A stretch of DNA of 64,000 nt from Cellulosimicrobium cellulans. GTDB taxonomy: Bacteria > Actinomycetota > Actinomycetes > Actinomycetales > Cellulomonadaceae. The notes beneath the pieces were generated by a model that saw only the letters and a program-made list of their open reading frames with translations, was not told where the DNA came from and made no database searches. The translations under genes and the position numbers were made by a program. Location: positions 2,728,001 to 2,792,000 of the forward strand of contig NZ_JAFBCN010000001.1 in the NCBI RefSeq assembly GCF_016907755.1. Reading direction: 5' to 3'. Positions 1-64,000 of the stretch are shown in pieces (positions within the stretch are counted from its first letter, which is position 1; every line of letters starts with the position of its first letter).

Positions 1-210
1 CGCGTCGTGGTGTCGCACGTCGGGCTCAACGACCAGGTGGTCGAGGGGCTCGAGTGCCTCGACCTGCCCGCCTTCTCCGTCCAGTACCACCCCGAGGCCG
101 CGGCCGGCCCCCACGACGCCGCGTACCTCTTCGACCGCTTCGTCGAGCTCATGGCGTCCCGACGCGCGGAGAGCTCCGCAGCCGCCGACCAGAACACCAA
201 GGAGAGCTGA
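1..210 (+). CDS. carA: Carbamoyl-phosphate synthase small subunit, C-terminal end (partial)
   Basis: Only the last 69 codons are in the window, in the frame that opens at base 1. They carry the class I glutamine amidotransferase end: a [15 protein letters not shown] strand, then FSVQYHPEA, whose His and Glu complete the Cys-His-Glu triad that hydrolyses glutamine to supply ammonia to CarB. The stop at 208-210 lies two bases before the carB start, so the two subunits are co-translated in the pyrimidine/arginine pathway. The catalytic Cys lies outside the window. The assignment rests on this motif plus the carB neighbour. Confidence 0.93.
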
Positions 211-212
211 CC

Positions 213-3577
<3,365 letters not shown>

Positions 3578-3581
<4 letters not shown>

Positions 3582-4444
3582 GCACGGGCTTCGGCGCGCG
3601 GCTCGCCGCCGCGATGGACGACCACGGACCGCTGTGCGTCGGGATCGACCCGCACGCGAGCCTCCTCGACGCGTGGGGCCTGCCCGACGACGCCGACGGT
3701 GTCCGTGAGCTCGGCCTGCGGGTCGTCGAGGCGGTCGGGGGGCGCGTGGCCGCGGTCAAGCCGCAGGCGGCGTTCTTCGAGCGCCACGGCTCGCGCGGGG
3801 TCGCGGCCCTCGAGGACGTCATCGCGGCCGCCCGGGCCGCCGGGACGCTCGTCGTCGTCGACGCCAAGCGTGGCGACATCGGCTCCACCATGGACGCGTA
3901 CGCCGAGGCGTTCCTCCGGGACGGCTCGCCGCTCGCGGGGGACGCGCTGACCGTCTCGCCGTACCTCGGCTTCGGGTCGCTCGCGCCGGCGGTCGACCTC
4001 GCCCTGTCGTCCGGCCGCGGGCTGTTCGTCCTGTGCCTCACCTCCAACAAGGAGGGCCACGAGGTGCAGCACGCGCGCACGCTCACGACCGACGGCCGGC
4101 CGGACGGGCCGAGCGTCTCCGCCGCGATGGCTGCCCACGCGGCCGTCCTCAACCAGGGCGCCGAGCCGATGGGCTCGGTCGGTCTCGTCGTCGGGGCGAC
4201 GGTCGGCGACGCGGCGGCGCGGACCGGGACGGACCTGACCGCCGTGAACGGGCCGCTGCTCGCGCCGGGCGTGGGTGCCCAGGGCGCGGGGGAGCGCGAG
4301 CTCGCCACCGTGTTCGGGGAGGCTCGTCGTCAGGTGCTCGCGTCCTCCTCGCGCGGCGTCCTGCGCGCGGGACCGGACGTCGACGCGCTGCGCGCCGCGG
4401 CCCGGTCGGCCACGGACGAGGTCGCGCGCGCCCTGCGCGGCTGA
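3578..4444 (+). CDS. pyrF: Orotidine 5'-phosphate decarboxylase
   Basis: The 288-residue protein decarboxylates OMP to UMP, the last step of de novo pyrimidine synthesis. It is the type 2 (PyrF-long) family. The N-terminal CVGIDPH phosphate/ribose strand is followed by [12 protein letters not shown] and the catalytic [15 protein letters not shown] loop near residues 94-108, which holds the Lys-Asp pair. [10 protein letters not shown] near the C-terminus is the phosphate-binding loop. The GTG start at 3578 overlaps the carB stop by four bases, so it is the distal gene of a carA-carB-pyrF operon that ends in a strong hairpin. Confidence 0.95.
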
Positions 4445-4460
4445 GCGTCAGCCACCCGGG

Positions 4461-4496
4461 CGACGGGGCCGGCACCTGCGGGTGCCGGCCCCGTCG
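4461..4496 (+). terminator. Rho-independent-like hairpin after pyrF
   Basis: Perfect 16-bp inverted repeat, arms 4461-4476 and 4481-4496, with a TGCG loop. It starts 16 bases past the pyrF stop. There is no U-tract, which is usual in very high-GC actinobacteria. Confidence 0.8.
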
Positions 4497-4578
4497 TCGC
4501 GCCGGCGTCAGGGCGTGGGACCCGGTCGTCCCGCCGGAACCGCCCCCCGCCGCCGTCGTGCCGTGCGAGACTGCGCCC

Positions 4579-5469
4579 ATGACCTCCCACGACGCGACCT
4601 CGAGCCCCTCCGCCACGCCCGAGCGCGGTGAGAAGAACTCGGCCGTACCCGCACCCGGGGCCGGAGCGGTGCCGGGGGCGCTCGACGTGCCGGGCACGTG
4701 GAACGCGCGCGACGTCGGTGGCCGGGCCGTCCCGGTCGGTCACGACGAGCCGCTGCGCACCGGCGTGCTCCTGCGGACGGCGAGCCTGTCGCGCCTGACC
4801 CCGGCGGGCCAGGCCGCGCTCTCCGACCTCGGGGTGACGACGGTGCTCGACCTGCGCGGGGACGACGAGCTCGAGCGTGACGGCGCAGACGTCGTGCCGG
4901 GCGGTGTCCGGGTGCTGCGCCGCGGCATGGACCCGGCGCGGGGCCTGCAGGCCGGGGGCGGCGCCGACGGGGGAGCGTCGGCCGACCCCGCGGCGCTCAT
5001 CGCGGGCCTGCTGGCGGCCGACGACCCGACGGCGGTCGCGCGCCGCATGATGCACGGCGTGTACGCGACGTTCGTCCAGGACCCGGGCATCCGTGCCACG
5101 GTCGGGCGCGTGCTCGGCGAGGTCGCGTCGTCGGAGGGCGCCGCGGTCGTGCACTGCTCGGCGGGCAAGGACCGCACCGGGTGGGTGGTCGCCCTCGCCC
5201 AGTACGTCGCGGGCGTCGGGGAGGAGGACCGCCGGGAGGAGTACCTCGCGAGCCGCTCGGCCGTCGGTGGCCTCGCCGCGCTCGTCCCGCCCATCCCGGG
5301 GCTGTCCCCGGACGCCCTGGCCCCGGTCCTGACCGTGGAGCCCGAGTACCTCGACGGCGCGTGGGAGCTCGCGGCCCGGGAGCACGGGAGCGTGGACGGC
5401 TACCTCGTCGCGTGCGGGGTGACGACCACGGTGCGCGACGCCCTCGCGGCCCGCCTCGTGGCGTCCTGA
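4579..5469 (+). CDS. PtpB-like tyrosine/lipid phosphatase
   Basis: The 296-residue protein belongs to the Y_phosphatase3 (PtpB-like) family. The key sign is the P-loop HCSAGKDRTGW near residues 192-202, a CX5R signature with the Lys-Asp-Arg arrangement seen in mycobacterial PtpB-type phosphatases that act on phosphotyrosine and phosphoinositides. Upstream, TWNARDVGG and TTVLDLRGDDEL are the conserved strand and general-acid region of the family. The first 35 residues are Pro/Ala-rich and probably disordered. No secretion signal is evident, so the protein is predicted cytoplasmic. The ATG at 4579 lacks a clear Shine-Dalgarno. It is isolated between two terminator/promoter regions. The physiological substrate is unknown. 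Confidence 0.82.
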   Translation: MTSHDATSSPSATPERGEKNSAVPAPGAGAVPGALDVPGTWNARDVGGRAVPVGHDEPLRTGVLLRTASLSRLTPAGQAALSDLGVTTVLDLRGDDELERDGADVVPGGVRVLRRGMDPARGLQAGGGADGGASADPAALIAGLLAADDPTAVARRMMHGVYATFVQDPGIRATVGRVLGEVASSEGAAVVHCSAGKDRTGWVVALAQYVAGVGEEDRREEYLASRSAVGGLAALVPPIPGLSPDALAPVLTVEPEYLDGAWELAAREHGSVDGYLVACGVTTTVRDALAARLVAS

Positions 5470-5572
5470 TCGTCGTCCTCGACCTCCGCACGTCGTCCGC
5501 TCAGCGTCCGCCCAGCGTCCGCTCGGTGCGTCGTCGGCGCGCCGACCGCGCGCGACGCGCCACGTCCAGTCG

Positions 5573-5601
5573 TTGCCCGATCGGTCGAGGCTCGCTACTT
5601 T
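5573..5601 (+). promoter_or_regulatory. SigA-type promoter for mihF-gmk
   Basis: TTGCCC (5573-5578), a 17-base spacer and TACTTT (5596-5601). The predicted transcript start near 5608 gives a leader of about 118 bases before mihF. The leader contains short hairpins (GGGTG/CACCC, and GGGCCC repeated). Confidence 0.6.
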
Positions 5602-5725
5602 CGAGGGGTCGGCTCCGTGCGTCGGCGCAGGTCGCCCGGGTGATTCACCCGATAAGGGCCCCTCGTCGAGGCACGCCGGGACGACTGAGTGGGCCCATCC
5701 GCCTGACGACGAGTAGGTGACTTGC

Positions 5726-6037
5726 GTGGCACTTCCACCCCTGACCCCAGAACAGCGCGCGGCGGCGCTCGAGAAGGCCGCAGAGGCCCGACGCGTGCGC
5801 GCCGAGGTGAAGAACAGGCTCAAGTACTCCCAGGGCTCCCTGAAGGAGGTCATCGAGCGCGGGCAGACGGACGACATGATCGGCAAGCTCAAGGTGGTCT
5901 CGTTGCTGGAGTCCCTCCCCGGCGTGGGTAAGGTGAAGGCTCGGGCGATCATGGAGGAGATCGGGATCGCCGAGACACGTCGTGTCCGCGGCCTCGGTCC
6001 CCACCAGTCCGCGGCCCTCATCGAGAGGTTTGGCTGA
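5726..6037 (+). CDS. mihF: Actinobacterial integration host factor (mIHF/sIHF family)
   Basis: This 103-residue nucleoid-associated protein binds and bends DNA through a helix-two-turns-helix fold and is essential in mycobacteria. The N-terminus [18 protein letters not shown] and the core [19 protein letters not shown] match the mIHF/Streptomyces sIHF family, which is unrelated to E. coli IHF. GTG at 5726 is chosen over the in-frame GTG at 5717 because the family begins MALPPL. It lies directly before gmk, as in mycobacteria, and its end overlaps the likely gmk start. Confidence 0.93.
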
Positions 6038-6761
6038 CATTTCCGCGCACCCGTCCGAGCCGACGCCGCACGCCCCCACCGAGGGGACGTCGGCGCCGGT
6101 GGTCTCACCCAGCCCCGCCCGCCTGACCGTCCTGGCCGGACCGACCGCCGTCGGGAAGGGGACGGTGTCGGCCGACATCCGCGCCCGGTACCCGGAGGTG
6201 TGGCTGTCCGTGTCGGCGACGACGCGCGACCCGCGGCCGGGCGAGGTGGACGGCGTCCACTACCTGTTCGTCGGCGCGGACGAGTTCGCCCGCATGGTCG
6301 CGGAGCGCGAGCTGCTCGAGTGGGCGGTGGTGCACGGTCGCAACAGCTACGGCACGCCCCGGCGCGCGGTCGAGGAGAAGCTCGCCGCGGGCGTGCCGGC
6401 GCTCCTGGAGATCGACCTCCAGGGCGCGCGCCAGGTCCGCGCCTCCATGCCCGAGGCGCGGTTCGTGTTCCTCGCCCCGCCGAGCTGGGACGAGCTGGTG
6501 CGCCGGCTCGTGGGCCGCGGCACGGAGGACGCGGAGGAGCGCGAGCGCCGGCTCACGACGGCGCGGGTCGAGCTCGCGGCGGAGTCGGAGTTCGACCACG
6601 TGATCGTCAACGACGAGGTGCACCGCGCGACGGACGAGCTCGTGCGCGTCATGGGGCTCGAGCCGCGCCCGGTCGTGGCGGCGACGGGCGATCCCGCGCC
6701 GGCGGGGGCTCCCGCCCCGGCCGTGCGCACCGAGCGGCGCATCGAACAGCACAGCGAGTAG
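6030..6761 (+). CDS. gmk: Guanylate kinase
   Basis: Phosphorylates GMP to GDP. The P-loop is GPTAVGKGT near residues 36-44, followed by [21 protein letters not shown] (GMP-binding Arg/Tyr region), [12 protein letters not shown] and the lid Arg residues in [16 protein letters not shown]. The start is uncertain. TTG at 6030 overlaps the mihF stop and is used here. GTG at 6099, preceded by GAGGGG, would remove 23 variable residues and leave the kinase core intact. With the long start the protein has 243 residues, slightly long for the family because of N- and C-terminal Pro/Ala tails. The mihF-gmk-rpoZ-coaBC-metK-priA-fmt order is typical of actinobacteria. Confidence 0.92.
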
Positions 6762-6764
6762 ACT
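6759..6764 (+). promoter_or_regulatory. -10 box for rpoZ overlapping the gmk stop codon
   Basis: TAGACT; its TAG is the gmk stop. The predicted transcript start near 6771 leaves a long GC-rich rpoZ leader. No good -35 is visible. Confidence 0.45.
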
Positions 6765-6770
6765 GTCCTG

Positions 6771-6939
6771 CGGTGCCCGTGCGCGGGCCCGCTCCCCGGT
6801 GGGCCGCTGGCCCGGTCGGCGGCCCGCCTGCTGTGCGCGGTGCCGCGGCCGCCCGGCCCCGGACGGAGCGGTCGGCGCGCCGCCGCCATCGACCAGCTGC
6901 AGCCGTCGGCTGCAGACCCTTGAACCCACGGAGCGAACT
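6771..6939 (+). promoter_or_regulatory. Long GC-rich leader of rpoZ
   Basis: About 170 bases with no credible reading frame. It ends in an 8-bp hairpin (CTGCAGCC 6897-6904, loop GTC, GGCTGCAG 6908-6915) about 25 bases before the rpoZ start. Its role is unknown; the structure is seen and regulation is inferred. Confidence 0.35.
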
Positions 6940-7218
6940 GTGTCCGGAACCGTCGCCGCCCCCGAGGGCATCACCGACCCGCCCATCGACGACCTGCTGG
7001 AGCACGTCGACTCGAAGTACGCGCTCGTCATCTACTCGGCCAAGCGCGCGCGCCAGATCAACGCGTACTACTCGCAGCTCAGCGAGGGCCTGCTGGAGAA
7101 CGTCGGGCCCCTGCTCGAGACGCGCAACCAGGAGAAGCCGCTGTCGATCGCGATGCGCGAGATCAACGCGGGCCTGCTGACGATCGAGGCCGAGCCCGAC
7201 GAGGCAGACGAGGCCTGA
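6940..7218 (+). CDS. rpoZ: RNA polymerase omega subunit
   Basis: The 92-residue omega subunit assists assembly of the beta' subunit into RNA polymerase. The conserved core [31 protein letters not shown] lies in the first half, and [15 protein letters not shown] is the C-terminal helix. The GTG start at 6940 has GGAG six bases upstream. An upstream extension of the frame is GC-rich noise and is left out. A terminator hairpin follows directly, so rpoZ appears to end its transcript. Confidence 0.95.
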
Positions 7219-7224
7219 GCCCGT

Positions 7225-7257
7225 ACGCCGCGCACCTCCCCCTGGAGGGCGCGGCGT
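7225..7257 (+). terminator. Hairpin terminator after rpoZ
   Basis: ACGCCGCGC (7225-7233) pairs with GCGCGGCGT (7249-7257). Inside it CCTCC pairs with GGAGG around a four-base loop, with one bulged A. It begins six bases after the rpoZ stop. Confidence 0.75.
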
Positions 7258-7313
7258 TCGTGCGTCCACGGCCGGTGGGCGCGGTGCCGGGCTGGACCGG
7301 CGGGAGGAGCGAC

Positions 7314-8600
7314 ATGCGGATCGTGCTCGGGGTGAGCGGCGGGGTCGCGGCGTACAAGGCCGTGCTGCTGCTGCGGCTGCTGCGCGAGCAGGGCCATCGG
7401 GTGCGGGTCGTGCCCACGGCGTCGGCCCTGCGGTTCGTGGGCGCCCCCACCTGGGAGGCGCTGTCGGGCGAGCCCGCCACGGACCAGGTGTTCGAGGACG
7501 TGGAGCACGTGCCGCACGTCGCGCTCGGCCAGGGCGCCGACCTCGTCGTCGTGGCGCCCGCGACCGCGGACCTGCTCGCGCGGGCGGCGTCGGGTCGGGC
7601 GGACGACCTGCTCACCTCGACGCTGCTGACCGCGCGCTGCCCGGTCGTAATGGCGCCCGCGATGCACACCGAGATGTGGGAGCACCCGGCCACGCGAGCG
7701 AACGTGGCCACGCTGCGCGCGCGCGGCGTGCACGTGATCGAGCCGGCGTCGGGCCGCCTGACGGGCGCCGACACGGGCCCGGGCCGCCTGCCCGAGCCGG
7801 ACGAGATCGCGCGCGTCGCGCTGGCCGTCGTCGAGGGTCCCGGCGACGGCGCCCGTGTCGAGGAGGCCGGGCCGGGGCGCGACCTCGCGGGCCGGCGCGT
7901 CGTGGTGTCCGCGGGGGGGACGCGCGAGCCGATCGACCCGGTCCGCTTCATCGGCAACCGCTCGAGCGGGCGCCAGGGGGCCGAGCTCGCGCGGGCCGCG
8001 CGGGCGCGGGGCGCTCACGTGACGCTCGTCGCCGCGAACCTCGCCCCGGACGTCGCCGCGCTGGTGCAGGGCGCCGGCCTGGACGACGTGGTCACGGTCG
8101 AGACGACGGCCCAGCTGCGCGAGGCCGTGCGCGCCGCCGCGGCGGCGGCCGACGTCGTGGTGATGGCGGCGGCGGTCGCGGACTTCCGTCCGGCGCACGC
8201 GCCCGGGGCGAAGATCAAGAAGGTGCCGGGCCGCGGTCCGGAGCCGATCGCGCTCGTCGAGAACCCGGACGTGCTCGCCGAGCTCGCCCACGACCGGCTG
8301 CGCGCCGACCAGGTCGTGGTGGGCTTCGCGGCCGAGACGGGGGACGCCGACGGGTCGGTGCTCGACCACGGCCGGGCGAAGGCGCGCCGCAAGGGTGCGG
8401 ACCTGCTCGTCGTGAACGCGGTGGGCGAAGGGCTCGGGTTCGGCGTCGACGCGAACGACGTGACCGTCGTCGACGGGTCCGGCGAGGTGGTCGCGACGGC
8501 GGGCGGCACCAAGCGCGCGGTGGCGGACGCCGTGTGGGACGTCGTCGCGCGCCGCATGGCCGCGGGGTCGGCGGGCGGCGCGGTCGCGCGGGCCGAGTGA
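7314..8600 (+). CDS. coaBC: Bifunctional phosphopantothenoylcysteine decarboxylase / phosphopantothenate-cysteine ligase
   Basis: The 428-residue protein carries out two consecutive coenzyme A steps: joining cysteine to 4'-phosphopantothenate, then decarboxylating the product. The N-terminal flavoprotein half starts MRIVLGVSGGVAAYK. Its active-site motif reads PAMHTEMW, the actinobacterial form of PxMNxxMW. The loop that carries the proton-donor Cys in E. coli reads TGADTGPGRLP here, without Cys. The C-terminal ligase half shows NRSSGRQGAELA, AAAVADFRP and KIKK, which are synthetase and dimerisation elements. ATG 7314 has GGGAGGAG upstream. It sits between rpoZ and metK as in many actinobacteria. 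Confidence 0.95.
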   Translation: MRIVLGVSGGVAAYKAVLLLRLLREQGHRVRVVPTASALRFVGAPTWEALSGEPATDQVFEDVEHVPHVALGQGADLVVVAPATADLLARAASGRADDLLTSTLLTARCPVVMAPAMHTEMWEHPATRANVATLRARGVHVIEPASGRLTGADTGPGRLPEPDEIARVALAVVEGPGDGARVEEAGPGRDLAGRRVVVSAGGTREPIDPVRFIGNRSSGRQGAELARAARARGAHVTLVAANLAPDVAALVQGAGLDDVVTVETTAQLREAVRAAAAAADVVVMAAAVADFRPAHAPGAKIKKVPGRGPEPIALVENPDVLAELAHDRLRADQVVVGFAAETGDADGSVLDHGRAKARRKGADLLVVNAVGEGLGFGVDANDVTVVDGSGEVVATAGGTKRAVADAVWDVVARRMAAGSAGGAVARAE

Positions 8601-8650
8601 CCCGCGTCTCGTCTCGCCTGGCGGATGCTCGCGCCCACGCCTCGGGACAG

Positions 8651-8656
8651 TAGGCT
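8651..8656 (+). promoter_or_regulatory. Leaderless-type -10 box of metK
   Basis: TAGGCT followed by seven bases and the metK ATG. No Shine-Dalgarno is present. Confidence 0.6.
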
Positions 8657-8663
8657 GTGCGGC

Positions 8664-9860
8664 ATGGCTGCGCTGCGTCTGTTCACGTCCGAGTCCGTCA
8701 CCGAGGGACACCCGGACAAGGTCTGCGACCAGATCTCCGACTCCATCCTCGACGCGCTCCTGACGCAGGACCCGACGTCCCGCGTGGCGGTCGAGACCAT
8801 GGTCACCACGGGCCTCGTGCACGTCGCGGGCGAGGTGACGACCGACGCGTACGTCGAGATCCCGCAGATCGTGCGCGACGTCGTGCGCCGCATCGGGTAC
8901 ACGTCGTCCGCGATCGGGTTCGACGCGGACTCGTGCGGCATCTCGGTGTCGATCGGGCAGCAGTCGCCCGACATCGCGCAAGGCGTCGACAAGAGCCTCG
9001 AGGAGCGCGACGACCAGCGCGACCACGACCCGCTCGACGCGCAGGGCGCGGGCGACCAGGGCCTGATGTTCGGGTACGCGAGCGACGACACCCCGAGCCT
9101 CATGCCGCTGCCGGTCTGGCTCGCGCACCGCCTCGCGGAGCGCCTCGCGCTGGTGCGCCGCGACGGGACGGTGCCGGGGCTGCGCCCGGACGGCAAGACG
9201 CAGGTCACCATCGGGTACGACGGCGACCGTGCGGTCACGCTCGACACCGTCGTCCTGTCGACGCAGCACGACCCGGACGTGCGCCAGGACGCGCTGCACC
9301 ACCTCATCGCGGACGACGTGGTCGCACCGGTGCTCGCAGCCGCAGGCGTGGATCTCGACACGCGCGAGACGCGCCTGTTCGTGAACCCGACGGGCACCTT
9401 CGTCGTCGGTGGCCCGCAGGGCGACGCCGGCCTGACGGGGCGCAAGATCATCGTGGACACCTACGGCGGCATGGCCCGCCACGGGGGCGGCGCGTTCTCG
9501 GGCAAGGACCCGTCGAAGGTGGACCGCTCGGCCGCGTACGCGACGCGCTGGGTCGCGAAGAACGTCGTCGCGGCGGGCCTCGCGCGCCGCTGCGAGGTGC
9601 AGGTCGCGTACGCGATCGGCAAGGCGCACCCCGTGGGTCTGTACGTCGAGACGTTCGGCACGGAGAAGGTGCCGGTCGAGCGCATCACGGCGGCGATCCG
9701 CGAGGTGTTCGACCTGCGCCCGGCGGCGATCATCCGCGACCTGGACCTGCTGCGACCCATCTACGCCGCGACGGCCGCGTACGGGCACTTCGGCCGCGAG
9801 CTCGAGCAGTTCACGTGGGAGCGCACGGACCGCGTCGCAGACCTGCAGTCCCAGGTGTGA
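8664..9860 (+). CDS. metK: S-adenosylmethionine synthetase
   Basis: Makes S-adenosylmethionine from methionine and ATP. The 398-residue protein has the full set of motifs: [14 protein letters not shown] near the N-terminus (ATP and metal), [12 protein letters not shown] (the mobile loop and ATP-binding hexapeptide), and [19 protein letters not shown] (P-loop). The length is typical. No SAM riboswitch is seen upstream. The ATG at 8664 has no ribosome-binding site, but a -10 box sits seven bases before it, so a leaderless transcript is likely. The next gene, priA, starts 133 bases later. Confidence 0.97.
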
Positions 9861-9993
9861 CACGCCCGGCCGGGCCCCGCGCGGTCGTGACCGCCGGGAC
9901 GCCCGTCGACCGTCCCGCCGTGTCCGTGGCCGCCCGGGTGGCGGCCCGGGCGACCGCCGAGGGCGTGACGGCGGCGCGTGGTTCGATGACGTC

Positions 9994-12375
9994 GTGAGCG
10001 AGCCCGAGGACACGTCGCAGGCGGTGCAGGACACCCTGCCGGGCGTCGCGGCGCCCGCAGCACGGCGCCCCGCCGCCCCGGCGTCCCTGCAGGTCGCCGC
10101 CCACCTGCCCGTCGCGCGCCTGGCGCTCGACCTGGCGCCCCCGCACCTGGACCGCGCGTTCGACTACCTCGTGCCCGCCGCGATGTCCGACGACGCGCAG
10201 CCCGGCGTCCGGGTCAAGGTGCGGTTCGCCGGTCGTGACGTCGACGGGTACGTCCTGGACCGGGCCGAGCGGTCCGACCACGACGGCCGCCTGCTGCCGC
10301 TGCGCCGCGTCGTCTCGCCCGAGCCCGTGCTCTCGCCCGCCGTGGCGCGGCTCGCGCGGTCCGTCGCCGACCACTACGCGGGCACCTTCTCGGACGTGCT
10401 CCGCCTCGCCGTCCCGCCACGGCACGCGCGCGCCGAGCAGGCGCTCGCGGCCTCCGTCGCCGCGGCGCCCGTCGGCGACGGCGCGGGAGGCGTGGCGACG
10501 GACGACGGTGTGCCCGCTGCCCCGCCCGGTACGGACGGTGCGGGGGGCTCCCCAGGGGCGCCCGGCGGTTCGGTGTGGGCGCCGTACCGCGCCGGTGCGG
10601 CGTTCCTCGCGCACGTCGCAGGCGGGGGCGCCCCGCGGGCCGTGTGGACCGCGCTGCCCGGGCTCGCGCCCCCCGCCTCTCCTGCGCCGGGGTCGGAGTC
10701 CGCGTCAGGTGCGGACGAGCGAGGACGGGGCGGGGGCCGGGGGCGCCGCGGGGCGGACCCCCTGCCCGTGACGCACTGGGCGGCCGCGGTCGCGGAGGCG
10801 GTGCGCGCGGCCCGGTCGGGCGGCCGGGGGGCGCTCGTCGTCGTGCCCGACGCGCGCGACGTGGACCAGGTCTGCGCCGCCCTGGACGCCGCGGGCCTGC
10901 CCGCCTGGGACGCGGCCACCGGGGGCGAGGTCGTGCGCCTGACCGCGGACGAGGGGCCTGCCCCCCGCTACCGCGGGTTCCTCGCGGTGCTGCACGGGCG
11001 GGCGCGCGTCGTCGTGGGGACCCGGGCGGCGGCCTTCGCCCCGGTGGCGGACCTCGGCCTCGTGGTGTGCTGGAACGACGGCGAGGACACGCTCGCCGAG
11101 CCGCGCGCCCCCTACCCGCACGCGCGCGAGGTCCTCGCGCTGCGCAGCGACCAGGAGGGGGCGGCGTTCCTCCTCGGGTCGCACGGCCGCACGGTCGCGG
11201 CGCACGCGCTCGTGGCGCGGGGCTGGGCGCACGACCTGGCCGCGCCGCGCGACGTCGTGCGGTCGCGGGCACCCCGGGTCCGGGCCCTGACCTCGGTGGA
11301 GCTCGCGGCCGAGGGTCCGGGGGCCGCGGCCCGCATCCCGACCGCAGCCTGGCGGGCTGCGCGATCCGCGCTGGAGCAGGGACCGGTGCTGGTGCAGGTG
11401 CCCCGCTCCGGGTACGTGCCCGTCGTCGCGTGCGGGCGCTGCCGCACACCCGCGCGCTGCACCGTGTGCCACGGCCCGCTCGCGCTGTCCGGTCCGCAGG
11501 CGACGCCGCAGTGCGCGTGGTGCGGGGCGCTCGCGGGCGGCTGGTCGTGCGCGGAGTGCCACTGGACGGGCCTGCGGTCGGTGCGGGTCGGTTCGCAGCG
11601 CACGGCGGAGGAGCTGGGGCGCGCGTTCGCGGGCGTGCCCGTGCAGGTCTCCGGCGCTGCCGCCGCGGGCGGGGTGCTGGGCGCGGTGTCGTCGCGCCCG
11701 GCGCTCGTGGTCGCGACGCCAGGCGCGGAGCCGGTCGCCGAGGGCGGGTACGCGGCCGCGCTGCTGCTCGACGCCGCCGTGAGCACGGCGCACGTCGGGC
11801 TGGACGTCGCGCAGGACGCGCTCGCGCGCTGGCTCGCCGCGGCGGCGCTCGTGCGTCCGGCGACGGCGGGCGGGCAGGTGCTGCTCGTCGGCGACGCCGC
11901 TCCGGCACCGACGAACGCGCTCGTGCGCTGGGACCCGGCGCTCCTCGCGGACCGCGAGCTCGACGAGCGGGCCGAGCTGTCCCTGCCGCCCGCCGTGCGG
12001 GTAGCGGCGGTGACGGGGGACCGTCCGGCGGTCGCGGCGCTGCTGGGGCGGGTCGAGCTGGCGCGGCCCGACGCCGTCCTCGGGCCGGTGGAGGTGCCCG
12101 CGCCTCCGCCGCGAGGGCGTGCGCCGGGCGCCGGGTCGGGCGCCGGGTCGGGCACTGGGTCGGGCACTGGATCGGGCACTGGGTCGGGCACGGGGACCGG
12201 CGACGGCGCGGGACCGGGGCTGCTGGACGCCCCGCCGGTGCGCGCCGTCGTGCGGGTGCCGGTGCGCGACGGTCGGCGCCTCGCGCGCGAGCTCGCCGCG
12301 TCGCTCGCCGTGCGCTCGGCGCGGCGGGAGCCGGGTAGCGTGCGGGTGGAGCTCGACCCGAAGGAGATCCTGTGA
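9994..12375 (+). CDS. priA: PriA-like primosomal protein N', helicase-deficient actinobacterial form
   Basis: The 793-residue protein resembles PriA, which restarts stalled forks. The N-terminal DNA-binding domain is present (VARLALDLAPPHLDRAFDYLVP; GVRVKVRFAGRDVDGYV). The central zinc module is intact: about eight Cys from CGRCRTPARCTVC to WSCAEC near residues 475-525. The Walker A P-loop and DEAH box are missing; the latter position reads CWNDGEDTL. This is known for actinobacterial PriA and suggests a DNA-binding scaffold rather than an active helicase. Residues about 714-737 form a Gly-Ser-Gly-(Thr/Ala) linker encoded by five 12-base repeats. The stop overlaps the next gene. Confidence 0.88.
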   Translation: MSEPEDTSQAVQDTLPGVAAPAARRPAAPASLQVAAHLPVARLALDLAPPHLDRAFDYLVPAAMSDDAQPGVRVKVRFAGRDVDGYVLDRAERSDHDGRLLPLRRVVSPEPVLSPAVARLARSVADHYAGTFSDVLRLAVPPRHARAEQALAASVAAAPVGDGAGGVATDDGVPAAPPGTDGAGGSPGAPGGSVWAPYRAGAAFLAHVAGGGAPRAVWTALPGLAPPASPAPGSESASGADERGRGGGRGRRGADPLPVTHWAAAVAEAVRAARSGGRGALVVVPDARDVDQVCAALDAAGLPAWDAATGGEVVRLTADEGPAPRYRGFLAVLHGRARVVVGTRAAAFAPVADLGLVVCWNDGEDTLAEPRAPYPHAREVLALRSDQEGAAFLLGSHGRTVAAHALVARGWAHDLAAPRDVVRSRAPRVRALTSVELAAEGPGAAARIPTAAWRAARSALEQGPVLVQVPRSGYVPVVACGRCRTPARCTVCHGPLALSGPQATPQCAWCGALAGGWSCAECHWTGLRSVRVGSQRTAEELGRAFAGVPVQVSGAAAAGGVLGAVSSRPALVVATPGAEPVAEGGYAAALLLDAAVSTAHVGLDVAQDALARWLAAAALVRPATAGGQVLLVGDAAPAPTNALVRWDPALLADRELDERAELSLPPAVRVAAVTGDRPAVAALLGRVELARPDAVLGPVEVPAPPPRGRAPGAGSGAGSGTGSGTGSGTGSGTGTGDGAGPGLLDAPPVRAVVRVPVRDGRRLARELAASLAVRSARREPGSVRVELDPKEIL
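12133..12192 (+). repeat. Five tandem 12-base repeats inside priA
   Basis: Five in-frame copies, consensus GGGTCGGGCACT with one to three changes per unit, each encoding Gly-Ser-Gly-Thr/Ala. Copy number can change without a frameshift, so linker length may vary between strains. Confidence 0.85.
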
Positions 12376-13016
12376 CGACGCACCCCGCGACCCGCGACAC
12401 CCCCGAGCGCGCGATCGACGCCGTGCTGTACGACTTCGGCAACGTGCTGGTGGGCTGGGACCCGTACGGCGCCTACGCCGGGCTGGACCGTGCGGTCGTC
12501 GACGCGTTCTTCGCCGACGTCGACTTCCCGGTCCTCAACCACGAGCGCGACGCCGGGGCCACCTGGGCCGACGCGCGCGCCGTGGTCGAGGCGTCCCACC
12601 CGCACCACGTGGCGCTCCTGGACCGGTACGTCGCGCAGTTCCCCGCGACGCTCACCGGCCCCGTGGAGGGCTCCGAGGAGCTCGTGCACGAGCTGCGCGA
12701 CCTCGGGCTGCGCCTGTACGGGCTGACGAACTGGTCCGCCGAGCTGTACCCGCACGCCGGGCCTGCCGCCCCGGCCACGACGCTCATGGAGGACGTGCTC
12801 GTCTCCGGGCGCGAGGGCCTCGCCAAGCCCGACCCCGCGATCTTCGCGCTCGCGGTCGACCGGTTCGGCCTCGACCCGGCGCGCACCCTCTTCACCGACG
12901 ACAGCGCCGCGAACATCGACGCCGCGGCCCGGCTCGGCCTGCGCACTCACCTCTTCAACGGCACCCCCGGCCTGCGCGCCGCCCTGCGGCACCTCGGCGT
13001 CCACGTCGCGCCGTGA
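12372..13016 (+). CDS. HAD-family phosphatase (YihX-like)
   Basis: The 214-residue subfamily IA HAD hydrolase has motif I YDFGNVLVGWD, motif II LYGLTNWS, motif III KPDPAIF and motif IV FTDDSAANIDAA. The nucleophile Asp is present. The residue two places later, usually the acid-base Asp, is Gly, as in the YihX sugar-phosphate phosphatase group (DLGNV). The HHVALLDRYVAQF stretch is the helical cap. The GTG start at 12372 overlaps the priA stop, so it is co-translated with priA. Substrate is unknown; a sugar phosphate or nucleotide is possible. Confidence 0.8.
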   Translation: MTTHPATRDTPERAIDAVLYDFGNVLVGWDPYGAYAGLDRAVVDAFFADVDFPVLNHERDAGATWADARAVVEASHPHHVALLDRYVAQFPATLTGPVEGSEELVHELRDLGLRLYGLTNWSAELYPHAGPAAPATTLMEDVLVSGREGLAKPDPAIFALAVDRFGLDPARTLFTDDSAANIDAAARLGLRTHLFNGTPGLRAALRHLGVHVAP

Positions 13017-13092
13017 CGGGGCCGTAGGCGGCCGTTGCGAGGACGGCGACCGCGACCTGCGACCGTCTGCGGGGCGGGAGCGGGACGGCACC

Positions 13093-13098
13093 TAGAAT
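13093..13098 (+). promoter_or_regulatory. Leaderless-type -10 box of fmt
   Basis: TAGAAT, then seven bases, then the fmt ATG at 13106. It is a near-consensus -10, with no ribosome-binding site in between. Confidence 0.65.
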
Positions 13099-13105
13099 CG
13101 GGCCC

Positions 13106-14059
13106 ATGCGCCTGCTGTTCGCCGGGACCCCGGATACCGCGGTCCCGTCCCTCGACGCCCTCCTCGACTCCCGCCACGACGTCGTCGCCGTCCTCACGCG
13201 CGCCGACGCGCCGTCGGGCCGGGGGCGGCGCCTGACCCCGAGCCCCGTCCGCGTGCGCGCGGAGGAGGCCGGGATCCCCGTGATCACCGACCGTCCCCGC
13301 GGCGAGGACTTCCTCGCGCGCCTGGCCGAGCTCGACGTCGACGCGGCGCCCGTCGTCGCGTACGGGGAGATCCTGCGCCCCGAGGTGCTCGCCGTGCCGC
13401 GCCACGGGTGGGTGAACCTGCACTTCTCCGTCCTGCCGGCCTGGCGCGGCGCCGCGCCCGTGCAGCGCGCGATCATCGCCGGCGACGAGGTCACCGGGGC
13501 CACGACGTTCCTCATCGAGCAGGGCCTGGACTCCGGCCCCACGCTCGGCACCACGACCGAGACCATCCGCGCCCGGGACACCGCCGGGGACCTCCTGGGC
13601 CGCCTCGCCGTTTCGGGCGCGGGCCTGCTCATCGCGACGCTCGACGCGCTCGAGGACGGGACGCTGCGCCCGCAGCCCCAGCCCGCCGACGGCGTCTCCC
13701 ACGCCGCGAAGCTCACGCCCGCCGACGCGGAGGTGCGCTGGGACCACCCGGCGCTCGCGGTCGACCGCCTCGTGCGCGGCTGCACCCCCGCGCCGGGCTC
13801 CTGGACCACCGTCCCCGGGCCCGACGGCGCGCCCGCGCGCCTCGGGCTCGCCCCGGTGACGCCGCGCCCCGACGTCACCGACCTCGCCCCCGGGCACGTG
13901 CGGGCCGGGAAGAAGGAGGTCCTCGTCGGCACCGCCACGCACGCCGTCCAGCTCGGGGACGTGGCTCCCGTGGGCAAGAAGCAGATGCCCGCCGCCGACT
14001 GGGCGCGCGGTGCCCGCCTTCCCGAGAACCTCGTGCTCGGCGCGGAGGTCGTCCGATGA
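13106..14059 (+). CDS. fmt: Methionyl-tRNA formyltransferase
   Basis: Formylates initiator Met-tRNA using 10-formyltetrahydrofolate. The 317-residue protein starts [16 protein letters not shown]. The catalytic region [17 protein letters not shown] supplies Asn and His, and [16 protein letters not shown] supplies the catalytic Asp. The C-terminal OB-like domain begins near residue 205 ([16 protein letters not shown]). Its transcript looks leaderless. Its stop overlaps the rsmB start as ATGA, the usual fmt-rsmB pairing. Confidence 0.96.
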
Positions 14060-15759
14060 GCGGCGGCACGCCCGTGGACCGCGACCGCGACGACGCGCCC
14101 CGCCGGCGGTCGACCGACGGATCGAACGCACGTTCGAACGACTCGGCGAGCGATCGCCGGCGCGGAGGGCGCAGCTCGAACGCGCGTTCGAACGACTCGC
14201 GAGCGACCCGCGGCAGCGACTCGAACGCCCGTTCGAACGGTGCGGACGGCGGCCGGGACCGCCGCGACGACGAGCGCCGCGACGCCCGCGGCCGCCAGCG
14301 CGGCGCCGCCCGCTCCCGCGGCGAGACGTCCCGCAGCTCGAACGCGCCGTCCCAGCGTCGCAAGGGCACCGACCCGGCCCGCGCCGTCGCGTTCGACGTC
14401 CTGCGTCAGGTCGACGGCTCCGACGCCTACGCCAACCTCGTCCTGCCGCCCCTCCTGCGCGAGCGCGGCATCCGCGGTCGCGACGCCGGGTTCGCCACCG
14501 AGCTCGCCTACGGCACCCTGCGCCTGCGCGGTCGCTACGACGCCGTCCTCGCGCTGTGCCTCGACCGGCCCCTCGACCGCCTCGACCCGCCCGTGCTCGA
14601 CGTCCTGCGCCTCGGCGCCCACCAGCTCCTCGGCATGCGCGTGCCCCAGCACGCGGCCGTGTCCGAGACGGTCGGGCTCGCGCGCGAGCGCACCGGTGCC
14701 GGGAGCGCCCAGCTCGTCAACGCCGTCCTGCGCCGCGTCGCACGCACCCCCCTCGACGACTGGCTCACCACGATCTCCGACGACGCCCCCGACGGCCTCG
14801 CGGCGCTCGCGGCGACCCAGAGCCACCCCGTCTGGATCGCCCGCGCCCTGCGCGACGCCCTCGCCGGCAACGGCCGCCCGGTCGCCGAGCTCGACGCGCT
14901 CCTCGCCGCCGACAACGACGCCCCCCGCGTCACGCTCGTCGCCCGCCCCGGCCTCGCCGACCCCGAGGAGCTGGCCGACGGCGACGACCGCGTCACTCCC
15001 ACGCGCTGGGCCCCCACCGCGCTGCGGCTCGAGGGCGGCGACCCCGCCGCGTTCGGCGCCGTCCGCGACGGCCGCGCCGGGGTCCAGGACGAGGGCAGCC
15101 AGCTCGTCGCACTCGCCCTCGCCGCCGTACCGCTGACCGGTCCCGACGCGCGCTGGCTCGACCTGTGCGCCGGCCCCGGCGGCAAGGCCGCGCTCCTCGC
15201 GGCGCTCGCGGCCGAGCGAGGCGCCCGTCTCGTCGCCAACGAGGTCCAGCCGCACCGCGCCCGCCTCGTGGAGAAGGCCCTCGCCGCCGTCCCGGCCGAC
15301 GCCGTGGAGGCCGTCCGCACGGGCGACGGGCGCGCCGTCGGGCAGGACGAGCCGGGCGCCTACGACCGCGTGCTCCTCGACGCTCCCTGCACCGGCCTCG
15401 GTGCGCTCCGCCGTCGTCCCGAGTCCCGCTGGCGGCGCACCCCGGCCGACCTCGCGACCCTCACCGGGCTCCAGCGCGAGCTCCTCGACTCGGCCCTGGA
15501 CGCCGTCCGGCCCGGGGGAGTGGTCGGCTACGTCACGTGCTCGCCCCACCTCGCCGAGACCCAGGTCGTCGTCGCCGACGTGCTGCGTCGCCGCGACGAC
15601 GTCGAGCTGCTCGACGCTCCCGCGGTCGTCCGCGACGTCGTGCACCCCGAGGCGCGCGCCACGATCGAGCTCGGCGACCGCCAGGACGTCCAGCTCTGGC
15701 CGCACGTCCACGGCACCGACGCGATGCACCTCACGCTCGTGCGCCGCAAGGACCGCTGA
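14056..15759 (+). CDS. rsmB: 16S rRNA m5C967 methyltransferase with SOS-box-encoded N-terminal extension
   Basis: The 567-residue protein matches RsmB/Fmu/Sun, which methylates C967 of 16S rRNA. A NusB-like RNA-binding domain spans about residues 105-240 ([22 protein letters not shown]). The Rossmann methyltransferase follows, with [15 protein letters not shown] for SAM binding and two catalytic Cys motifs, [12 protein letters not shown] and YVTCSPH. Residues 1-103 are an unusual Arg/Ser/Asp-rich, probably disordered extension. SNARSND recurs in it because three perfect TCGAAC-N4-GTTCGA palindromes are translated there. No ATG, GTG or TTG lies in frame between the extension and the NusB domain, so the extension is genuinely coded. 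ATG overlaps the fmt stop. Confidence 0.93.
14122..14137. promoter_or_regulatory. SOS (LexA) box-like palindrome 1 inside rsmB
   Basis: TCGAAC-GCAC-GTTCGA. It is an exact match to the 16-bp actinobacterial SOS-box consensus TCGAAC-N4-GTTCGA, 66 bases into rsmB. Confidence 0.6.
14176..14191. promoter_or_regulatory. SOS (LexA) box-like palindrome 2 inside rsmB
   Basis: TCGAAC-GCGC-GTTCGA, a second exact match, 54 bases (18 codons) after the first. Confidence 0.6.
14221..14236. promoter_or_regulatory. SOS (LexA) box-like palindrome 3 inside rsmB
   Basis: TCGAAC-GCCC-GTTCGA, a third exact match, 45 bases (15 codons) after the second. A lone TCGAAC half site follows at 14338-14343. Confidence 0.6.
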
Positions 15760-15770
15760 CGACGTCGTTC

Positions 15771-15842
15771 TTGTCGTCATATCTCGACAACGAGGCGGTG
15801 TCGGAGTAACCTGACATTGCGTCGTGTCGGAGAAACCTGACA
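15771..15842. promoter_or_regulatory. Three TGTC-N10-GACA operators upstream of hipBA
   Basis: Dyads occur at 15772-15789 (outer T/A extends the arms to 15771-15790), 15799-15816 and 15825-15842, all with TGTC-N10-GACA arms and centres 27 and 26 bases apart. The last two lie in a near-perfect 20-base direct repeat (15798-15817, 15824-15843). HipB antitoxins bind repeated dyads at their own promoter, so these are the likely autoregulatory sites. Confidence 0.65.
15784..15812 (+). promoter_or_regulatory. Promoter of hipBA
   Basis: TCGACA (15784-15789), a 17-base spacer and TAACCT (15807-15812). Both boxes fall inside the operator dyads, so bound HipB would block polymerase. Confidence 0.6.
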
Positions 15843-15882
15843 TGCCGCGGAGAGAGGGACACCCGACCGCAGGAGGACACCC

Positions 15883-16110
15883 ATGGCCGACACCTGGACG
15901 ACCCCCCGCAGCCCCCGCGACCTCGGCGCCTACCTCGGCCGCGTCCGTCGCGCCCGCGGACTCACCCAGGCCCAGGTCGCCGAGGAGCTCGGCATCACCC
16001 GCCAGTACCTCTCCGAGCTCGAGAACGGCGTCGAGAACCTCTGGGTCCAACGGCTCTTCGAGCTCCTCGACACCCTCGACGTCGACCTGCGGCTCCAGGA
16101 GCGTCCATGA
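15883..16110 (+). CDS. hipB: HipB-like XRE-family antitoxin
   Basis: The 75-residue helix-turn-helix protein has LGRVRRARGLTQAQVAEELGI as its first helices and TRQYLSELENGVENL as the recognition helix. It is followed by a short WVQRLFELLDTLDVDLRLQ tail. The XRE fold and size match HipB, which neutralises HipA and represses the operon. ATG 15883 has AGGAGG at 15871-15876. Its stop overlaps hipA as ATGA, the usual antitoxin-first arrangement. The promoter carries three dyads that are probably its operators. Confidence 0.88.
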   Translation: MADTWTTPRSPRDLGAYLGRVRRARGLTQAQVAEELGITRQYLSELENGVENLWVQRLFELLDTLDVDLRLQERP

Positions 16111-17393
16111 CCACCGTCACCGCCTGGCTCTACGGCACCCCCGTCGCCACCCTCGCACCCGCCAGCACGCGCACCACCGACAGCACCCCCCGCGTCATCC
16201 TCACCTGGACCGCAGACGCCCTCGACCGCTGGGGACACGACGCCCGCGTCCTGTCCCACCTGCTGCCCATCACCCCACCCGACGAACCCGGACCCCACCC
16301 CGCCCGCGTCGCCGCCTGGCTCGACGGCCTCCTCCCCGAAGGCCGCACCCGCGACGCCATGGCCATCGACGCCGGCATCGACCCCGACGACGCCCTCGCC
16401 TTCCTCGTCCACTACGGCCACGACACCGCCGGCGCCGTGCTCCTCACCCCCGACGGACACCCCCTCCCCACCCCCGGCACACCCGAACGACTCGACGACG
16501 CCGCCGTCGCACGACTCCTGCGCGCCGCCGTCGCCCGCAGCGGGGGAGAAGGGCGCACCGACCACCTCACCAGCTCCCTGCCCGGCATGGAACCCAAGAT
16601 CACCCTGCTCCACGACGAGCACGGCTGGGCCCGCCCCCACGGCACCGCACCCACCACCCACATCCTCAAGGTCGCCCGCCCCTCCGACTCACCCACCGCC
16701 GACCTCGTCAACACCGAAGCCGCCGCCCTCGACCTCGCCCGCCGCATCGACCTCACCACCGTCGACGCCCACGTCACCGAGCTCGACGGCGAGCGCGCCA
16801 TCGTCGTCACCCGCTACGACCGCATCCCCGACCCCCGCGAACCCAGCGGCACCGCCCGCCTCCATCAGGAAGACGCCGCCCAGGCCCTCGGCATCAACAC
16901 CCGTGACCCCGAACGCAAGTTCCAGCACGGACGCCGCTTCCCCTCCCTCGCCGCCATCGCCCGCACCCTCCGCGACGACGGCACCCGCCCCGACCCCCTC
17001 CTCGCCCTCACCACCTTCAACCTCGCCATCGGCAACACCGACGCCCACGCCAAGAACATCTCCGTCCTCCGCCACGCCGACGGCACCGTCCGCCTCGCCC
17101 CCGCCTACGACGTCTCCATGCACCTCCACCACGACCACGCCTCCCGCGTCTTCGCCATGGACGTCGCCGGAGAACGCGACATGGACCGCCTCAGCGCCGA
17201 GGACCTCGTCACCGAAGGCACCACCTGGGGCCTGCCCCGACGCCGCGCCCAGCGCGCCGTCGCCCAGACCCTCGACGGGCTCCTCGCGGCGCTCGCGGAC
17301 ATCGACCGCGACGCCCACCCGGGCGTGAGCCGGAATGCCTGGCGCACCGTCGAGCAGCGCACGACCGACCTCCGCCGCGGACTCCTCGCCTGA
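16107..17393 (+). CDS. hipA: HipA-like serine/threonine kinase toxin
   Basis: The 428-residue protein has the size of E. coli HipA, which phosphorylates glutamyl-tRNA synthetase and causes growth arrest. An N-terminal HipA_N region (VTAWLYGTPVATLA) precedes the kinase. SSLPGMEPKITLL is the equivalent of the loop with the regulatory Ser. ILKVARP bears the ATP-binding Lys, NLAIGNTDAHAKNISVL the catalytic Asp and Asn, and LAPAYDVSMH the metal-binding Asp. All catalytic residues appear intact. The coding strand is strikingly C-rich compared with its neighbours, with long runs of CCC/CAC/GCC codons, which hints at separate ancestry. The target in this organism is unknown. Confidence 0.88.
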   Translation: MTTVTAWLYGTPVATLAPASTRTTDSTPRVILTWTADALDRWGHDARVLSHLLPITPPDEPGPHPARVAAWLDGLLPEGRTRDAMAIDAGIDPDDALAFLVHYGHDTAGAVLLTPDGHPLPTPGTPERLDDAAVARLLRAAVARSGGEGRTDHLTSSLPGMEPKITLLHDEHGWARPHGTAPTTHILKVARPSDSPTADLVNTEAAALDLARRIDLTTVDAHVTELDGERAIVVTRYDRIPDPREPSGTARLHQEDAAQALGINTRDPERKFQHGRRFPSLAAIARTLRDDGTRPDPLLALTTFNLAIGNTDAHAKNISVLRHADGTVRLAPAYDVSMHLHHDHASRVFAMDVAGERDMDRLSAEDLVTEGTTWGLPRRRAQRAVAQTLDGLLAALADIDRDAHPGVSRNAWRTVEQRTTDLRRGLLA

Positions 17394-17541
17394 TCCCGGC
17401 TCGCCGAGGTTGAGCCCTGGTCGTGGCTCGACCACCTCGGGCGGTGACCCGCCACCGGCGGGGCGAGCGACCGCCACCGGGCATGGACCATGCCTCGACC
17501 TCGGCGCGTCGGGCGGGCCGTGACGGGTCTCGTCGCCGGGG

Positions 17542-18123
17542 TCAGAGGGAGCGCTGGAGGAGGATCGTGTCGACCCACCGGCCGTGCTTGAAGCCGACGG
17601 CAGTGAGGCGACCGGCCTCGACGAAGCCGAAGCGCCGATGGAGGGGGAGCGAGCCCGCCGCCTCGGGCACGTCGGCGACGACGGAGACGACCTGCCGCAC
17701 GCCTGTCGCGGAGCACGCGTCGAGGAGCGCGCCGAGCAGGGCCGTGCCGATCCCGCGGCCGGCGTAGGCCGGGTCGAGGTAGATCGTGTCCTCGGCGGTG
17801 TGGCGGTACGCCGGCTTCGGGCGCCACGCGGACGCGTAGGCGTAGCCCGCGACCACCGGGTCGCTCGTGCCGTCCGGCCGGGTCGTGCCGTCGACCTCGG
17901 CGACGAGGAACGGCAGGCCGCGCGTGGTGACATCGTCGAGCTTGCGCTGCCACGCCGGGACGTCCCAGACCTCCTCCTCGAACGTCACGCATGTGTCGCG
18001 GACGAACGGGGCGGCGATCTCGGCGACGCGCGCGAGGTCGTCCGCGGTGGCGGGGCGTACCGTCACGGTCGGGTGAGCCGCAGCCGGCGGGGTGGTCGGG
18101 CCGGAGGAGGGGAGGGTGCTCAC
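17542..18123 (-). CDS. GNAT N-acetyltransferase, phosphinothricin/methionine-sulfoximine type
   Basis: The 193-residue GNAT protein has the acetyl-CoA loop [20 protein letters not shown] and the PAT-type C-terminus [36 protein letters not shown] also matches the Pat/Bar/MddA group, which acetylates phosphinothricin, methionine sulfoximine or related amino acids. The N-terminal 20 residues are Pro/Ala-rich and may be flexible. The GTG start at 18123 is preceded six bases upstream by TAGGCT and has no ribosome-binding site. It is convergent with hipA and divergent from rpe. Substrate specificity is inferred from family resemblance only. Confidence 0.8.
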
Positions 18124-18129
18124 CGGACG

Positions 18130-18135
18130 AGCCTA
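18130..18135 (-). promoter_or_regulatory. Leaderless-type -10 box of the GNAT gene
   Basis: TAGGCT on the minus strand, six bases before the GTG at 18123. It is 30 bases from the divergent rpe -10 box, so the two promoters nearly abut. Confidence 0.55.
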
Positions 18136-18164
18136 CGGGCGCGGCTGCCGGGCGGGACGCGCCC

Positions 18165-18170
18165 TAGGCT
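18165..18170 (+). promoter_or_regulatory. Leaderless-type -10 box of rpe
   Basis: TAGGCT followed by seven bases and the rpe ATG at 18178. Confidence 0.6.
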
Positions 18171-18177
18171 GGGGCCC

Positions 18178-18846
18178 ATGGCAGCCCTCATCGCACCGAG
18201 CATCCTGTCCGCCGACTTCGCGAACCTCGAGCGCGACCTGAACGCCATCTCGACCGCCGACTACGCGCACGTCGACGTGATGGACAACCACTTCGTGCCG
18301 AACCTCACGCTCGGGCTGCCGGTCTTCGAGCGTCTGGCGCAGGTGTCACCGGTCCCGATCGACGCGCACCTCATGATCGAGGACCCGGACCGCTGGGCGC
18401 CGGCGTACGCGGAGGCCGGGGCCGCGTCCGTGACGTTCCACGCCGAGGCCGCTGCTGCCCCTGTGCGGCTCGCGCGCGAGCTCCGGCGCCTCGGGTCCCG
18501 CGCGGGCCTCGCGCTGCGTCCTGCGACGCCTGTGGAGCCCTTCCTGGACCTCCTGGCAGAGGTCGACATGATCCTCGTCATGACGGTCGAGCCGGGCTTC
18601 GGCGGGCAGTCGTTCATCGACGGGACGCTCCCGAAGATCCGACGCGCGCGCGAGGCCGTGAGCGAGTCGGGGCTGGACGTGTGGATCCAGGTCGACGGGG
18701 GAGTGTCGCGCTCGACCATCGAACGAGCGGCCGACGCGGGGGCGAACGTCTTCGTCGCCGGGTCGGCCGTGTACGGGGCGGAGAGCGTGCCGGGCGAGAT
18801 CCAGGCGCTGCGCGAGCTGGCGGAGGCGTCGGCGCACGCCCACTGA
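18178..18846 (+). CDS. rpe: Ribulose-phosphate 3-epimerase
   Basis: Interconverts ribulose 5-phosphate and xylulose 5-phosphate in the pentose phosphate pathway. It also shapes the ribulose 5-phosphate pool used by RibB in the following operon. The 222-residue TIM barrel shows [29 protein letters not shown] (catalytic Asp and metal-ligand region), [22 protein letters not shown] and QVDGGV (second catalytic Asp). The ATG at 18178 follows a leaderless-type promoter. A strong terminator follows, separating it from the FMN riboswitch. Confidence 0.96.
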
Positions 18847-18854
18847 CGAACGGA

Positions 18855-18886
18855 GGGGGGAGCCCGCACGAGCCGGGGCTCCCCCC
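18855..18886 (+). terminator. Hairpin terminator after rpe
   Basis: GGGGGGAGCCC (18855-18865) pairs with GGGCTCCCCCC (18876-18886). Flanking CGAACGGAG and CTCTCGTTCG can extend the stem. An A-rich stretch (GATAAAAATAG) follows. Confidence 0.8.
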
Positions 18887-19034
18887 CCTCTCGTTCGGAT
18901 AAAAATAGTGTGCCAAGCGGCTATCACCACCCCACCCCACCGAGCTCCCTCACCACCGAGCACGGAGGGGAGGGGTGTTGCCGGGTTCACGTCCGCTCGG
19001 CAGGCGGACGGGCCGACCCCGGGGAATGCGCGAG

Positions 19035-19040
19035 TAGCAT
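19035..19040 (+). promoter_or_regulatory. -10 box upstream of the FMN riboswitch
   Basis: TAGCAT, with a predicted start near 19047, about 23 bases before the aptamer. A weak -35 (CCGACC, 19013-19018) lies 16 bases upstream. The preceding stretch 18898-19034 is C/G-rich low-complexity sequence with no gene. Confidence 0.5.
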
Positions 19041-19069
19041 GCTCGGTTGGAAGCAGCAGTACGCACGAA

Positions 19070-19189
19070 CGTGCTCCGGGGTCGGTGCAATTCCGAGCCG
19101 GCGGTGACAGTCCGCGACCCGCGCCCACGCGCGGTTGACCTGGTGGAACTCCAGGACCGACGGTGACAGTCCGGATGGGAGGAAGCACG
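19070..19189 (+). promoter_or_regulatory. FMN riboswitch (RFN element) controlling the riboflavin operon
   Basis: The conserved RFN landmarks occur in order: the closing stem CGTGCTCC (19070-19077) with GGAAGCACG (19181-19189), then GCCGGCGGTGACAGTCCGC, GGTTGACCTGGTGGAACTCC, and GACCGACGGTGACAGTCCGG followed by ATGGGAGGAAG. FMN binding to this aptamer lowers riboflavin gene expression. It lies about 160 bases before ribD, the first gene of the pathway operon. Confidence 0.95.
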
Positions 19190-19351
19190 TGCGGCGCGGC
19201 CACGCCCAGGGCGTGGTGCTCCGGCGACCCGTCGGTGCACCCGTTCACCACGGCGACGGCCTCGCCGTGGTGAGCGACGCCGTCGGGCCGGTCCAGGCCT
19301 GACCCCGCCGCCCGCCCTCACCCCGGAGCACGCGTGCCCGGGAGGAGGACG
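19190..19351 (+). promoter_or_regulatory. Predicted expression platform between the FMN aptamer and ribD
   Basis: Three elements are visible. CCCCGGAGCACG at 19321-19332, just before the GGAGGAGG ribosome-binding site, is perfectly complementary to 19070-19081, the 5' strand of the aptamer closing stem plus four bases. GTGCTCCGG at 19216-19224 duplicates that strand and can pair with 19323-19331. An 11-bp hairpin (19246-19256 with 19262-19272) lies between. Strand exchange between these sites could couple FMN binding to access of the ribosome to ribD. No U-tract is seen, which favours translational over transcriptional control. Confidence 0.55.
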
Positions 19352-20476
19352 ATGGGCGAGCACCCCAGAACCCTGACGATCGACGCCGCGATGGCGCGCG
19401 CGCTCGAGCTCGCGGGACACGGACCCGCGCACGGACCCAACCCCCGGGTCGGCTGCGTCCTGCTGGGGCCCGCGCCGCACGGCCGCGCCCTGCCCGACGG
19501 CGCCGCGCCCGACTCGCTGGACCCGCACCCACGGCCGGTCCTCGCCGAGGGCTACCACCAGGGAGCGGGGACGCCGCACGCCGAGGCCGCGGCCCTCGCG
19601 GACGCGCGGACGCGCGGCGTCGACGTCACGGGCGCGACCGCCGTCGTCACGCTCGAGCCGTGCGCCCACACCGGCCGCACCGGGCCGTGCGCAGACGCGC
19701 TCGTCGCCGCGGGGATCGCGGAGGTCGTGCACGCCGTCGACGACCCGAACCCCGTGGCGACGGGTGGTGCGCACCGCCTGCGCGCGGCCGGGGTGCGCGT
19801 CGTGCGCGGCCTGCGCTCCGCCGAGGGCGAGGAGCTTCTCCGGGTGTGGCTGACGTCCGTGCGGCGCGGGACCCCGTACGTGACGCTCAAGACGGCGACG
19901 ACGCTCGACGGGTACGTCGCGGCCGAGGACGGCACGAGCCGCTGGATCACCGGGCCGGCCGCCCGCGAGCACGCGCACCGCGTGCGGGCCGAGGTCGACG
20001 CGATCCTCGTCGGCACGGGCACGCTCCTCACGGACGACCCGGCGCTCACCGCACGGGTGCGCACGCACGGTGCCGCGAGCGCCGAGAGCCTCGCGGCGCA
20101 CCAGCCCCTGCGGGTCGTCGTCGGGCTGCGCGGGATCCCGCCGACTGCGCGCGTGCGCGGGGAGGGCGGCGAGCTGCTGCACCTGCTGACGCGCGACGTC
20201 GGGCAGGTGCTGGAACGGCTCGGGGAGCGCGAGGTGCGGCACGTGCTCGTGGAGGGGGGTCCGACGCTCGCGACGGCGTTCCTCGCGGCCGGCGCCGTGG
20301 ACGAGCTGCACGCGTACGTGGCCCCGGTGCTGCTGGGGAGCGGTCGGCGGGCCGTGGACGGGCTGGGCGTGGCGACGATCGCCGACGCGCACCGGTTCCG
20401 CACGGTCGAGGTGCGGCGTGTCGGCGACGACGCGCTGGTGGTGTCCAGGAAGAGCACGGAAGGGCGGGACGGCTGA
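19352..20476 (+). CDS. ribD: Bifunctional diaminohydroxyphosphoribosylaminopyrimidine deaminase / 5-amino-6-uracil reductase
   Basis: The 374-residue RibD performs the second and third steps from GTP to riboflavin. The N-terminal deaminase carries zinc ligands in TPHAEAAAL and EPCAHTGRTGPCADAL. NPRVGCVLL is the conserved substrate strand. The C-terminal reductase domain starts near residue 172 (TPYVTLKTATTLDGYVA) with NADPH-binding LVEGGPTLATAF. ATG 19352 is used because GGAGGAGG lies directly upstream. A GTG 18 bases earlier falls inside the ribosome-binding region. It is the first gene of the ribD-ribE-ribBA-ribH operon under the FMN riboswitch. Confidence 0.95.
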   Translation: MGEHPRTLTIDAAMARALELAGHGPAHGPNPRVGCVLLGPAPHGRALPDGAAPDSLDPHPRPVLAEGYHQGAGTPHAEAAALADARTRGVDVTGATAVVTLEPCAHTGRTGPCADALVAAGIAEVVHAVDDPNPVATGGAHRLRAAGVRVVRGLRSAEGEELLRVWLTSVRRGTPYVTLKTATTLDGYVAAEDGTSRWITGPAAREHAHRVRAEVDAILVGTGTLLTDDPALTARVRTHGAASAESLAAHQPLRVVVGLRGIPPTARVRGEGGELLHLLTRDVGQVLERLGEREVRHVLVEGGPTLATAFLAAGAVDELHAYVAPVLLGSGRRAVDGLGVATIADAHRFRTVEVRRVGDDALVVSRKSTEGRDG

Positions 20477-21111
20477 TGTTCACGGGGATCGTGGAGGAGA
20501 TCGGGAAGGTCCGGGACATCGGGTTCCCGGGCGGCGAGGGGGAGGACGCGGTGCTCACGGTCGAGGGGCCGCTCGCGGCGTCCGACGCGAGCCTGGGCGA
20601 CTCGATCGCGGTCAACGGTGTGTGCCTGACGGTGACGAGCCTCGGGGGCGACGGGTCGTTCACGGCGGACGTGATGCCGGAGTCGTTGCGGCGTACGGCC
20701 CTGGCTGACCTCGTGGCGGGGTCGCCGGTGAACCTGGAGCGGGCCGTCCGGGCGGACGCGCGCCTGGGCGGTCACGTGGTGCAGGGGCACGTGGACGGTG
20801 TCGGCACGCTCGTGAGCCGTGACCCGGGGGAGCGCTGGGACGACCTGGTGTTCTCGGCGCCTGCGGGCTTGACGCGGTACGTGGCGGAGAAGGGCTCGAT
20901 CGCGGTGAGCGGGGTGTCGCTGACGGTGACGCGGGTGGACGCCGAGACGTTCGGCGTCTCCCTCATCCCGACGACGCTCGAGGCGACGATCCTCGGCGGC
21001 CTCGCCCCGGGCGAGCGCGTGAACCTCGAGGTCGACGTGCTCGCGAAGTACGTCGAGCGGCTACTCCTGTCGGGCTCCGGTGCCGGCGCCGCCCCCGGGA
21101 GCGCGTCGTGA
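20476..21111 (+). CDS. ribE: Riboflavin synthase (alpha chain)
   Basis: Dismutates two 6,7-dimethyl-8-ribityllumazine molecules into riboflavin. The 211-residue protein contains two lumazine-binding barrels. The first starts MFTGIVEEIGKV and has SIAVNGVCLTV. The second starts near residue 100 (GGHVVQGHVDGVGTL) and has SIAVSGVSLTV. The C-terminal trimerisation helix LAKYVERLL is present. The ATG overlaps the last base of the ribD stop and the end overlaps ribBA as GTGA, so translation is coupled. The gene is called ribE or ribC in different actinobacteria. Confidence 0.95.
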   Translation: MFTGIVEEIGKVRDIGFPGGEGEDAVLTVEGPLAASDASLGDSIAVNGVCLTVTSLGGDGSFTADVMPESLRRTALADLVAGSPVNLERAVRADARLGGHVVQGHVDGVGTLVSRDPGERWDDLVFSAPAGLTRYVAEKGSIAVSGVSLTVTRVDAETFGVSLIPTTLEATILGGLAPGERVNLEVDVLAKYVERLLLSGSGAGAAPGSAS

Positions 21112-22526
21112 CGGGCGCGGGGTCCGCGAGCGCCGCGGTGCCGGACGGTTCGGGGGGCGTGCGCCTGGGGTCGGTCGAGGACGCGCTGGCGGAGATCAGG
21201 GCGGGTCGGCCGGTGCTGGTGGCGGACTCGCCGGACCGGGAGAACGAGGCGGACGTGGTGTTCGCGGCGCGGGGGGTGTCGGCGGAGTGGGTGGCGTGGA
21301 CGATCCGGCACTCGTCGGGGTACCTGTGCGCGCCGATGCCTGCGGTGCGGGCGGACGCGCTGGAGCTGCCGTTGATGGTGCCGCACAGCCAGGACCCGCG
21401 GCGCACGGCGTACACGGTCACGGTGGACGCGGCGACGGGGGTGACGACGGGGATCTCGGCGGAGGACCGGGCGCGGACGTTGCGGGTGCTGGCGGACCCG
21501 GCGTCGGGGCCGGTGGACCTGATCCGGCCGGGGCACGTGCTGCCGTTGCGGGCGGTCCCGGGCGGGGTGCTGCATCGCGCGGGGCACACGGAGGCCGCGG
21601 TCGACCTGGTGCGCCTGGCGGGGATGGGCGAGGTCGGGGGCATCGCGGAGCTGGTGCACGACGACGGGACGATGATGCGGCTGGGGGACGCGGCGGCCCT
21701 GGCGGAGCGGGACGGGCTGGTGCTCATCACGATCGCGGACCTGGTGGCGTGGCGGCGGGTGCACGACCCGGCGCCGGCGGCGGCTCCGGACGTGCCGGGC
21801 CGGGAGTCGTTGGCCCGGCGGGTGCACCGGACGGCGGAGGCGGACCTGCCGACGGCGCACGGCCGGTTCCGGGTGGTCGGGTACCGGGACCGGCGGACCG
21901 GTGCGGAGCACGTCGCCCTGGTGCCGGCTGTCCCCCCGGCCGCGGGTGGTGACGCGAGCGCGGGGTCCGCGAGCGCCGTCGGGCCGGACGGGGTCCCGGT
22001 GGTGCGGGTGCACTCGGAGTGCCTGACGGGTGACGCGTTCGGGTCGTTGCGGTGCGACTGCGGTCCGCAGCTGCAGGCGGCGATGGAGCGGGTCGCGGCG
22101 GAGGGGGGCGCGGTGGTGTACCTGCGGGGGCACGAGGGGCGTGGCATCGGGCTGCTGGCGAAGATCGGCGCCTACGAGCTGCAGGACGCGGGCCTGGACA
22201 CGGTGCAGGCGAACCTGGAGCTGGGGTGGCCGGTGGACCGTCGGGAGTACGGGGCGGCGGCGGCGATCCTGGCGGACCTGGGGTTGTCGCGGGTGCGGTT
22301 GCTGACGAACAACCCGGCGAAGGTGACGGGGCTGGTGGCCTCGGGCATCGACGTGGTGGGGACGGAGCGGATCGAGGTGGGTCACGGTGAGCACAACCGG
22401 GCGTACCTGGTGACGAAGAAGGTGGCGATGGGTCACCTGCTGGACACGGTGGCGGTCCCGGACGGGGCTGTCCTGGTGGAGCCGGGCGACGAGCCGGGTG
22501 CGGAGACGAAGGAGGACGAGGGATGA
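21108..22526 (+). CDS. ribBA: Bifunctional DHBP synthase / GTP cyclohydrolase II
   Basis: The 472-residue fusion supplies both precursors of lumazine. The N-terminal RibB half converts ribulose 5-phosphate to dihydroxybutanone phosphate. Its acidic loop reads [10 protein letters not shown], where the usual Gly of RENEGD is Ala but the Arg, Glu, Glu and Asp ligands remain, and RPGHV and HTEAAVDL follow. The RibA half opens GTP, with zinc Cys in [16 protein letters not shown] and HEGRGIGLL for GTP/pyrophosphate. An Ala/Gly-rich insert (about residues 275-292) separates early and later RibA strands. GTGA and ATGA overlaps tie it to ribE and ribH. Confidence 0.95.
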
Positions 22527-22990
22527 GCGGGGCAGGTGCGCCGACGGTGAGCGTGGACGGGTCGGGGCTGCGGGTGACGGTGGTCGCGGCGAGCTGGCAC
22601 ACGCGGGTGATGGACGGGTTGCTGGCGGGTGCGCGCCGGGCGTTGGCGGCGGCGAACGTGTCGCACGTGAGCGTGGTGCGGGTGCCGGGGTCGTTCGAGC
22701 TGCCGGTGGCGGCGGCGCGCGCGGTGGAGCACGGCGCGGACGCGGTGGTGGCGCTGGGGGTGGTGATCCGTGGGGGGACGCCGCACTTCGAGTACGTGTG
22801 CCAGGCGGCGACGTCGGGCCTGACGGACGTGAGCGTGCGCACGGGCGTGCCGGTGGGGTTCGGCGTGCTGACGTGCGACGACGAGCAGCAGGCGCTGGAC
22901 CGGGCGGGCCTGGAGGGGTCGCGTGAGGACAAGGGTGCGGAGGCCGCGGAGGCCGCGGTCGCGACGGTGGTGGCGCTGCGCGACCTGTGA
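22523..22990 (+). CDS. ribH: 6,7-Dimethyl-8-ribityllumazine synthase
   Basis: Condenses dihydroxybutanone phosphate with aminoribitylaminouracil. The 155-residue protein shows [18 protein letters not shown] (substrate ring stacking on the aromatic residue), [29 protein letters not shown] (catalytic His), [18 protein letters not shown] and a GAEAAEAAV helix typical of icosahedral lumazine synthases. It overlaps ribBA as ATGA and is the last gene of the operon. hisE begins under its own promoter 74 bases later. Confidence 0.96.
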
Positions 22991-23050
22991 CGGGGCGGCC
23001 GGGGCGTGCCCGCTGGGCGGACCGCGCCCCGGCGTCGCCCGGGTGGCGGA

Positions 23051-23056
23051 TACCCT
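23051..23056 (+). promoter_or_regulatory. Leaderless-type -10 box of hisE
   Basis: TACCCT followed by seven bases and the hisE GTG at 23064. Confidence 0.6.
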
Positions 23057-23063
23057 GGGGCGC

Positions 23064-23327
23064 GTGAAGACGTTCGAGTCCCTGTTCGCGGAGCTGTCCG
23101 AGAAGGCCACGACGCGACCTGCCGGTTCCGGCACGGTCGCGGAGCTGGACGCCGGCGTGCACGCGATCGGGAAGAAGGTGGTCGAGGAGGCCGCCGAGGT
23201 GTGGATGGCCGCCGAGTACGAGGGCGACGTGAAGACGGCGGAGGAGATCTCCCAGCTCCTCTACCACCTGCAGGTCCTCATGCTGGCGAAGGGTCTGAGC
23301 CTGCAGGACGTGTACGAGCATCTGTGA
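23064..23327 (+). CDS. hisE: Phosphoribosyl-ATP pyrophosphatase
   Basis: Hydrolyses phosphoribosyl-ATP to phosphoribosyl-AMP, the second step of histidine synthesis. The 87-residue all-alpha MazG-like protein has the metal-binding run [18 protein letters not shown] and, later, [18 protein letters not shown] 23064 is chosen because a TAnnnT box lies seven bases upstream and the family starts near [15 protein letters not shown]. hisG follows after 111 bases, the usual actinobacterial hisE-hisG pair. Confidence 0.95.
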
Positions 23328-23438
23328 GCGGCCGTGCCGGTGAGCGTCCCGCTCCCGGCCGCGAGCGCCGCTCGCCCCTGCTCTCGTCGCCGTTCCCGCC
23401 CTGACCCGCTGCCGATCCCCTGAACGAAGGTTCCCGTC

Positions 23439-24293
23439 ATGCTGCGTATCGCCGTCCCCAACAAGGGGTCCCTGTCCGAGCCCGCCGTCGAGATGCTGCG
23501 CGAGGCGGGGTACCGCCAGCGTCGTGACTCGCGCGAGCTGGTGCTGGCCGACCCGGACAACGACGTCGAGTTCTTCTTCCTGCGGCCGCGCGACATCGCG
23601 GTGTACGTGGGGTCGGGCACGGTGGACGTGGGGATCACGGGCCGGGACCTGCTGCTGGACTCGGGCGCGGACGCGGTGGAGCACATGCAGCTCGGGTTCG
23701 GCGGGTCGACGTTCCGGTACGCGGCCCCGGCGGGCACGGTGACGTCGCTGGAGCAGGTGCAGGGCCTGCGGGTGGCGACGTCGTACGAGGTGCTGGTCGA
23801 GGGTCACCTGCGCTCGCACGGCGTGCAGGCCACGGTCGTGCACCTGGACGGCGCGGTGGAGTCGGCGGTGCAGCTCGGGGTGGCGGACGTCGTCGCGGAC
23901 GTCGTGTCGACGGGCACGACGCTGCGGGGCGCGGGCCTGGAGGTGTTCGGCGACCCGATCCTCGTGTCGGAGGCGGTCCTCATCCGTCCGCGCGCGGTCG
24001 CGGAGGCGGACGTCCCGGCCGGTGTCGAGGTGCTGAGCCGGCGCCTGCAGGGTGTGCTCACGGCCCGGCAGTACGTCCTCATGGACTACGACGTGCCGGT
24101 GTCGCTGGTGGAGCGGGCGGTCGCGATCACGCCGGGCCTGGAGTCGCCGACGGTGTCCCCGCTGCACGACCGGGACTGGGCGGCGGTGCGGGCGATGGTG
24201 CGCCGCGATCAGACGAACCAGGTCATGGACGCCCTGTACGACGTGGGGGCGCGCGCGATCCTCGTGACGCGGATCCACGCGTCCCGCCTCTGA
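23439..24293 (+). CDS. hisG: ATP phosphoribosyltransferase (long form)
   Basis: Joins ATP and PRPP in the first, feedback-regulated step of histidine synthesis. The 284-residue length marks the long, self-sufficient form. [19 protein letters not shown] opens the protein and [14 protein letters not shown] follows. [18 protein letters not shown] is the PRPP-binding loop. The C-terminal ACT-like histidine-binding domain runs from about residue 212 ([17 protein letters not shown]) to the end. ATG 23439 has a GAAGG site upstream. The stop is followed by a short 7-bp hairpin. Confidence 0.96.
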
Positions 24294-24312
24294 CCTTGAT
24301 TGCGCTGGCGGG

Positions 24313-24330
24313 CGACGCCTGTGGGCGTCG
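24313..24330 (+). terminator. Short hairpin after hisG
   Basis: CGACGCC (24313-24319) pairs with GGCGTCG (24324-24330), loop TGTG, 20 bases past the stop. It is a weak candidate. Confidence 0.4.
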
Positions 24331-24353
24331 TGCGGGTGTGAGACGGTGGCGGC

Positions 24354-24848
24354 ATGAGCACCGACCCGTTCCCGGACCCCGGGCTGCCGGGGGAGCGTGA
24401 CGACGACCCGTACCGGCCGTTCCGGCCCCGGTTCGGCCTGGTGTCGGCGTGGGCGACGGGCGTCGTCGTGGTCGGGGGGTGCGTCGTCGTGGGTCTGTCC
24501 GCGACGGGGCCGCTCGGTACGTCCTGGGTGAACCGCCTCTCCCTGGCGGCGTTCGCGCTGTTCGCGGCGTGGCTGCTCTGGCGCCTCGGGGGCGTGCACG
24601 CCGTCCCGACGCGCGACGGCCTGCGGGTGCGCAACGTCATCTACACGCGCGAGCTGGTGTGGGCGCAGGTCGTGTCGGTCCGGTTCGGCAGCGGCGACGC
24701 GTGGGTGCGCCTGGACCTCGCCGACGGGTCGACGCTCGCCGTCATGGGGATCCAGCGGGCCGACGGCGCGCGCGGTGACGCGGAGGCACGTCGCCTGGCG
24801 GCGCTGGTCCAGGCCCACGGCGAGGCGCACGAGGGACCGCGCACCTGA
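24354..24848 (+). CDS. PH-domain membrane protein
   Basis: The 164-residue protein has two predicted membrane helices, about residues 29-50 (LVSAWATGVVVVGGCVVVGL) and 61-76 (LSLAAFALFAAWLLWRL). A small bacterial PH-like beta domain follows (AVPTRDGLRVRNVIYTRELVWAQVVSVRFG...WVRLDLADGSTLAVMGIQ). This matches the bPH_6 type found next to hisG in many actinobacteria, including mycobacteria. Function is unknown. ATG 24354 has no strong ribosome-binding site. A 17-bp terminator separates it from the convergent helicase gene. Confidence 0.75.
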   Translation: MSTDPFPDPGLPGERDDDPYRPFRPRFGLVSAWATGVVVVGGCVVVGLSATGPLGTSWVNRLSLAAFALFAAWLLWRLGGVHAVPTRDGLRVRNVIYTRELVWAQVVSVRFGSGDAWVRLDLADGSTLAVMGIQRADGARGDAEARRLAALVQAHGEAHEGPRT

Positions 24849-24871
24849 GGCGCGACGACGCGGGCGGAACG

Positions 24872-24908
24872 CGAACGGCCCCCGATCCAGCGGATCGGGG
24901 GCCGTTCG
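24872..24908. terminator. Bidirectional terminator between the PH-domain and DEAD-box genes
   Basis: Perfect 17-bp inverted repeat, arms 24872-24888 and 24892-24908, loop AGC, between convergent genes. Confidence 0.85.
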
Positions 24909-24943
24909 TCTGCGCGCGTCGCCGGGCGGCGACGGCGGGTGCG

Positions 24944-26857
<1,914 letters not shown>

Positions 26858-27044
26858 GAAAGGGTGAGGACCGTTCGTTTCGGGGTGTGGAGTGGCGTGC
26901 GGTCACCAGGACGGTTCTCGCAGGTCGCACTCCCGAACACACCAGGCCGGCCACCAGGACGATCAGGGACGATCGAGGGGGGGACGGCCGCTCTCACGGA
27001 CACACGCGGGACGAGCGACGAACTCCAGAGGTGTGGCCATCCTA
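26858..27044 (-). promoter_or_regulatory. Promoter and long leader of the DEAD-box gene
   Basis: On the minus strand TAGGAT (27044 to 27039) is a good -10, predicting a start near 27032 and an untranslated leader of about 175 bases. No gene lies between here and the divergent pgsA start. Long leaders that control decay or translation are known for cold-shock helicase genes; whether this one does so is inference. Confidence 0.4.
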
Positions 27045-27198
27045 CCGGAGGTCGCGCTCGGGCAGGCGGGGCGCACCCGGTGACGTCCCTCACCCGGGGC
27101 CCGGCGCCGACGTCGGCCAGGACGGACGAAGCGGGTGATTTCCCCCGTCACGGGCGCCGCGCCGCGAAATGAGGGCCCGGGTTCGGAGGCCCGGTACG

Positions 27199-27204
27199 TA
27201 GGAT
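27199..27204 (+). promoter_or_regulatory. -10 box of the pgsA-DUF881 operon
   Basis: TAGGAT, predicted start near 27211. It overlaps an ATG at 27203 that would otherwise open the pgsA frame, which argues for a GTG start downstream. Confidence 0.45.
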
Positions 27205-27253
27205 GGTCCGCGCGCGGCAGGTCGCCGCGACGGCGCGACGTGAGCACGGGGCG

Positions 27254-27886
27254 GTGGGTGTGTCAGCAGGGCAGCAGGTCAGCTCCCGCGTCCTGACCGT
27301 CCCGAACGTCATCAGCCTCCTGCGGCTGCTCCTCGTGCCCGTGTTCGCGGTCCTCATCGTGCGCGGCGACGACGTCTGGGCGCTGGTCGTGCTCGCGGTG
27401 TCGGGGGCGTCGGACTGGCTCGACGGTGTCCTCGCGCGACGCCTGGACCAGGTGAGCCGCCTCGGGCAGATGCTCGACCCGGCCGCGGACCGGCTCTTCA
27501 TCCTCGTCACCCTCCTGGGTCTGGCGTGGCGCGACGTGGTGCCCGTGTGGCTCGTCGTGGTCATCGTGGGGCGGGACGTGCTCCTCGTCGGGCTGCTGCC
27601 GCTGCTGGCGCGCCACGGGTACGGGCCTCTGCCGGTGAGCTTCGCGGGCAAGGCCGGGACGTTCGCGCTGCTGTACGCGTTCCCGCTCCTGCTGCTGGCC
27701 GAGATGCCGGGATGGCTGGGCGACGTCGCCGCGGTCACGGGCTGGGCGTTCACCTGGTGGGGCGTCGGCCTGTACTGGCTCGCGGGCGCCCAGTACGTGC
27801 TGCAGACGCGCGCGCTCGTCGTGCGCGACCGGGCCGGCGGCGGAGAGACCGACGAGACCGGCACGACGACTCAGGAGGCGCCGTGA
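27254..27886 (+). CDS. pgsA: CDP-alcohol phosphatidyltransferase (PgsA-like)
   Basis: An integral membrane enzyme of phospholipid headgroup synthesis. The CDP-alcohol transferase signature is complete: SDWLDGVLARRLDQVSRLGQ followed by MLDPAADR, giving D-x2-DG-x2-AR-x8-G-x3-D-x3-D. Five to six hydrophobic helices are visible. The product is probably phosphatidylglycerophosphate, but related actinobacterial enzymes make phosphatidylinositol phosphate or cardiolipin. GTG 27254 (or 27260) is chosen because the upstream ATG at 27203 lies inside a -10 box. The block from here to the MerR gene at 33387 parallels M. tuberculosis Rv1822-Rv1830. Confidence 0.85.
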   Translation: MGVSAGQQVSSRVLTVPNVISLLRLLLVPVFAVLIVRGDDVWALVVLAVSGASDWLDGVLARRLDQVSRLGQMLDPAADRLFILVTLLGLAWRDVVPVWLVVVIVGRDVLLVGLLPLLARHGYGPLPVSFAGKAGTFALLYAFPLLLLAEMPGWLGDVAAVTGWAFTWWGVGLYWLAGAQYVLQTRALVVRDRAGGGETDETGTTTQEAP

Positions 27887-28854
27887 GCGAGAACCGTCCG
27901 GACCCGGGCGGCGCCGCACGCCGCGCCCCCGTCGACGCGTCGATGACGCTCCTCAACGAGGTCATGCACCGCCCGCTCGACCCGGGGTACGCGGACGCCG
28001 CGGCGCGCCGCGCCGCCGGGCAGTCCCCGCACCGCGGCCGCACGGGCACCGTGACCCTCGTCGCCCTGGCGGTCGTCCTCGGTGTCGTGACCACGGCGGC
28101 CGCCGTCGAGCTGCGCGCCCCGCAGCCGGGCGTCATCGCGGCGCGCGAGACCCTGGAGCAGGAGATCCTCGACCGGCAGGGCGCCGCCGAGGAGCTCACG
28201 GCCCGCGGCGCGGAGCTGTCCGGGGAGATCGAGCAGCTGCAGGGCGCGGCGCTCAGCGGCGCGAGCGCGGACGTGCTGCAGGGCCTCCAGGAGGAGGGCG
28301 CGCTCACCGGTACGCAGGCGGTCGAGGGGCAGGGGGTCGTCGTCACGCTCGACGACACCAGCGGTGGCCTGTCGTCCGACACCGTGGACGCGAACTCGCT
28401 CGTGCACGACTCCGACCTGCAGCGCGTCGTCAACGCGCTCTGGGCCGGCGGCGCGGAGGCGGTCGCGATCAACGGTCAGCGCCTCACCGGGCTGTCGGCG
28501 ATCCGCTCCGCCGGGGACGCGGTGCTCGTCGACCTGCAGCCCCTCGTCGGCCCCTACCGGGTCGAGGCGATCGGCGACCCGGACACCCTGCGCACCTCGC
28601 TCCTGCGCTCCGGCACGTCGGACTACCTGCAGATCCTGGGAACCCAGTACGGCATCCGGTCGAGCGTGACGACGCAGAGCCGCCTCGACCTGCCAGGCCG
28701 CTCCGCGCCCACGCTGTTCTTCGCGAAGGGCCCGGCGGCGCCCGTAGACTCCGACACGCCCGCCGGGAGCACCGACGGCACGACGGACGGCACGACCGAC
28801 GGGTCCGGGACGGGCCCGGACGCGCACGAGACAGGGCAGGAGATCGTCGAATGA
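27883..28854 (+). CDS. DUF881 membrane-anchored protein 1
   Basis: The 323-residue protein has a short cytoplasmic N-terminus and one membrane helix at about residues 55-74 (GTVTLVALAVVLGVVTTAAA). An extracytoplasmic coiled-coil stretch (TLEQEILDRQGAAEELTARG) leads into the DUF881 domain (VVVTLDDTSGG... LQRVVNALWAGGAEAVAINGQRL ... YRVEAIGDPDTL). The C-terminal 35 residues are Thr/Gly/Asp-rich. DUF881 proteins cluster with cell-division genes but have no assigned biochemical role. It overlaps pgsA (GTGA) and the small basic protein (ATGA). Confidence 0.85.
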   Translation: MSENRPDPGGAARRAPVDASMTLLNEVMHRPLDPGYADAAARRAAGQSPHRGRTGTVTLVALAVVLGVVTTAAAVELRAPQPGVIAARETLEQEILDRQGAAEELTARGAELSGEIEQLQGAALSGASADVLQGLQEEGALTGTQAVEGQGVVVTLDDTSGGLSSDTVDANSLVHDSDLQRVVNALWAGGAEAVAINGQRLTGLSAIRSAGDAVLVDLQPLVGPYRVEAIGDPDTLRTSLLRSGTSDYLQILGTQYGIRSSVTTQSRLDLPGRSAPTLFFAKGPAAPVDSDTPAGSTDGTTDGTTDGSGTGPDAHETGQEIVE

Positions 28855-29183
28855 TCGCAGTCGTCGGACTGGTGGTGGGCATCGTCGCGGGCCTCGTCCT
28901 GCAACCCACCGTGCCCGTGTCGCTGCAGCCCTACCTGCCCATCGCCGTCGTGGCCGCGCTCGACGCCCTGTTCGGGGGCCTGCGCGCCCGGCTCGACGGG
29001 CTGTTCGACGACAAGGTCTTCCTCGTCTCGTTCCTGTCGAACGTCGTCGTCGCCGCCCTCATCGTCTTCCTCGGCGACCAGCTCGGTGTCGGGAGCCAGC
29101 TCTCCACGGCCGTCGTCGTCGTCCTCGGCATCCGCATCTTCTCCAACGCCGCCGCGATCCGGCGCCACATCTTCAAGGCGTGA
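28851..29183 (+). CDS. sbp: Small basic family membrane protein (DUF1290)
   Basis: The 110-residue protein has three hydrophobic helices and the conserved family stretch PYLPIAVVAALDALFGGLRA. It ends in a conserved IRIFSNAAAIRRHIF tail. It belongs to the Sbp/DUF1290 family that sits between two DUF881 genes in actinobacteria and near ftsZ in firmicutes. The role is probably in the envelope or division machinery but unproven. It is translationally coupled on both sides by four-base overlaps. Confidence 0.88.
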   Translation: MIAVVGLVVGIVAGLVLQPTVPVSLQPYLPIAVVAALDALFGGLRARLDGLFDDKVFLVSFLSNVVVAALIVFLGDQLGVGSQLSTAVVVVLGIRIFSNAAAIRRHIFKA

Positions 29184-30583
29184 GCGTGACCCGCGACCCC
29201 CAGGACCCCCGCGACGCGGCCGCCACCGACGTGACGCCGGACGCCGCTCCGGACGCCGTGCGCGAGCGCGCCGAGCAGACCTCCCACGGGACCGCCGCCG
29301 ACGTCGTGGCCGCCCAGCCCGACCCGGTGGGCACGGACCAGGACCTGGTCGAGGCGGACACCGCGCCCGACCCCGAGCGTCAGCCCGAGGGCCAGGAGGA
29401 GCCCGCCGCCGCGCGCGCGACCACCGGCGAGGCGGTCGACGACGCTGCCGACGCGACCGGCGCCGAGGCCGGCGACCCGACGGACGCTCCCGCGCGCGAG
29501 CCCGACGTCGCCCCCGAGACGGACCGCGAGGTCGACCAGGAAGGCGCCGTCGACGACGGCTCCTCCGGCGACCAGGAGCGCGACGTGCCCCCCGCGCCGG
29601 GCGCGGATCCCGAGGACGACCCGGCGGGCGCCGCACCGCCGGAGAGCGCCGACGGGAACACGGAGGCGCCGGACCACGCCCCGGACGACGCCGTCGCCCC
29701 GGACGACGACCCGCACCCCGACACGCCGCAGCCCGACACGCCGCGCGACGACACGACCACCGAGGGCACGACCGGCACCGAGGGCTCGACGCCGGAGGAG
29801 CCGCCCGCGACGACGGGGACGATCGGCGCCGTGGGCCGCCACGGCTCCCCGACGCGGCCGGAGCCGCGCGGGCTGCGGGGGCTCGGGCGCGCGCTGCGCC
29901 CGCGCGCGTCCCGGTCCCAGATCGTCGTCGGGGTCCTGTGCGCTCTGCTCGGCTTCGCGCTCGTCGTCCAGGTGAGCCAGACGCAGGAGGACCAGCTCTC
30001 GTCCCTGCGCCAGAGCGACCTCGTGCGCCTCCTCGACGACGTGACCCAGCGCTCCGGCGAGCTCGAGGACCAGGTCTCCTCGCTCGAGTCGACGCGGGAC
30101 GAGCTGCAGTCGGGGTCCGGGCGCGAGCGTGCCGCCCTCGAGCTCGCCGAGCAGCAGGCGGAGACCCTCGGAATCCTGTCCGGCCGGCTCCCCGCCGAGG
30201 GGCCGGGCGTCGAGATCGAGGTCGTCGAGGGCGCGGAGCCGCTCGACGCGTTCGCGCTCTTCAACGTGCTCGAGGAGCTGCGCAACGCGGGCGCGGAGGC
30301 GATGGAGGTCAACGGGGTCCGCCTCGTGGCGAGCAGCTACTTCGAGGACTCGGCCGAGGGCGTCGTGGTCGACGGGCAGACGATCTCCTCGCCGTACCGG
30401 TGGAACGTGATCGGCGACCCGTCCACGCTCGAGACGGCTCTCGAGATCCCCGGCGGCGCCATGGCGTCGCTGCGGGCGGACGGGGCGCGCACGACGATCA
30501 CCCAGCAGGACCGGGTCGAGGTCGCCGCGACCGTCGAGCCCGGCGCGCCGCAGTACGCGACCCCGGTCCCCGCCGACGAGTGA
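29180..30583 (+). CDS. DUF881 protein 2 with long acidic N-terminal tail
   Basis: The 467-residue protein is a paralogue of the DUF881 protein two genes upstream. Residues 1 to about 240 are almost wholly Asp/Glu/Pro/Ala/Thr and should be disordered and cytoplasmic. A membrane helix follows at about 248-264 (IVVGVLCALLGFALVVQ), then a coiled coil (VRLLDDVTQRSGELEDQV) and the DUF881 domain with ALFNVLEELRNAGAEAMEVNGVRL and YRWNVIGDPSTLE. The acidic tail is far longer than that of the first paralogue. GTG overlaps the small basic gene. In mycobacteria gcvH follows here; in this window garA follows directly. Confidence 0.85.
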   Translation: MSVTRDPQDPRDAAATDVTPDAAPDAVRERAEQTSHGTAADVVAAQPDPVGTDQDLVEADTAPDPERQPEGQEEPAAARATTGEAVDDAADATGAEAGDPTDAPAREPDVAPETDREVDQEGAVDDGSSGDQERDVPPAPGADPEDDPAGAAPPESADGNTEAPDHAPDDAVAPDDDPHPDTPQPDTPRDDTTTEGTTGTEGSTPEEPPATTGTIGAVGRHGSPTRPEPRGLRGLGRALRPRASRSQIVVGVLCALLGFALVVQVSQTQEDQLSSLRQSDLVRLLDDVTQRSGELEDQVSSLESTRDELQSGSGRERAALELAEQQAETLGILSGRLPAEGPGVEIEVVEGAEPLDAFALFNVLEELRNAGAEAMEVNGVRLVASSYFEDSAEGVVVDGQTISSPYRWNVIGDPSTLETALEIPGGAMASLRADGARTTITQQDRVEVAATVEPGAPQYATPVPADE

Positions 30584-30759
30584 CCGCGGCTTCCCGCATC
30601 CCCGCAGGCCGGGGTAGGTTGGGACGACCGTGGGTCGCGCGCACCGCGTGACCTGCGGGTGTAGTAGTTTTCGAGCACTGATTCCGCACGTGGGGCCACG
30701 GCCCTGCGGTGCGGTGTTCCGAGGTCGAGCACGACGTGCGTGAGCCCCGAGGAGGCGAG

Positions 30760-31242
30760 ATGAGTGTCCCAGGCGGTCCTGAGGTGCCGAACCGGGCGGG
30801 TAGCGACACGACGGTCAGCTTCGGCCGGATCGAGGCCCCGATCGAGGAGGGCGTGCAGCCGGGCGGCCTGAGCCCCGAGGAGCACGCCGCGGTCGCGGCC
30901 CTGCCGCGCCACTCCGCCCTGCTCATCATGCAGCGCGGTCCCGGGCAGGGGTCCCGCTTCCTCCTCGACGCCGAGCGCACCGTCGCCGGCCGCTCGGAGC
31001 GCGCGGACATCTTCCTCGACGACGTCACCGTGTCGCGCAAGCACGCCGAGTTCGTGCGCGAGGGCGAGCACTTCCTCGTGCGCGACGTCGGGTCGCTCAA
31101 CGGGACGTACGTGAACCGCAGCCGCATCGACGCCGTCGCGCTCGCGACGGGCGACGAGGTGCAGATCGGCAAGTACCGGCTCACGTTCCACGCCAGCCCG
31201 CACGCGGGGGCACCGGCGGGCGGCACGGCTCCCCGGTCGTGA
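30760..31242 (+). CDS. garA: FHA-domain protein GarA/OdhI
   Basis: The 160-residue protein carries one FHA domain at about residues 72-140: TVAGRSERADIFLDDVTVSRKHAEF, then LVRDVGSLNGTYVNR, with the phosphothreonine-binding Arg, Ser and Asn present. The N-terminal tail contains DTTVSF, at the position of the ETTS phosphorylation site of GarA/OdhI. In the family, phosphorylation by Ser/Thr kinases switches control of 2-oxoglutarate dehydrogenase and glutamate metabolism. ATG 30760 has GAGGAGGC upstream. The 176-base gap before it has a weak 5-bp hairpin and possible -10 boxes (TAGGTT 30615, TAGTTT 30665). Confidence 0.88.
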   Translation: MSVPGGPEVPNRAGSDTTVSFGRIEAPIEEGVQPGGLSPEEHAAVAALPRHSALLIMQRGPGQGSRFLLDAERTVAGRSERADIFLDDVTVSRKHAEFVREGEHFLVRDVGSLNGTYVNRSRIDAVALATGDEVQIGKYRLTFHASPHAGAPAGGTAPRS

Positions 31243-32000
31243 ACGCCTCGACGGGCGCCGCGCACGCCACGGCTCCGGAGCCCGCCGACGGCGCGGAGCA
31301 GTGGCCCCAGGGCATCTCTCGCCGCGCGACCATGCGCATCTCCGACGTGCTGCGCGCGCTGCGGGCCGAGTTCCCGAACGTCAGCCACTCCAAGCTGCGC
31401 TTCCTCGAGGAGCAGGGGCTCATCGAGCCCGTGCGCACCGCGTCGGGCTATCGCCAGTACAGCCCCGCGGACGTCGAGCGGCTGCGGTTCGTGCTCGTCG
31501 AGCAGCGCGACCGGTACCTGCCGCTCAAGGTCATCAAGGAGCGCCTCGCCGCGCTCGACGCGGGCACCGACGTCGAGGTCCTCGCGCCGCGCCTGGCGAC
31601 GTCCGACGGCGAACCGGGCTCGGCGGCCGTCCGCCAGCGCTACACGGTTGACGCGCTCGTGTCCGCGGCAGGGGTCGAGCGAGACCTCGTCGAGGGACTC
31701 ATCCAGGCCGGCGTGCTGCGCCAGGCGCCGGGAGGCCAGCTCGACGCGCGCTCGCTCGACGTGGTCGTGCTCGCCGCGGGGCTCGCGGAGTACGGCATCG
31801 AGCCGCGCCACCTGCGCTCCCTGCGTACCGCCGCCGACCGGCACGTGAGCCTCGTGCACCAGGTCGTCTCGCCGTGGCGGGGGCAGCAGAGCGCGTCCGC
31901 CCGCGCCCACGCGGGCACCGTGGCCTCGGAGGTCGGCGAGCTGTGCGCGCAGCTGCACACCGTGTTCGTGCGCCAGGGGATCGACGACCTCACCCGCTGA
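31239..32000 (+). CDS. ftsR: MerR-family division regulator FtsR
   Basis: The 253-residue MerR-type regulator has an N-terminal winged helix: MRISDVLRALRAEFPNVSHSKLRFLEEQGLIEPVRTASGYRQYSPADVERLRFV. A coiled linker and a C-terminal helical domain (DALVSAAGVERDLVEGLIQAGVL) follow. It matches the Rv1828/FtsR group, which in corynebacteria activates ftsZ transcription, and the gene order garA-ftsR-bifunctional nuclease is the conserved one. The GTG overlaps the garA stop. No metal-binding Cys are seen, as expected for this group. Confidence 0.85.
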   Translation: MNASTGAAHATAPEPADGAEQWPQGISRRATMRISDVLRALRAEFPNVSHSKLRFLEEQGLIEPVRTASGYRQYSPADVERLRFVLVEQRDRYLPLKVIKERLAALDAGTDVEVLAPRLATSDGEPGSAAVRQRYTVDALVSAAGVERDLVEGLIQAGVLRQAPGGQLDARSLDVVVLAAGLAEYGIEPRHLRSLRTAADRHVSLVHQVVSPWRGQQSASARAHAGTVASEVGELCAQLHTVFVRQGIDDLTR

Positions 32001-32077
32001 CCCACCGGTCGGTCCGCCACCTCGCGGGCGCCCGCGCAGGGGCCGCCCCACCCCCTGCCGGATGCCGGGCGGAGACG

Positions 32078-32083
32078 TACCGT
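32078..32083 (+). promoter_or_regulatory. Leaderless-type -10 box of the bifunctional nuclease gene
   Basis: TACCGT, then six bases (GGAGGG), then GTG 32090. The six bases also resemble a ribosome-binding site but lie too close to the start to serve as one. Confidence 0.5.
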
Positions 32084-32089
32084 GGAGGG

Positions 32090-32581
32090 GTGAGCGACGA
32101 CGTCCCGATGGTCCCGGTCGAGGTGCTCGGGGTCCGTCAGCAGCAGCGCGACCAGGAGATCGTGGTGCTGCTGCTCGACGACGCGTCCGAGCTGGTGGTG
32201 CCGATCGTCATCGGACCGCGGGAGGCGAGCGCGATCGCGATGGCGCAGGCGGGGCTGCCGACGCCACGGCCCATGACCCACGACCTGCTGCGGGACCTGC
32301 TCGACGCGGTCGGGGTGCGCCTGGAGCGGGCGGAGATCGTCGCGCTCGACGGCGGCATCTTCTTCGCCGAGCTCGTCCTGAGCAACGGGGTGCGGCTCGA
32401 CTCGCGCGCGTCGGACGCGATCGCGGTCGCGGTGCGCACCGGCAGCCCGGTGCTGTGCTCGGCGGAGGTCGTCGCGACGGCGGGTGTCGAGGTCGTCGAC
32501 GTCGCGCAGCAGGAGGAGGTCGAGAAGTTCCGCGACTTCCTGGACCACGTCCAGCCGGAGGACTTCTCCGTGGACGAGTAG
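32090..32581 (+). CDS. Bifunctional nuclease family protein (DUF151)
   Basis: The 163-residue protein matches the BFN/DUF151 family: VPVEVLGVRQQQRDQEIVVLLL, VVPIVIGPREASAIAMAQ, PRPMTHDLLRDLLDAVGVRL, FFAELVL and the conserved DSRASDAIAVAVRTGSPV. A C-terminal UVR-like acidic tail ends EKFRDFLDHVQPEDF. Plant and Thermotoga relatives suggest nucleic-acid binding or nuclease activity, but the bacterial role is unproven. It lies between ftsR and a second MerR gene, as in mycobacteria (Rv1829). Confidence 0.88.
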   Translation: MSDDVPMVPVEVLGVRQQQRDQEIVVLLLDDASELVVPIVIGPREASAIAMAQAGLPTPRPMTHDLLRDLLDAVGVRLERAEIVALDGGIFFAELVLSNGVRLDSRASDAIAVAVRTGSPVLCSAEVVATAGVEVVDVAQQEEVEKFRDFLDHVQPEDFSVDE

Positions 32582-32658
32582 GTGGGCGGGTCAGCACCGC
32601 CCGGACCGACCGTCGAGCGAAGGTCGAGACGTGCGGGCACAACGGACAACACGGACGT

Positions 32659-32673
32659 TCGACCTCAGGTCGA
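32659..32673. promoter_or_regulatory. 15-bp palindrome upstream of the second MerR gene
   Basis: TCGACCT-C-AGGTCGA, perfect around a single central base. A further AGGTCGA half site lies at 32621-32627. It is about 70 bases upstream of the MerR promoter and is a candidate operator. Confidence 0.4.
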
Positions 32674-32738
32674 GGGTTGGGCGGTCTGCTCGTCGGACGC
32701 GCGGGCGCGACACGCCCGCGCGCTCGGGCCGTCGGTCG

Positions 32739-32767
32739 TTGACGACCCCCGACGGCGCCCATAGCGT
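32739..32767 (+). promoter_or_regulatory. Near-consensus SigA promoter of the second MerR gene
   Basis: TTGACG (32739-32744), 17 bases, TAGCGT (32762-32767). The predicted start near 32774 gives a leader of about 23 bases with AGGAGG. Confidence 0.75.
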
Positions 32768-32796
32768 GGTCGTGGACATCACCCCAGGAGGCGACA

Positions 32797-33387
32797 GTGA
32801 ACAGCAGCGGTGAGGCGAGCGTCGGTGCCGGCGCGACGGTTCCGCACGGCGCGCAGGGCCTCCTCTTCGGGGAGGACATCACCGAGCAGGACACGACGAC
32901 CGGCTACCGCGGCCCGACCGCGTGCCGTGCCGCGGGCATCACGTACCGCCAGCTCGACTACTGGGCCCGCACCGGCCTGGTCGAGCCCACCGTGCGCCCC
33001 GCGTCGGGCTCGGGCTCGCACCGCCTGTACAGCTTCCGCGACATCCTCGTCCTCAAGGTCGTCAAGCGACTCCTGGACACCGGGGTCTCGCTGCAGCAGA
33101 TCCGCACGGCCGTCGAGCACCTGCGCGAGCGGGGCGTCGACGACCTCGCGCAGATCACCCTCATGAGCGACGGCGCGAGCGTCTACGAGTGCACGTCGCC
33201 CGACGAGGTCGTGGACCTCGTCCAGGGCGGTCAGGGCGTGTTCGGCATCGCGGTCGGGCGCGTGTGGCGCGAGGTCGAGGGCACGCTCGCGGAGCTGCCG
33301 ACCGAGTCGCTCGAGGACGAGGGCGACGCGGCGGTGAGCCCGCAGGACGAGCTCGCGCAGCGCCGTCGCGCCCGCTCCGCCGGCTGA
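32797..33387 (+). CDS. MerR-family regulator (Rv1830 type)
   Basis: The 196-residue protein has a MerR winged helix: RGPTACRAAGITYRQLDYWARTGLVEPTVRPASGSGSHRLYSFRDILVLKVVKRLLDTGVSLQQIRTAV, in which the Tyr-Trp recognition helix and wing are clear. A C-terminal effector/dimer region follows (ITLMSDGASVYECTSPDEVVDLVQGGQGVFGIAVG). Its position after ftsR and the bifunctional nuclease gene matches M. tuberculosis Rv1830, a regulator linked to cell division. GTG 32797 has AGGAGG upstream, a near-consensus promoter and a nearby palindrome, so autoregulation is plausible. Confidence 0.82.
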   Translation: MNSSGEASVGAGATVPHGAQGLLFGEDITEQDTTTGYRGPTACRAAGITYRQLDYWARTGLVEPTVRPASGSGSHRLYSFRDILVLKVVKRLLDTGVSLQQIRTAVEHLRERGVDDLAQITLMSDGASVYECTSPDEVVDLVQGGQGVFGIAVGRVWREVEGTLAELPTESLEDEGDAAVSPQDELAQRRRARSAG

Positions 33388-33584
33388 GGTCCGCGAGCGC
33401 CGCCCCTCCGACGAGGTGGGCCGCTCCCCACGACGCACGTGCGAAGGCTCGCCGTCGCGCATGCCTGTGGAGCACGTCACAGCCGGTGCGACGGCCTGCC
33501 CCGTGAGGCCGTGGGAGGATCGCCCGGTACGCGGCGCGTCACGCTCTCCCCGGCGGCGTCGCACGGTCGACGGATGGAGTGCCG

Positions 33585-36500
33585 GTGTTCTCGAAGGTCC
33601 TGGTCGCCAACCGCGCGGAGATCGCCGTCAGGGCGTTCCGTGCCGCCTACGAGCTGGGGGCCCGCACCGTCGCGGTGTTCCCGCAGGAGGACCGCAACTC
33701 CGAGCACCGGCTCAAGGCCGACGAGGCGTACCTCATCGGGGAGCCGGGCCACCCGGTCCGGGCGTACCTCGACATCGAGGAGATCGTGCGCGTGGCGCGC
33801 GAGGCGGGCGCGGACGCGGTCTACCCGGGCTACGGGTTCCTCTCGGAGAACCCGGACCTGGCGCGCGCGTGCGCGGACGCCGGGCTGACGTTCGTCGGGC
33901 CGCCGCCGGAGGTGCTCGAGCTCGCCGGCAACAAGGTGCGGGCGCTCAAGGCCGCCCGTGAGGCGGGTCTGCCGGTGCTCGCGTCGAGCGAGCCGTCGTC
34001 GGACGTCGACGAGCTCGTCGCGGCTGCGGACGCGATCGGGTTCCCCGTCTTCGTCAAGGCTGTCGCCGGGGGTGGCGGGCGCGGCATGCGCCGCGTCGAC
34101 GCGCGCGAGGACCTGCCCGAGTCGCTGGCCGCCGCGATGCGCGAGGCCGACGGCGCGTTCGGCGACCCGACGGTCTTCCTCGAGCAGGCGGTGCTGCGCC
34201 CGCGCCACATCGAGGTGCAGATCCTCGCCGACGGCGCGGGGAACGTCGTGCACCTGTACGAGCGGGACTGCTCGCTGCAGCGCCGCCACCAGAAGGTCGT
34301 CGAGATCGCGCCGGCGCCCAACCTCGACCCGGCGATCCGGGACGCGCTGTGCGCGGACGCGGTGAAGTTCGCCCGCCACATCGGGTACCAGAACGCGGGC
34401 ACGGTCGAGTTCCTCGTGGACACCGTGGGTGAGCGGGCCGGGCAGCACGTGTTCATCGAGATGAACCCGCGCATCCAGGTCGAGCACACCGTGACCGAGG
34501 AGGTCACCGACGTCGACCTCGTGTCGGCGCAGATGCGCATCGCGTCGGGCGAGACCCTGGAGGACCTCGGGATCCGGCAGGAGGACGTGCGCGTCAACGG
34601 CGCCGCCCTGCAGACCCGCATCACGACCGAGGACCCCGCGAACGGGTTCCGTCCCGACACGGGCCGCATCATCGCGTATCGCTCCCCGGGCGGGGCGGGC
34701 GTGCGGCTCGACGGCGCGACGGCGACGGCCGGGTCCGTCGTCTCGGGCCACTTCGACTCGATGCTCGTCAAGCTCACGTGCCGCGGCCGCGACTTCCCGA
34801 CGGCGGTGCGCCGCGCCCGGCGCGCGCTCGCCGAGTTCCGCATCCGCGGCATCCGGACCAACATCCCGTTCCTGCAGGCCGTGCTCGCCGACCCGGAATT
34901 CGTCGCCGGGAACGTCGCGACGTCGTTCATCGACGAGCGGCCCGAGCTGCTGGCCGCGCGCGAGAGCGCCGACCGCGGCACGCGCCTGCTCGCGTTCGTG
35001 GGAGACACGACGGTCAACCGGCCGCTGGGCGAGCCGCGGCGCACCACCGACCCCGCGACGAAGCTGCCCGCGCTGGACCTGTCGGTCGCGCCGCCGCCCG
35101 GCACGCGCCAGCAGCTCCTCGAGCTCGGCCCCGAGGGCTTCGCGCGTGCCCTGCGCGGCGAGCAGCGCCTGCGCGTCACCGACACCACGTTCCGCGACGC
35201 CCACCAGTCGCTGCTCGCGACACGCGTGCGCACGCACGACCTGGCCGCCGTCGCGCCGTACGTCGCGCGGGCCACCCCGCAGCTGTGGTCGGTCGAGGCG
35301 TGGGGCGGGGCGACGTACGACGTCGCGCTGCGCTTCCTCGGCGAGGACCCGTGGGAGCGGCTCGCGACGCTGCGCGAGGCGATGCCGAACCTCGCGATCC
35401 AGATGCTGCTGCGCGGCCGCAACACGGTCGGGTACACGCCGTACCCGACGCGCGTCACCGAGGCGTTCGTCGAGGAGGCCGCGACCACGGGCATCGACGT
35501 GTTCCGCATCTTCGACGCGCTCAACGACGTCGACCAGATGCGTCCGGCGATCGAGGCCGTGCGGGCCACCGGCACGACGGTCGCGGAGGTCGCGCTGTGC
35601 TACACGGGCAACCTCCTGGACCCGGCCGAGGACCTGTACACGCTCGACTACTACCTGCGCCTCGCGGACCGCATCGTCGACGCCGGTGCGCACGTGCTCG
35701 CCATCAAGGACATGGCCGGTCTGCTGCGGCCCGCGGCGGCGACGCGCCTCGTGACCGCGCTGCGCGAGCGCTTCGACCTGCCCGTGCACCTGCACACGCA
35801 CGACACCTCCGGCGGCCAGATGGCGACGCTGCTCGCCGCCGCGGCGGCGGGCGTGGACGCGGTCGACGCCGCGAGCGCCGCCATGGCCGGGACGACGAGC
35901 CAGCCGCCGCTGTCCGCGCTCGTCGCGGGCCTGGAGCACACGGAGCGCGACACGGGCCTGTCGCTGGCCGCGGTCGCGGACCTGGAGCCGTACTGGGAGG
36001 CGGTGCGCCGCGTCTACGCGCCGTTCGAGTCGGGGCTGCCGGGGCCGACGGGGCGGGTGTACGAGCACGAGATCCCGGGCGGGCAGCTTTCGAACCTGCG
36101 CCAGCAGGCGATCGCGCTGGGCCTGGGGGACAAGTTCGAGCAGATCGAGGCGATGTACGCGGCGGCGGACCGCATCCTGGGGCGCCTGGTGAAGGTGACG
36201 CCGTCGTCGAAGGTCGTGGGCGACCTCGCGCTGCACCTCGTGGCGGCGGGCGCGGACCCGACGGAGTTCGCGGCCGACCCGCAGGCGTTCGACATCCCGG
36301 ACTCGGTGATCGGGTTCCTCGGGGGCGAGCTCGGCGACCCGCCCGGGGGCTGGCCGGAGCCGTTCCGCTCGCGCGCGCTCGCCGGTCGCGCGGCGCGCGG
36401 CGGCGTGACGCCCCTGTCGCCGGAGGACGAGGCCGAGCTCGCACAGGCGGGGGACGTGCGGCGCCGGCGGCTGAACCACCTGCTGTTCGGGGGGCCGACC

Positions 36501-36983
36501 AAGGAGTTCGAGCAGGTGCGCCAGGCGTACGGGGACGTCTCCGTGCTCGACACCCCGACGTACCTGTACGGGCTCGAGCCCGGTCAGGAGGTCGCGGTCG
36601 CGCTCGGCAAGGGCGTGCGCCTGCTCGTGGGGCTCGAGGCGATCGGCACGCCCGACGAGCGGGGCATGCGCACGGTGATGTTCACCCTCAACGGTCAGCT
36701 GCGCCCGATCCAGGTGCGCGACCGGGCGGTCGACGTCGACGCGCGGGCGGCCGAGAAGGCCGACCCCACGCAGCCGGGTCAGGTCGCGGCGCCGTTCGCG
36801 GGCGCGGTGACGCCGGTCGTCGTCGCGGGGGACGTCGTCGAGGCAGGGCAGACGGTCGCCACGGTCGAGGCCATGAAGATGGAGGCCGCGATCACGACGC
36901 CGGTCGCGGGCACCGTCCAGCGCGTCGCGATCGGTGCCGTGCAGCAGCTCGAGGGCGGCGACCTGGTCCTCGTCGTGGGCTGA
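33585..36983 (+). CDS. pyc: Pyruvate carboxylase
   Basis: Carboxylates pyruvate to oxaloacetate. The 1132-residue chain has all three modules of the single-chain enzyme. The biotin carboxylase domain begins FSKVLVANRAEIAVRAFRAA, with the ATP loop VAGGGGRGMRR, EMNPRIQVEHTVTEEV and the Arg-containing HIEVQIL. The carboxyltransferase barrel runs from about residue 530 (DTTFRDAHQSLLATR) with the metal-binding HLHTHD near residue 735. The biotinyl domain ends with EAMKMEA near residue 1098. GTG 33585 is preferred because GGAG lies five bases upstream; GTG at 33579 is an alternative. It appears monocistronic. Confidence 0.97.
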   Translation: MFSKVLVANRAEIAVRAFRAAYELGARTVAVFPQEDRNSEHRLKADEAYLIGEPGHPVRAYLDIEEIVRVAREAGADAVYPGYGFLSENPDLARACADAGLTFVGPPPEVLELAGNKVRALKAAREAGLPVLASSEPSSDVDELVAAADAIGFPVFVKAVAGGGGRGMRRVDAREDLPESLAAAMREADGAFGDPTVFLEQAVLRPRHIEVQILADGAGNVVHLYERDCSLQRRHQKVVEIAPAPNLDPAIRDALCADAVKFARHIGYQNAGTVEFLVDTVGERAGQHVFIEMNPRIQVEHTVTEEVTDVDLVSAQMRIASGETLEDLGIRQEDVRVNGAALQTRITTEDPANGFRPDTGRIIAYRSPGGAGVRLDGATATAGSVVSGHFDSMLVKLTCRGRDFPTAVRRARRALAEFRIRGIRTNIPFLQAVLADPEFVAGNVATSFIDERPELLAARESADRGTRLLAFVGDTTVNRPLGEPRRTTDPATKLPALDLSVAPPPGTRQQLLELGPEGFARALRGEQRLRVTDTTFRDAHQSLLATRVRTHDLAAVAPYVARATPQLWSVEAWGGATYDVALRFLGEDPWERLATLREAMPNLAIQMLLRGRNTVGYTPYPTRVTEAFVEEAATTGIDVFRIFDALNDVDQMRPAIEAVRATGTTVAEVALCYTGNLLDPAEDLYTLDYYLRLADRIVDAGAHVLAIKDMAGLLRPAAATRLVTALRERFDLPVHLHTHDTSGGQMATLLAAAAAGVDAVDAASAAMAGTTSQPPLSALVAGLEHTERDTGLSLAAVADLEPYWEAVRRVYAPFESGLPGPTGRVYEHEIPGGQLSNLRQQAIALGLGDKFEQIEAMYAAADRILGRLVKVTPSSKVVGDLALHLVAAGADPTEFAADPQAFDIPDSVIGFLGGELGDPPGGWPEPFRSRALAGRAARGGVTPLSPEDEAELAQAGDVRRRRLNHLLFGGPTKEFEQVRQAYGDVSVLDTPTYLYGLEPGQEVAVALGKGVRLLVGLEAIGTPDERGMRTVMFTLNGQLRPIQVRDRAVDVDARAAEKADPTQPGQVAAPFAGAVTPVVVAGDVVEAGQTVATVEAMKMEAAITTPVAGTVQRVAIGAVQQLEGGDLVLVVG

Positions 36984-37062
36984 GCGGTGGGCACCCGCGT
37001 GGTCGGGGTGGCAGCCTGAGGCGACGGCCGTCGCGCCGGGCAGGGCGAGCAGAGGAGCAACC

Positions 37063-37905
37063 ATGCGAGTCACGTTCCACGGCCACGCGTGCGTCACGGT
37101 GCGCCACGGCGGTCAGGTCGTCGTGATCGACCCGGGCACGTTCAGCGACGCGGCGGGCGCGCTGCGCGACGCCGACACCGTGCTGGTCACCCACCAGCAC
37201 CCGGACCACGTCGACGCCGTGGCGCTCGGTGCCGCCCTCACGGCCCGGCCCGGGCTCTCGGTCTGGGCGCCGGAGGCGGTGACCGCCGCCCTGCGGCCCT
37301 CGCTGCCGGAGGGAACCTCCGCACGCGTGCACGTCGTCGCGCCGGGTGACGGTCTGGACCTCGGCGGGCTGGAGGTCGTCGTGGGTGGCGGGCAGCACGC
37401 GGTGATCCACCGTGACGTCCCCCGGATCGCCAACGTGACCTACCTCGTGCGCGGGGACGGCGCGACGCTCCTGCACCCGGGCGACTCGTTCGACGCGCCG
37501 GACGGCGAGACGCTCGGGGGGAGGCGGCTCGACGTGCTCCTCGCGCCGGTGGCCGCCCCCTGGCTCAAGCTCGCCGAGACGATCGACTTCGTGCGCGGGC
37601 TCGACCCGCGCGTCGTCGTCCCGGTCCACGACGCCCTGCTCTCGGCGGCCGGGCACGGCATGGTCGACCGTCTCCTCGGGGAGCAGCGCACGGGCGGGAC
37701 GTACGCGTACCGGCCGCTCACGCCCGGCGAGTCGCTCGACGTCGCCGCGGGGAGCCTCGACGGGGTCGGTGACGCCGCGGCCCGCGCCCTGCGCGACGAG
37801 CACCCCGAGTACGGCGAGGTGACCCTGCTCGAGGCCGACGAGACCGTGCCGCCCCGCCCCGAGGAGGACGCGGCCGACGTCGCCCGCGCCGAGGCCGACC
37901 GGTGA
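37063..37905 (+). CDS. Metallo-beta-lactamase-fold hydrolase (UlaG-like)
   Basis: The 280-residue protein starts MRVTFHGHACVTVRHGGQVVVIDPG, typical of the compact UlaG/YfiQ-like MBL group. The metal-binding THQHPDHVD motif is at about residues 43-51, with further ligands in LLHPGDSF and VPVHDALLS. The fold proper ends near residue 210. The last 60 residues are acidic and Ala-rich and extend beyond the usual family length. ATG 37063 has AGAGGAG upstream. Substrate is unknown. The stop overlaps the DUF2510 gene (GTGA), so the two are co-expressed. Confidence 0.8.
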   Translation: MRVTFHGHACVTVRHGGQVVVIDPGTFSDAAGALRDADTVLVTHQHPDHVDAVALGAALTARPGLSVWAPEAVTAALRPSLPEGTSARVHVVAPGDGLDLGGLEVVVGGGQHAVIHRDVPRIANVTYLVRGDGATLLHPGDSFDAPDGETLGGRRLDVLLAPVAAPWLKLAETIDFVRGLDPRVVVPVHDALLSAAGHGMVDRLLGEQRTGGTYAYRPLTPGESLDVAAGSLDGVGDAAARALRDEHPEYGEVTLLEADETVPPRPEEDAADVARAEADR

Positions 37906-38165
37906 GCGACTCCCCGGCGCCGGGCTGGTACCCGGACCCGTGGGGCGTGCGAGCCGAGCGGTGGTTCGACGGGCGCGCGTGGACGCCGCACCTCCGCGAC
38001 CGCCCCGCGGGCGCCGGCGGCCGGCCCCGGATGCACCCCGGCGCGATCGTCGCGATCGTGCTCGGCGTGGTCCTCGCGCTGGCCGCCGTCGCGGCCGTCG
38101 TGGGGTTCTTCGTCGTCATGGTGCAGGGCGTGATCTGCGGCGAGGCGCCCCACTACTGCGACTGA
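37902..38165 (+). CDS. DUF2510 small membrane protein
   Basis: The 87-residue protein has an N-terminal DUF2510 motif, PGWYPDPWGVRAERWFDGRAWTPH, common in actinobacterial membrane proteins. One membrane helix follows at about residues 46-71 (GAIVAIVLGVVLALAAVAAV). A short C-terminal tail has two Cys (VICGEAPHYCD). Function is unknown. It is translationally coupled to the MBL hydrolase and convergent with the cardiolipin-synthase-like gene. Confidence 0.75.
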   Translation: MSDSPAPGWYPDPWGVRAERWFDGRAWTPHLRDRPAGAGGRPRMHPGAIVAIVLGVVLALAAVAAVVGFFVVMVQGVICGEAPHYCD

Positions 38166-38203
38166 TGCGACGCGGCACGCGCGCCGGCTCCGGCGTCCAC
38201 CGC

Positions 38204-38221
38204 GGGCCCCGTGCGGGGCCC
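38204..38221. terminator. Hairpin between convergent DUF2510 and PLD genes
   Basis: GGGCCCC (38204-38210) pairs with GGGGCCC (38215-38221), loop GTGC. Confidence 0.5.
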
Positions 38222-38226
38222 ACGCG

Positions 38227-39480
38227 TCACAGCAGGGGCCGCAGGGGCGTGAGGACGACCTCGCTGAGCTTGGCCGCCACCGAGCGGGAGTCCCACTCGG
38301 CGAGCGTGAGCTCGCGCGAGTTCGACAGGTCGACGTCGAACACCTTCTCCATCTGCGCGGCCACCCCGGGGTCGGTGATCTCGAGGTTGACCTCGTAGTT
38401 CCCCGTCAGGGAGAGGCGGTCGATGTTCGCCGTCCCGATCGTGGTCCACGCGCCGTCGATGGTCGCGGTCTTCGCGTGCACCATCGCGTCCCGGTACAGG
38501 TGGATACGCACCCCGCCCCTGAGCAGCGCCGTGTACAGGCCGCGTGACAGCCAGTCCGCGAGCACGTGGTTGGAGCGCTCGGGGACCAGCACGCGGACGT
38601 CGACCCCGCGCGCGGCGGCGGCGAGGAGCGCCGCGAGGATCTCCCGGTCGGGGATGAAGTACGCCTGCGTGATGTAGACGTGCGAGCTGGCGCGGTCGAT
38701 CGCGTCGAGGTAGATGCCGCGGATCGGGAAGACGAGGTGCGCGGGCGCGTTGCGCGCGGCCCGCAGCCGCGGCTCCCAGTGCACCGACCCGGGGTCGGCG
38801 AGCAGCGGCTGGCCGGGGTTCCGGTTGGCGTTCCAGAAGTCGACGAACGCGTTGCGCAGCTCCCACGCGCTCGGGCCCACGAGGCGGATGTGCGTGTCCC
38901 GCCACTGCGTCGCGTACAGGGCGCCGATGTTGTAGCCGCCGACGAACGCGATCTCGTCGTCGACCACGAGGATCTTGCGGTGGTCGCGGCCCGACTTGCG
39001 CACGTTGAGCATGAGGATGCCGGGGCGGAACACCGGGTAGCGGATCACGTGGATCGGCTCCGGCAGGTCGAAGAACGCCTGCGGCACGACGAGGTTCGCG
39101 AACCCGTCGTAGACGACGAACACCTCGACGCCGCGCTCGCTCGCCTCGACCAGCGCCTGCTTGAACTCCTCGCCGAGCGCGTCGGCCTTCCAGATGTACG
39201 TCTCGAGCAGGATGCGGCGCTGCGCCCCGCGGATCGCGCCGAGCATCTCCCGGTACACGTCCTCGCCGTACGTGAAGACGGTCGTCGTGGTGCCCGCGAC
39301 CTCGACGTCGGCGGGGGAGGAGCGCGGGAACGACGCCTCGGTCGTGTTGCGGCGCTTGCGGATCGCGTCGGCGGTGACGAGCACGGCCGCGACCGTGATC
39401 GGCGCCGCGACGGCGACCACGAGCGCGCGGGAGAGCAGACGGCGGGCGGTGCGCAGGGCGGAGTCGGGCGACAGGTGCAC
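38227..39480 (-). CDS. Cardiolipin synthase-like phospholipase D family protein
   Basis: The 417-residue protein has one N-terminal membrane helix (about residues 18-38, ALVVAVAAPITVAAVLVTAD). Two PLD HKD motifs follow: SGRDHRKILVVDDEIAFVGGYN near residue 162 and AMVHAKTATIDGAWTTIGTANID near residue 333. Both His-Lys-Asp sets are intact. ETYIWKADALGEEF and FHRSLT-like NIDRLSLTGNYEVNLE match bacterial cardiolipin synthases, which join two phosphatidylglycerols. Activity on cardiolipin is inferred. The GTG start at 39480 is preceded by TACGGT six bases upstream. Confidence 0.85.
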   Translation of the reverse strand: MHLSPDSALRTARRLLSRALVVAVAAPITVAAVLVTADAIRKRRNTTEASFPRSSPADVEVAGTTTTVFTYGEDVYREMLGAIRGAQRRILLETYIWKADALGEEFKQALVEASERGVEVFVVYDGFANLVVPQAFFDLPEPIHVIRYPVFRPGILMLNVRKSGRDHRKILVVDDEIAFVGGYNIGALYATQWRDTHIRLVGPSAWELRNAFVDFWNANRNPGQPLLADPGSVHWEPRLRAARNAPAHLVFPIRGIYLDAIDRASSHVYITQAYFIPDREILAALLAAAARGVDVRVLVPERSNHVLADWLSRGLYTALLRGGVRIHLYRDAMVHAKTATIDGAWTTIGTANIDRLSLTGNYEVNLEITDPGVAAQMEKVFDVDLSNSRELTLAEWDSRSVAAKLSEVVLTPLRPLL

Positions 39481-39486
39481 GGACTC

Positions 39487-39492
39487 ACCGTA
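39487..39492 (-). promoter_or_regulatory. Leaderless-type -10 box of the PLD gene
   Basis: TACGGT on the minus strand, six bases before GTG 39480. Confidence 0.55.
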
Positions 39493-39582
39493 GCGGGCAC
39501 GCCTCCAGGCGCGACCGCAGGACGGGCGCGCCGCGGGTGAGATCCCGCACCTGCGCCGTTCCCGGGTTCCTCGCGCGCCCGG

Positions 39583-39852
39583 TCAGTGCGAGCGGAGGGC
39601 CTTGATCAGCTCGGCCTTGCGCATCGAGGAGCGGCCCTCGATGCCGATCTCCGCGGCACGCTTGCGCAGCTTCTCGACCGTCCAGTCGTCGTAGTCGCCG
39701 GCCTTGCCGCCCTTGCGTCCGACGCTCGTGCGGGACGAGCCCGCGGCGGCGTTCGCGATGCGCGCCGCCTTCTCCTTCGAGTCGCCCTCGTCGCGCAGCT
39801 TCTCGTACAGCTCGGGGTCCTTCACGCTCGGTCCGGGGTCGCGCTTCGGCAC
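39583..39852 (-). CDS. DUF7218 / Rho_N-like small protein
   Basis: The 89-residue basic protein starts MPKRDPGPSVKDPELYEKLRDEG and has a charged middle (SKEKAARIANAAAGSSRTSVGRKGG). It ends in a SAP/Rho_N-like helix-extended-helix: DDWTVEKLRKRAAEIGIEG-RSSMRKAELIKALRSH. This is the widespread actinobacterial DUF7218 family, expected to bind nucleic acid, with no known function. GTG 39852 is chosen because GGGAGGAC lies directly upstream and the family begins PKRD. An ATG farther upstream would add 28 unrelated residues. Confidence 0.75.
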   Translation of the reverse strand: MPKRDPGPSVKDPELYEKLRDEGDSKEKAARIANAAAGSSRTSVGRKGGKAGDYDDWTVEKLRKRAAEIGIEGRSSMRKAELIKALRSH

Positions 39853-39969
39853 GGCGTCCTCCCTCGTCTCGCGCCGGCCACCTCGGCGCGGGGACCGGTC
39901 TCCCGACAGGCTCGCCCCGCCCTCGCTCGCTCGCACGCGGACCTCACCCGATCACCTCGTCTCGGCACA

Positions 39970-41439
39970 TCATCCGAGCACGGTGAGGCGCGACGAGCCC
40001 GTGTCCACGTGCGCGACCCGCCCCGCCACGGCGGCGAAGCCGTGCGGGTCCGCGTCGTACCCGGCCTGCCAGCGCACCCCGCCGTCGTCGAGGGACAGGC
40101 CGACCAGGAGCGAGCGTCGCGGGGCGTCCGGGTCGGGCACGACCACGGCGAGCGTCGCGCCGTCGGTGAACGCGGCCGTCACGCCGCGCGCGAGGTCCGG
40201 CCCTGCGGTGGGTTCGTCCGCGGACGACCCCGGCGCGGAGCGCGGCCACGACCACACCCGCTCGCCCGTGCGGGCGTCCAGGGCGACGAGCGCGCCGCCC
40301 GTGGCGAGGACCGCGCGGCCGTCCGCGAGCGCCACGGCCTGCACGACCGGCAGGTCGGCGCGCCACAGCTCGTGCGGCGCGTCCGTGCCCGGGCCGGGCG
40401 CGGACTCGAGCGCGCGCACCTCGCCCGGGGCCGTGACGAGCCAGGTGGTCGCGGCGCTGCCGGGGCCGACGAGAGGAACGAGGAGGCGCCCGGCGACGGA
40501 GGCACGGAGCGTCCCGTCCGGGGCGACGAGCTGGGTGGACTCGGTGCGGTCGGGCAACCGGACGGTCGTGCGCCAGAAGGACCCGTCGGCGCGGGGCGTG
40601 ACCGTCGCCGTGATCGCGTCGCCCCGGGCGTCCAGGCGGGTTCCGGCGAGAGTGAGGACGGCGCTCAGGCGGCAGCCGCGCACGACGAGCAGGTCCTCCT
40701 CGACGGTGACGGCGGCCTGTCCCGCGACCTGGGGCCGGCACATCGCGGTGCGCTCCGCGTCGTCGGGCTGGACGGCCTGCCGCCAGCGCACCTGCGCGGT
40801 CCGGGCGTCCTGGAGCGCGAGGTGGACCACGCCGCCCGTGCGCGACCAGCGCAGGACGGTCCCGTCGGGGGCGGGCACCGCCCGGCCGAGATCGTCGCCG
40901 AGGGGGACCGGGTCCGCCGTCGGACCGCCCGGGCCGAGGACGTGCGCGACGGGCGCGAGGGCGGGGCCCGTCAGGCACGTGACGACGGCGGGGCGCGGAG
41001 CCGGGGCCGACGTCTCGCCGACGGCGGGGCCGCACCAGGCCGTCGGGTCGAGGGCCCGCCAGCGACGCGTGCCGGACGCGACGTCGTACCCCTCCACGCC
41101 GGCCCCGGTGACCACGGCGAGGACCGCGTCGCTGCCGTCGCCGACCACGACGAGCCGAGGAGAGGCGGCGTCCGTCTCCCACGCCGGCTCGGGTGGCACC
41201 GCGAGCGAGACCACGGCCCCGGGCCGGGCGAGGCGTTCCCGCTCCGCGGAGGTCGTGCGCCACGTCCCGACGACGAGGAGGACGAGAGCGACCACCACGA
41301 GGGGTGCCACCACGCGCAGGAGCAGACCACGTCGTCGGGCCGGTGCGGCGGACCCGTGGGCCCCCTCCGCGGGTGCGCCGCGCGCGGCCGGTGCGGGCTC
41401 GTCGTCCGGGACGAGCTCCACCCGGTGGAGCGAGGCCAT
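39970..41439 (-). CDS. Membrane-anchored PQQ-like beta-propeller protein
   Basis: The 489-residue protein has a Pro/Ala-rich cytoplasmic head, one membrane helix at about residues 38-58 (LLLRVVAPLVVVALVLLVVG) and a large extracytoplasmic region of repeated strands. GYDVASGTRRW, LQDARTAQVRWRQ, ALDARTGERVWSW and GLSLDDGGVRWQ are PQQ-like propeller blades. Blades of this type are usually structural, and no PQQ-binding set is evident. Function is unknown, perhaps envelope assembly or sensing. ATG 41439 follows TAGCGT by seven bases, without a ribosome-binding site. Confidence 0.68.
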   Translation of the reverse strand: MASLHRVELVPDDEPAPAARGAPAEGAHGSAAPARRRGLLLRVVAPLVVVALVLLVVGTWRTTSAERERLARPGAVVSLAVPPEPAWETDAASPRLVVVGDGSDAVLAVVTGAGVEGYDVASGTRRWRALDPTAWCGPAVGETSAPAPRPAVVTCLTGPALAPVAHVLGPGGPTADPVPLGDDLGRAVPAPDGTVLRWSRTGGVVHLALQDARTAQVRWRQAVQPDDAERTAMCRPQVAGQAAVTVEEDLLVVRGCRLSAVLTLAGTRLDARGDAITATVTPRADGSFWRTTVRLPDRTESTQLVAPDGTLRASVAGRLLVPLVGPGSAATTWLVTAPGEVRALESAPGPGTDAPHELWRADLPVVQAVALADGRAVLATGGALVALDARTGERVWSWPRSAPGSSADEPTAGPDLARGVTAAFTDGATLAVVVPDPDAPRRSLLVGLSLDDGGVRWQAGYDADPHGFAAVAGRVAHVDTGSSRLTVLG

Positions 41440-41446
41440 ACCGACA

Positions 41447-41452
41447 ACGCTA
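41447..41452 (-). promoter_or_regulatory. Leaderless-type -10 box of the beta-propeller gene
   Basis: TAGCGT on the minus strand, seven bases before ATG 41439. Confidence 0.55.
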
Positions 41453-41472
41453 CGCGCCCTGCCGCACGGGCG

Positions 41473-42534
41473 TCAGGTCTCGGCCGGCTCGAGCGCCGCG
41501 GAGAGCGGGTGGGCGCGGATGGCGGCGGCGAGCTCGCCCTCGATCCGGTCGAGGTACACGCCCGTGGTCGCGATGGACGCGTGCCCGAGGAGCTCGGCCA
41601 CGACCTTCACGTCCCACCCCTCGGCGGCCAGCAGGGTCGCGGTCGTGTGGCGCAGGGCGTGCGGCGTGGCCTCGCGCCGGTACTGCGCGGGCATGCGCTC
41701 GACGCAGCGCCGCAGGAGACCACGAACCGCCTGCGCGTCGATGCGGCGGCCGCGCCAGGACAGCAGGAGCGCGCGCCGCGCGTCCGGGTCGTCGGGGCGG
41801 CGGGCGAGCAGCGCAGGGCGCAGGCGCTCCAGGTACTCCTCGAGCGCGGCGGCGAGCGGGGGAGAGAGCGTCACCGTGCGGACGTGACCGCCCTTGCCCT
41901 GGATGCGCCAGCGCGTCTGGTCGGGCTCGCGGGAGAAGTCGTCGAGGTTCGCGCGCTCCAGCTCGGAGACGCGCGGGCCGAGGACGAGCAGGAGCGCGAC
42001 GACGAGGCGGTCGCGCAGCTGGAGGTCCTGGTCGCGCCGTACCGCGGCCGGGTCGCCGGGCGACCGGGCCGCGGAGACCTCGAGGAGCGACGCGGCGGAG
42101 CCCGCGGACAGCGCGGTGCGCGCGACGCGCAGCCCGTCGCGCAGGCGGGCCGGGGGAGAGGCCCACTGCATCGGGTCGGCCTGGACCCACCCCTCGCGCG
42201 CCGCGTGGGAGAAGAAGCGGGTGACGGACTGGCGGAACCGGTTGACCGTCGCGGCGGAGCGGCCCGAGCTCCCCGGCTTGCGCGACGCGTCCGCGTACCG
42301 GCCGTCAGGAGTGGTCTGGTAGCGCAGGAGGACGTCGTCGACGTCCTCGCCGGCGACGTCGTCCAGCACCCGGGCGGGCCCGGCGAGCCGCGCGAACTCC
42401 GCCACGTCCCGCTCGTAGCTGCGGCGTGTCGTCGGCGACAGCACGCCCCGCAGCGTCTGCGCGGCGACGGACGCGAGGTAGCGGTCGGCGGCCTCGGCGA
42501 CGGTGATCCGCTCGAGGCGGGGCGGGGCGACCAT
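41473..42534 (-). CDS. Tyrosine recombinase/integrase (orphan)
   Basis: The 353-residue protein has an N-terminal SAM-like core-binding domain (ADRYLASVAAQTLRG...SYERDVAEFARLAG) and a complete catalytic domain. Arg I is in LGPRVSELERAN, the beta-hairpin Lys in QGKGGHVRTVTL, HxxR in TPHALRHTTATLL, His in LGHASI and the nucleophile Tyr in GVYLDRIEG. It resembles XerC/XerD in size and motifs. No phage genes, tRNA or obvious attachment repeats lie beside it, so it may be a domesticated or remnant integrase. ATG 42534 has AAGGAGG eight bases upstream and TAGGCT (42572 to 42567) as -10. Confidence 0.85.
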   Translation of the reverse strand: MVAPPRLERITVAEAADRYLASVAAQTLRGVLSPTTRRSYERDVAEFARLAGPARVLDDVAGEDVDDVLLRYQTTPDGRYADASRKPGSSGRSAATVNRFRQSVTRFFSHAAREGWVQADPMQWASPPARLRDGLRVARTALSAGSAASLLEVSAARSPGDPAAVRRDQDLQLRDRLVVALLLVLGPRVSELERANLDDFSREPDQTRWRIQGKGGHVRTVTLSPPLAAALEEYLERLRPALLARRPDDPDARRALLLSWRGRRIDAQAVRGLLRRCVERMPAQYRREATPHALRHTTATLLAAEGWDVKVVAELLGHASIATTGVYLDRIEGELAAAIRAHPLSAALEPAET

Positions 42535-42566
42535 GAGCGGGCCTCCTTCGGGGTGCGGTCGCCGCC

Positions 42567-42572
42567 AGCCTA
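42567..42572 (-). promoter_or_regulatory. -10 box of the recombinase gene
   Basis: TAGGCT on the minus strand, with a leader of about 25 bases that includes AAGGAGG. No clear -35. Confidence 0.45.
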
Positions 42573-42648
42573 GGTCGGGCCACCCACAGCGTCGCCACCG
42601 CACGACGCCCTGACCTGCGCCGACGCGGGGGAGTCGGGGGCGACGGGG

Positions 42649-43353
42649 TCAGCGCGACGCGCCCAGGTGCGCGACGTCGCCCACGCTCAGCACCCCGCGG
42701 TTGTGGAAGAACCCGTCCTCACGCAGGGTCGTGATGCTCCCGGAGGCGACCGGGAACGTGACGCTCCCGGCGGCCTCGACCGGCATCCCGATCCAGGCCG
42801 CGACGACGAACGTCGCCGCGAACCCGTGCGTGACCACCACCTGGTGGTCCGCGGCACGGCGGAGCAGGTCCGTCGTCGCCGCGTACACCCGCAGCGCGAC
42901 GTCGAGCCTCGTCTCCGCGCCCGTGACGCCCACGTCGTGCCGCAGACGGTCGCCCACCGCCGGCGGTGGGACGAACCGCGCGTCGAGCCAGGTCTGGGGC
43001 CGCCCCCCGGCCTCGCCGTAGGACGCCTCGCGCAGTCGGGCGTCCAGGCGGGGGGCGGCACCGAGCGCCGCGCCGATCGCGCTCGCGGTGCGGCGCGTGC
43101 GCAGGAGGTCGGACGTGACGACGTCGACGGCGGCGTCGTCCGGGATCCGGGCACGCAGCGCCGCCGCGACCAGAGCCGCCTGCCGTGCGCCCCGTGCGGT
43201 GAGGTCGGAGTCGTGGACGCCGCCGACCAGGCCCTCGACGTGGTGCGTCGCCTCGGGATGGGTGACGACGTGGATCGTGCGTTCGCGCGCGCCGACGACC
43301 TCGGCGAGCGGCGGGGGAGGGAAGGGCGTCCGGGGAGGGGTGGAGTCGGGCAC
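42649..43353 (-). CDS. Histidine phosphatase-family protein with altered RHG motif
   Basis: The 234-residue protein has the phosphoglycerate-mutase-like fold: HDSDLTARGARQAALVAAAL, VVTSDLLRTRRTASAIGAAL, LREASYGEAGG and VVVTHGFAATFVV with the second His. The catalytic RHG motif instead reads VVTHPEATHHVEG, so the nucleophile His is kept but the preceding Arg is Thr. This variant occurs in an actinobacterial subgroup; whether it is active is unknown. GTG 43353 (CACCCT six bases upstream) is chosen; GTG 43371 would add six residues. The substrate is unknown. Confidence 0.7.
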   Translation of the reverse strand: MPDSTPPRTPFPPPPLAEVVGARERTIHVVTHPEATHHVEGLVGGVHDSDLTARGARQAALVAAALRARIPDDAAVDVVTSDLLRTRRTASAIGAALGAAPRLDARLREASYGEAGGRPQTWLDARFVPPPAVGDRLRHDVGVTGAETRLDVALRVYAATTDLLRRAADHQVVVTHGFAATFVVAAWIGMPVEAAGSVTFPVASGSITTLREDGFFHNRGVLSVGDVAHLGASR

Positions 43354-43576
43354 GCGCCCAGGGTGGCACACGCTCGGGCACCGGGAGCGAGAAGGAGGGC
43401 CGGAGAGAGGGGGACCGCTGTGGGGTCCGGACGCCGGAGTGCTCTGGAGGACGCGCCGACGGTGGCGTGCTGTGCCACCGGCGAGCCACCGGAACCGGCC
43501 GAGGTCGCGAGGATCAGCGACGACGCGTCACCACGCTGTTGACCTAAACACAATGGTTTGCGTCGTATGTCCGATT

Positions 43577-44041
43577 CTAGGCATCGTAGCCCAGAGTGCG
43601 GTCCCGCACCAGGAGTCGCCGGGGCGCACGGACGTCCGGGGCGTCCGTCAGCTTGAGCTCGTCCTGTGGCGCATCGGTGCCGCCGGACCCTGCCCGCGGC
43701 GCGCGTGCGGGGGACACCGAGCGCCAGGCCCACACGGCGACGGTCGCCGCGCCTGCGGCGACACCGACGAGGACGAACGCCACCAGGGTCAGGGCGAGCG
43801 CCGGGACCCAGGCCAGCGTCACGAGCGTCGTCGTGACGAGCCGTCGGGGACGACGGCCGTCCGGCGCGAGCCCGGTGAACGGCGAGGTCGCGGCGAACGT
43901 CCCGGAGACGGTTCCTGACGACGCCCGGGACGGCGTGAGCGCCACCAGCCCTGCGAGCAGCCGCCGGCCGTCGCTCCGGTCCGCGGTGCCGCCGCCGGAA
44001 CGGTGCGTGCCGAGCCGGGGTGCGTACGTCGTCGTGCTCAT
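43577..44041 (-). CDS. Hypothetical membrane protein
   Basis: Not recognised. The 154-residue product has a Ser/Thr/Arg-rich N-terminal 65 residues. A strongly hydrophobic segment follows at about residues 70-106 (LVTTTLVTLAWVPALALTLV, then AFVLVGVAAGAATVAVWAW), which would form one or two membrane helices, and then a charged tail. It is flanked by unusually AT-rich intergenic DNA: TTGACC plus AAACACAATGG-type sequence at 43539-43560 on one side, and a 14-bp AT-rich palindrome at 44108-44121 on the other. It may be a recently acquired gene. Confidence 0.5.
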   Translation of the reverse strand: MSTTTYAPRLGTHRSGGGTADRSDGRRLLAGLVALTPSRASSGTVSGTFAATSPFTGLAPDGRRPRRLVTTTLVTLAWVPALALTLVAFVLVGVAAGAATVAVWAWRSVSPARAPRAGSGGTDAPQDELKLTDAPDVRAPRRLLVRDRTLGYDA

Positions 44042-44107
44042 GACGAAGGGGAGCGCGCGGAGGCCCTCCGTGATGCGTCGGAGCAGCTCCTTCCGCCGCG
44101 AAATGAC

Positions 44108-44121
44108 ATAATGTACATTAT
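44108..44121. promoter_or_regulatory. 14-bp AT-rich perfect palindrome, operator-like
   Basis: ATAATGTACATTAT, a perfect palindrome in a region otherwise above 70% GC. It lies 67 bases upstream of the membrane-protein start and 37 bases past the NUDIX stop. It resembles operators of MarR/PadR/GntR-type repressors, but no such regulator is adjacent. Confidence 0.5.
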
Positions 44122-44157
44122 CGGCGCCCCGCGGGTGGGGTCGCGGATCGTGCGTGT

Positions 44158-44652
44158 TCAGGCCTCAGCGACGACGGGAGCCGGCTCCCAGAGCCCGTCA
44201 CCGTTGATGCGATGTGTCATCACGAAGGAGATCGGAGCGTTCGGCCAGCCGACGAGCTGCTGCTTGATCAACGGCACGATGAACGGACTCACCGTGTCCA
44301 GCGCGAACGGGTCGACCCATGCCGCCTCCAGGACATGTGGCTCGTCCGCGGGCACCCGGGGCACATCGCTGCTCGCGGCCGTCGCGTCGAAGAAGCAGAC
44401 CAGCTTGCGCCGTCGTCGTTCGTGCCACTCGTGAACGCAGGTGGCAACCAACCGACCGACCTCGATGGCAACACCGGTCTCTTCAGCCGTCTCGCGCGCA
44501 GCAGCCTCCTCGAGCGTCTCGCCACGTTCGACGTGACCGCCCGGCAGCTCCCAGCGCGTGACGCCCAGCCGTTCGTGCCGAATCATCAGCCACTTCCGAT
44601 CCCGGCGCGTCATCGCGAACGCTGTCACGGTCGTCTCCCACGGCTCAGCCAC
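44158..44652 (-). CDS. NUDIX hydrolase
   Basis: The 164-residue protein carries a complete Nudix box, GGHVERGETLEEAAARETAEETGV (G-x5-E-x7-RE-x2-EE-x-G), after WLMIRHERLGVTRWELP. The C-terminal half (EPHVLEAAWVDPFAL, FIVPLIKQQL) is normal for MutT-like enzymes that hydrolyse nucleoside diphosphate derivatives. The substrate cannot be deduced. Codon use is less GC-rich than in its neighbours, hinting at transfer. GTG 44652 follows TAGGGT by six bases. Confidence 0.88.
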   Translation of the reverse strand: MAEPWETTVTAFAMTRRDRKWLMIRHERLGVTRWELPGGHVERGETLEEAAARETAEETGVAIEVGRLVATCVHEWHERRRRKLVCFFDATAASSDVPRVPADEPHVLEAAWVDPFALDTVSPFIVPLIKQQLVGWPNAPISFVMTHRINGDGLWEPAPVVAEA

Positions 44653-44658
44653 GGTCCG

Positions 44659-44664
44659 ACCCTA
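44659..44664 (-). promoter_or_regulatory. Leaderless-type -10 box of the NUDIX gene
   Basis: TAGGGT on the minus strand, six bases before GTG 44652. Confidence 0.55.
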
Positions 44665-44873
44665 CGGGCTCCTCGGAGCTGGCCTGCGACCTCGTCGCGT
44701 GCGCACGTGCCCGATCGTGACCTGCGGACCCTGCCTGCAGGTGCTCCACGCACAGATCCCTTGGAACCCCGTACGTCGCCGGCGGACAGCCTGGTGCCGT
44801 CACGCACCTCTGGCGGCCCGCGGAAGAGGCAGAGCGGATGCCTGTGAGGCATCGGCGATGTCTACTGGCTCCC

Positions 44874-45296
44874 GTGGGAACCGTCGCTCTCGACCCCTCG
44901 ACCCGGTGCGCGATCGACGCCGTCACCGCGCTGCGACTCGTGCGCGACGACGTCGGCCTCGGTGCACGACGGCCGCTCGTCGGCCCCTCCGTGCTGCGCA
45001 GTCACGCGCTCTCGATGCTCTACCGCGACGTCCGCGACGGCGTGCTCGACGAGACGACGGCGCGCGCCCGCCTGGAGGGCATCGCTGCCCTGAAGATCCG
45101 CCTGCTCGGCGACCGCGTCTCGCGGGCCACGGCGTGGCGGATCGCTCACGAGCTGGACGCGGACGACATCGCAGCCGCCGAGTACGTCGCCGTGGCCGTG
45201 CTCCAGGCCGACGTCCTCGTGGCCGGTGACGCGGGCGTCGTCGCCACGGCGGACGGGCGGATCCCTCTCGCCGCCTACGTCGACCTGCTGCGCTGA
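44874..45296 (+). CDS. PIN-domain-like protein, VapC-type, without antitoxin
   Basis: The 140-residue product looks like an actinobacterial PIN-like protein. VALDPSTRCAIDAVTALRLV opens it, and LVGPSVLRSHALSMLYRDVRDGVLDE follows. Acidic residues at PIN positions are in RIAHELDADDIAAAEYVAVA and LQADVLVAGDAGV. VapC toxins cleave RNA through such a carboxylate cluster. No antitoxin gene lies immediately upstream; the 200 bases between the NUDIX gene and this one hold no convincing frame. GTG 44874 is preferred because the product then starts like the family; ATG 44838 would add 12 Arg-rich residues. Confidence 0.5.
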   Translation: MGTVALDPSTRCAIDAVTALRLVRDDVGLGARRPLVGPSVLRSHALSMLYRDVRDGVLDETTARARLEGIAALKIRLLGDRVSRATAWRIAHELDADDIAAAEYVAVAVLQADVLVAGDAGVVATADGRIPLAAYVDLLR

Positions 45297-45315
45297 GCAG
45301 CCCCTGTCCCCTGCC

Positions 45316-45840
45316 TCAGTCGTCGAAGACGTCCCAGCAGATCGCGCTCCGGCGCCGCTGGTCGTCGAGGACGAGCTCGCGCAGCTCCGCCGGGATGCGC
45401 TCGCGCTGCCAGTCCCGCTCCGCCCGGCGCGCAGCCTCCGGGTCCTCGCCTCGCGCGTCGGCGTCAGCGACCGCCGCCCGGATCGCGTACGCCGCCGCGC
45501 CCAGGTCGTGCGCCGCGACGTGCGCGACCGCGACCGCCTGCCCGGCCGCGAGCGCCGCGTACTTGACGGGTGCGGGCTGGTCGCGCCCGGCGGCGTTGGC
45601 GACGAAGGCGGTGCTGTGGGCGGTCTTCATGGGGACCTCGCCGCGGATCCAGGCGCGGGCGACGTCGAGGGCGTCGCGGGGTCGGGTGTCGTCGGGCCGG
45701 GCGTCCTCGAAGATCGGCAGGACGTGCTCGGTGCACTCGACGGCCCACCGGGCGAGCTGGCGGTGGTGGTCGTCGGTGAGGGTGCCGCCACGTCGGACGG
45801 TGATGAGTCGGGGGTCGCGTTCGGTGGGCAGGATCGGCAT
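45316..45840 (-). CDS. Imm-5-like putative immunity protein (orphan)
   Basis: The 174-residue protein resembles the Imm-5-like family of putative immunity proteins: DPRLITVRRGGTLTDDHHRQLARWAVECTEHVLPIFED at the N-terminus, then RAWIRGEVPMKTAHSTAF, AAGQAVAVAHVAAHDLGAAAYAIRA and the conserved end LRELVLDDQRRRSAICWDVFDD. The mostly helical pattern is clear. The family name comes from toxin-island contexts, but no polymorphic toxin is visible within the window. It is convergent with the PIN-like gene, 19 bases apart. Function is inferred only from family resemblance. Confidence 0.55.
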   Translation of the reverse strand: MPILPTERDPRLITVRRGGTLTDDHHRQLARWAVECTEHVLPIFEDARPDDTRPRDALDVARAWIRGEVPMKTAHSTAFVANAAGRDQPAPVKYAALAAGQAVAVAHVAAHDLGAAAYAIRAAVADADARGEDPEAARRAERDWQRERIPAELRELVLDDQRRRSAICWDVFDD

Positions 45841-46129
45841 GGTCCGATGCTCCCCCGGGCCGTCCGCCTCTGGCCACCCCTAACCTGCGGTGGTGTCGGC
45901 AACGGTGTGGTCGGAGCGTGGTGTCGGACCGCGTGGTGGCGCGGTCCTCTGGTGGGGCGCGGGTCGGGCGGCGTACGGTGCGTTCGTCGTCCCCGCTCGT
46001 CGTGACCGTGGAAGAGGTGCACGCCTCTCCCCTGCCCCGACGCCGTGGTGCAGCGTCGCCGCCGCACCACGGCCTCTCCCCCGGGCTGGCCGGGTTCTTC
46101 GGGTGGGTCACGTCCACGAGGAGGCGCTC

Positions 46130-46888
46130 ATGGCCCGGTTCACCCGCACGGACGACCTGCGCGGCGCGACGTTCGACGGTGCGGACCTGCGCGGTGCGCG
46201 GTTCGTGGAGTCCGATCTGTCCGGTGTGGTGATGCGAGGCGTGCAGGTGGAGGGCGTCGACGTCGATGCGCCCTGGCTCGCGGACGGCGACGCGTCGTTC
46301 CGGGTGAACGGGGTGGACGTGACCGGGTTCGTGGAGGCAGAGCTGGACCGCCGGTTCCCGGGGCGCGAACGGCGTCGCGCCACCGACCCGCAGGGGCTGC
46401 GCGACGCGTGGGCGGCGCTGCAGTCGACATGGGCCGCGACGCTGGACCGGGCGGCGGCGCTGCCCGCGAGCGCCGTGGACGTGTCGGTGGACGGCGAGTG
46501 GTCGTTCGCGCAGACGTTGCGGCACCTGGTGCTGGCGACGGACGCGTGGTTGGGGCGGGCGGTGCTGGAGATCGAGCAGCCGTTCCACCCGTTGGGGCAG
46601 GCGGGTCCGCAGGCGGCGGAGGACGGGCTGGACCTGTCGCTTTTCGTGACGGGGGCGCCGTCGTACGCGGAGGTGCTGGAGGCGCGCGCGGGCCGGGTCG
46701 CGATGGTGCGGGACTTCCTGGCAGGGGTCACGCCGGAGGAGCTGGTGGTGGTGCGGCGCAACCCGTGGTCGCCGCAGTACCCGGAGACGACGTTGTCGTG
46801 CGTGCACGTGATCCTCGAGGAGGAGTGGGAGCACCACCGTTTCGCGGTGCGTGACCTCGGTGCGATCGAGGGGTCGCTCGGTGCGTGA
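46130..46888 (+). CDS. Pentapeptide-repeat / DinB-like fusion protein
   Basis: The 252-residue protein starts with a short pentapeptide-repeat stretch (about residues 7-45: TFDGADLRGARFVESDLSGV). A linker, RVNGVDVTGFVEAELDRRFPG, joins it to a DinB_2-type four-helix domain (about 85-245) with WAATLDRAAALP, FAQTLRHLVLATDAWLGRAVL and CVHVILEEEWEHHRFAVRDL, whose His residues could bind a metal. Such DinB proteins are often thiol-dependent transferases or of unknown role. ATG 46130 has GAGGAGG upstream. The preceding 289 bases hold no gene I can support. It is convergent with the kinase gene, six bases apart. Confidence 0.75.
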   Translation: MARFTRTDDLRGATFDGADLRGARFVESDLSGVVMRGVQVEGVDVDAPWLADGDASFRVNGVDVTGFVEAELDRRFPGRERRRATDPQGLRDAWAALQSTWAATLDRAAALPASAVDVSVDGEWSFAQTLRHLVLATDAWLGRAVLEIEQPFHPLGQAGPQAAEDGLDLSLFVTGAPSYAEVLEARAGRVAMVRDFLAGVTPEELVVVRRNPWSPQYPETTLSCVHVILEEEWEHHRFAVRDLGAIEGSLGA

Positions 46889-46894
46889 GGGTTC

Positions 46895-47392
46895 CTACGG
46901 TCCGCCGTCGACGACGCGGAGCGGCCCCTCCTGCGGGGTCGGCTCCTCGAAGCCGTCGAGGTAGGCGGTCGCGAGGTCCTCGGGGACGAGGACGTCGTCG
47001 GGCCCGGTGCCGCGCCGTCGGGCGAGCCGGGCGAGGACGACGTCACGCGGGGTCCGGACGCGGTGGACGACGGGTCGGACCCCCAGGGGCGCGAGGAGGG
47101 CGCGGTAGCGGTCGCGCGAGGCGCGGGACCAGAAGGACGTGTCGACGACGACGGGCACGCCGTCGGCGACGAGCTCGGTGAGGCGCGCGCTCAGGGCGGT
47201 GTGGACCTCGTCGGCGACGTGGGCCGGCAGGGGGTGGTCACGGTGCCCGCGCCGCCAGGCCTCCTCGTCGAAGGAGAGCGGGACGTAGCCGTGCCGGGCG
47301 AGGCTGCGGGCGTAGGTCGACTTGCCGGACCCTGCGGGGCCGCAGACGAGGACGACGAGTTCGCCGGGGTGCGGGCGGTCCTCGGTGGTCAT
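46895..47392 (-). CDS. P-loop kinase (AAA_33 / zeta-like)
   Basis: The 165-residue protein has Walker A CGPAGSGKSTYARSLA at about residues 17-32, a DEEAW acidic motif, VVVDTSFWSRASRDRYRALL as the Walker B-like strand and a HRVRTPRDVVLARLARRR lid. This matches small AAA_33 kinases related to polynucleotide kinase, gluconate kinase and zeta toxins. The substrate is unknown. ATG 47392 overlaps the stop of the methyltransferase gene by four bases, so the two form an operon. Confidence 0.78.
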   Translation of the reverse strand: MTTEDRPHPGELVVLVCGPAGSGKSTYARSLARHGYVPLSFDEEAWRRGHRDHPLPAHVADEVHTALSARLTELVADGVPVVVDTSFWSRASRDRYRALLAPLGVRPVVHRVRTPRDVVLARLARRRGTGPDDVLVPEDLATAYLDGFEEPTPQEGPLRVVDGGP

Positions 47393-48168
47393 GAGGCGTC
47401 CGCCGTGGTGCGCCGGTACACGGACACGTGGGAGCGGGACTCGGCGGTGAACGGCTCCCCTGCCCATCCGGCGTGCCGGGTCTCGATCTCGAGGCCGGCG
47501 AGGCGGGCCATGAGGTCCAGCTCGGCGGGCCAGACGTACCGGTGGGGCGTGCGGTGGACCTCGGCGCGGCCGTCGTCGTCGAACCGGACGTGGTGGGACA
47601 CGACACGCTGGTGCAGGACGTCGTAGGTGTCGACGCCGAGGTAGCCGGGCTCGTCGTGCCAGACGGTCGCGGTGCGGCCGGGCGGGAGGGCGCGCAGCTC
47701 GGGGACCCAGAGCTCGACGACGAACCGGCCCCCGGGGGCGAGGTGGCGCGCGGCGTTGCGGAAGCACTCGACCTGGGCGTCTTGCGTGAGCAGGTTCGCG
47801 ATCGTGTTGTACACGAGGTAGACGAGCGTGTGCTCCCCCGGCACCCGGGCGGTAGCCATGTCCCCGATGACGACGGGCAGGGTCGTCTCGTCGGCCTTCT
47901 CGCGGAGCCGAGCGACCATGTGCCGGGAGATCTCGATGCCGGTGACCGGGACGCCGCGCGCGGCGAGCGGGATCGCGACCCGCCCGGTGCCGACGGCGAG
48001 CTCGACCGCGCTCCCCCGGCCCGCGAGCGCCGCGAGCCGGCCGACGGCGGGATCGAGGACGTCGGGCGCGAACATGCCCTCGCCAGGGGTGTCGTACCGG
48101 GCGGCGGTGTCGGCGTCCCAGAGGCGTTCCTGGTCGGTGCCGCCGAGGTCGGTGCGGGAGGCTGTCAT
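47389..48168 (-). CDS. Class I SAM-dependent methyltransferase
   Basis: The 259-residue protein has the SAM-binding strand AVELAVGTGRVAIPLAARG near residue 54, the acidic loop VTGIEISRHMVARLREKA, GDMATARVPG and HLAPGGRFVVELWVP (post-motif III). This is a Methyltransf_25-like core. The C-terminal part is a beta-rich substrate region (VVSHHVRFDDDGRAEVHRTPHRYVWPAELDLMA). The target is unknown, probably a small molecule. It forms a pair with the downstream kinase gene, translated with a four-base overlap. Confidence 0.82.
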   Translation of the reverse strand: MTASRTDLGGTDQERLWDADTAARYDTPGEGMFAPDVLDPAVGRLAALAGRGSAVELAVGTGRVAIPLAARGVPVTGIEISRHMVARLREKADETTLPVVIGDMATARVPGEHTLVYLVYNTIANLLTQDAQVECFRNAARHLAPGGRFVVELWVPELRALPPGRTATVWHDEPGYLGVDTYDVLHQRVVSHHVRFDDDGRAEVHRTPHRYVWPAELDLMARLAGLEIETRHAGWAGEPFTAESRSHVSVYRRTTADAS

Positions 48169-48257
48169 CGTGCGACGGTGTCAGGTGGCGTCCGCGGCGG
48201 TCCAGGGATTTCGTGTCGCCGGGCCCTCGACGCCTCCGGTCCGGCGGTGCAGGACGC

Positions 48258-48263
48258 TACGGT
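48258..48263 (+). promoter_or_regulatory. Leaderless-type -10 box of the PPOX gene
   Basis: TACGGT followed by six bases and ATG 48270. Confidence 0.55.
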
Positions 48264-48269
48264 GGCCGC

Positions 48270-48710
48270 ATGGATCGTGAGGCGTTCGTGAGGTATGTCC
48301 GGTCGCAGGGGTGGGGTGTCGTGGCGTCGCTCGGTGCGGAGGGCGCGCCCCAGGCTGCGTTCCTCGCCGTGGCGGCGACGGGCGCGGGCGAGCTGGTGTT
48401 CGACGCGCGTGCGACGTCGCGCAAGGTGGCGAACCTGGCCCGGGACCCGCGCGTCGCCGTGACGGTGGGCGGGACGGACGGGACGACGCTGCAGTGCGAG
48501 GGCGAGGCGGACGTCCCGGTCGGCACGGACCGGGACCGGTGCGCCGCAGCGTACGCGGCGGCGTTCCCGCAGTTCGCGGGGTCGCTGGCGGACGAGGGCA
48601 TCGTGCTGCTGCGGGTCGTGCTCGCGTGGGCGCGGTACGGGGACTTCCGCGACGGTGGGTCCGTGCTGACGGCGGTCGACGTGACCGGGTGGGGTCCGGC
48701 CGGGGGCTGA
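48270..48710 (+). CDS. Pyridoxamine 5'-phosphate oxidase-like flavin-binding protein
   Basis: The 146-residue split-barrel protein shows FVRYVRSQGWGVVASLGAEGAPQAAFLAVAATGAGELVFDARATSRKVANLARDPRVAVTVGG, the typical PPOX/FDOR pattern in which the SRKVANL and DPRVAV strands bind FMN or F420. The C-terminal part (FRDGGSVLTAVDVTGW) is short. It could be a pyridoxamine-phosphate-oxidase-like reductase of unknown substrate. It is divergent from the methyltransferase gene, with a leaderless-type start. Confidence 0.8.
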   Translation: MDREAFVRYVRSQGWGVVASLGAEGAPQAAFLAVAATGAGELVFDARATSRKVANLARDPRVAVTVGGTDGTTLQCEGEADVPVGTDRDRCAAAYAAAFPQFAGSLADEGIVLLRVVLAWARYGDFRDGGSVLTAVDVTGWGPAGG

Positions 48711-48736
48711 TCGCGGCGCGTCCCGGCGCGGGCCGG

Positions 48737-49480
48737 TCAGCCGAGCAGCGCCTGCTTCGCGCGTGCGAACTCGGTGTCGGTGAGGTCGCCGGCGCGGTGC
48801 AGGGCGGCGAGCCGTTCGAGGCGGGCGACGAGCGCCGCTCCCCCGTCGCCCGTGGCGGCGCTCGCGGCGGGCGCGCCGCGCCCGACGACGCGCCACAGGG
48901 TGCGGGCGAACACGCCGGGGCGCCGCGCGGTGCCGGCCTGGCCGGGGTGCAGGCGCGGCACGCGCGGTGAGGGCATGGTCCGGTCGTCGACGACGACGCT
49001 CCCGGGTCGCGTGTCCGCGAGCGACCGGGCGAAGCGCGCGAACCGGGCGGACGACCCGTCGAGCAGGACGGCGCGGGTGGTCCGGGCCCCGGGGCGCTCG
49101 TCGCGCCAGGTCACGACGACGGTGGGACCGTCGCCCGTGACGGTCACGACGGGTCGCCCGGCGGGCTCGAGCACGGTGTCGTCGCCGCGGACGAGGCGCA
49201 GCCGCGCGCCGTCCCACACGAGCCGGCCGCCGGCGACGTGGAACATGGCCGGGTAGCGGGGCGCGGCGGAGAAGCGTGAGGTGTCGGGTGCCCTGCCGGG
49301 GATCGTGACGACGCCGACGGGACGCCGACGGGGCGGGGCGGGGGCGACGGGTCCGTGCTCGGCCAGCGCCTCCACGACGGGGACTGCGACCGTGACGGGG
49401 GCGACGGGCTCGACCGTGGGCGCCGGGGCGGGGTCCGGCGGGGGGACCTCGGTGTGGCCCTCGGTCGCGCTGGTGCTCAT
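48737..49480 (-). CDS. SHOCT-domain protein
   Basis: The 247-residue protein has a Pro/Val/Ala-rich N-terminal 75 residues. A beta-rich middle follows (FHVAGGRLVWDGARLRLVRGDDTVLEPAGRPVVTVTGDGPTVVVTW). It ends in a SHOCT helix-turn-helix (ALVARLERLAALHRAGDLTDTEFARAKQALL), a short C-terminal oligomerisation motif of many actinobacterial proteins. No membrane segment is obvious. The middle may be a DUF4429-like domain. ATG 49480 has GGGGGAGC upstream. Confidence 0.65.
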   Translation of the reverse strand: MSTSATEGHTEVPPPDPAPAPTVEPVAPVTVAVPVVEALAEHGPVAPAPPRRRPVGVVTIPGRAPDTSRFSAAPRYPAMFHVAGGRLVWDGARLRLVRGDDTVLEPAGRPVVTVTGDGPTVVVTWRDERPGARTTRAVLLDGSSARFARFARSLADTRPGSVVVDDRTMPSPRVPRLHPGQAGTARRPGVFARTLWRVVGRGAPAASAATGDGGAALVARLERLAALHRAGDLTDTEFARAKQALLG

Positions 49481-49577
49481 GGTGCTCCCCCGTCGTCGTC
49501 GGTCCCCCGATCCTGCCGCGGGGCACCCGCCCGGGGCAAGCCCCTCGGGCGACGTCCTCGCAGGTCAGGGAACGGTA

Positions 49578-49615
49578 GCGCGCCCCGGCCGGGAGCACCG
49601 GTGGCCGGGGCGCGC
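49578..49615 (-). terminator. Terminator after the FMN reductase gene
   Basis: Perfect 13-bp inverted repeat, arms 49578-49590 and 49603-49615, 15 bases past the stop of the minus-strand gene. Confidence 0.75.
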
Positions 49616-49629
49616 CGTCTGGGGGCGGG

Positions 49630-50268
49630 TCAGAGCCCGCCGAGCAGCGCCGAGAAGTCGGGCGTGGCCGCGAACGGGTCGGCGGGGCCGGCGTTCTTGC
49701 GCAGCGCGACCTTCTCCGCGAGCTCGCGCCCGGCGCGCGCGATGCGGGCAGGCAGCCCGCCACCGGAGTCGGCCTCGGCGGCGGCCCAGTCGTCGGTCGC
49801 GGCGAACACGGACGTCGTGGCGACGTCGGCCCGCAGGTAGGTGAACAACGGGCGCAGGGAGTACTCGAGCGCGAGCGAGTGGCGGGCGGTGCCGCCGGTC
49901 GCGCCGAGCAGCACGGGCGTGCCGGTGAGCGAGTCCTTGTCGAGGACGTCCACGAACGACTTGAGCAGCCCCGAGTACGTGGTGGTGAACAGCGGGGTCG
50001 TCACGACGATCCCGTCCGCGGCGGCGAGGCGCTCGAGCACCCCGGCGAGCTCGCCCGTGGGGAAGCCGGTGAGCATCGCGTCGACGACGGCGTGCGCGTG
50101 GTCGCGCAGCTCCACGGTCTCGACCTCGGCGCTCACGCCGAGCCCCTGGAGCTCGCGCACCGTGGCCTCGGCGAGCCGGTCGGCGAGCAGGCGCGTGGAG
50201 GACGGCTTGGACAGCCCGGCGGAGACCACGACGAGGCGGCGGTCCGGGGCGGGGGTGCTGGCGGTCAT
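49630..50268 (-). CDS. NAD(P)H-dependent FMN reductase, CE1759 family
   Basis: The 212-residue flavodoxin-like protein opens RLVVVSAGLSKPSSTRLLADRLA, the FMN-phosphate loop. It has the family core DGIVVTTPLFTTTYSGLLKSFVDVLDKDSLTGTPVLLGATGGTARHSL, in which LFTTTYSGLLK binds the flavin ring. In the CE1758/CE1759 pair this reductase supplies reduced FMN to the neighbouring luciferase-like monooxygenase. ATG 50268 has AGGAG upstream. It is downstream of the monooxygenase gene, with a 13-bp hairpin between the two. Confidence 0.85.
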   Translation of the reverse strand: MTASTPAPDRRLVVVSAGLSKPSSTRLLADRLAEATVRELQGLGVSAEVETVELRDHAHAVVDAMLTGFPTGELAGVLERLAAADGIVVTTPLFTTTYSGLLKSFVDVLDKDSLTGTPVLLGATGGTARHSLALEYSLRPLFTYLRADVATTSVFAATDDWAAAEADSGGGLPARIARAGRELAEKVALRKNAGPADPFAATPDFSALLGGL

Positions 50269-50401
50269 GCGGTGCTCCTGGGGTGTGGCGTGTGGTGCGG
50301 GGGTCGGCCCGTCGCCGGGCCGGACGGTGCGGGGGTGCCCGACGGCGGCAGGTCGAGCGGGTGCACGGGGCACCCCTCGACCGTACGCCGTCGGGCGGCC
50401 G

Positions 50402-50432
50402 GTCCCGCGGCCGGTGACGCCGGCCGCGGGAC
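50402..50432 (-). terminator. Hairpin between the monooxygenase and reductase genes
   Basis: Perfect 13-bp stem, arms 50402-50414 and 50420-50432, loop TGACG, nine bases past the monooxygenase stop. It may cause partial termination and lower reductase level, or mark an RNA-processing end. Confidence 0.6.
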
Positions 50433-50440
50433 GGAGCGGG

Positions 50441-51628
50441 TCACAGCCCGAACGCGGCACCGGCCTTCGCCGGCTCCTGGTCGTCCTCGGCGGTGCGCCC
50501 GGTCCAGCGGTCCTCGGTGCCGCCGACGTGCGCGGCGCCCTCGGTCCCGGCGGCGCGGGCCGCGGCGACGCGCTCGGCGTGGCTCGGCGGGTTCGCCGGC
50601 ACGTGCGCGGGCCGGGCGGCCTCCATCTCCTTGCGGAGCACGGGCACGACCTCGCCCGCGAGGAGGTCGATCTGCTCGAGCACCGTCTTGAGGGGCAGGC
50701 CGGCGTGGTCCATGAGGAAGAGCTGGCGCTGGTAGTCGCCGACGTGCTCGCGCATCGCGGCGTACCGGTCGATCACCTGCTGCGGGGAGCCGACGGTGAG
50801 CGGCGTCTCGCGCGTGAAGTCCTCCATCGACGGGCCGTGCCCGTACACGGGCGCGTTGTCGAAGTAGGGGCGGAACTCGTCCCACGCCTTCTGGGAGTCC
50901 TTGCGCAGGAACACCTGGCCGCCGAGACCGACGATCGCGGTGTCCGCGGGGCCGTGGCCGTGGTGCTCCCAGCGCTGGCGGTAGAACTGCACCATCTGCT
51001 TGGTGTGGCTGATGGGCCAGAAGATGTTGTTGTGGAAGAACCCGTCGCCGTAGTACGCGGCCTGCTCGGCGATCTCGGGGCTGCGGATCGACCCGTGCCA
51101 CACGAACGGCGGCACGCCGTCCAGCGGGCGCGGGGTCGAGGTGAAGCCCTGGAGCGGGGTGCGGAACTTGCCCTCCCAGTCCACGACGTCCTCGGTCCAC
51201 AGGCGGCGCAGCAGAGCGTAGTTCTCGATCGCGAGCGGGATGCCGTTGCGGATGTCCTGCCCGAACCACGGGTACACCGGGCCCGTGTTGCCGCGCCCCA
51301 TCATGAGGTCCATGCGCCCGTCCGAGATGACCTGGAGCATCGCGTACTCCTCCGCGAGGCGCACGGGGTCGTTCGTCGTGATGAGGGTCGTGGACGTCGA
51401 CAGGACGATGTTCTTCGTCACACCGGCGAGGTAGCCGAGCATGGTCGTCGGCGAGGACGGGACGAACGGCGGGTTGTGGTGCTCGCCCGTGGCGAAGACG
51501 TCCAGGCCCGCCTCGTCCGCGTGCTTCGCGATGGTCAGCATCGCGCGCACGCGCTCGGTGTCGTCGGGGGTCCGGCCCGTCGTGGGGTCCGTCGTGACGT
51601 CTCCGACGGTGAAGATGCCGAACTGCAT
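50441..51628 (-). CDS. Luciferase-like FMN-dependent monooxygenase, CE1758 family
   Basis: The 395-residue protein is a TIM-barrel LLM flavoprotein. MQFGIFTVGDVTTDPTTG opens it, FATGEHHNPPFVPSSP carries the conserved active-site His pair, and DGRMDLMMGRGNTGPVYPWFG and PPFVWHGSIRSPEIAEQAAYYGDGFF bind flavin. The last 50 residues are Ala/Glu-rich. The family always sits beside a CE1759-type FMN reductase, as here. The substrate is unknown. ATG 51628 has GGGAG upstream and a 10-bp palindrome 36 bases before it. Confidence 0.85.
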   Translation of the reverse strand: MQFGIFTVGDVTTDPTTGRTPDDTERVRAMLTIAKHADEAGLDVFATGEHHNPPFVPSSPTTMLGYLAGVTKNIVLSTSTTLITTNDPVRLAEEYAMLQVISDGRMDLMMGRGNTGPVYPWFGQDIRNGIPLAIENYALLRRLWTEDVVDWEGKFRTPLQGFTSTPRPLDGVPPFVWHGSIRSPEIAEQAAYYGDGFFHNNIFWPISHTKQMVQFYRQRWEHHGHGPADTAIVGLGGQVFLRKDSQKAWDEFRPYFDNAPVYGHGPSMEDFTRETPLTVGSPQQVIDRYAAMREHVGDYQRQLFLMDHAGLPLKTVLEQIDLLAGEVVPVLRKEMEAARPAHVPANPPSHAERVAAARAAGTEGAAHVGGTEDRWTGRTAEDDQEPAKAGAAFGL

Positions 51629-51663
51629 GGTGTGCTCCCGTGAGTCCTAGGTCGATGCGTTTG

Positions 51664-51673
51664 CATGTACATG
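51664..51673. promoter_or_regulatory. 10-bp palindrome near the monooxygenase promoter
   Basis: CATGTACATG, perfect, 36 bases upstream of the monooxygenase start. Candidate operator. The core TGTACA is shared with the palindrome at 44108-44121. Confidence 0.35.
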
Positions 51674-51889
51674 GCGCTCAACCGGGGACCCCCCGGGTTT
51701 GTTCCCGGGCACGTCCGGCCCCGGTGTGAGCGTGCGCACGTCCGGCCCCGCCAGGGCCTCGACGAGTTGCGTCGGGCATCGAAACCCGGGAGCCTGGGAC
51801 CGCGACGCGCCGAGGCGGACCGGCTCGACGCCGTGGGGGCGGCCCGGCCGCGGAGACCCGCGACGTTCACCGGACCTTCACGACGCGCC

Positions 51890-51915
51890 GGAACACCGAC
51901 CGACGGCGAGGCGTT
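51890..51915 (+). promoter_or_regulatory. SigR/SigH-type promoter of rbpA
   Basis: GGAAC (51890-51894), exactly 18 bases, GTT (51913-51915). This matches the GGAA(T/C)-N18-GTT consensus of the thiol-oxidative-stress sigma factors SigR (Streptomyces) and SigH (mycobacteria). The predicted leader before rbpA is about 75 bases with AGGAGG. The rest of the 366-base gap 51629-51994 holds no supportable gene. Confidence 0.6.
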
Positions 51916-51994
51916 GCCTCTCGTAGACCGGGCCGCTGTCCGCACCCCACCGGGAGCGCCCCACCCACCCCCGAAGACCCCTCAGGAGGACACC

Positions 51995-52339
51995 ATGGCC
52001 GACCGTTCGCTGCGCGGGATGAGCATCGGTGCGAAGAGCATGGAGTCGGACGAGGGCGTCGACTTCGCCCCCCGCTTCCAGGCGCACTACGACTGCCCCA
52101 ACGGGCACACCATCATCCTGCCGTTCTCGACCGACGCCGAGGTCCCCCCGGTGTGGGAGTGCCGCTGCGGCGCCGAGGCGCTCCTGCGCGACGCGGAGCG
52201 CCCCGAGCCCAAGGCCGGCAAGCCCGCCCGCACCCACTGGGACATGCTGCTCGAGCGCCGCACCATCTCCGAGCTCGAGGAGCTGCTCGACGAGCGCCTC
52301 GGCCTGCTGCGCGCCGGCAAGCTGCGCCGCAGCGCCTGA
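51995..52339 (+). CDS. rbpA: RNA polymerase-binding protein RbpA
   Basis: The 114-residue actinobacterial transcription factor binds the principal sigma factor and RNA polymerase and stabilises open complexes. The N-terminal tail MADRSLRGMSIGAKSMESDEG, the zinc-ribbon region YDCPNGHTIILPF...WECRCGAEA and the C-terminal sigma-interaction region THWDMLLERRTISELEELLDERLGLL are all present. ATG 51995 has AGGAGG upstream. A SigR-type promoter lies upstream, consistent with rbpA being a SigR target in Streptomyces. The following 18-bp terminator makes it monocistronic. Confidence 0.96.
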   Translation: MADRSLRGMSIGAKSMESDEGVDFAPRFQAHYDCPNGHTIILPFSTDAEVPPVWECRCGAEALLRDAERPEPKAGKPARTHWDMLLERRTISELEELLDERLGLLRAGKLRRSA

Positions 52340-52358
52340 CGCCACCCGCCCGCACTCA

Positions 52359-52398
52359 CGCGAGAGGCCCGGACCCCTGAGGGTCCGGGCCTCTCGCG
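52359..52398 (+). terminator. Strong terminator after rbpA
   Basis: Perfect 18-bp inverted repeat, arms 52359-52376 and 52381-52398, loop CTGA. Confidence 0.88.
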
Positions 52399-52427
52399 CG
52401 TCCGGACGCCGCACCCGCCGAGCCCGC

Positions 52428-52433
52428 TACGCT
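52428..52433 (+). promoter_or_regulatory. Leaderless-type -10 box of the IMPase-like gene
   Basis: TACGCT followed by six bases and GTG 52440. Confidence 0.55.
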
Positions 52434-52439
52434 CGCGCC

Positions 52440-53237
52440 GTGCTCACCCCCACCGACCCCGACCTCGAGGTGGCCGTCGCCGCGGCGTCGGCCGCCGCGC
52501 ACGTCCTGCGCGCGCAGCACGGCACGGACCTGGAACGGTTCGCCAAGCCCGGCGGAGACCTCGCGACCAGCGCGGACCTCGCCGCCGAGCGCGCGATCCT
52601 CGACGTGCTGCGCGCCGCGCGCCCGCACGACGCCGTCACCGGGGAGGAGTCGGGCGCGTCGGGAGAGCGCGACGCGCCGCGGCGCTGGCTCGTCGACCCG
52701 CTGTGCGGGACCCTGAACTACGCCGTAGGCACCACCGCGGTCGCCGTGAACGTCGCGCTGCAGGTGCGGGGTCGGACCGCCGTCGCCGACCCGTTCGCGC
52801 ACGAGGTGCTCTGGTGCGACGGGGACCGCGCCGGCCGGCGCACGCCCGAGGGCGACGACGCCCCGCTCGCCCCGACCGTGGGGCCGGGCCTGGTCGACCT
52901 CAACCTCGACCCGCCCTTCCCCCGCGCCCCGGGCTTTCGCGCCGCACGCCTCCTGACCGACCCCGCGTTCACCGGGCGGTTCCGCCCGCGCGTCGGCTCC
53001 ACGACGCTCGCCCTCGCGTGGGTCGCCGCGGGGCGCCGAGCGGCCTACGTGACCGACGGCCACCTGGAGGGCAGCGTGCACTTCGCCGCCGGCATCGCGC
53101 TGTGCGTCGCGGCGGGCTGCATCCTGAGCGACCTCGACGGGAACGCCGTGCACTCCGGCGCGGGCGGCCTCGTGGCCGCCGTGGACCAGGCCACGCACAC
53201 CGCGCTCCTGCGGGCGGTCCGCGACCAGGAAGCCTGA
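52440..53237 (+). CDS. Inositol monophosphatase-like protein with degenerate metal site
   Basis: The 265-residue protein has the IMPase/FBPase fold: DLATSADLAAERAILDVL, the VTGEESG acidic motif and the strand WLVDPLCGTLNYAVG near residues 82-96. In active enzymes the last reads DP(L/I)DGT; here the second metal-binding Asp is Cys. The usual WDxAAG site reads GSVHFAAG, so a third ligand Asp appears to be His. Two of the carboxylates needed for Mg-dependent catalysis are thus missing, and the protein may be inactive, have a new chemistry or bind a different metal. It is convergent with the Ppm-like gene. Confidence 0.75.
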   Translation: MLTPTDPDLEVAVAAASAAAHVLRAQHGTDLERFAKPGGDLATSADLAAERAILDVLRAARPHDAVTGEESGASGERDAPRRWLVDPLCGTLNYAVGTTAVAVNVALQVRGRTAVADPFAHEVLWCDGDRAGRRTPEGDDAPLAPTVGPGLVDLNLDPPFPRAPGFRAARLLTDPAFTGRFRPRVGSTTLALAWVAAGRRAAYVTDGHLEGSVHFAAGIALCVAAGCILSDLDGNAVHSGAGGLVAAVDQATHTALLRAVRDQEA

Positions 53238-53240
53238 CCA

Positions 53241-53256
53241 GCGGCACGGGTGCCGC
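53241..53256. terminator. Small hairpin between convergent genes
   Basis: GCGGCA (53241-53246), loop CGGG, TGCCGC (53251-53256). Confidence 0.4.
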
Positions 53257-53262
53257 GCGACC

Positions 53263-54075
53263 TCAGCCCGAGGCGCGGCTCCCCCGCCCCCGCACGACGG
53301 CGGACAGCTGGGCCGCGCGGCGTCGCGCACCCCACACCGTGACCTTCCACAGCGCCTCGGTGACGATCGCGCGGCTCATCTTCGACCGGCCCGCGGTGCG
53401 CTCGACGAACGTGATCGGCACCTCGACCACCCGTCCGCCCGCGCGCTCGACCCGCCAGGCCATGTCGACCTGGAAGCAGTAGCCGTGCGACTCCACGCTC
53501 GCGAGGTCGACGGCGCGCAGCGCGTCGGCGCGGTACGCGCGGAAGCCCGCCGTCGCGTCACCCAGGCCGAGCCCGAGCGCGAGCCGCACGTACACGTTCC
53601 CGGCACGGGAGAGCACCTCGCGGTGCCACGGCCAGTTCTCCACCTGCCCGCCCGGCACCCAGCGCGACCCGATCACGAGGTCCGCGCCCGCACCATCGCC
53701 GGTCTCCCCCGCCGGCGCGAGCGCGGCGAGCAGGGACGGCAGCTGCTCGGGCCGGTGCGACCCGTCGGCGTCCATCTCGACCAGGACGTCGTACCCGGCG
53801 TCCAGGCCCCAGCCGAACCCCGCGACGTACGCGGCGCCCAGGCCCTCCTTGCCCGCGCGGTGCAGCACGTGCACGCCCGGGTCCGTGGCGGCCGCGGCGT
53901 CGGCGAGCTCACCCGTCCCGTCGGGGCTCGCGTCGTCCACGACGAGCACGTCCGCGTCCGGCACCGCCGCGCGCAGCCGCGCGAGCGTGCCCGGCAGGGT
54001 CAGCGCCTCGTCGTACGTGGGCACGACGACGAGCACGCGGCCCGGCGCGGCGGGCTCCCCGCGGCGCTCGCTCAC
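53263..54075 (-). CDS. ppm1: Polyprenol monophosphomannose synthase (Ppm1/Dpm1-like)
   Basis: The 270-residue GT2 glycosyltransferase has [37 protein letters not shown] and [12 protein letters not shown], the three nucleotide-sugar and metal motifs. [12 protein letters not shown] and [24 protein letters not shown] complete the Dpm-like core. There is no C-terminal membrane domain. It should transfer mannose from GDP-mannose to polyprenyl phosphate for lipoglycan and protein mannosylation. In mycobacteria Ppm1 is fused to Lnt. Here the two are separate genes sharing a GTGA overlap, with lnt first. Confidence 0.88.
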
Positions 54076-55808
54076 CGCGCGTCGTCCCCGGTCGCGGCGG
54101 GCGTCGCGGACGCCCGGGTCGCGCCGCGCTCGCGGACGACGCTCCCGACCCCCGCCGCGAGGAGGCCGAGCGCGAGGAGCTCGACGACGCGGCCGGGCCA
54201 GTCCCCCGCCCGCACGGCCGGGGTCAGGCTCGTGCGCAGCGGCAGGTCCGCGACGAGCTGGTCGGCGGTGAACAGCTCGGTGCTCTGCAGGAGCTCGCCG
54301 TCGGGGGCGATGACGCCGCTCACGCCGACGGTCGAGACCTGCACGGTCGCACGCCCGGTCGACACGGCCCGCAGGCGCGACATCGCGAGCTGCTGCGTGG
54401 ACTCGGCGGTGTACCCGAAGGAGGCGTTGTTGGTCTGCACGACGAGCACCTCGGCGCCCGCGTCCACGGCGTCGTTCACGAGGCCGTCGTAGGCGACCTC
54501 GAAGCAGATGACGACGCCGAGCGGCACGGTGCGCCCGAGGCGCTCGGACGCGAGGTCCACGACCCCGGTCTCGGTGCCGGGGATCATGTCGATGCTCACG
54601 CGGTCGACCTGGTCGGAGAAGATCCGCAGCAGGGACCGCAGGGGGATGTACTCGCCGAACGGCGCGGGGTGCTGCTTGGCGTACCGGTCCACGACGCCGG
54701 CGCCCGGCTCCCACAGCAGCGACACGTTGTACCGGCCGCCCGTGTCCGGGTACTCCTGCGCGCCGACGAGGATCGGGGCCTCCACCTCGCGCGCGGCGTC
54801 GTCGATCGCCCGGGCCACGTCCGGCGCGGTCTGCGGGTCGAGGTCGGAGCCGTTCTCGGGCCACAGGACGACGTCGAGGTCGCCGGGCTCCACCTGGTCC
54901 AGCAGCGCGACGGTCCCCTGCAGGTGGTTGTTCAGCACCTCGGCCCGGTTCGCGAACGACCCGAGCCCGGGCTCGCCCACGTTGCCCTGCACGGCCCCGA
55001 CGGCGAGCGTGCCCGCCTCGGCGCGGGTGTCGAGCGGCACGAGCAGGGGTGCGGCCACGAGCGCACCGGCCACGACGACCGGGACGACGGCCCCCGGCAC
55101 GACGTCGCGGCGGCGCACCAGCGCGAGCACGGCGACCGCCAGCAGGGACCCGGCGAGCGCGACGAGCAGGGACACGAGCACCTCGCCCCCGAGCCACGCC
55201 GCGCGCCCGAGCGGGGAGTCCGCCTGGGAGAACGCGAGCCGGCCCCAGGGGAAGCCGCCGAACGGGACCTCGGTGCGCGCCTGCTCGACGCCGACGAACA
55301 GCAGCGCGAACGCGACCGCCTGCGCCCACGGGCGCCCGGCCAGCCACGACCACCGCCGCGCCCACACCCAGGCGGCGCCCAGCACGCCGACGAAGCACGC
55401 CTCCATGACGGACAGCGCGACCCACGGCACGGTCTCGGTCGCATAGTTCGCCCACCACAGGTGCGGCAGGAAGAACGCGAGCCCCCACACGAGCCCGACG
55501 AGGAAGCCCCACCGCGCGCCGTCGCGCCGCAGCCCCCAGAACAGCGCGGCGACGCCGACGAACGCGAGAGGCCACCACCCGCGGTCGGGGAACGCCGCGT
55601 CGGTGACGAGGCCGCCCGCGACGGCCAGGAGCAGCGTGAGCGGCCGCGACGGGGGCCCGACGACGGTGCGCTCGTCCGCCACGCCCGGGACGCGGCGACC
55701 GGTCTCGTCGGGTCCGGTCGCGGGTGCCGCGGAGTCCGGGGCGGAGGTGTCAGGTCCTGCGGGGTGGGATCGCCCGGCCGGGGTGGCCGTGGGCTCGGGG
55801 GCGTGCAC
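54072..55808 (-). CDS. lnt: Apolipoprotein N-acyltransferase
   Basis: The 578-residue membrane enzyme adds the third acyl chain to lipoproteins. After a Pro/Thr-rich tail it has about six membrane helices (residues 57-260) and an extracytoplasmic nitrilase-like domain. That domain keeps the Glu-Lys-Cys triad: [28 protein letters not shown] and [13 protein letters not shown] final membrane helix follows near residue 545. GTG 55808 is preceded by TAGGGT six bases upstream. It is co-translated with ppm1, matching the Rv2051c fusion and its link with rbpA in mycobacteria. Confidence 0.92.
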
Positions 55809-55814
55809 GGGTGC

Positions 55815-55820
55815 ACCCTA
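55815..55820 (-). promoter_or_regulatory. Leaderless-type -10 box of lnt
   Basis: TAGGGT on the minus strand, six bases before GTG 55808. Confidence 0.55.
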
Positions 55821-55922
55821 CGCCACGCACCTGCGCCGGAGCCGGAGAGACCGGCGGCCCGGCGGGTGAACACCGGATGGTCGCAGGGGGCCGGCGGAGG
55901 GCCGGCGACGGGTGAACGTGTG

Positions 55923-55996
55923 CGGGCTCGCGCGCCCTTCGGCCCGTACCCAGCCGCCACCGGCGGAGCACGTTTTCTACTGAGCGCGCGAGCCCG
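55923..55996. other. Long-range inverted repeat in an intergenic region, possible structured RNA
   Basis: CGGGCTCGCGCGC (55923-55935) and its exact complement GCGCGCGAGCCCG (55984-55996) enclose 48 bases with an inner CCGCC/GGCGG hairpin. The closed region is 74 bases. It occupies the centre of the 309-base gene-free stretch 55809-56117 between the amidohydrolase stop and the lnt promoter. It does not fold as a tRNA and has no U-tract. Nothing else supportable lies in the gap. Confidence 0.4.
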
Positions 55997-56117
55997 GCCA
56001 GGTACCCGGCGCGGCACGCCGAGGGGTCGTCGTCGGTGGCTGATCCCCCTGCGGCCGCGGGGGCCGGAACACCCTGTCGAACCTACTCCGGCTCACGGCC
56101 CTGTCAAGCGGTAGCGG

Positions 56118-57758
56118 TCAGACGAACGTGTCGAACAGCGGGACGCCGTCGCGCACGGTCTGCAGGCACCGCGGCCGTGGCACGTCCGGGCCGAGCTCCG
56201 GCAGGAGCGGCTGCCCGGCGCGCGCGTCCGTGCTCCACGACGACGTCGTGCGCCCGAGCGCGCCCTGCACCACGAGGTGCTCGGCCCGCCACACCGCCAG
56301 GTGCGCCGGCGCCCCGACGCGCAGCTGCCCGGCGCCCGTGTGGTCCAGGCCCGCGATGCGCCACCCGCCGCGCGTGTGCGCGCGGAACGCGGCCCGCGCC
56401 GAGATCTGCTGGTCCGGGTCGACGTGCGACATCGCCGCGAGCACGCCCGCCCACGGGTCGAGCCGGGTCACCGGCGCGTCCGACCCGAACGCGAGCGGCA
56501 CGCCCGCCCCCGCGAGGTCCGCGAAGGGGCTCAGGCCCTCCGCCCTGGTCGCGCCCACGCGCGCCGCGTACATGCCCTGCGGCCCGCCCCACGCGGCGTC
56601 GAACCCGGGCTGGATGCTCAGGCTCACGCCGAACAGCAGGAGCGACGCCAGCGCCGTCGCGTCGACGAACAGCGCGTGCTCCACCCGGTGCCGCGCCGCG
56701 CGCACCGCGCCCTGGCCGTGGACCTCCGCGGCGACCTTGAGCCCGAGGACGAGCTCGTCCATCGCGCGGTCCCCGATGACGTGGAACCCGCCCTGCGTGC
56801 CCGCCGCCCCGACCGCGGACAGGTGGTTCGCGATCTGCTCCGCGCTCAGGTAGAGGTTCCCCCGGTCGGTGGGGTCCCGCCCGTCCTGGTAGGGCAGGCG
56901 CATCGCCGCGGTGCGCGACCCGATCGACCCGTCCACGTTGAGGTCGCCCGCGAGTCCCGTCAGACCGGGCACGTCCGCGAGGACCTCCCGCGCGTCGTCG
57001 ACCGTGGTGCACAGCTCGCCCCGGTACCCGACGACGTGCGCCAGCCCCGAGGACGCCTCGCCCGTGAGCGCGAGCAGCTCGCGCAGCCCGGCGCGCGTGT
57101 CGATGTGCGGGGCGCTCATCTCGTGCACCGACACGATCCCCTGCTCCGCCGCGGCGCGCAGCGCCGCCCGGTACAGGTCGGTGCGCCGCGTCGGCGACAC
57201 GTCGCGCGCGACGTCCCGGGCGACGTGGTGCGCCTCCCCCGTGACCCAGCCGGACTCGTCCCAGCCCGGCCGCTCCGCCAAGGCGCAGCGCCGCGCGAGC
57301 GTCGTGGAGACCACGGCCGAGTGCACGTCGACCCGCGCCGCGTACACGGCGCGCCCGCCGGCGGCGGCGTCGAGCTCGTCGCGCGTCGGGGGGCGCCCCT
57401 CGGGCCAGGACCGCTCGTCCCACCCGAACGCGAGCACGACGTCGTCGTCCCCGACGCCCGCCGCGGCCTTCCCGACCGCCTCCAGCGCCGCCGCGAGGGT
57501 CGTCACGCCGGCGCTCGCGGACAGGTCGACGCCCGCGAGGGCGAGCCCGACCTCGAACAGGTGGACGTGCGCGTCGACGAACCCGGGCGCGACGAGCGCG
57601 CCGTCGAGGTCGATCACGCGGTCGGCGCGGGCGGCGAGCCCGTCGGCCGTGTCGTCGGCGCCGATCCAGGCGATGACGCCGTCGTCGACGAGGAGCGCTT
57701 CTGCGAACGGGTCGGCCTGGGAGTGGATCACGCCGCCGCGGTACAGGGTTGAGGCCAC
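56118..57758 (-). CDS. YtcJ-like amidohydrolase
   Basis: The 546-residue protein belongs to the amidohydrolase_3 (YtcJ) group of metal-dependent hydrolases. VIDLDGALVAPGFVDAHVHLFE holds the first HxH. ALRAAAEQGIVSVHEMSAP, NLYLSAEQIANHLSAVGAAGTQGGFHVIGDRAMDELV, RHRVEHALFVD (third His) and LAFGSDAPVTRLDPW (catalytic Asp) follow. The cut-off beta sandwich at both ends is normal. Function is unknown in most members. GTG 57758 has GAAGGA upstream and TATCGT as a possible -10 eight bases before the start. Confidence 0.85.
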   Translation of the reverse strand: MASTLYRGGVIHSQADPFAEALLVDDGVIAWIGADDTADGLAARADRVIDLDGALVAPGFVDAHVHLFEVGLALAGVDLSASAGVTTLAAALEAVGKAAAGVGDDDVVLAFGWDERSWPEGRPPTRDELDAAAGGRAVYAARVDVHSAVVSTTLARRCALAERPGWDESGWVTGEAHHVARDVARDVSPTRRTDLYRAALRAAAEQGIVSVHEMSAPHIDTRAGLRELLALTGEASSGLAHVVGYRGELCTTVDDAREVLADVPGLTGLAGDLNVDGSIGSRTAAMRLPYQDGRDPTDRGNLYLSAEQIANHLSAVGAAGTQGGFHVIGDRAMDELVLGLKVAAEVHGQGAVRAARHRVEHALFVDATALASLLLFGVSLSIQPGFDAAWGGPQGMYAARVGATRAEGLSPFADLAGAGVPLAFGSDAPVTRLDPWAGVLAAMSHVDPDQQISARAAFRAHTRGGWRIAGLDHTGAGQLRVGAPAHLAVWRAEHLVVQGALGRTTSSWSTDARAGQPLLPELGPDVPRPRCLQTVRDGVPLFDTFV

Positions 57759-57886
57759 AATCCTTCACGATACCGCCACAACCGCCCGAAACTCACCGTT
57801 CCGGTGCGACGTCCGTGCAGGTCGCGAAGGGTGTCGCGAACGTCACGCACCCGTCCCGGCTCCCCGGGGTACCCGCTCGGTCGGGC

Positions 57887-60874
57887 TCAGACGCTCGAGT
57901 ACGCGACGACGCCGCGCCGCAGCTTCTCGATCGCCTGGTGCGCGGTGCGGCGCACGCCGGGCGTGGGCGCGGCGGTCGCGACCTGGTCGAGGACGTCGAT
58001 CACCTGCTTGCACCAGCGCACGAAGTCGCCGGCCGCGATCTCCGAGCCGCGCAGCACGGCGTCGAGGCTGCGGCCCACGGCCCAGCGGTGCACGGCCGTG
58101 ACGAGGCCCTCGTCGAGGGCGCCGGTCGCGTCGATGTCGTGCGCCTCCTCCAGGTCGTCCACCTCGGACCACACGCGCGTGGTCGCCTCGAGCGCGCGGG
58201 CGAGCTTCCCGTGGGGGCCGCCGGGCACGTCGGGCTCGCCGTGGTCCTCGCGCCGCCCCGCGTACACGCACGTGGACACGACCGCCGCCAGGGCGGGGGC
58301 GTCGAGGTCCTCCCACACGCCGCGGCGCAGGCACTCGGCGAGCAGCAGGTCGTTCTCGGCGTACAGGCGCCGCAGCCACTGCCCGTCGGGGGTGACGCGC
58401 AGCCCGGTCCGTCCTGCGCGGTCACCGTCACGATCACCGTCGGCGTCGGGGTACGCGTCGCCCGCAGGCTCCTCCGCGTCCAGGGCGTCCTCCAGCGGGG
58501 CGACCGGGTCGTCCGCGGCGTCGCCCGGGGCGAGGTAGCCGAGGGTGAGCAGGACGTCGCAGATGCGGTCGAACACGCGCGCGATGGACCCGGTGCGGCC
58601 CTCGACGCGGCGCACGAGCTGGTCGTGCTCCTTCTTGAGCCGGGCCCACCGCTCGGCCCAGCGCGCGTGGTCCTCGCGGTCGGGGCAGTCGTGGCACGGG
58701 TGGGCGCGCAGCTGCGCGCGCAGGCGGGAGAGCTCGGCGTCGTCCGCGGCGGCGGACCGGGAGCGGGCGGTGCGCCCAGGGCGGGCGCCGGGCTCGTCGA
58801 GCGCCCCGAGGGCGTTGCGCAGCGTGGAGGCAAGGTCGCGCCGCTGCGCGGGCACGCGCGGGTTGAACGTCTTGGGGATGCGGACGCGTCCCACGGTGCG
58901 GATGCCGCCGGGCGCGTCGGCCACGGTGAGCTTCTTCACCTGCCGGTCCTGCGTGAGCACGGTGGGGCGCGGGCCGTCGAAACCGGCCCGCTCCCCCGGG
59001 TCGAGCACGACGACGTAGCCCGCGCGCCGCCCGGACGGCACCTCGACGACGTCCCCGGGGCGCAGCCGCTCGAACGCGGCCACGACCTCCACGCGGCGCG
59101 ACCGGCTCGCGGCGCGCGACAGGTCGCCCTCGCGCGCGGCGATGCGCCGCCGCAGCGCCGCGTACTGGGCGAAGTCGCCGCGGTCGCACGTCATGGCCTG
59201 CGCGTACCCGTCGAGCGCCTCGGCGTGCGCCTGCGCCTGCTTCGCGAGCCCGACGACGCCGCGGTCGGCCTGGAACTGGGCGAACGACGTCTCCAGCACC
59301 TCGCGCGCCCGGTCCCGCCCGACCTGCGCGACGAGGTTGACCGCCATGTTGTACGTGGGCCGGAAGCTGGAGCGCAGCGGGTACAGGCGCTTGGACGCCA
59401 GTCCCGCGAGGTGCACGGGGTCCAGGCCTGCGTGGTCGACGACGACCGCGTGCCCCTCGACGTCGATGCCGCGCCGCCCCGCGCGCCCGGTGAGCTGGGT
59501 GTACTCGCCGGGGGTCACGTCGACGTGCGCGGTGCCGTCCCACTTGACGAGCTTCTCCAGCGCGACGGACCGGGCGGGCATGTTGATGCCGAGCGCGAGC
59601 GTCTCGGTCGCGAACACGACCTTGACCAGGCCGCGGCTGAACAGCTCCTCGACGGTCTCCTTGAACACGGGCAGCATCCCCGCGTGGTGCGCCGCGATCC
59701 CGCGCGCGAGCGACTCGGTCCACGTCCAGTACCCGAGCACGTCCAGGTCCTCGGCGGGGATCGTCTCGGTGCGCTCCTCCGCGACCCGCCGGATCTCCGC
59801 CTCCTCCGCGGGCGAGGTGAGGCGCAGCCCCGCGGCCAGGCACTGCTGCACGGCACCCTCGCACCCCGCGCGGGAGAAGATGAAGTAGATCGCGGGCAGC
59901 AGCCCGTCCGCGTCCAGGGCGTCCACGACGGCGAACCGCGCCGGGGTGCGGCGCGCACCGAGCCCGGACCGGTCGGGGCCGGGACGCCGCCCGCCCCGCC
60001 CCCGGTACCCGCGGTCGCCCGGGCCGCGCCGCCCGCCCGGCCCCGACGCGCCCGTGCGCGGGGCCGCGCGGAACGCGGCCAGCAGGTCCGGGTTGATGGG
60101 CGGGTTCACGCCCGGGTCCGTCGGGTCCACGTGCCCGGCGTACAGGTCGAGCAGGTCCGCGCCGAGCGCCCGAGCGCCGCCCGCGTGCGCGACCCCGGTC
60201 GCCGGGTTCGCCGACGCGACGAGGACGTGCTGCCACAGCGGCACGGGCCGGCGCTCGCTGACGACGACGGTCGTGTCGCCGCGCACCATCTCCAGCCAGT
60301 CGCCGAACTCCTCCGCGTTCGACACGGTCGCGGACAGGGACACGAGCTGGACGTCGTCCGGCAGGTGGATGATGACCTCCTCCCACACCGGCCCGCGGAA
60401 CCGGTCGGCGAGGTAGTGCACCTCGTCCATGACGACGAACGCGAGGCCGTCGAGCGTGCGCGAGCCCGCGTACAGCATGTTGCGCAGCACCTCGGTCGTC
60501 ATGACGACGACGGGCGCCTCCCCGTTGATCGTCGTGTCGCCCGTGAGCAGGCCGACGGAGTCGGCGCCGTAGCGGCGCACGAGGTCGCCGTACTTCTGGT
60601 TCGACAGCGCCTTGATCGGGGTGGTGTAGAACGCCTTGCGCCCGCCCGCGAGTGCCAGGTGGACGGCGAACTCGCCCACGACCGTCTTGCCCGCGCCCGT
60701 GGGGGCCGCCACGAGCACTCCGCGGCCCTCCTCCAGCGCCTCGCACGCACGCTCCTGGAAGTCGTCGAGGGGGAAGTCGAGGACCTGCCGGAACTCCGCG
60801 AGCCGGGTGCGGGACGCCGCCTGGCGGGCCCGGGACGCGGCGTAACGGGCGGCGGGCGATTCAGCGGCCGTCAT
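57887..60874 (-). CDS. helY: Ski2-like helicase HelY
   Basis: The 995-residue protein is an SF2 helicase of the Ski2/Mtr4 type. The motifs are VLVAAPTGAGKTVVGEFAV, TPIKALSNQKY, MTTEVLRNML, VVMDEVHYLAD, VSLSATVSN, GCEGAVQQCL, FATETLALGINMPAR and QLTGRAGRRGIDVEG. A C-terminal DSHCT domain (about residues 830-985) follows. Residues about 270-312 are an Arg/Gly-rich insert (GGRRGPGDRGYRGRGGRR) between the two RecA lobes, likely RNA-binding. Its cellular role is not settled. ATG 60874 follows TAGGCT by six bases. Gene order helY-dagK-tatC-tatA-WYL mirrors Rv2092c-Rv2096c with one extra gene. Confidence 0.92.
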   Translation of the reverse strand: MTAAESPAARYAASRARQAASRTRLAEFRQVLDFPLDDFQERACEALEEGRGVLVAAPTGAGKTVVGEFAVHLALAGGRKAFYTTPIKALSNQKYGDLVRRYGADSVGLLTGDTTINGEAPVVVMTTEVLRNMLYAGSRTLDGLAFVVMDEVHYLADRFRGPVWEEVIIHLPDDVQLVSLSATVSNAEEFGDWLEMVRGDTTVVVSERRPVPLWQHVLVASANPATGVAHAGGARALGADLLDLYAGHVDPTDPGVNPPINPDLLAAFRAAPRTGASGPGGRRGPGDRGYRGRGGRRPGPDRSGLGARRTPARFAVVDALDADGLLPAIYFIFSRAGCEGAVQQCLAAGLRLTSPAEEAEIRRVAEERTETIPAEDLDVLGYWTWTESLARGIAAHHAGMLPVFKETVEELFSRGLVKVVFATETLALGINMPARSVALEKLVKWDGTAHVDVTPGEYTQLTGRAGRRGIDVEGHAVVVDHAGLDPVHLAGLASKRLYPLRSSFRPTYNMAVNLVAQVGRDRAREVLETSFAQFQADRGVVGLAKQAQAHAEALDGYAQAMTCDRGDFAQYAALRRRIAAREGDLSRAASRSRRVEVVAAFERLRPGDVVEVPSGRRAGYVVVLDPGERAGFDGPRPTVLTQDRQVKKLTVADAPGGIRTVGRVRIPKTFNPRVPAQRRDLASTLRNALGALDEPGARPGRTARSRSAAADDAELSRLRAQLRAHPCHDCPDREDHARWAERWARLKKEHDQLVRRVEGRTGSIARVFDRICDVLLTLGYLAPGDAADDPVAPLEDALDAEEPAGDAYPDADGDRDGDRAGRTGLRVTPDGQWLRRLYAENDLLLAECLRRGVWEDLDAPALAAVVSTCVYAGRREDHGEPDVPGGPHGKLARALEATTRVWSEVDDLEEAHDIDATGALDEGLVTAVHRWAVGRSLDAVLRGSEIAAGDFVRWCKQVIDVLDQVATAAPTPGVRRTAHQAIEKLRRGVVAYSSV

Positions 60875-60880
60875 GGTGCC

Positions 60881-60886
60881 AGCCTA
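60881..60886 (-). promoter_or_regulatory. Leaderless-type -10 box of helY, overlapping the upstream stop codon
   Basis: TAGGCT on the minus strand, six bases before ATG 60874. Its TAG is the stop codon of the lipid-kinase gene. Confidence 0.6.
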
Positions 60887-61969
60887 CGGTCCGGCACCGA
60901 CCTCCAGGACGTGCAGCGCGCCCGGGACCACGTCGACCCGCAGCGGCAGGGGACCCAGGTGCTCCCCGTCGGCGAACGCGTGCGGCGGGGTCGCGCCCGC
61001 CTCGGTCGCCGCGACCGTCACCGACGTCGCGCGCAGCGTCCCCACCCCGGGGTTCGCCAGGTGCCGTCCCGCGTACATGCCGGGGAAGATGCGCGTCGCG
61101 CCCCAGCGCCCGAACGGGCCGGCGACGACGACGTCGAGCAGGCCGTCGTCGAGCGCCGCGCCCGGTGCGATCCGGATGCCGCCGCCGATGCGCGGCCCGT
61201 TCGCGACCGACACGAGCGCGCCCGGGGACTCCCACACCACGGTCCGCCCGCCCTGCGCGTCGAGGCCGTCGGGGCTCGTCCCGACGGCGGCGCCGTCGCG
61301 CAGGAGGGGCGCCCCGGCGAGCAGGTCGGGCAGCTCGTCGTCCGCGGGCACGCCGCGCAGCGTGACCCGGTACCCGTAGGGGCGGTAGCGCGTGATCTCC
61401 GTGAGGGCCGAGCGCGCGTACCGCGACCGGCCGCGCGGCCAGGTGGCCGCGTTCGCGTGCGCGTTGACGGCCGCGTCGATCCCCGCGGACAGCACGCCCG
61501 CGTACCAGCGCGGGGCGGGCAGGTGCTCGCCCGTGACGCGCGCGGCGTCGACGGCACGCACGGACGCGGCGGCGCTCGCGGCGGTCCCGAGGGCCGCGAG
61601 GAGGGCGTCCACGCACCGGTCCGCGCGGGTCGTGGGCAGCCCGAGGCCGTGCGCGAAGTCGTTGCCCGTCCCGACCGCGACGATGCCGAGCGGGACGCCG
61701 GTCCCGGCGGTCGCGTTGACGCCGAGGTGCACCATGCCGTCCCCGCCGACGACGACGAGCGCGTCCACCCCGGGCCGCGCACCCGCGTCGTCGCCGCCCG
61801 GGCCGCGCACGGCGGCGTCGGCGGACTCCTGCGCGAGGGGCAGGCTCGGGGCGCTGAGGTCGACGACGGCGTGCCCGGCGGCGCGCAGCGCGTCGGCGGT
61901 GCGTCCCCCGGCCGCGCGGCCGCGGCCGCGCCCCGCCGTCGGGTTGACGACGAGGGCGACCGTGCTCAC
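60884..61969 (-). CDS. Diacylglycerol kinase-family lipid kinase (DagK/YegS-like)
   Basis: The 361-residue protein has the DAGK catalytic fold: VALVVNPTAGRGRGR at the N-terminus, ALVVVGGDGMVHLGVNATAGTGVPLGIVAVGTGNDFAHGLGLP (GGDGT-like nucleotide loop, here GGDGM) and a C-terminal beta domain with GGGIRIAPGAALDDGLLDVVVAGPF and FADGEHLG. Members phosphorylate diacylglycerol, sphingosine-like lipids or phosphatidylglycerol. The exact substrate is unknown. The GTG start lies 43 bases after tatC. The stop is the TAG that also begins the helY promoter box. Confidence 0.85.
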   Translation of the reverse strand: MSTVALVVNPTAGRGRGRAAGGRTADALRAAGHAVVDLSAPSLPLAQESADAAVRGPGGDDAGARPGVDALVVVGGDGMVHLGVNATAGTGVPLGIVAVGTGNDFAHGLGLPTTRADRCVDALLAALGTAASAAASVRAVDAARVTGEHLPAPRWYAGVLSAGIDAAVNAHANAATWPRGRSRYARSALTEITRYRPYGYRVTLRGVPADDELPDLLAGAPLLRDGAAVGTSPDGLDAQGGRTVVWESPGALVSVANGPRIGGGIRIAPGAALDDGLLDVVVAGPFGRWGATRIFPGMYAGRHLANPGVGTLRATSVTVAATEAGATPPHAFADGEHLGPLPLRVDVVPGALHVLEVGAGP

Positions 61970-62012
61970 GCGCGGCCCCCGCGCCCACGGGGGCGCGGCC
62001 GGGGCGTGGCGC

Positions 62013-62789
62013 TCACAGGGCGAGCCGTGCGGCGTCGAGCTTGTCGACGCGCCGGTCGTGGAGGTAGCTGATGCCGAGCGCCGCGAAGTACAGGCCGCAG
62101 ATCGGCAGGGCGACGAAGATCATCGTCAGCGCGTCCGGGGTGGGGGTCATGACGGCCGCGAACACGAACGCGACGAGCACGGCCCACCGCCAGCCCTTGG
62201 CCATCGCGGACGCCCGCATGATCCCGGCCGCGTTGAGCGCGACGAGCACCACGGGCATCACGAACGCGAGCCCGAACGCCAGCACGAGGCGCATGACGAA
62301 GCTCAGGTAGCCCTGCGCGTCGGCCAGGTTGGTCGCGCCGTCGGGCACGAACCCGGCGAGGATGTCGACCGCGTGCGGCAGGACCCACCACGCGAGGAAC
62401 GCGCCGCCGAGGAACAGCGGCACCGACGCGCCGAGGAACGCGAACGCGTACCGCTTCTCCCGGGTCGTCAGACCCGGGGTGATGAACGCCCACAGCTGGT
62501 ACAGCCACCACGGGCACGTGACGATGACACCGAGGAAGAGGGAGACCTTGACCTTCATGTCGAGCGCGGAGGCCAGGCCCGAGAAGTTCAGGCTGATGAC
62601 CTTGCCCTGCTCCTCCGCCGCCTTGAGCAGCGGCGCCTGGAGGGCCTCGAGCAGCGGCTCGTAGAGGAACCACCCGACGATCGCGCCGACCACGAGGCCG
62701 CACGCGGCGAGGAAGAGTCTCTTGCGCAGCTCCAGGAGGTGCTCGCGGAGCGGCATCCGCCCCTCGGGGTCACGGGAAGTACGTGACAC
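62013..62789 (-). CDS. tatC: Sec-independent protein translocase TatC
   Basis: The 258-residue polytopic membrane protein is the signal-peptide receptor of the twin-arginine pathway. MPLREHLLELRKRLFLAACG (conserved cytoplasmic N-terminus with the Glu), six hydrophobic segments, PWWLYQLWAFITPGLTTREKRYA (conserved first cytoplasmic loop) and FVMRLVLAFGLAFVMPVV are typical. GTG 62789 lies three bases after the tatA stop, so it is translated with tatA. Confidence 0.95.
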   Translation of the reverse strand: MSRTSRDPEGRMPLREHLLELRKRLFLAACGLVVGAIVGWFLYEPLLEALQAPLLKAAEEQGKVISLNFSGLASALDMKVKVSLFLGVIVTCPWWLYQLWAFITPGLTTREKRYAFAFLGASVPLFLGGAFLAWWVLPHAVDILAGFVPDGATNLADAQGYLSFVMRLVLAFGLAFVMPVVLVALNAAGIMRASAMAKGWRWAVLVAFVFAAVMTPTPDALTMIFVALPICGLYFAALGISYLHDRRVDKLDAARLAL

Positions 62790-62792
62790 CGA

Positions 62793-63059
62793 CTATCCCT
62801 TCGAGGTGTCGCCCGGTTCGGGCGACGTCGTCCCTCCGGTCACGGTCGGCGAGGAGGTGCCGGTCGACGCGGACGTCGTGCCGGCGCCACCCGCCGCGGG
62901 CGGCGTGGTGTCGTCCTCGCGCAGGTCCTTGACCTCGCTCTTGAAGATCTTCAGCGACTGCCCGACGCTCTTGGCCAGGTCCGGGAGCCGGCGCGCACCG
63001 AACAGGAGCAGGATGACGACGACCAGCACGATGATGTGCCAGGGCTTGAGCATGCCCAT
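62793..63059 (-). CDS. tatA: Sec-independent protein translocase TatA
   Basis: The 88-residue protein has an N-terminal membrane helix (MLKPWHIIVLVVVILLLFGA). A short hinge, RRLPDLAKSVGQSLKIFKSE, forms the amphipathic helix, and a Thr/Ser/Gly-rich acidic tail follows. This is the pore-forming TatA type. ATG 63059 has GAGGAGGAG upstream. tatA and tatC form a two-gene operon directly after the small membrane-protein gene. Confidence 0.95.
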   Translation of the reverse strand: MGMLKPWHIIVLVVVILLLFGARRLPDLAKSVGQSLKIFKSEVKDLREDDTTPPAAGGAGTTSASTGTSSPTVTGGTTSPEPGDTSKG

Positions 63060-63116
63060 GGGCTAACTCCTCCTCGAGGCGAACGGCGCTACGCGAGCGA
63101 GTCTACGCGGTGAACC

Positions 63117-63443
63117 CTACGCGTTGAACCGGCGCCAGCGGGACCAGACCTGCTCGTCGCGCCGCCGCCGCTGCACGCGCCGCTCCGCCCGCTCGGCACG
63201 CAGCAGGTCCACGCGCTCCTGCAGCACGACCGGGTCGTCGAACAGCGTCGGCGCGGTCGACGGCTGCGCCTCCTCCAGGGCACGGGAGAGCTCGTCCGCC
63301 CGCGCGCTCATGTCCGCCGCGACCTGCGAGGCGCGCGACAGCTCGCGCCCCAGCCCCTTCACGGAGCGCCACAGGTGCCGCGCGAGGAAGATCGCGCCGA
63401 CGAGCGTGCCCACGACGAGCAGCGTCCAGACCCAGAACCACAT
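63117..63443 (-). CDS. Small membrane protein with charged coiled tail
   Basis: Not recognised. The 108-residue product begins MWFWVWTLLVVGTLVGAIFL, an N-terminal membrane anchor. A helical, probably coiled-coil stretch follows (SVKGLGRELSRASQVAADMSARADELSRALEEAQ) and then a strongly basic Arg-rich tail ending SRWRRFNA. ATG 63443 is chosen because TAGGGT lies seven bases upstream; a GTG nine bases earlier would overlap that box. It sits between the WYL regulator and tatA, a position often occupied by a small hypothetical gene in related actinobacteria. Confidence 0.65.
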   Translation of the reverse strand: MWFWVWTLLVVGTLVGAIFLARHLWRSVKGLGRELSRASQVAADMSARADELSRALEEAQPSTAPTLFDDPVVLQERVDLLRAERAERRVQRRRRDEQVWSRWRRFNA

Positions 63444-63450
63444 GCCGCCC

Positions 63451-63456
63451 ACCCTA
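63451..63456 (-). promoter_or_regulatory. Leaderless-type -10 box overlapping the WYL-gene stop codon
   Basis: TAGGGT on the minus strand, seven bases before ATG 63443. Its TAG is the stop of the WYL gene. Confidence 0.55.
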
Positions 63457-64000
63457 GCCAGCGGCCCGGTCGCCGGACGGGTCGGCCGACCCGCCGTCGG
63501 TGTCGCCGGGCAGGTCCGCGTACGCGGACAGGGCGGCGCTCGCGGCCTCGCGCACGTCGCGCGCGACCGACGCCGGCTCGACGGCGAGGACGTGCCGCGC
63601 CCGCTCGGTGAGGAGCTGGCGCAGCCACACCGGGTTGGTGACGCGCAGGCGCACCTCGAACGCGCCGTCGGGCAGGTTGCGCACGGACTCGACGGGGACC
63701 TGCTCCGCGACGGCGCGCGCAGGGCTGGCGAACGTGATCGTCGCGAGCGGCGCGTCGCCGGTGGGGGTGAAGTCCACGTCGGGGTCGACGTCGTGCCCCT
63801 CGACGGCCTGGTCGAGCTCGGTGGCGGCGAGGATGCGGTCGACGCGGAAGGTGCGGCGCCCGCGGGCGCGGTGGCACCACGCGAGCAGGTACGCGTGCTG
63901 GTCCTGCGTGTGCAGGGACACGGGGTCGACCTCGCGCTCGGACTCCTCGTCGGCGGCCGTCACGTACCGGATGCGCAACCGGTGGCTCGCGACGAGCGCG
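63454..64000 (-). CDS. pafC: WYL-domain transcriptional regulator, PafC/PafB-like (partial)
   Basis: The C-terminal 181 codons are in the window and the frame stays open to the window edge. RLRIRYVTAADEESEREVDPVSLHTQDQHAYLLAWCHRARGRRTFRVDRIL is a WYL-type domain. DGAFEVRLRVTNPVWLRQLLTER and a WCX-like end (VASVARDVREAASAAL) follow. Its position two genes from tatA matches pafC of the PafBC pair, which activates DNA-damage genes independently of LexA in mycobacteria. The helix-turn-helix part lies beyond the window, so PafB versus PafC or a fusion cannot be decided. Confidence 0.82.
   Translation of the reverse strand, partial: ALVASHRLRIRYVTAADEESEREVDPVSLHTQDQHAYLLAWCHRARGRRTFRVDRILAATELDQAVEGHDVDPDVDFTPTGDAPLATITFASPARAVAEQVPVESVRNLPDGAFEVRLRVTNPVWLRQLLTERARHVLAVEPASVARDVREAASAALSAYADLPGDTDGGSADPSGDRAAG

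Follow-up and report, generated by a model that had tools for sequence, protein, structure and literature searches.

LexA is widespread in actinobacteria, and its occupancy of DNA is lifted on damage by self-cleavage. Among the known systems with which such a cluster can be compared, datA is a cluster of DnaA boxes outside a promoter, and matS occurs as many sites over a macrodomain and has a sequence of its own. LexA itself has been studied as a promoter repressor. In S. venezuelae, 208 intragenic LexA sites are reported, 176 of them near a start site, with dnaE2 the only gene carrying such a site that was differentially regulated on damage (PMC9380542). Since nearly all genes with intragenic sites are without a damage response there, a precedent exists for LexA that binds DNA and leaves local expression unchanged. 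Here we consider a cluster of three LexA-type boxes in Cellulosimicrobium cellulans, within a window of 64,000 nucleotides, this being the whole stretch of DNA that was analysed (Table 1).

The first-pass annotation had placed three exact copies of TCGAAC-N4-GTTCGA in rsmB, and a sequence match returns all of them, 66-180 nt inside the coding sequence. It had also held that the array is not chance, and indeed the window contains 17 matches at up to two mismatches, against 2.34 +/- 1.49 in 100 dinucleotide shuffles. Across the 4,788,922 bp of the genome there are nine exact boxes, three of them in the rsmB array, and not the hundreds of copies of a generic repeat. That the boxes are a spreading repeat captured as coding sequence is thus disfavoured, with similarity ending at the edges of the 16-mers and only nine exact copies in the genome. 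A further half site described at 14338 is present but not conserved, and several relatives read RSSSAPS, RSAHAPS or, in Oerskovia flava, RSTSAPS at that place. In the window genome, the inner ends of the three rsmB boxes are G and C on both strands, while the other six exact boxes, all of them singles, have A at an inner end.

Table 1. Positions of the array, its host gene and the predicted recombination site in the window
Feature	Position	Strand	Basis and remarks
fmt, upstream of rsmB	13106..14059	+	Reading frame; stop overlaps rsmB start by ATGA
rsmB, 16S rRNA methyltransferase with basic N-terminal extension; carries the array in Cellulosimicrobium	14056..15759	+	Reading frame; Pfam NusB, Methyltr_RsmB-F
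LexA/SOS box 1 (TCGAACGCACGTTCGA)	14122..14137	.	Exact match, kept in relatives; encodes SNARS
LexA/SOS box 2 (TCGAACGCGCGTTCGA)	14176..14191	.	Exact match; step from box 1, 54 nt
LexA/SOS box 3 (TCGAACGCCCGTTCGA)	14221..14236	.	Exact match; step from box 2, 45 nt
Predicted dif (Xer recombination site)	44101..44128	-	18-nt core exact; 29.9 kb from array

Compared with a LexA operator as usually understood, the array boxes agree in sequence with the consensus TCGAAC-N4-GTTCGA, and the same genome encodes a LexA with DNA-binding and S24 domains, the only lexA-family match found there (DNA-binding domain by Pfam). They do not appear to sit at the promoter of a regulated gene, as they lie inside the rsmB coding sequence, where an unmapped internal promoter may yet exist, and, in the second genus described below (g15), in a convergent gap (six of seven genomes). 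Elsewhere in the genome, polymerase genes of the dinB and imuB types (both Pfam IMS) have an exact box upstream of them, at about 0.5 kb for the dinB-type gene and about 1.1 kb for the imuB-type gene, and in either case the interval could accommodate a single ORF; a further exact box precedes a short reading frame. Near-boxes upstream of lexA (L010:2390-2473) start at 2390, 2443 and 2458, with one, two and two mismatches; their first step, 53 nt, is close to the 54 nt of the array. The presence of lexA, the boxes near the dinB- and imuB-type genes and the near-boxes upstream of lexA make it plausible, at the level of sequence, that TCGAAC-N4-GTTCGA is a working SOS box in the Cellulosimicrobium host.

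Three further boxes deserve mention in their own right. The start of a radical-SAM gene with an intein-like insert (L003:1519-3015) abuts an exact SOS box. Another exact box (L009:1501) lies between divergent genes for a methyltransferase-like protein (by eye) and a NaeI-type restriction endonuclease (Pfam) at L009:1454-1592, a possible case of SOS-regulated restriction-modification. Finally, a box within a WYL-type (pafB/C-like, by eye) gene (L007:1501-1516) is exact in some species and reads TCGAGCGGATGTTCGA in others; as it encodes an FERMFE stretch it is probably protein-driven, and a useful control.

The gene upstream of rsmB, which we take to be fmt, adjoins rsmB in most family genomes checked. 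RsmB has a NusB domain at aa 107-230 and an RsmB/F methyltransferase domain at aa 364-560, and we agree with the earlier reading that no in-frame start codon follows the boxes ahead of the NusB domain, as read from the sequence. The 103-residue extension, described at first as lacking from ordinary RsmB, is not wholly foreign, given that other genera also have a segment ahead of the RsmB core; it is mostly 35-60 residues long, reaches 126 in outliers and often includes a basic stretch. Only the part of the extension upstream of this basic stretch bears boxes. After rsmB comes a hipA homologue, with the array present or absent; a link between the array and hipBA was considered and rejected, as hipA is also found in the arrayless genomes of C. 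arenosum (G001) and C. terreum (G016). Two TGTCGGAG-AACCTGACA-type repeats lie after rsmB at window positions 15780-15850, ahead of an Xre/HipB-like gene and hipA, and TGTCAGGTTA..CCGACA-like motifs recur beside rsmB in some relatives; these repeats are possibly HipB operators.

The array is conserved across most of Cellulosimicrobium. At least two exact boxes at steps of 36-66 nt are found in 12/17 genomes, and a tolerance of one mismatch per box brings in G012, with three boxes, and C. marinum (G011), with two, so that three boxes in rsmB at this tolerance are carried by 13/17; boxes in rsmB were not found in C. arenosum and C. terreum. For tabulation we used 16 sequences, G013 being left out because it starts inside rsmB, and 14 of these carry 41 boxes (up to one mismatch). 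The steps are 54/45 nt in 12 of the 14, 54/54 in one (G012) and a single 45 in one, which is to say that the first step is 54 nt in 13/14 and a 45-nt step occurs in 13/14. By comparison, flank lengths around the array vary, at 30-78 nt and 41-65 nt over the same 14 sequences.

Within the boxes, codon usage departs strongly from that of the surrounding gene. The Arg codon is CGT in 39/41 boxes; the corresponding figures are 16/184 for the rest of the extension and 59/981 for the core. The two Ser codons are TCG in 81/82 cases, against 13/64 and 36/219, respectively. As these counts take related boxes and genomes as independent, binomial values derived from them make the result look more certain than it is. 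The residue that follows the second Ser is variable (N, S, T, I or K) and yet its codon starts with A in 41/41 boxes, versus 97/842. Among the 12 sequences with 54/45 steps, identity is 99% in the boxes and 47% in the spacers, where random expectation is 35%, compared with 92% over the first 600 nt of the core. No compensatory double change is seen in the 41 boxes; of five single changes, three break a pair and two leave G-T. The alignment of rsmB from relatives, proposed in the first-pass annotation, therefore favours a palindrome that is kept rather than a peptide, on the grounds of codon choice, the A-starting last codon and the 99% versus 47% identity. As far as sequence comparison can tell, selection on the array acts on DNA, not on the peptide. 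In a tree of fmt and rsmB (88 sequences, 83 with fmt), C. terreum is nested among array-bearing species (support 0.91), which suggests loss of the array there, and C. arenosum may represent either a loss or an early branch (tree support 0.0).

A similar array is present in a second genus, g15, where it is not associated with rsmB. All seven g15 genomes have three boxes, at steps of 44/44 nt in six and 44/45 nt in one (G168). The array begins 16-31 nt past the stop codon of an endonuclease/exonuclease/phosphatase-family gene, which faces a GMC oxidoreductase gene whose own stop lies 40-52 nt past box 3 in 6/7 genomes, so that in these six the array takes up a convergent gap of 162-188 nt. In the remaining genome, G167 (L247), the GMC oxidoreductase frame runs through the three boxes without a stop, and this copy of the array may overlap coding DNA. 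Identity is 98% in the g15 boxes and 33-38% in the spacers (random 29%), and the coding DNA beside the array, anchored at the stop codon, is 63% identical (range 33-97%). In the fmt and rsmB tree, g15 falls together with Sanguibacter, Paraoerskovia and Sediminihabitans (support 0.99) and Cellulosimicrobium joins the Isoptericola group (0.99), and the two genera are thus not sisters. Since the g15 array sits between convergent genes without rsmB, that gene is not essential to the element.

What the two arrays have in common is their position relative to dif. The dif core in the window (44104-44121, minus strand) is the only match at up to two mismatches in the window genome (G000), and the predicted 28-mer agrees with the F. 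alni dif, as quoted in PMC3025954, at 23 of 28 bases when aligned by eye. An exact or one-mismatch copy of the predicted dif is found in 24/24 genomes of both genera, five of which also have a two-mismatch match elsewhere, and at up to one mismatch dif is found in 167/221 family genomes. The array lies at +27.6 to +30.2 kb of the predicted dif in 10/10 box-bearing Cellulosimicrobium genomes that have the two on a single contig, and at -27.3 to -32.0 kb in 5/5 such g15 genomes; four box-bearing Cellulosimicrobium and two g15 genomes, with array and dif on different contigs, are left out of these ranges. As dif is oriented, the arrays thus fall on opposite sides in the two genera. Both genera, and some others, have a common gene order near dif, where what we take to be priA-HAD-fmt-rsmB lies to one side and a Sua5-type gene opposite, which means that the two places occupied by the array are non-homologous. 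The simplest history is one of independent gains (or one move). We estimate at near 1.5% the chance that a random site falls no more than 32 kb from dif, and two lineages show such a placement. Array-type boxes occur on one side of dif only (eight Cellulosimicrobium and three g15 genomes, 20-40 kb on both sides), and a whole-genome search for exact pairs finds one box cluster per matching genome. Separately, two genomes have second dif-like sites (one mismatch) in opposite orientation 5-7 kb from dif, at G121:C1:1789074 and 1794487 and at G125:C13:822478 and 829173, possibly reflecting a dif-integrated element.

We also asked how the array relates to the replichores, using the five single-scaffold genomes of both genera in which dnaA was located, one of which (G012) has a second, unplaced contig. 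The predicted dif is roughly opposite dnaA in 4/5. A prediction set beforehand, that the array marks the longer replichore, was given up, as it held in only 3/5: the arm with the array is the longer by about 89 kb in G000, by about 8 kb in G168 and by about 45 kb in G170, and the shorter in G012 (by about 60 kb) and G007. Outside G007 the arms differ little, by 8-90 kb. The array is on the replichore of the coding direction of dnaA in 4/5 genomes, the exception being G007, a pattern that was noticed after the fact and that holds in spite of a dif neighbourhood inverted from one genus to the other. In G007, dnaA and dif are 0.77 Mb apart in a single scaffold of 4.86 Mb, giving arms of 0.77 and 4.09 Mb, and such implausible arms suggest a rearrangement or an assembly fault.

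The distribution of the array is narrow. An exact two-box search over 221 family genomes matches 12/17 Cellulosimicrobium and 5/7 g15 genomes and none of the other 197, giving exact arrays in 2/25 genera; the exact pair is likewise absent from all 361 genomes outside the family among 396 sampled from the order. The genome-wide search with mismatches covered the fixed 44-nt step alone, and at up to three mismatches it matches 7/221 family genomes, all of them g15. A scan for degenerate pairs around dif (total of up to three mismatches, 36-66 nt spacing; 31 genomes with a listed dif, 1.96 Mb, with an uneven cover of 20-80 kb per genome and only 20 kb beyond the window for G000) finds pairs confined to Cellulosimicrobium and g15, and three rounds of 3-base-block shuffles of the same surroundings give none. 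At a total of four mismatches, one 66-nt pair appears in another genus (G181). Given that C. arenosum and C. terreum are without it, and that none was found in the other genera searched, the array is not essential to termination. As to a phage origin of the array, exact SOS-box pairs 36-66 nt apart are found in 30 viral contigs (L127-L156), several at 42 or 55 nt; judged by coordinates, a 44-nt step is absent from all 30.

Because the site equals the LexA consensus, LexA is the likely occupant of the array, and a similar trio across dif in a second genus suggests a terminus element rather than a switch for rsmB. As the promoter, sink, peptide and RNA readings discussed below fit poorly, what remains is a site that would work as DNA near the terminus; and as the occupant is probably LexA, which is freed on damage, we propose a releasable nucleoprotein block or anchor. 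The reading we favour, to which we give a little less than even confidence, is that the array is one cis-acting terminus element made of three LexA operators at locked spacing, rather than a site controlling rsmB. As long as the DNA is undamaged, three LexA dimers would occupy the array and form a compact nucleoprotein complex in the terminus, which would most likely block or anchor a traveller on terminus DNA, such as a replication fork, FtsK, condensin or the machinery of sister-chromosome pairing. DNA damage would lead to RecA-stimulated cleavage of LexA and empty the array, and in this way the handling of the terminus would respond to SOS. In Cellulosimicrobium the element forms part of the rapidly evolving N-terminal extension of rsmB, and in g15 it lies between convergent gene ends. 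We infer LexA occupancy, release on SOS and the role as block or anchor from the sequence and its position.

The spacing of the boxes bears on this proposal. Steps of 44, 45 and 54 nt correspond to about 4.2, 4.3 and 5.1 helical turns, and, among in-frame values, 45 comes closest to 44 and 54 to one turn more than 44, a hint of a fixed rotational relation between bound dimers in the two genera. A stronger version of the terminus element, for which our confidence is decidedly lower, would have a spacing-locked three-operator site near dif that arose at least twice, at matching distances and on opposite sides, and would give LexA a second, non-transcriptional job as an SOS-releasable block or anchor of the terminus, through which damage directly alters fork fusion, FtsK traffic or sister separation. 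For a fork barrier, three sites are few, and palindromic boxes lend no polarity of the Tus-Ter kind.

The leading alternative is local transcription control, in which LexA sitting within rsmB would obstruct RNA polymerase, or else a promoter that is internal or antisense, with rsmB and downstream genes lowered until SOS. The location of the boxes, 66-180 nt into the coding sequence, would suit such a role, and intragenic LexA binding is common in S. venezuelae, though the same study has only dnaE2 responding to damage among genes with an intragenic site (PMC9380542). The g15 array, between the 3' ends of convergent genes (6/7) and with spacers near random (33-38% versus 29%), is hard to reconcile with it, as is the hipA homologue that follows rsmB with or without the array. 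We therefore consider this reading unlikely. For the same reason, the LexA roadblock tying rRNA methylation to damage, offered by the first-pass annotation, is not supported as the main point: the g15 array does without rsmB, and the common feature is nearness to dif.

Could the array instead be a sink that sets the level of free LexA, and thereby the SOS threshold, as datA does for DnaA? It makes up three of the nine exact boxes of the genome and has a non-promoter placement in g15, but a sink requires neither a fixed spacing over randomised spacers nor nearness to dif, and three extra sites would be few; we regard titration as improbable. We are similarly doubtful that another protein with LexA-like specificity reads the sites, for example a terminus-organising protein peculiar to both genera. 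Such a lineage-specific partner would account for exact arrays in only 2/25 genera; against this, the 12 conserved bases are those of the LexA box, which LexA is expected to bind anyway, and the window genome has a single lexA-family match. Two last readings are very hard to sustain: a functional SNARSN peptide with an incidental palindrome, for which there is a protein coded in frame through the boxes, is contradicted by the codon choice, the A-starting last codon and the same DNA motif outside both genes in g15, and mRNA hairpins, for which each palindrome offers, as judged from its sequence, a potential stem of 6 bp and a loop of 4 nt, by a fixed stem sequence with a compensatory double change in 0/41 boxes.

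Returning to the terminus element, a conserved non-promoter array at a kept distance from dif would make it possible to test whether LexA acts on chromosome structure or replication termination. Synonymous recoding could remove the Cellulosimicrobium boxes with the protein unchanged, which makes for a clean experiment. In titles and the starts of abstracts, and among the matches listed, we found no description of a comparable LexA array near dif, and the only match joining LexA, the dif site and the replication terminus was a dif-prediction paper.

Set beside known systems, the array is closest in sequence to actinobacterial LexA operators, including multi-box promoters such as that of lexA itself, with which it shares TCGAAC-N4-GTTCGA and a host LexA; it differs in having three boxes at locked spacing, no apparent promoter in g15 and a tie to the neighbourhood of dif. 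Like the Tus-Ter and RTP fork traps, it has putative protein-binding sites where termination takes place, and these lie 27-32 kb from the predicted dif. However, its boxes are palindromic and non-polar, with a near-symmetric 44/44 arrangement in g15, and form one cluster on one side of the terminus, and its presumed occupant, LexA, would be releasable by SOS. Like matS, bound by MatP in the terminus domain, the array is terminus-restricted, but it is one cluster of three sites in a genome with nine exact boxes, where MatP-matS has many sites across a macrodomain, and its sequence differs from matS. Finally, it resembles datA and DARS, the clusters of DnaA boxes, in that boxes for a regulator are grouped away from promoters, in a distinctive part of the chromosome, with LexA presumed in the place of DnaA and a location near the terminus.
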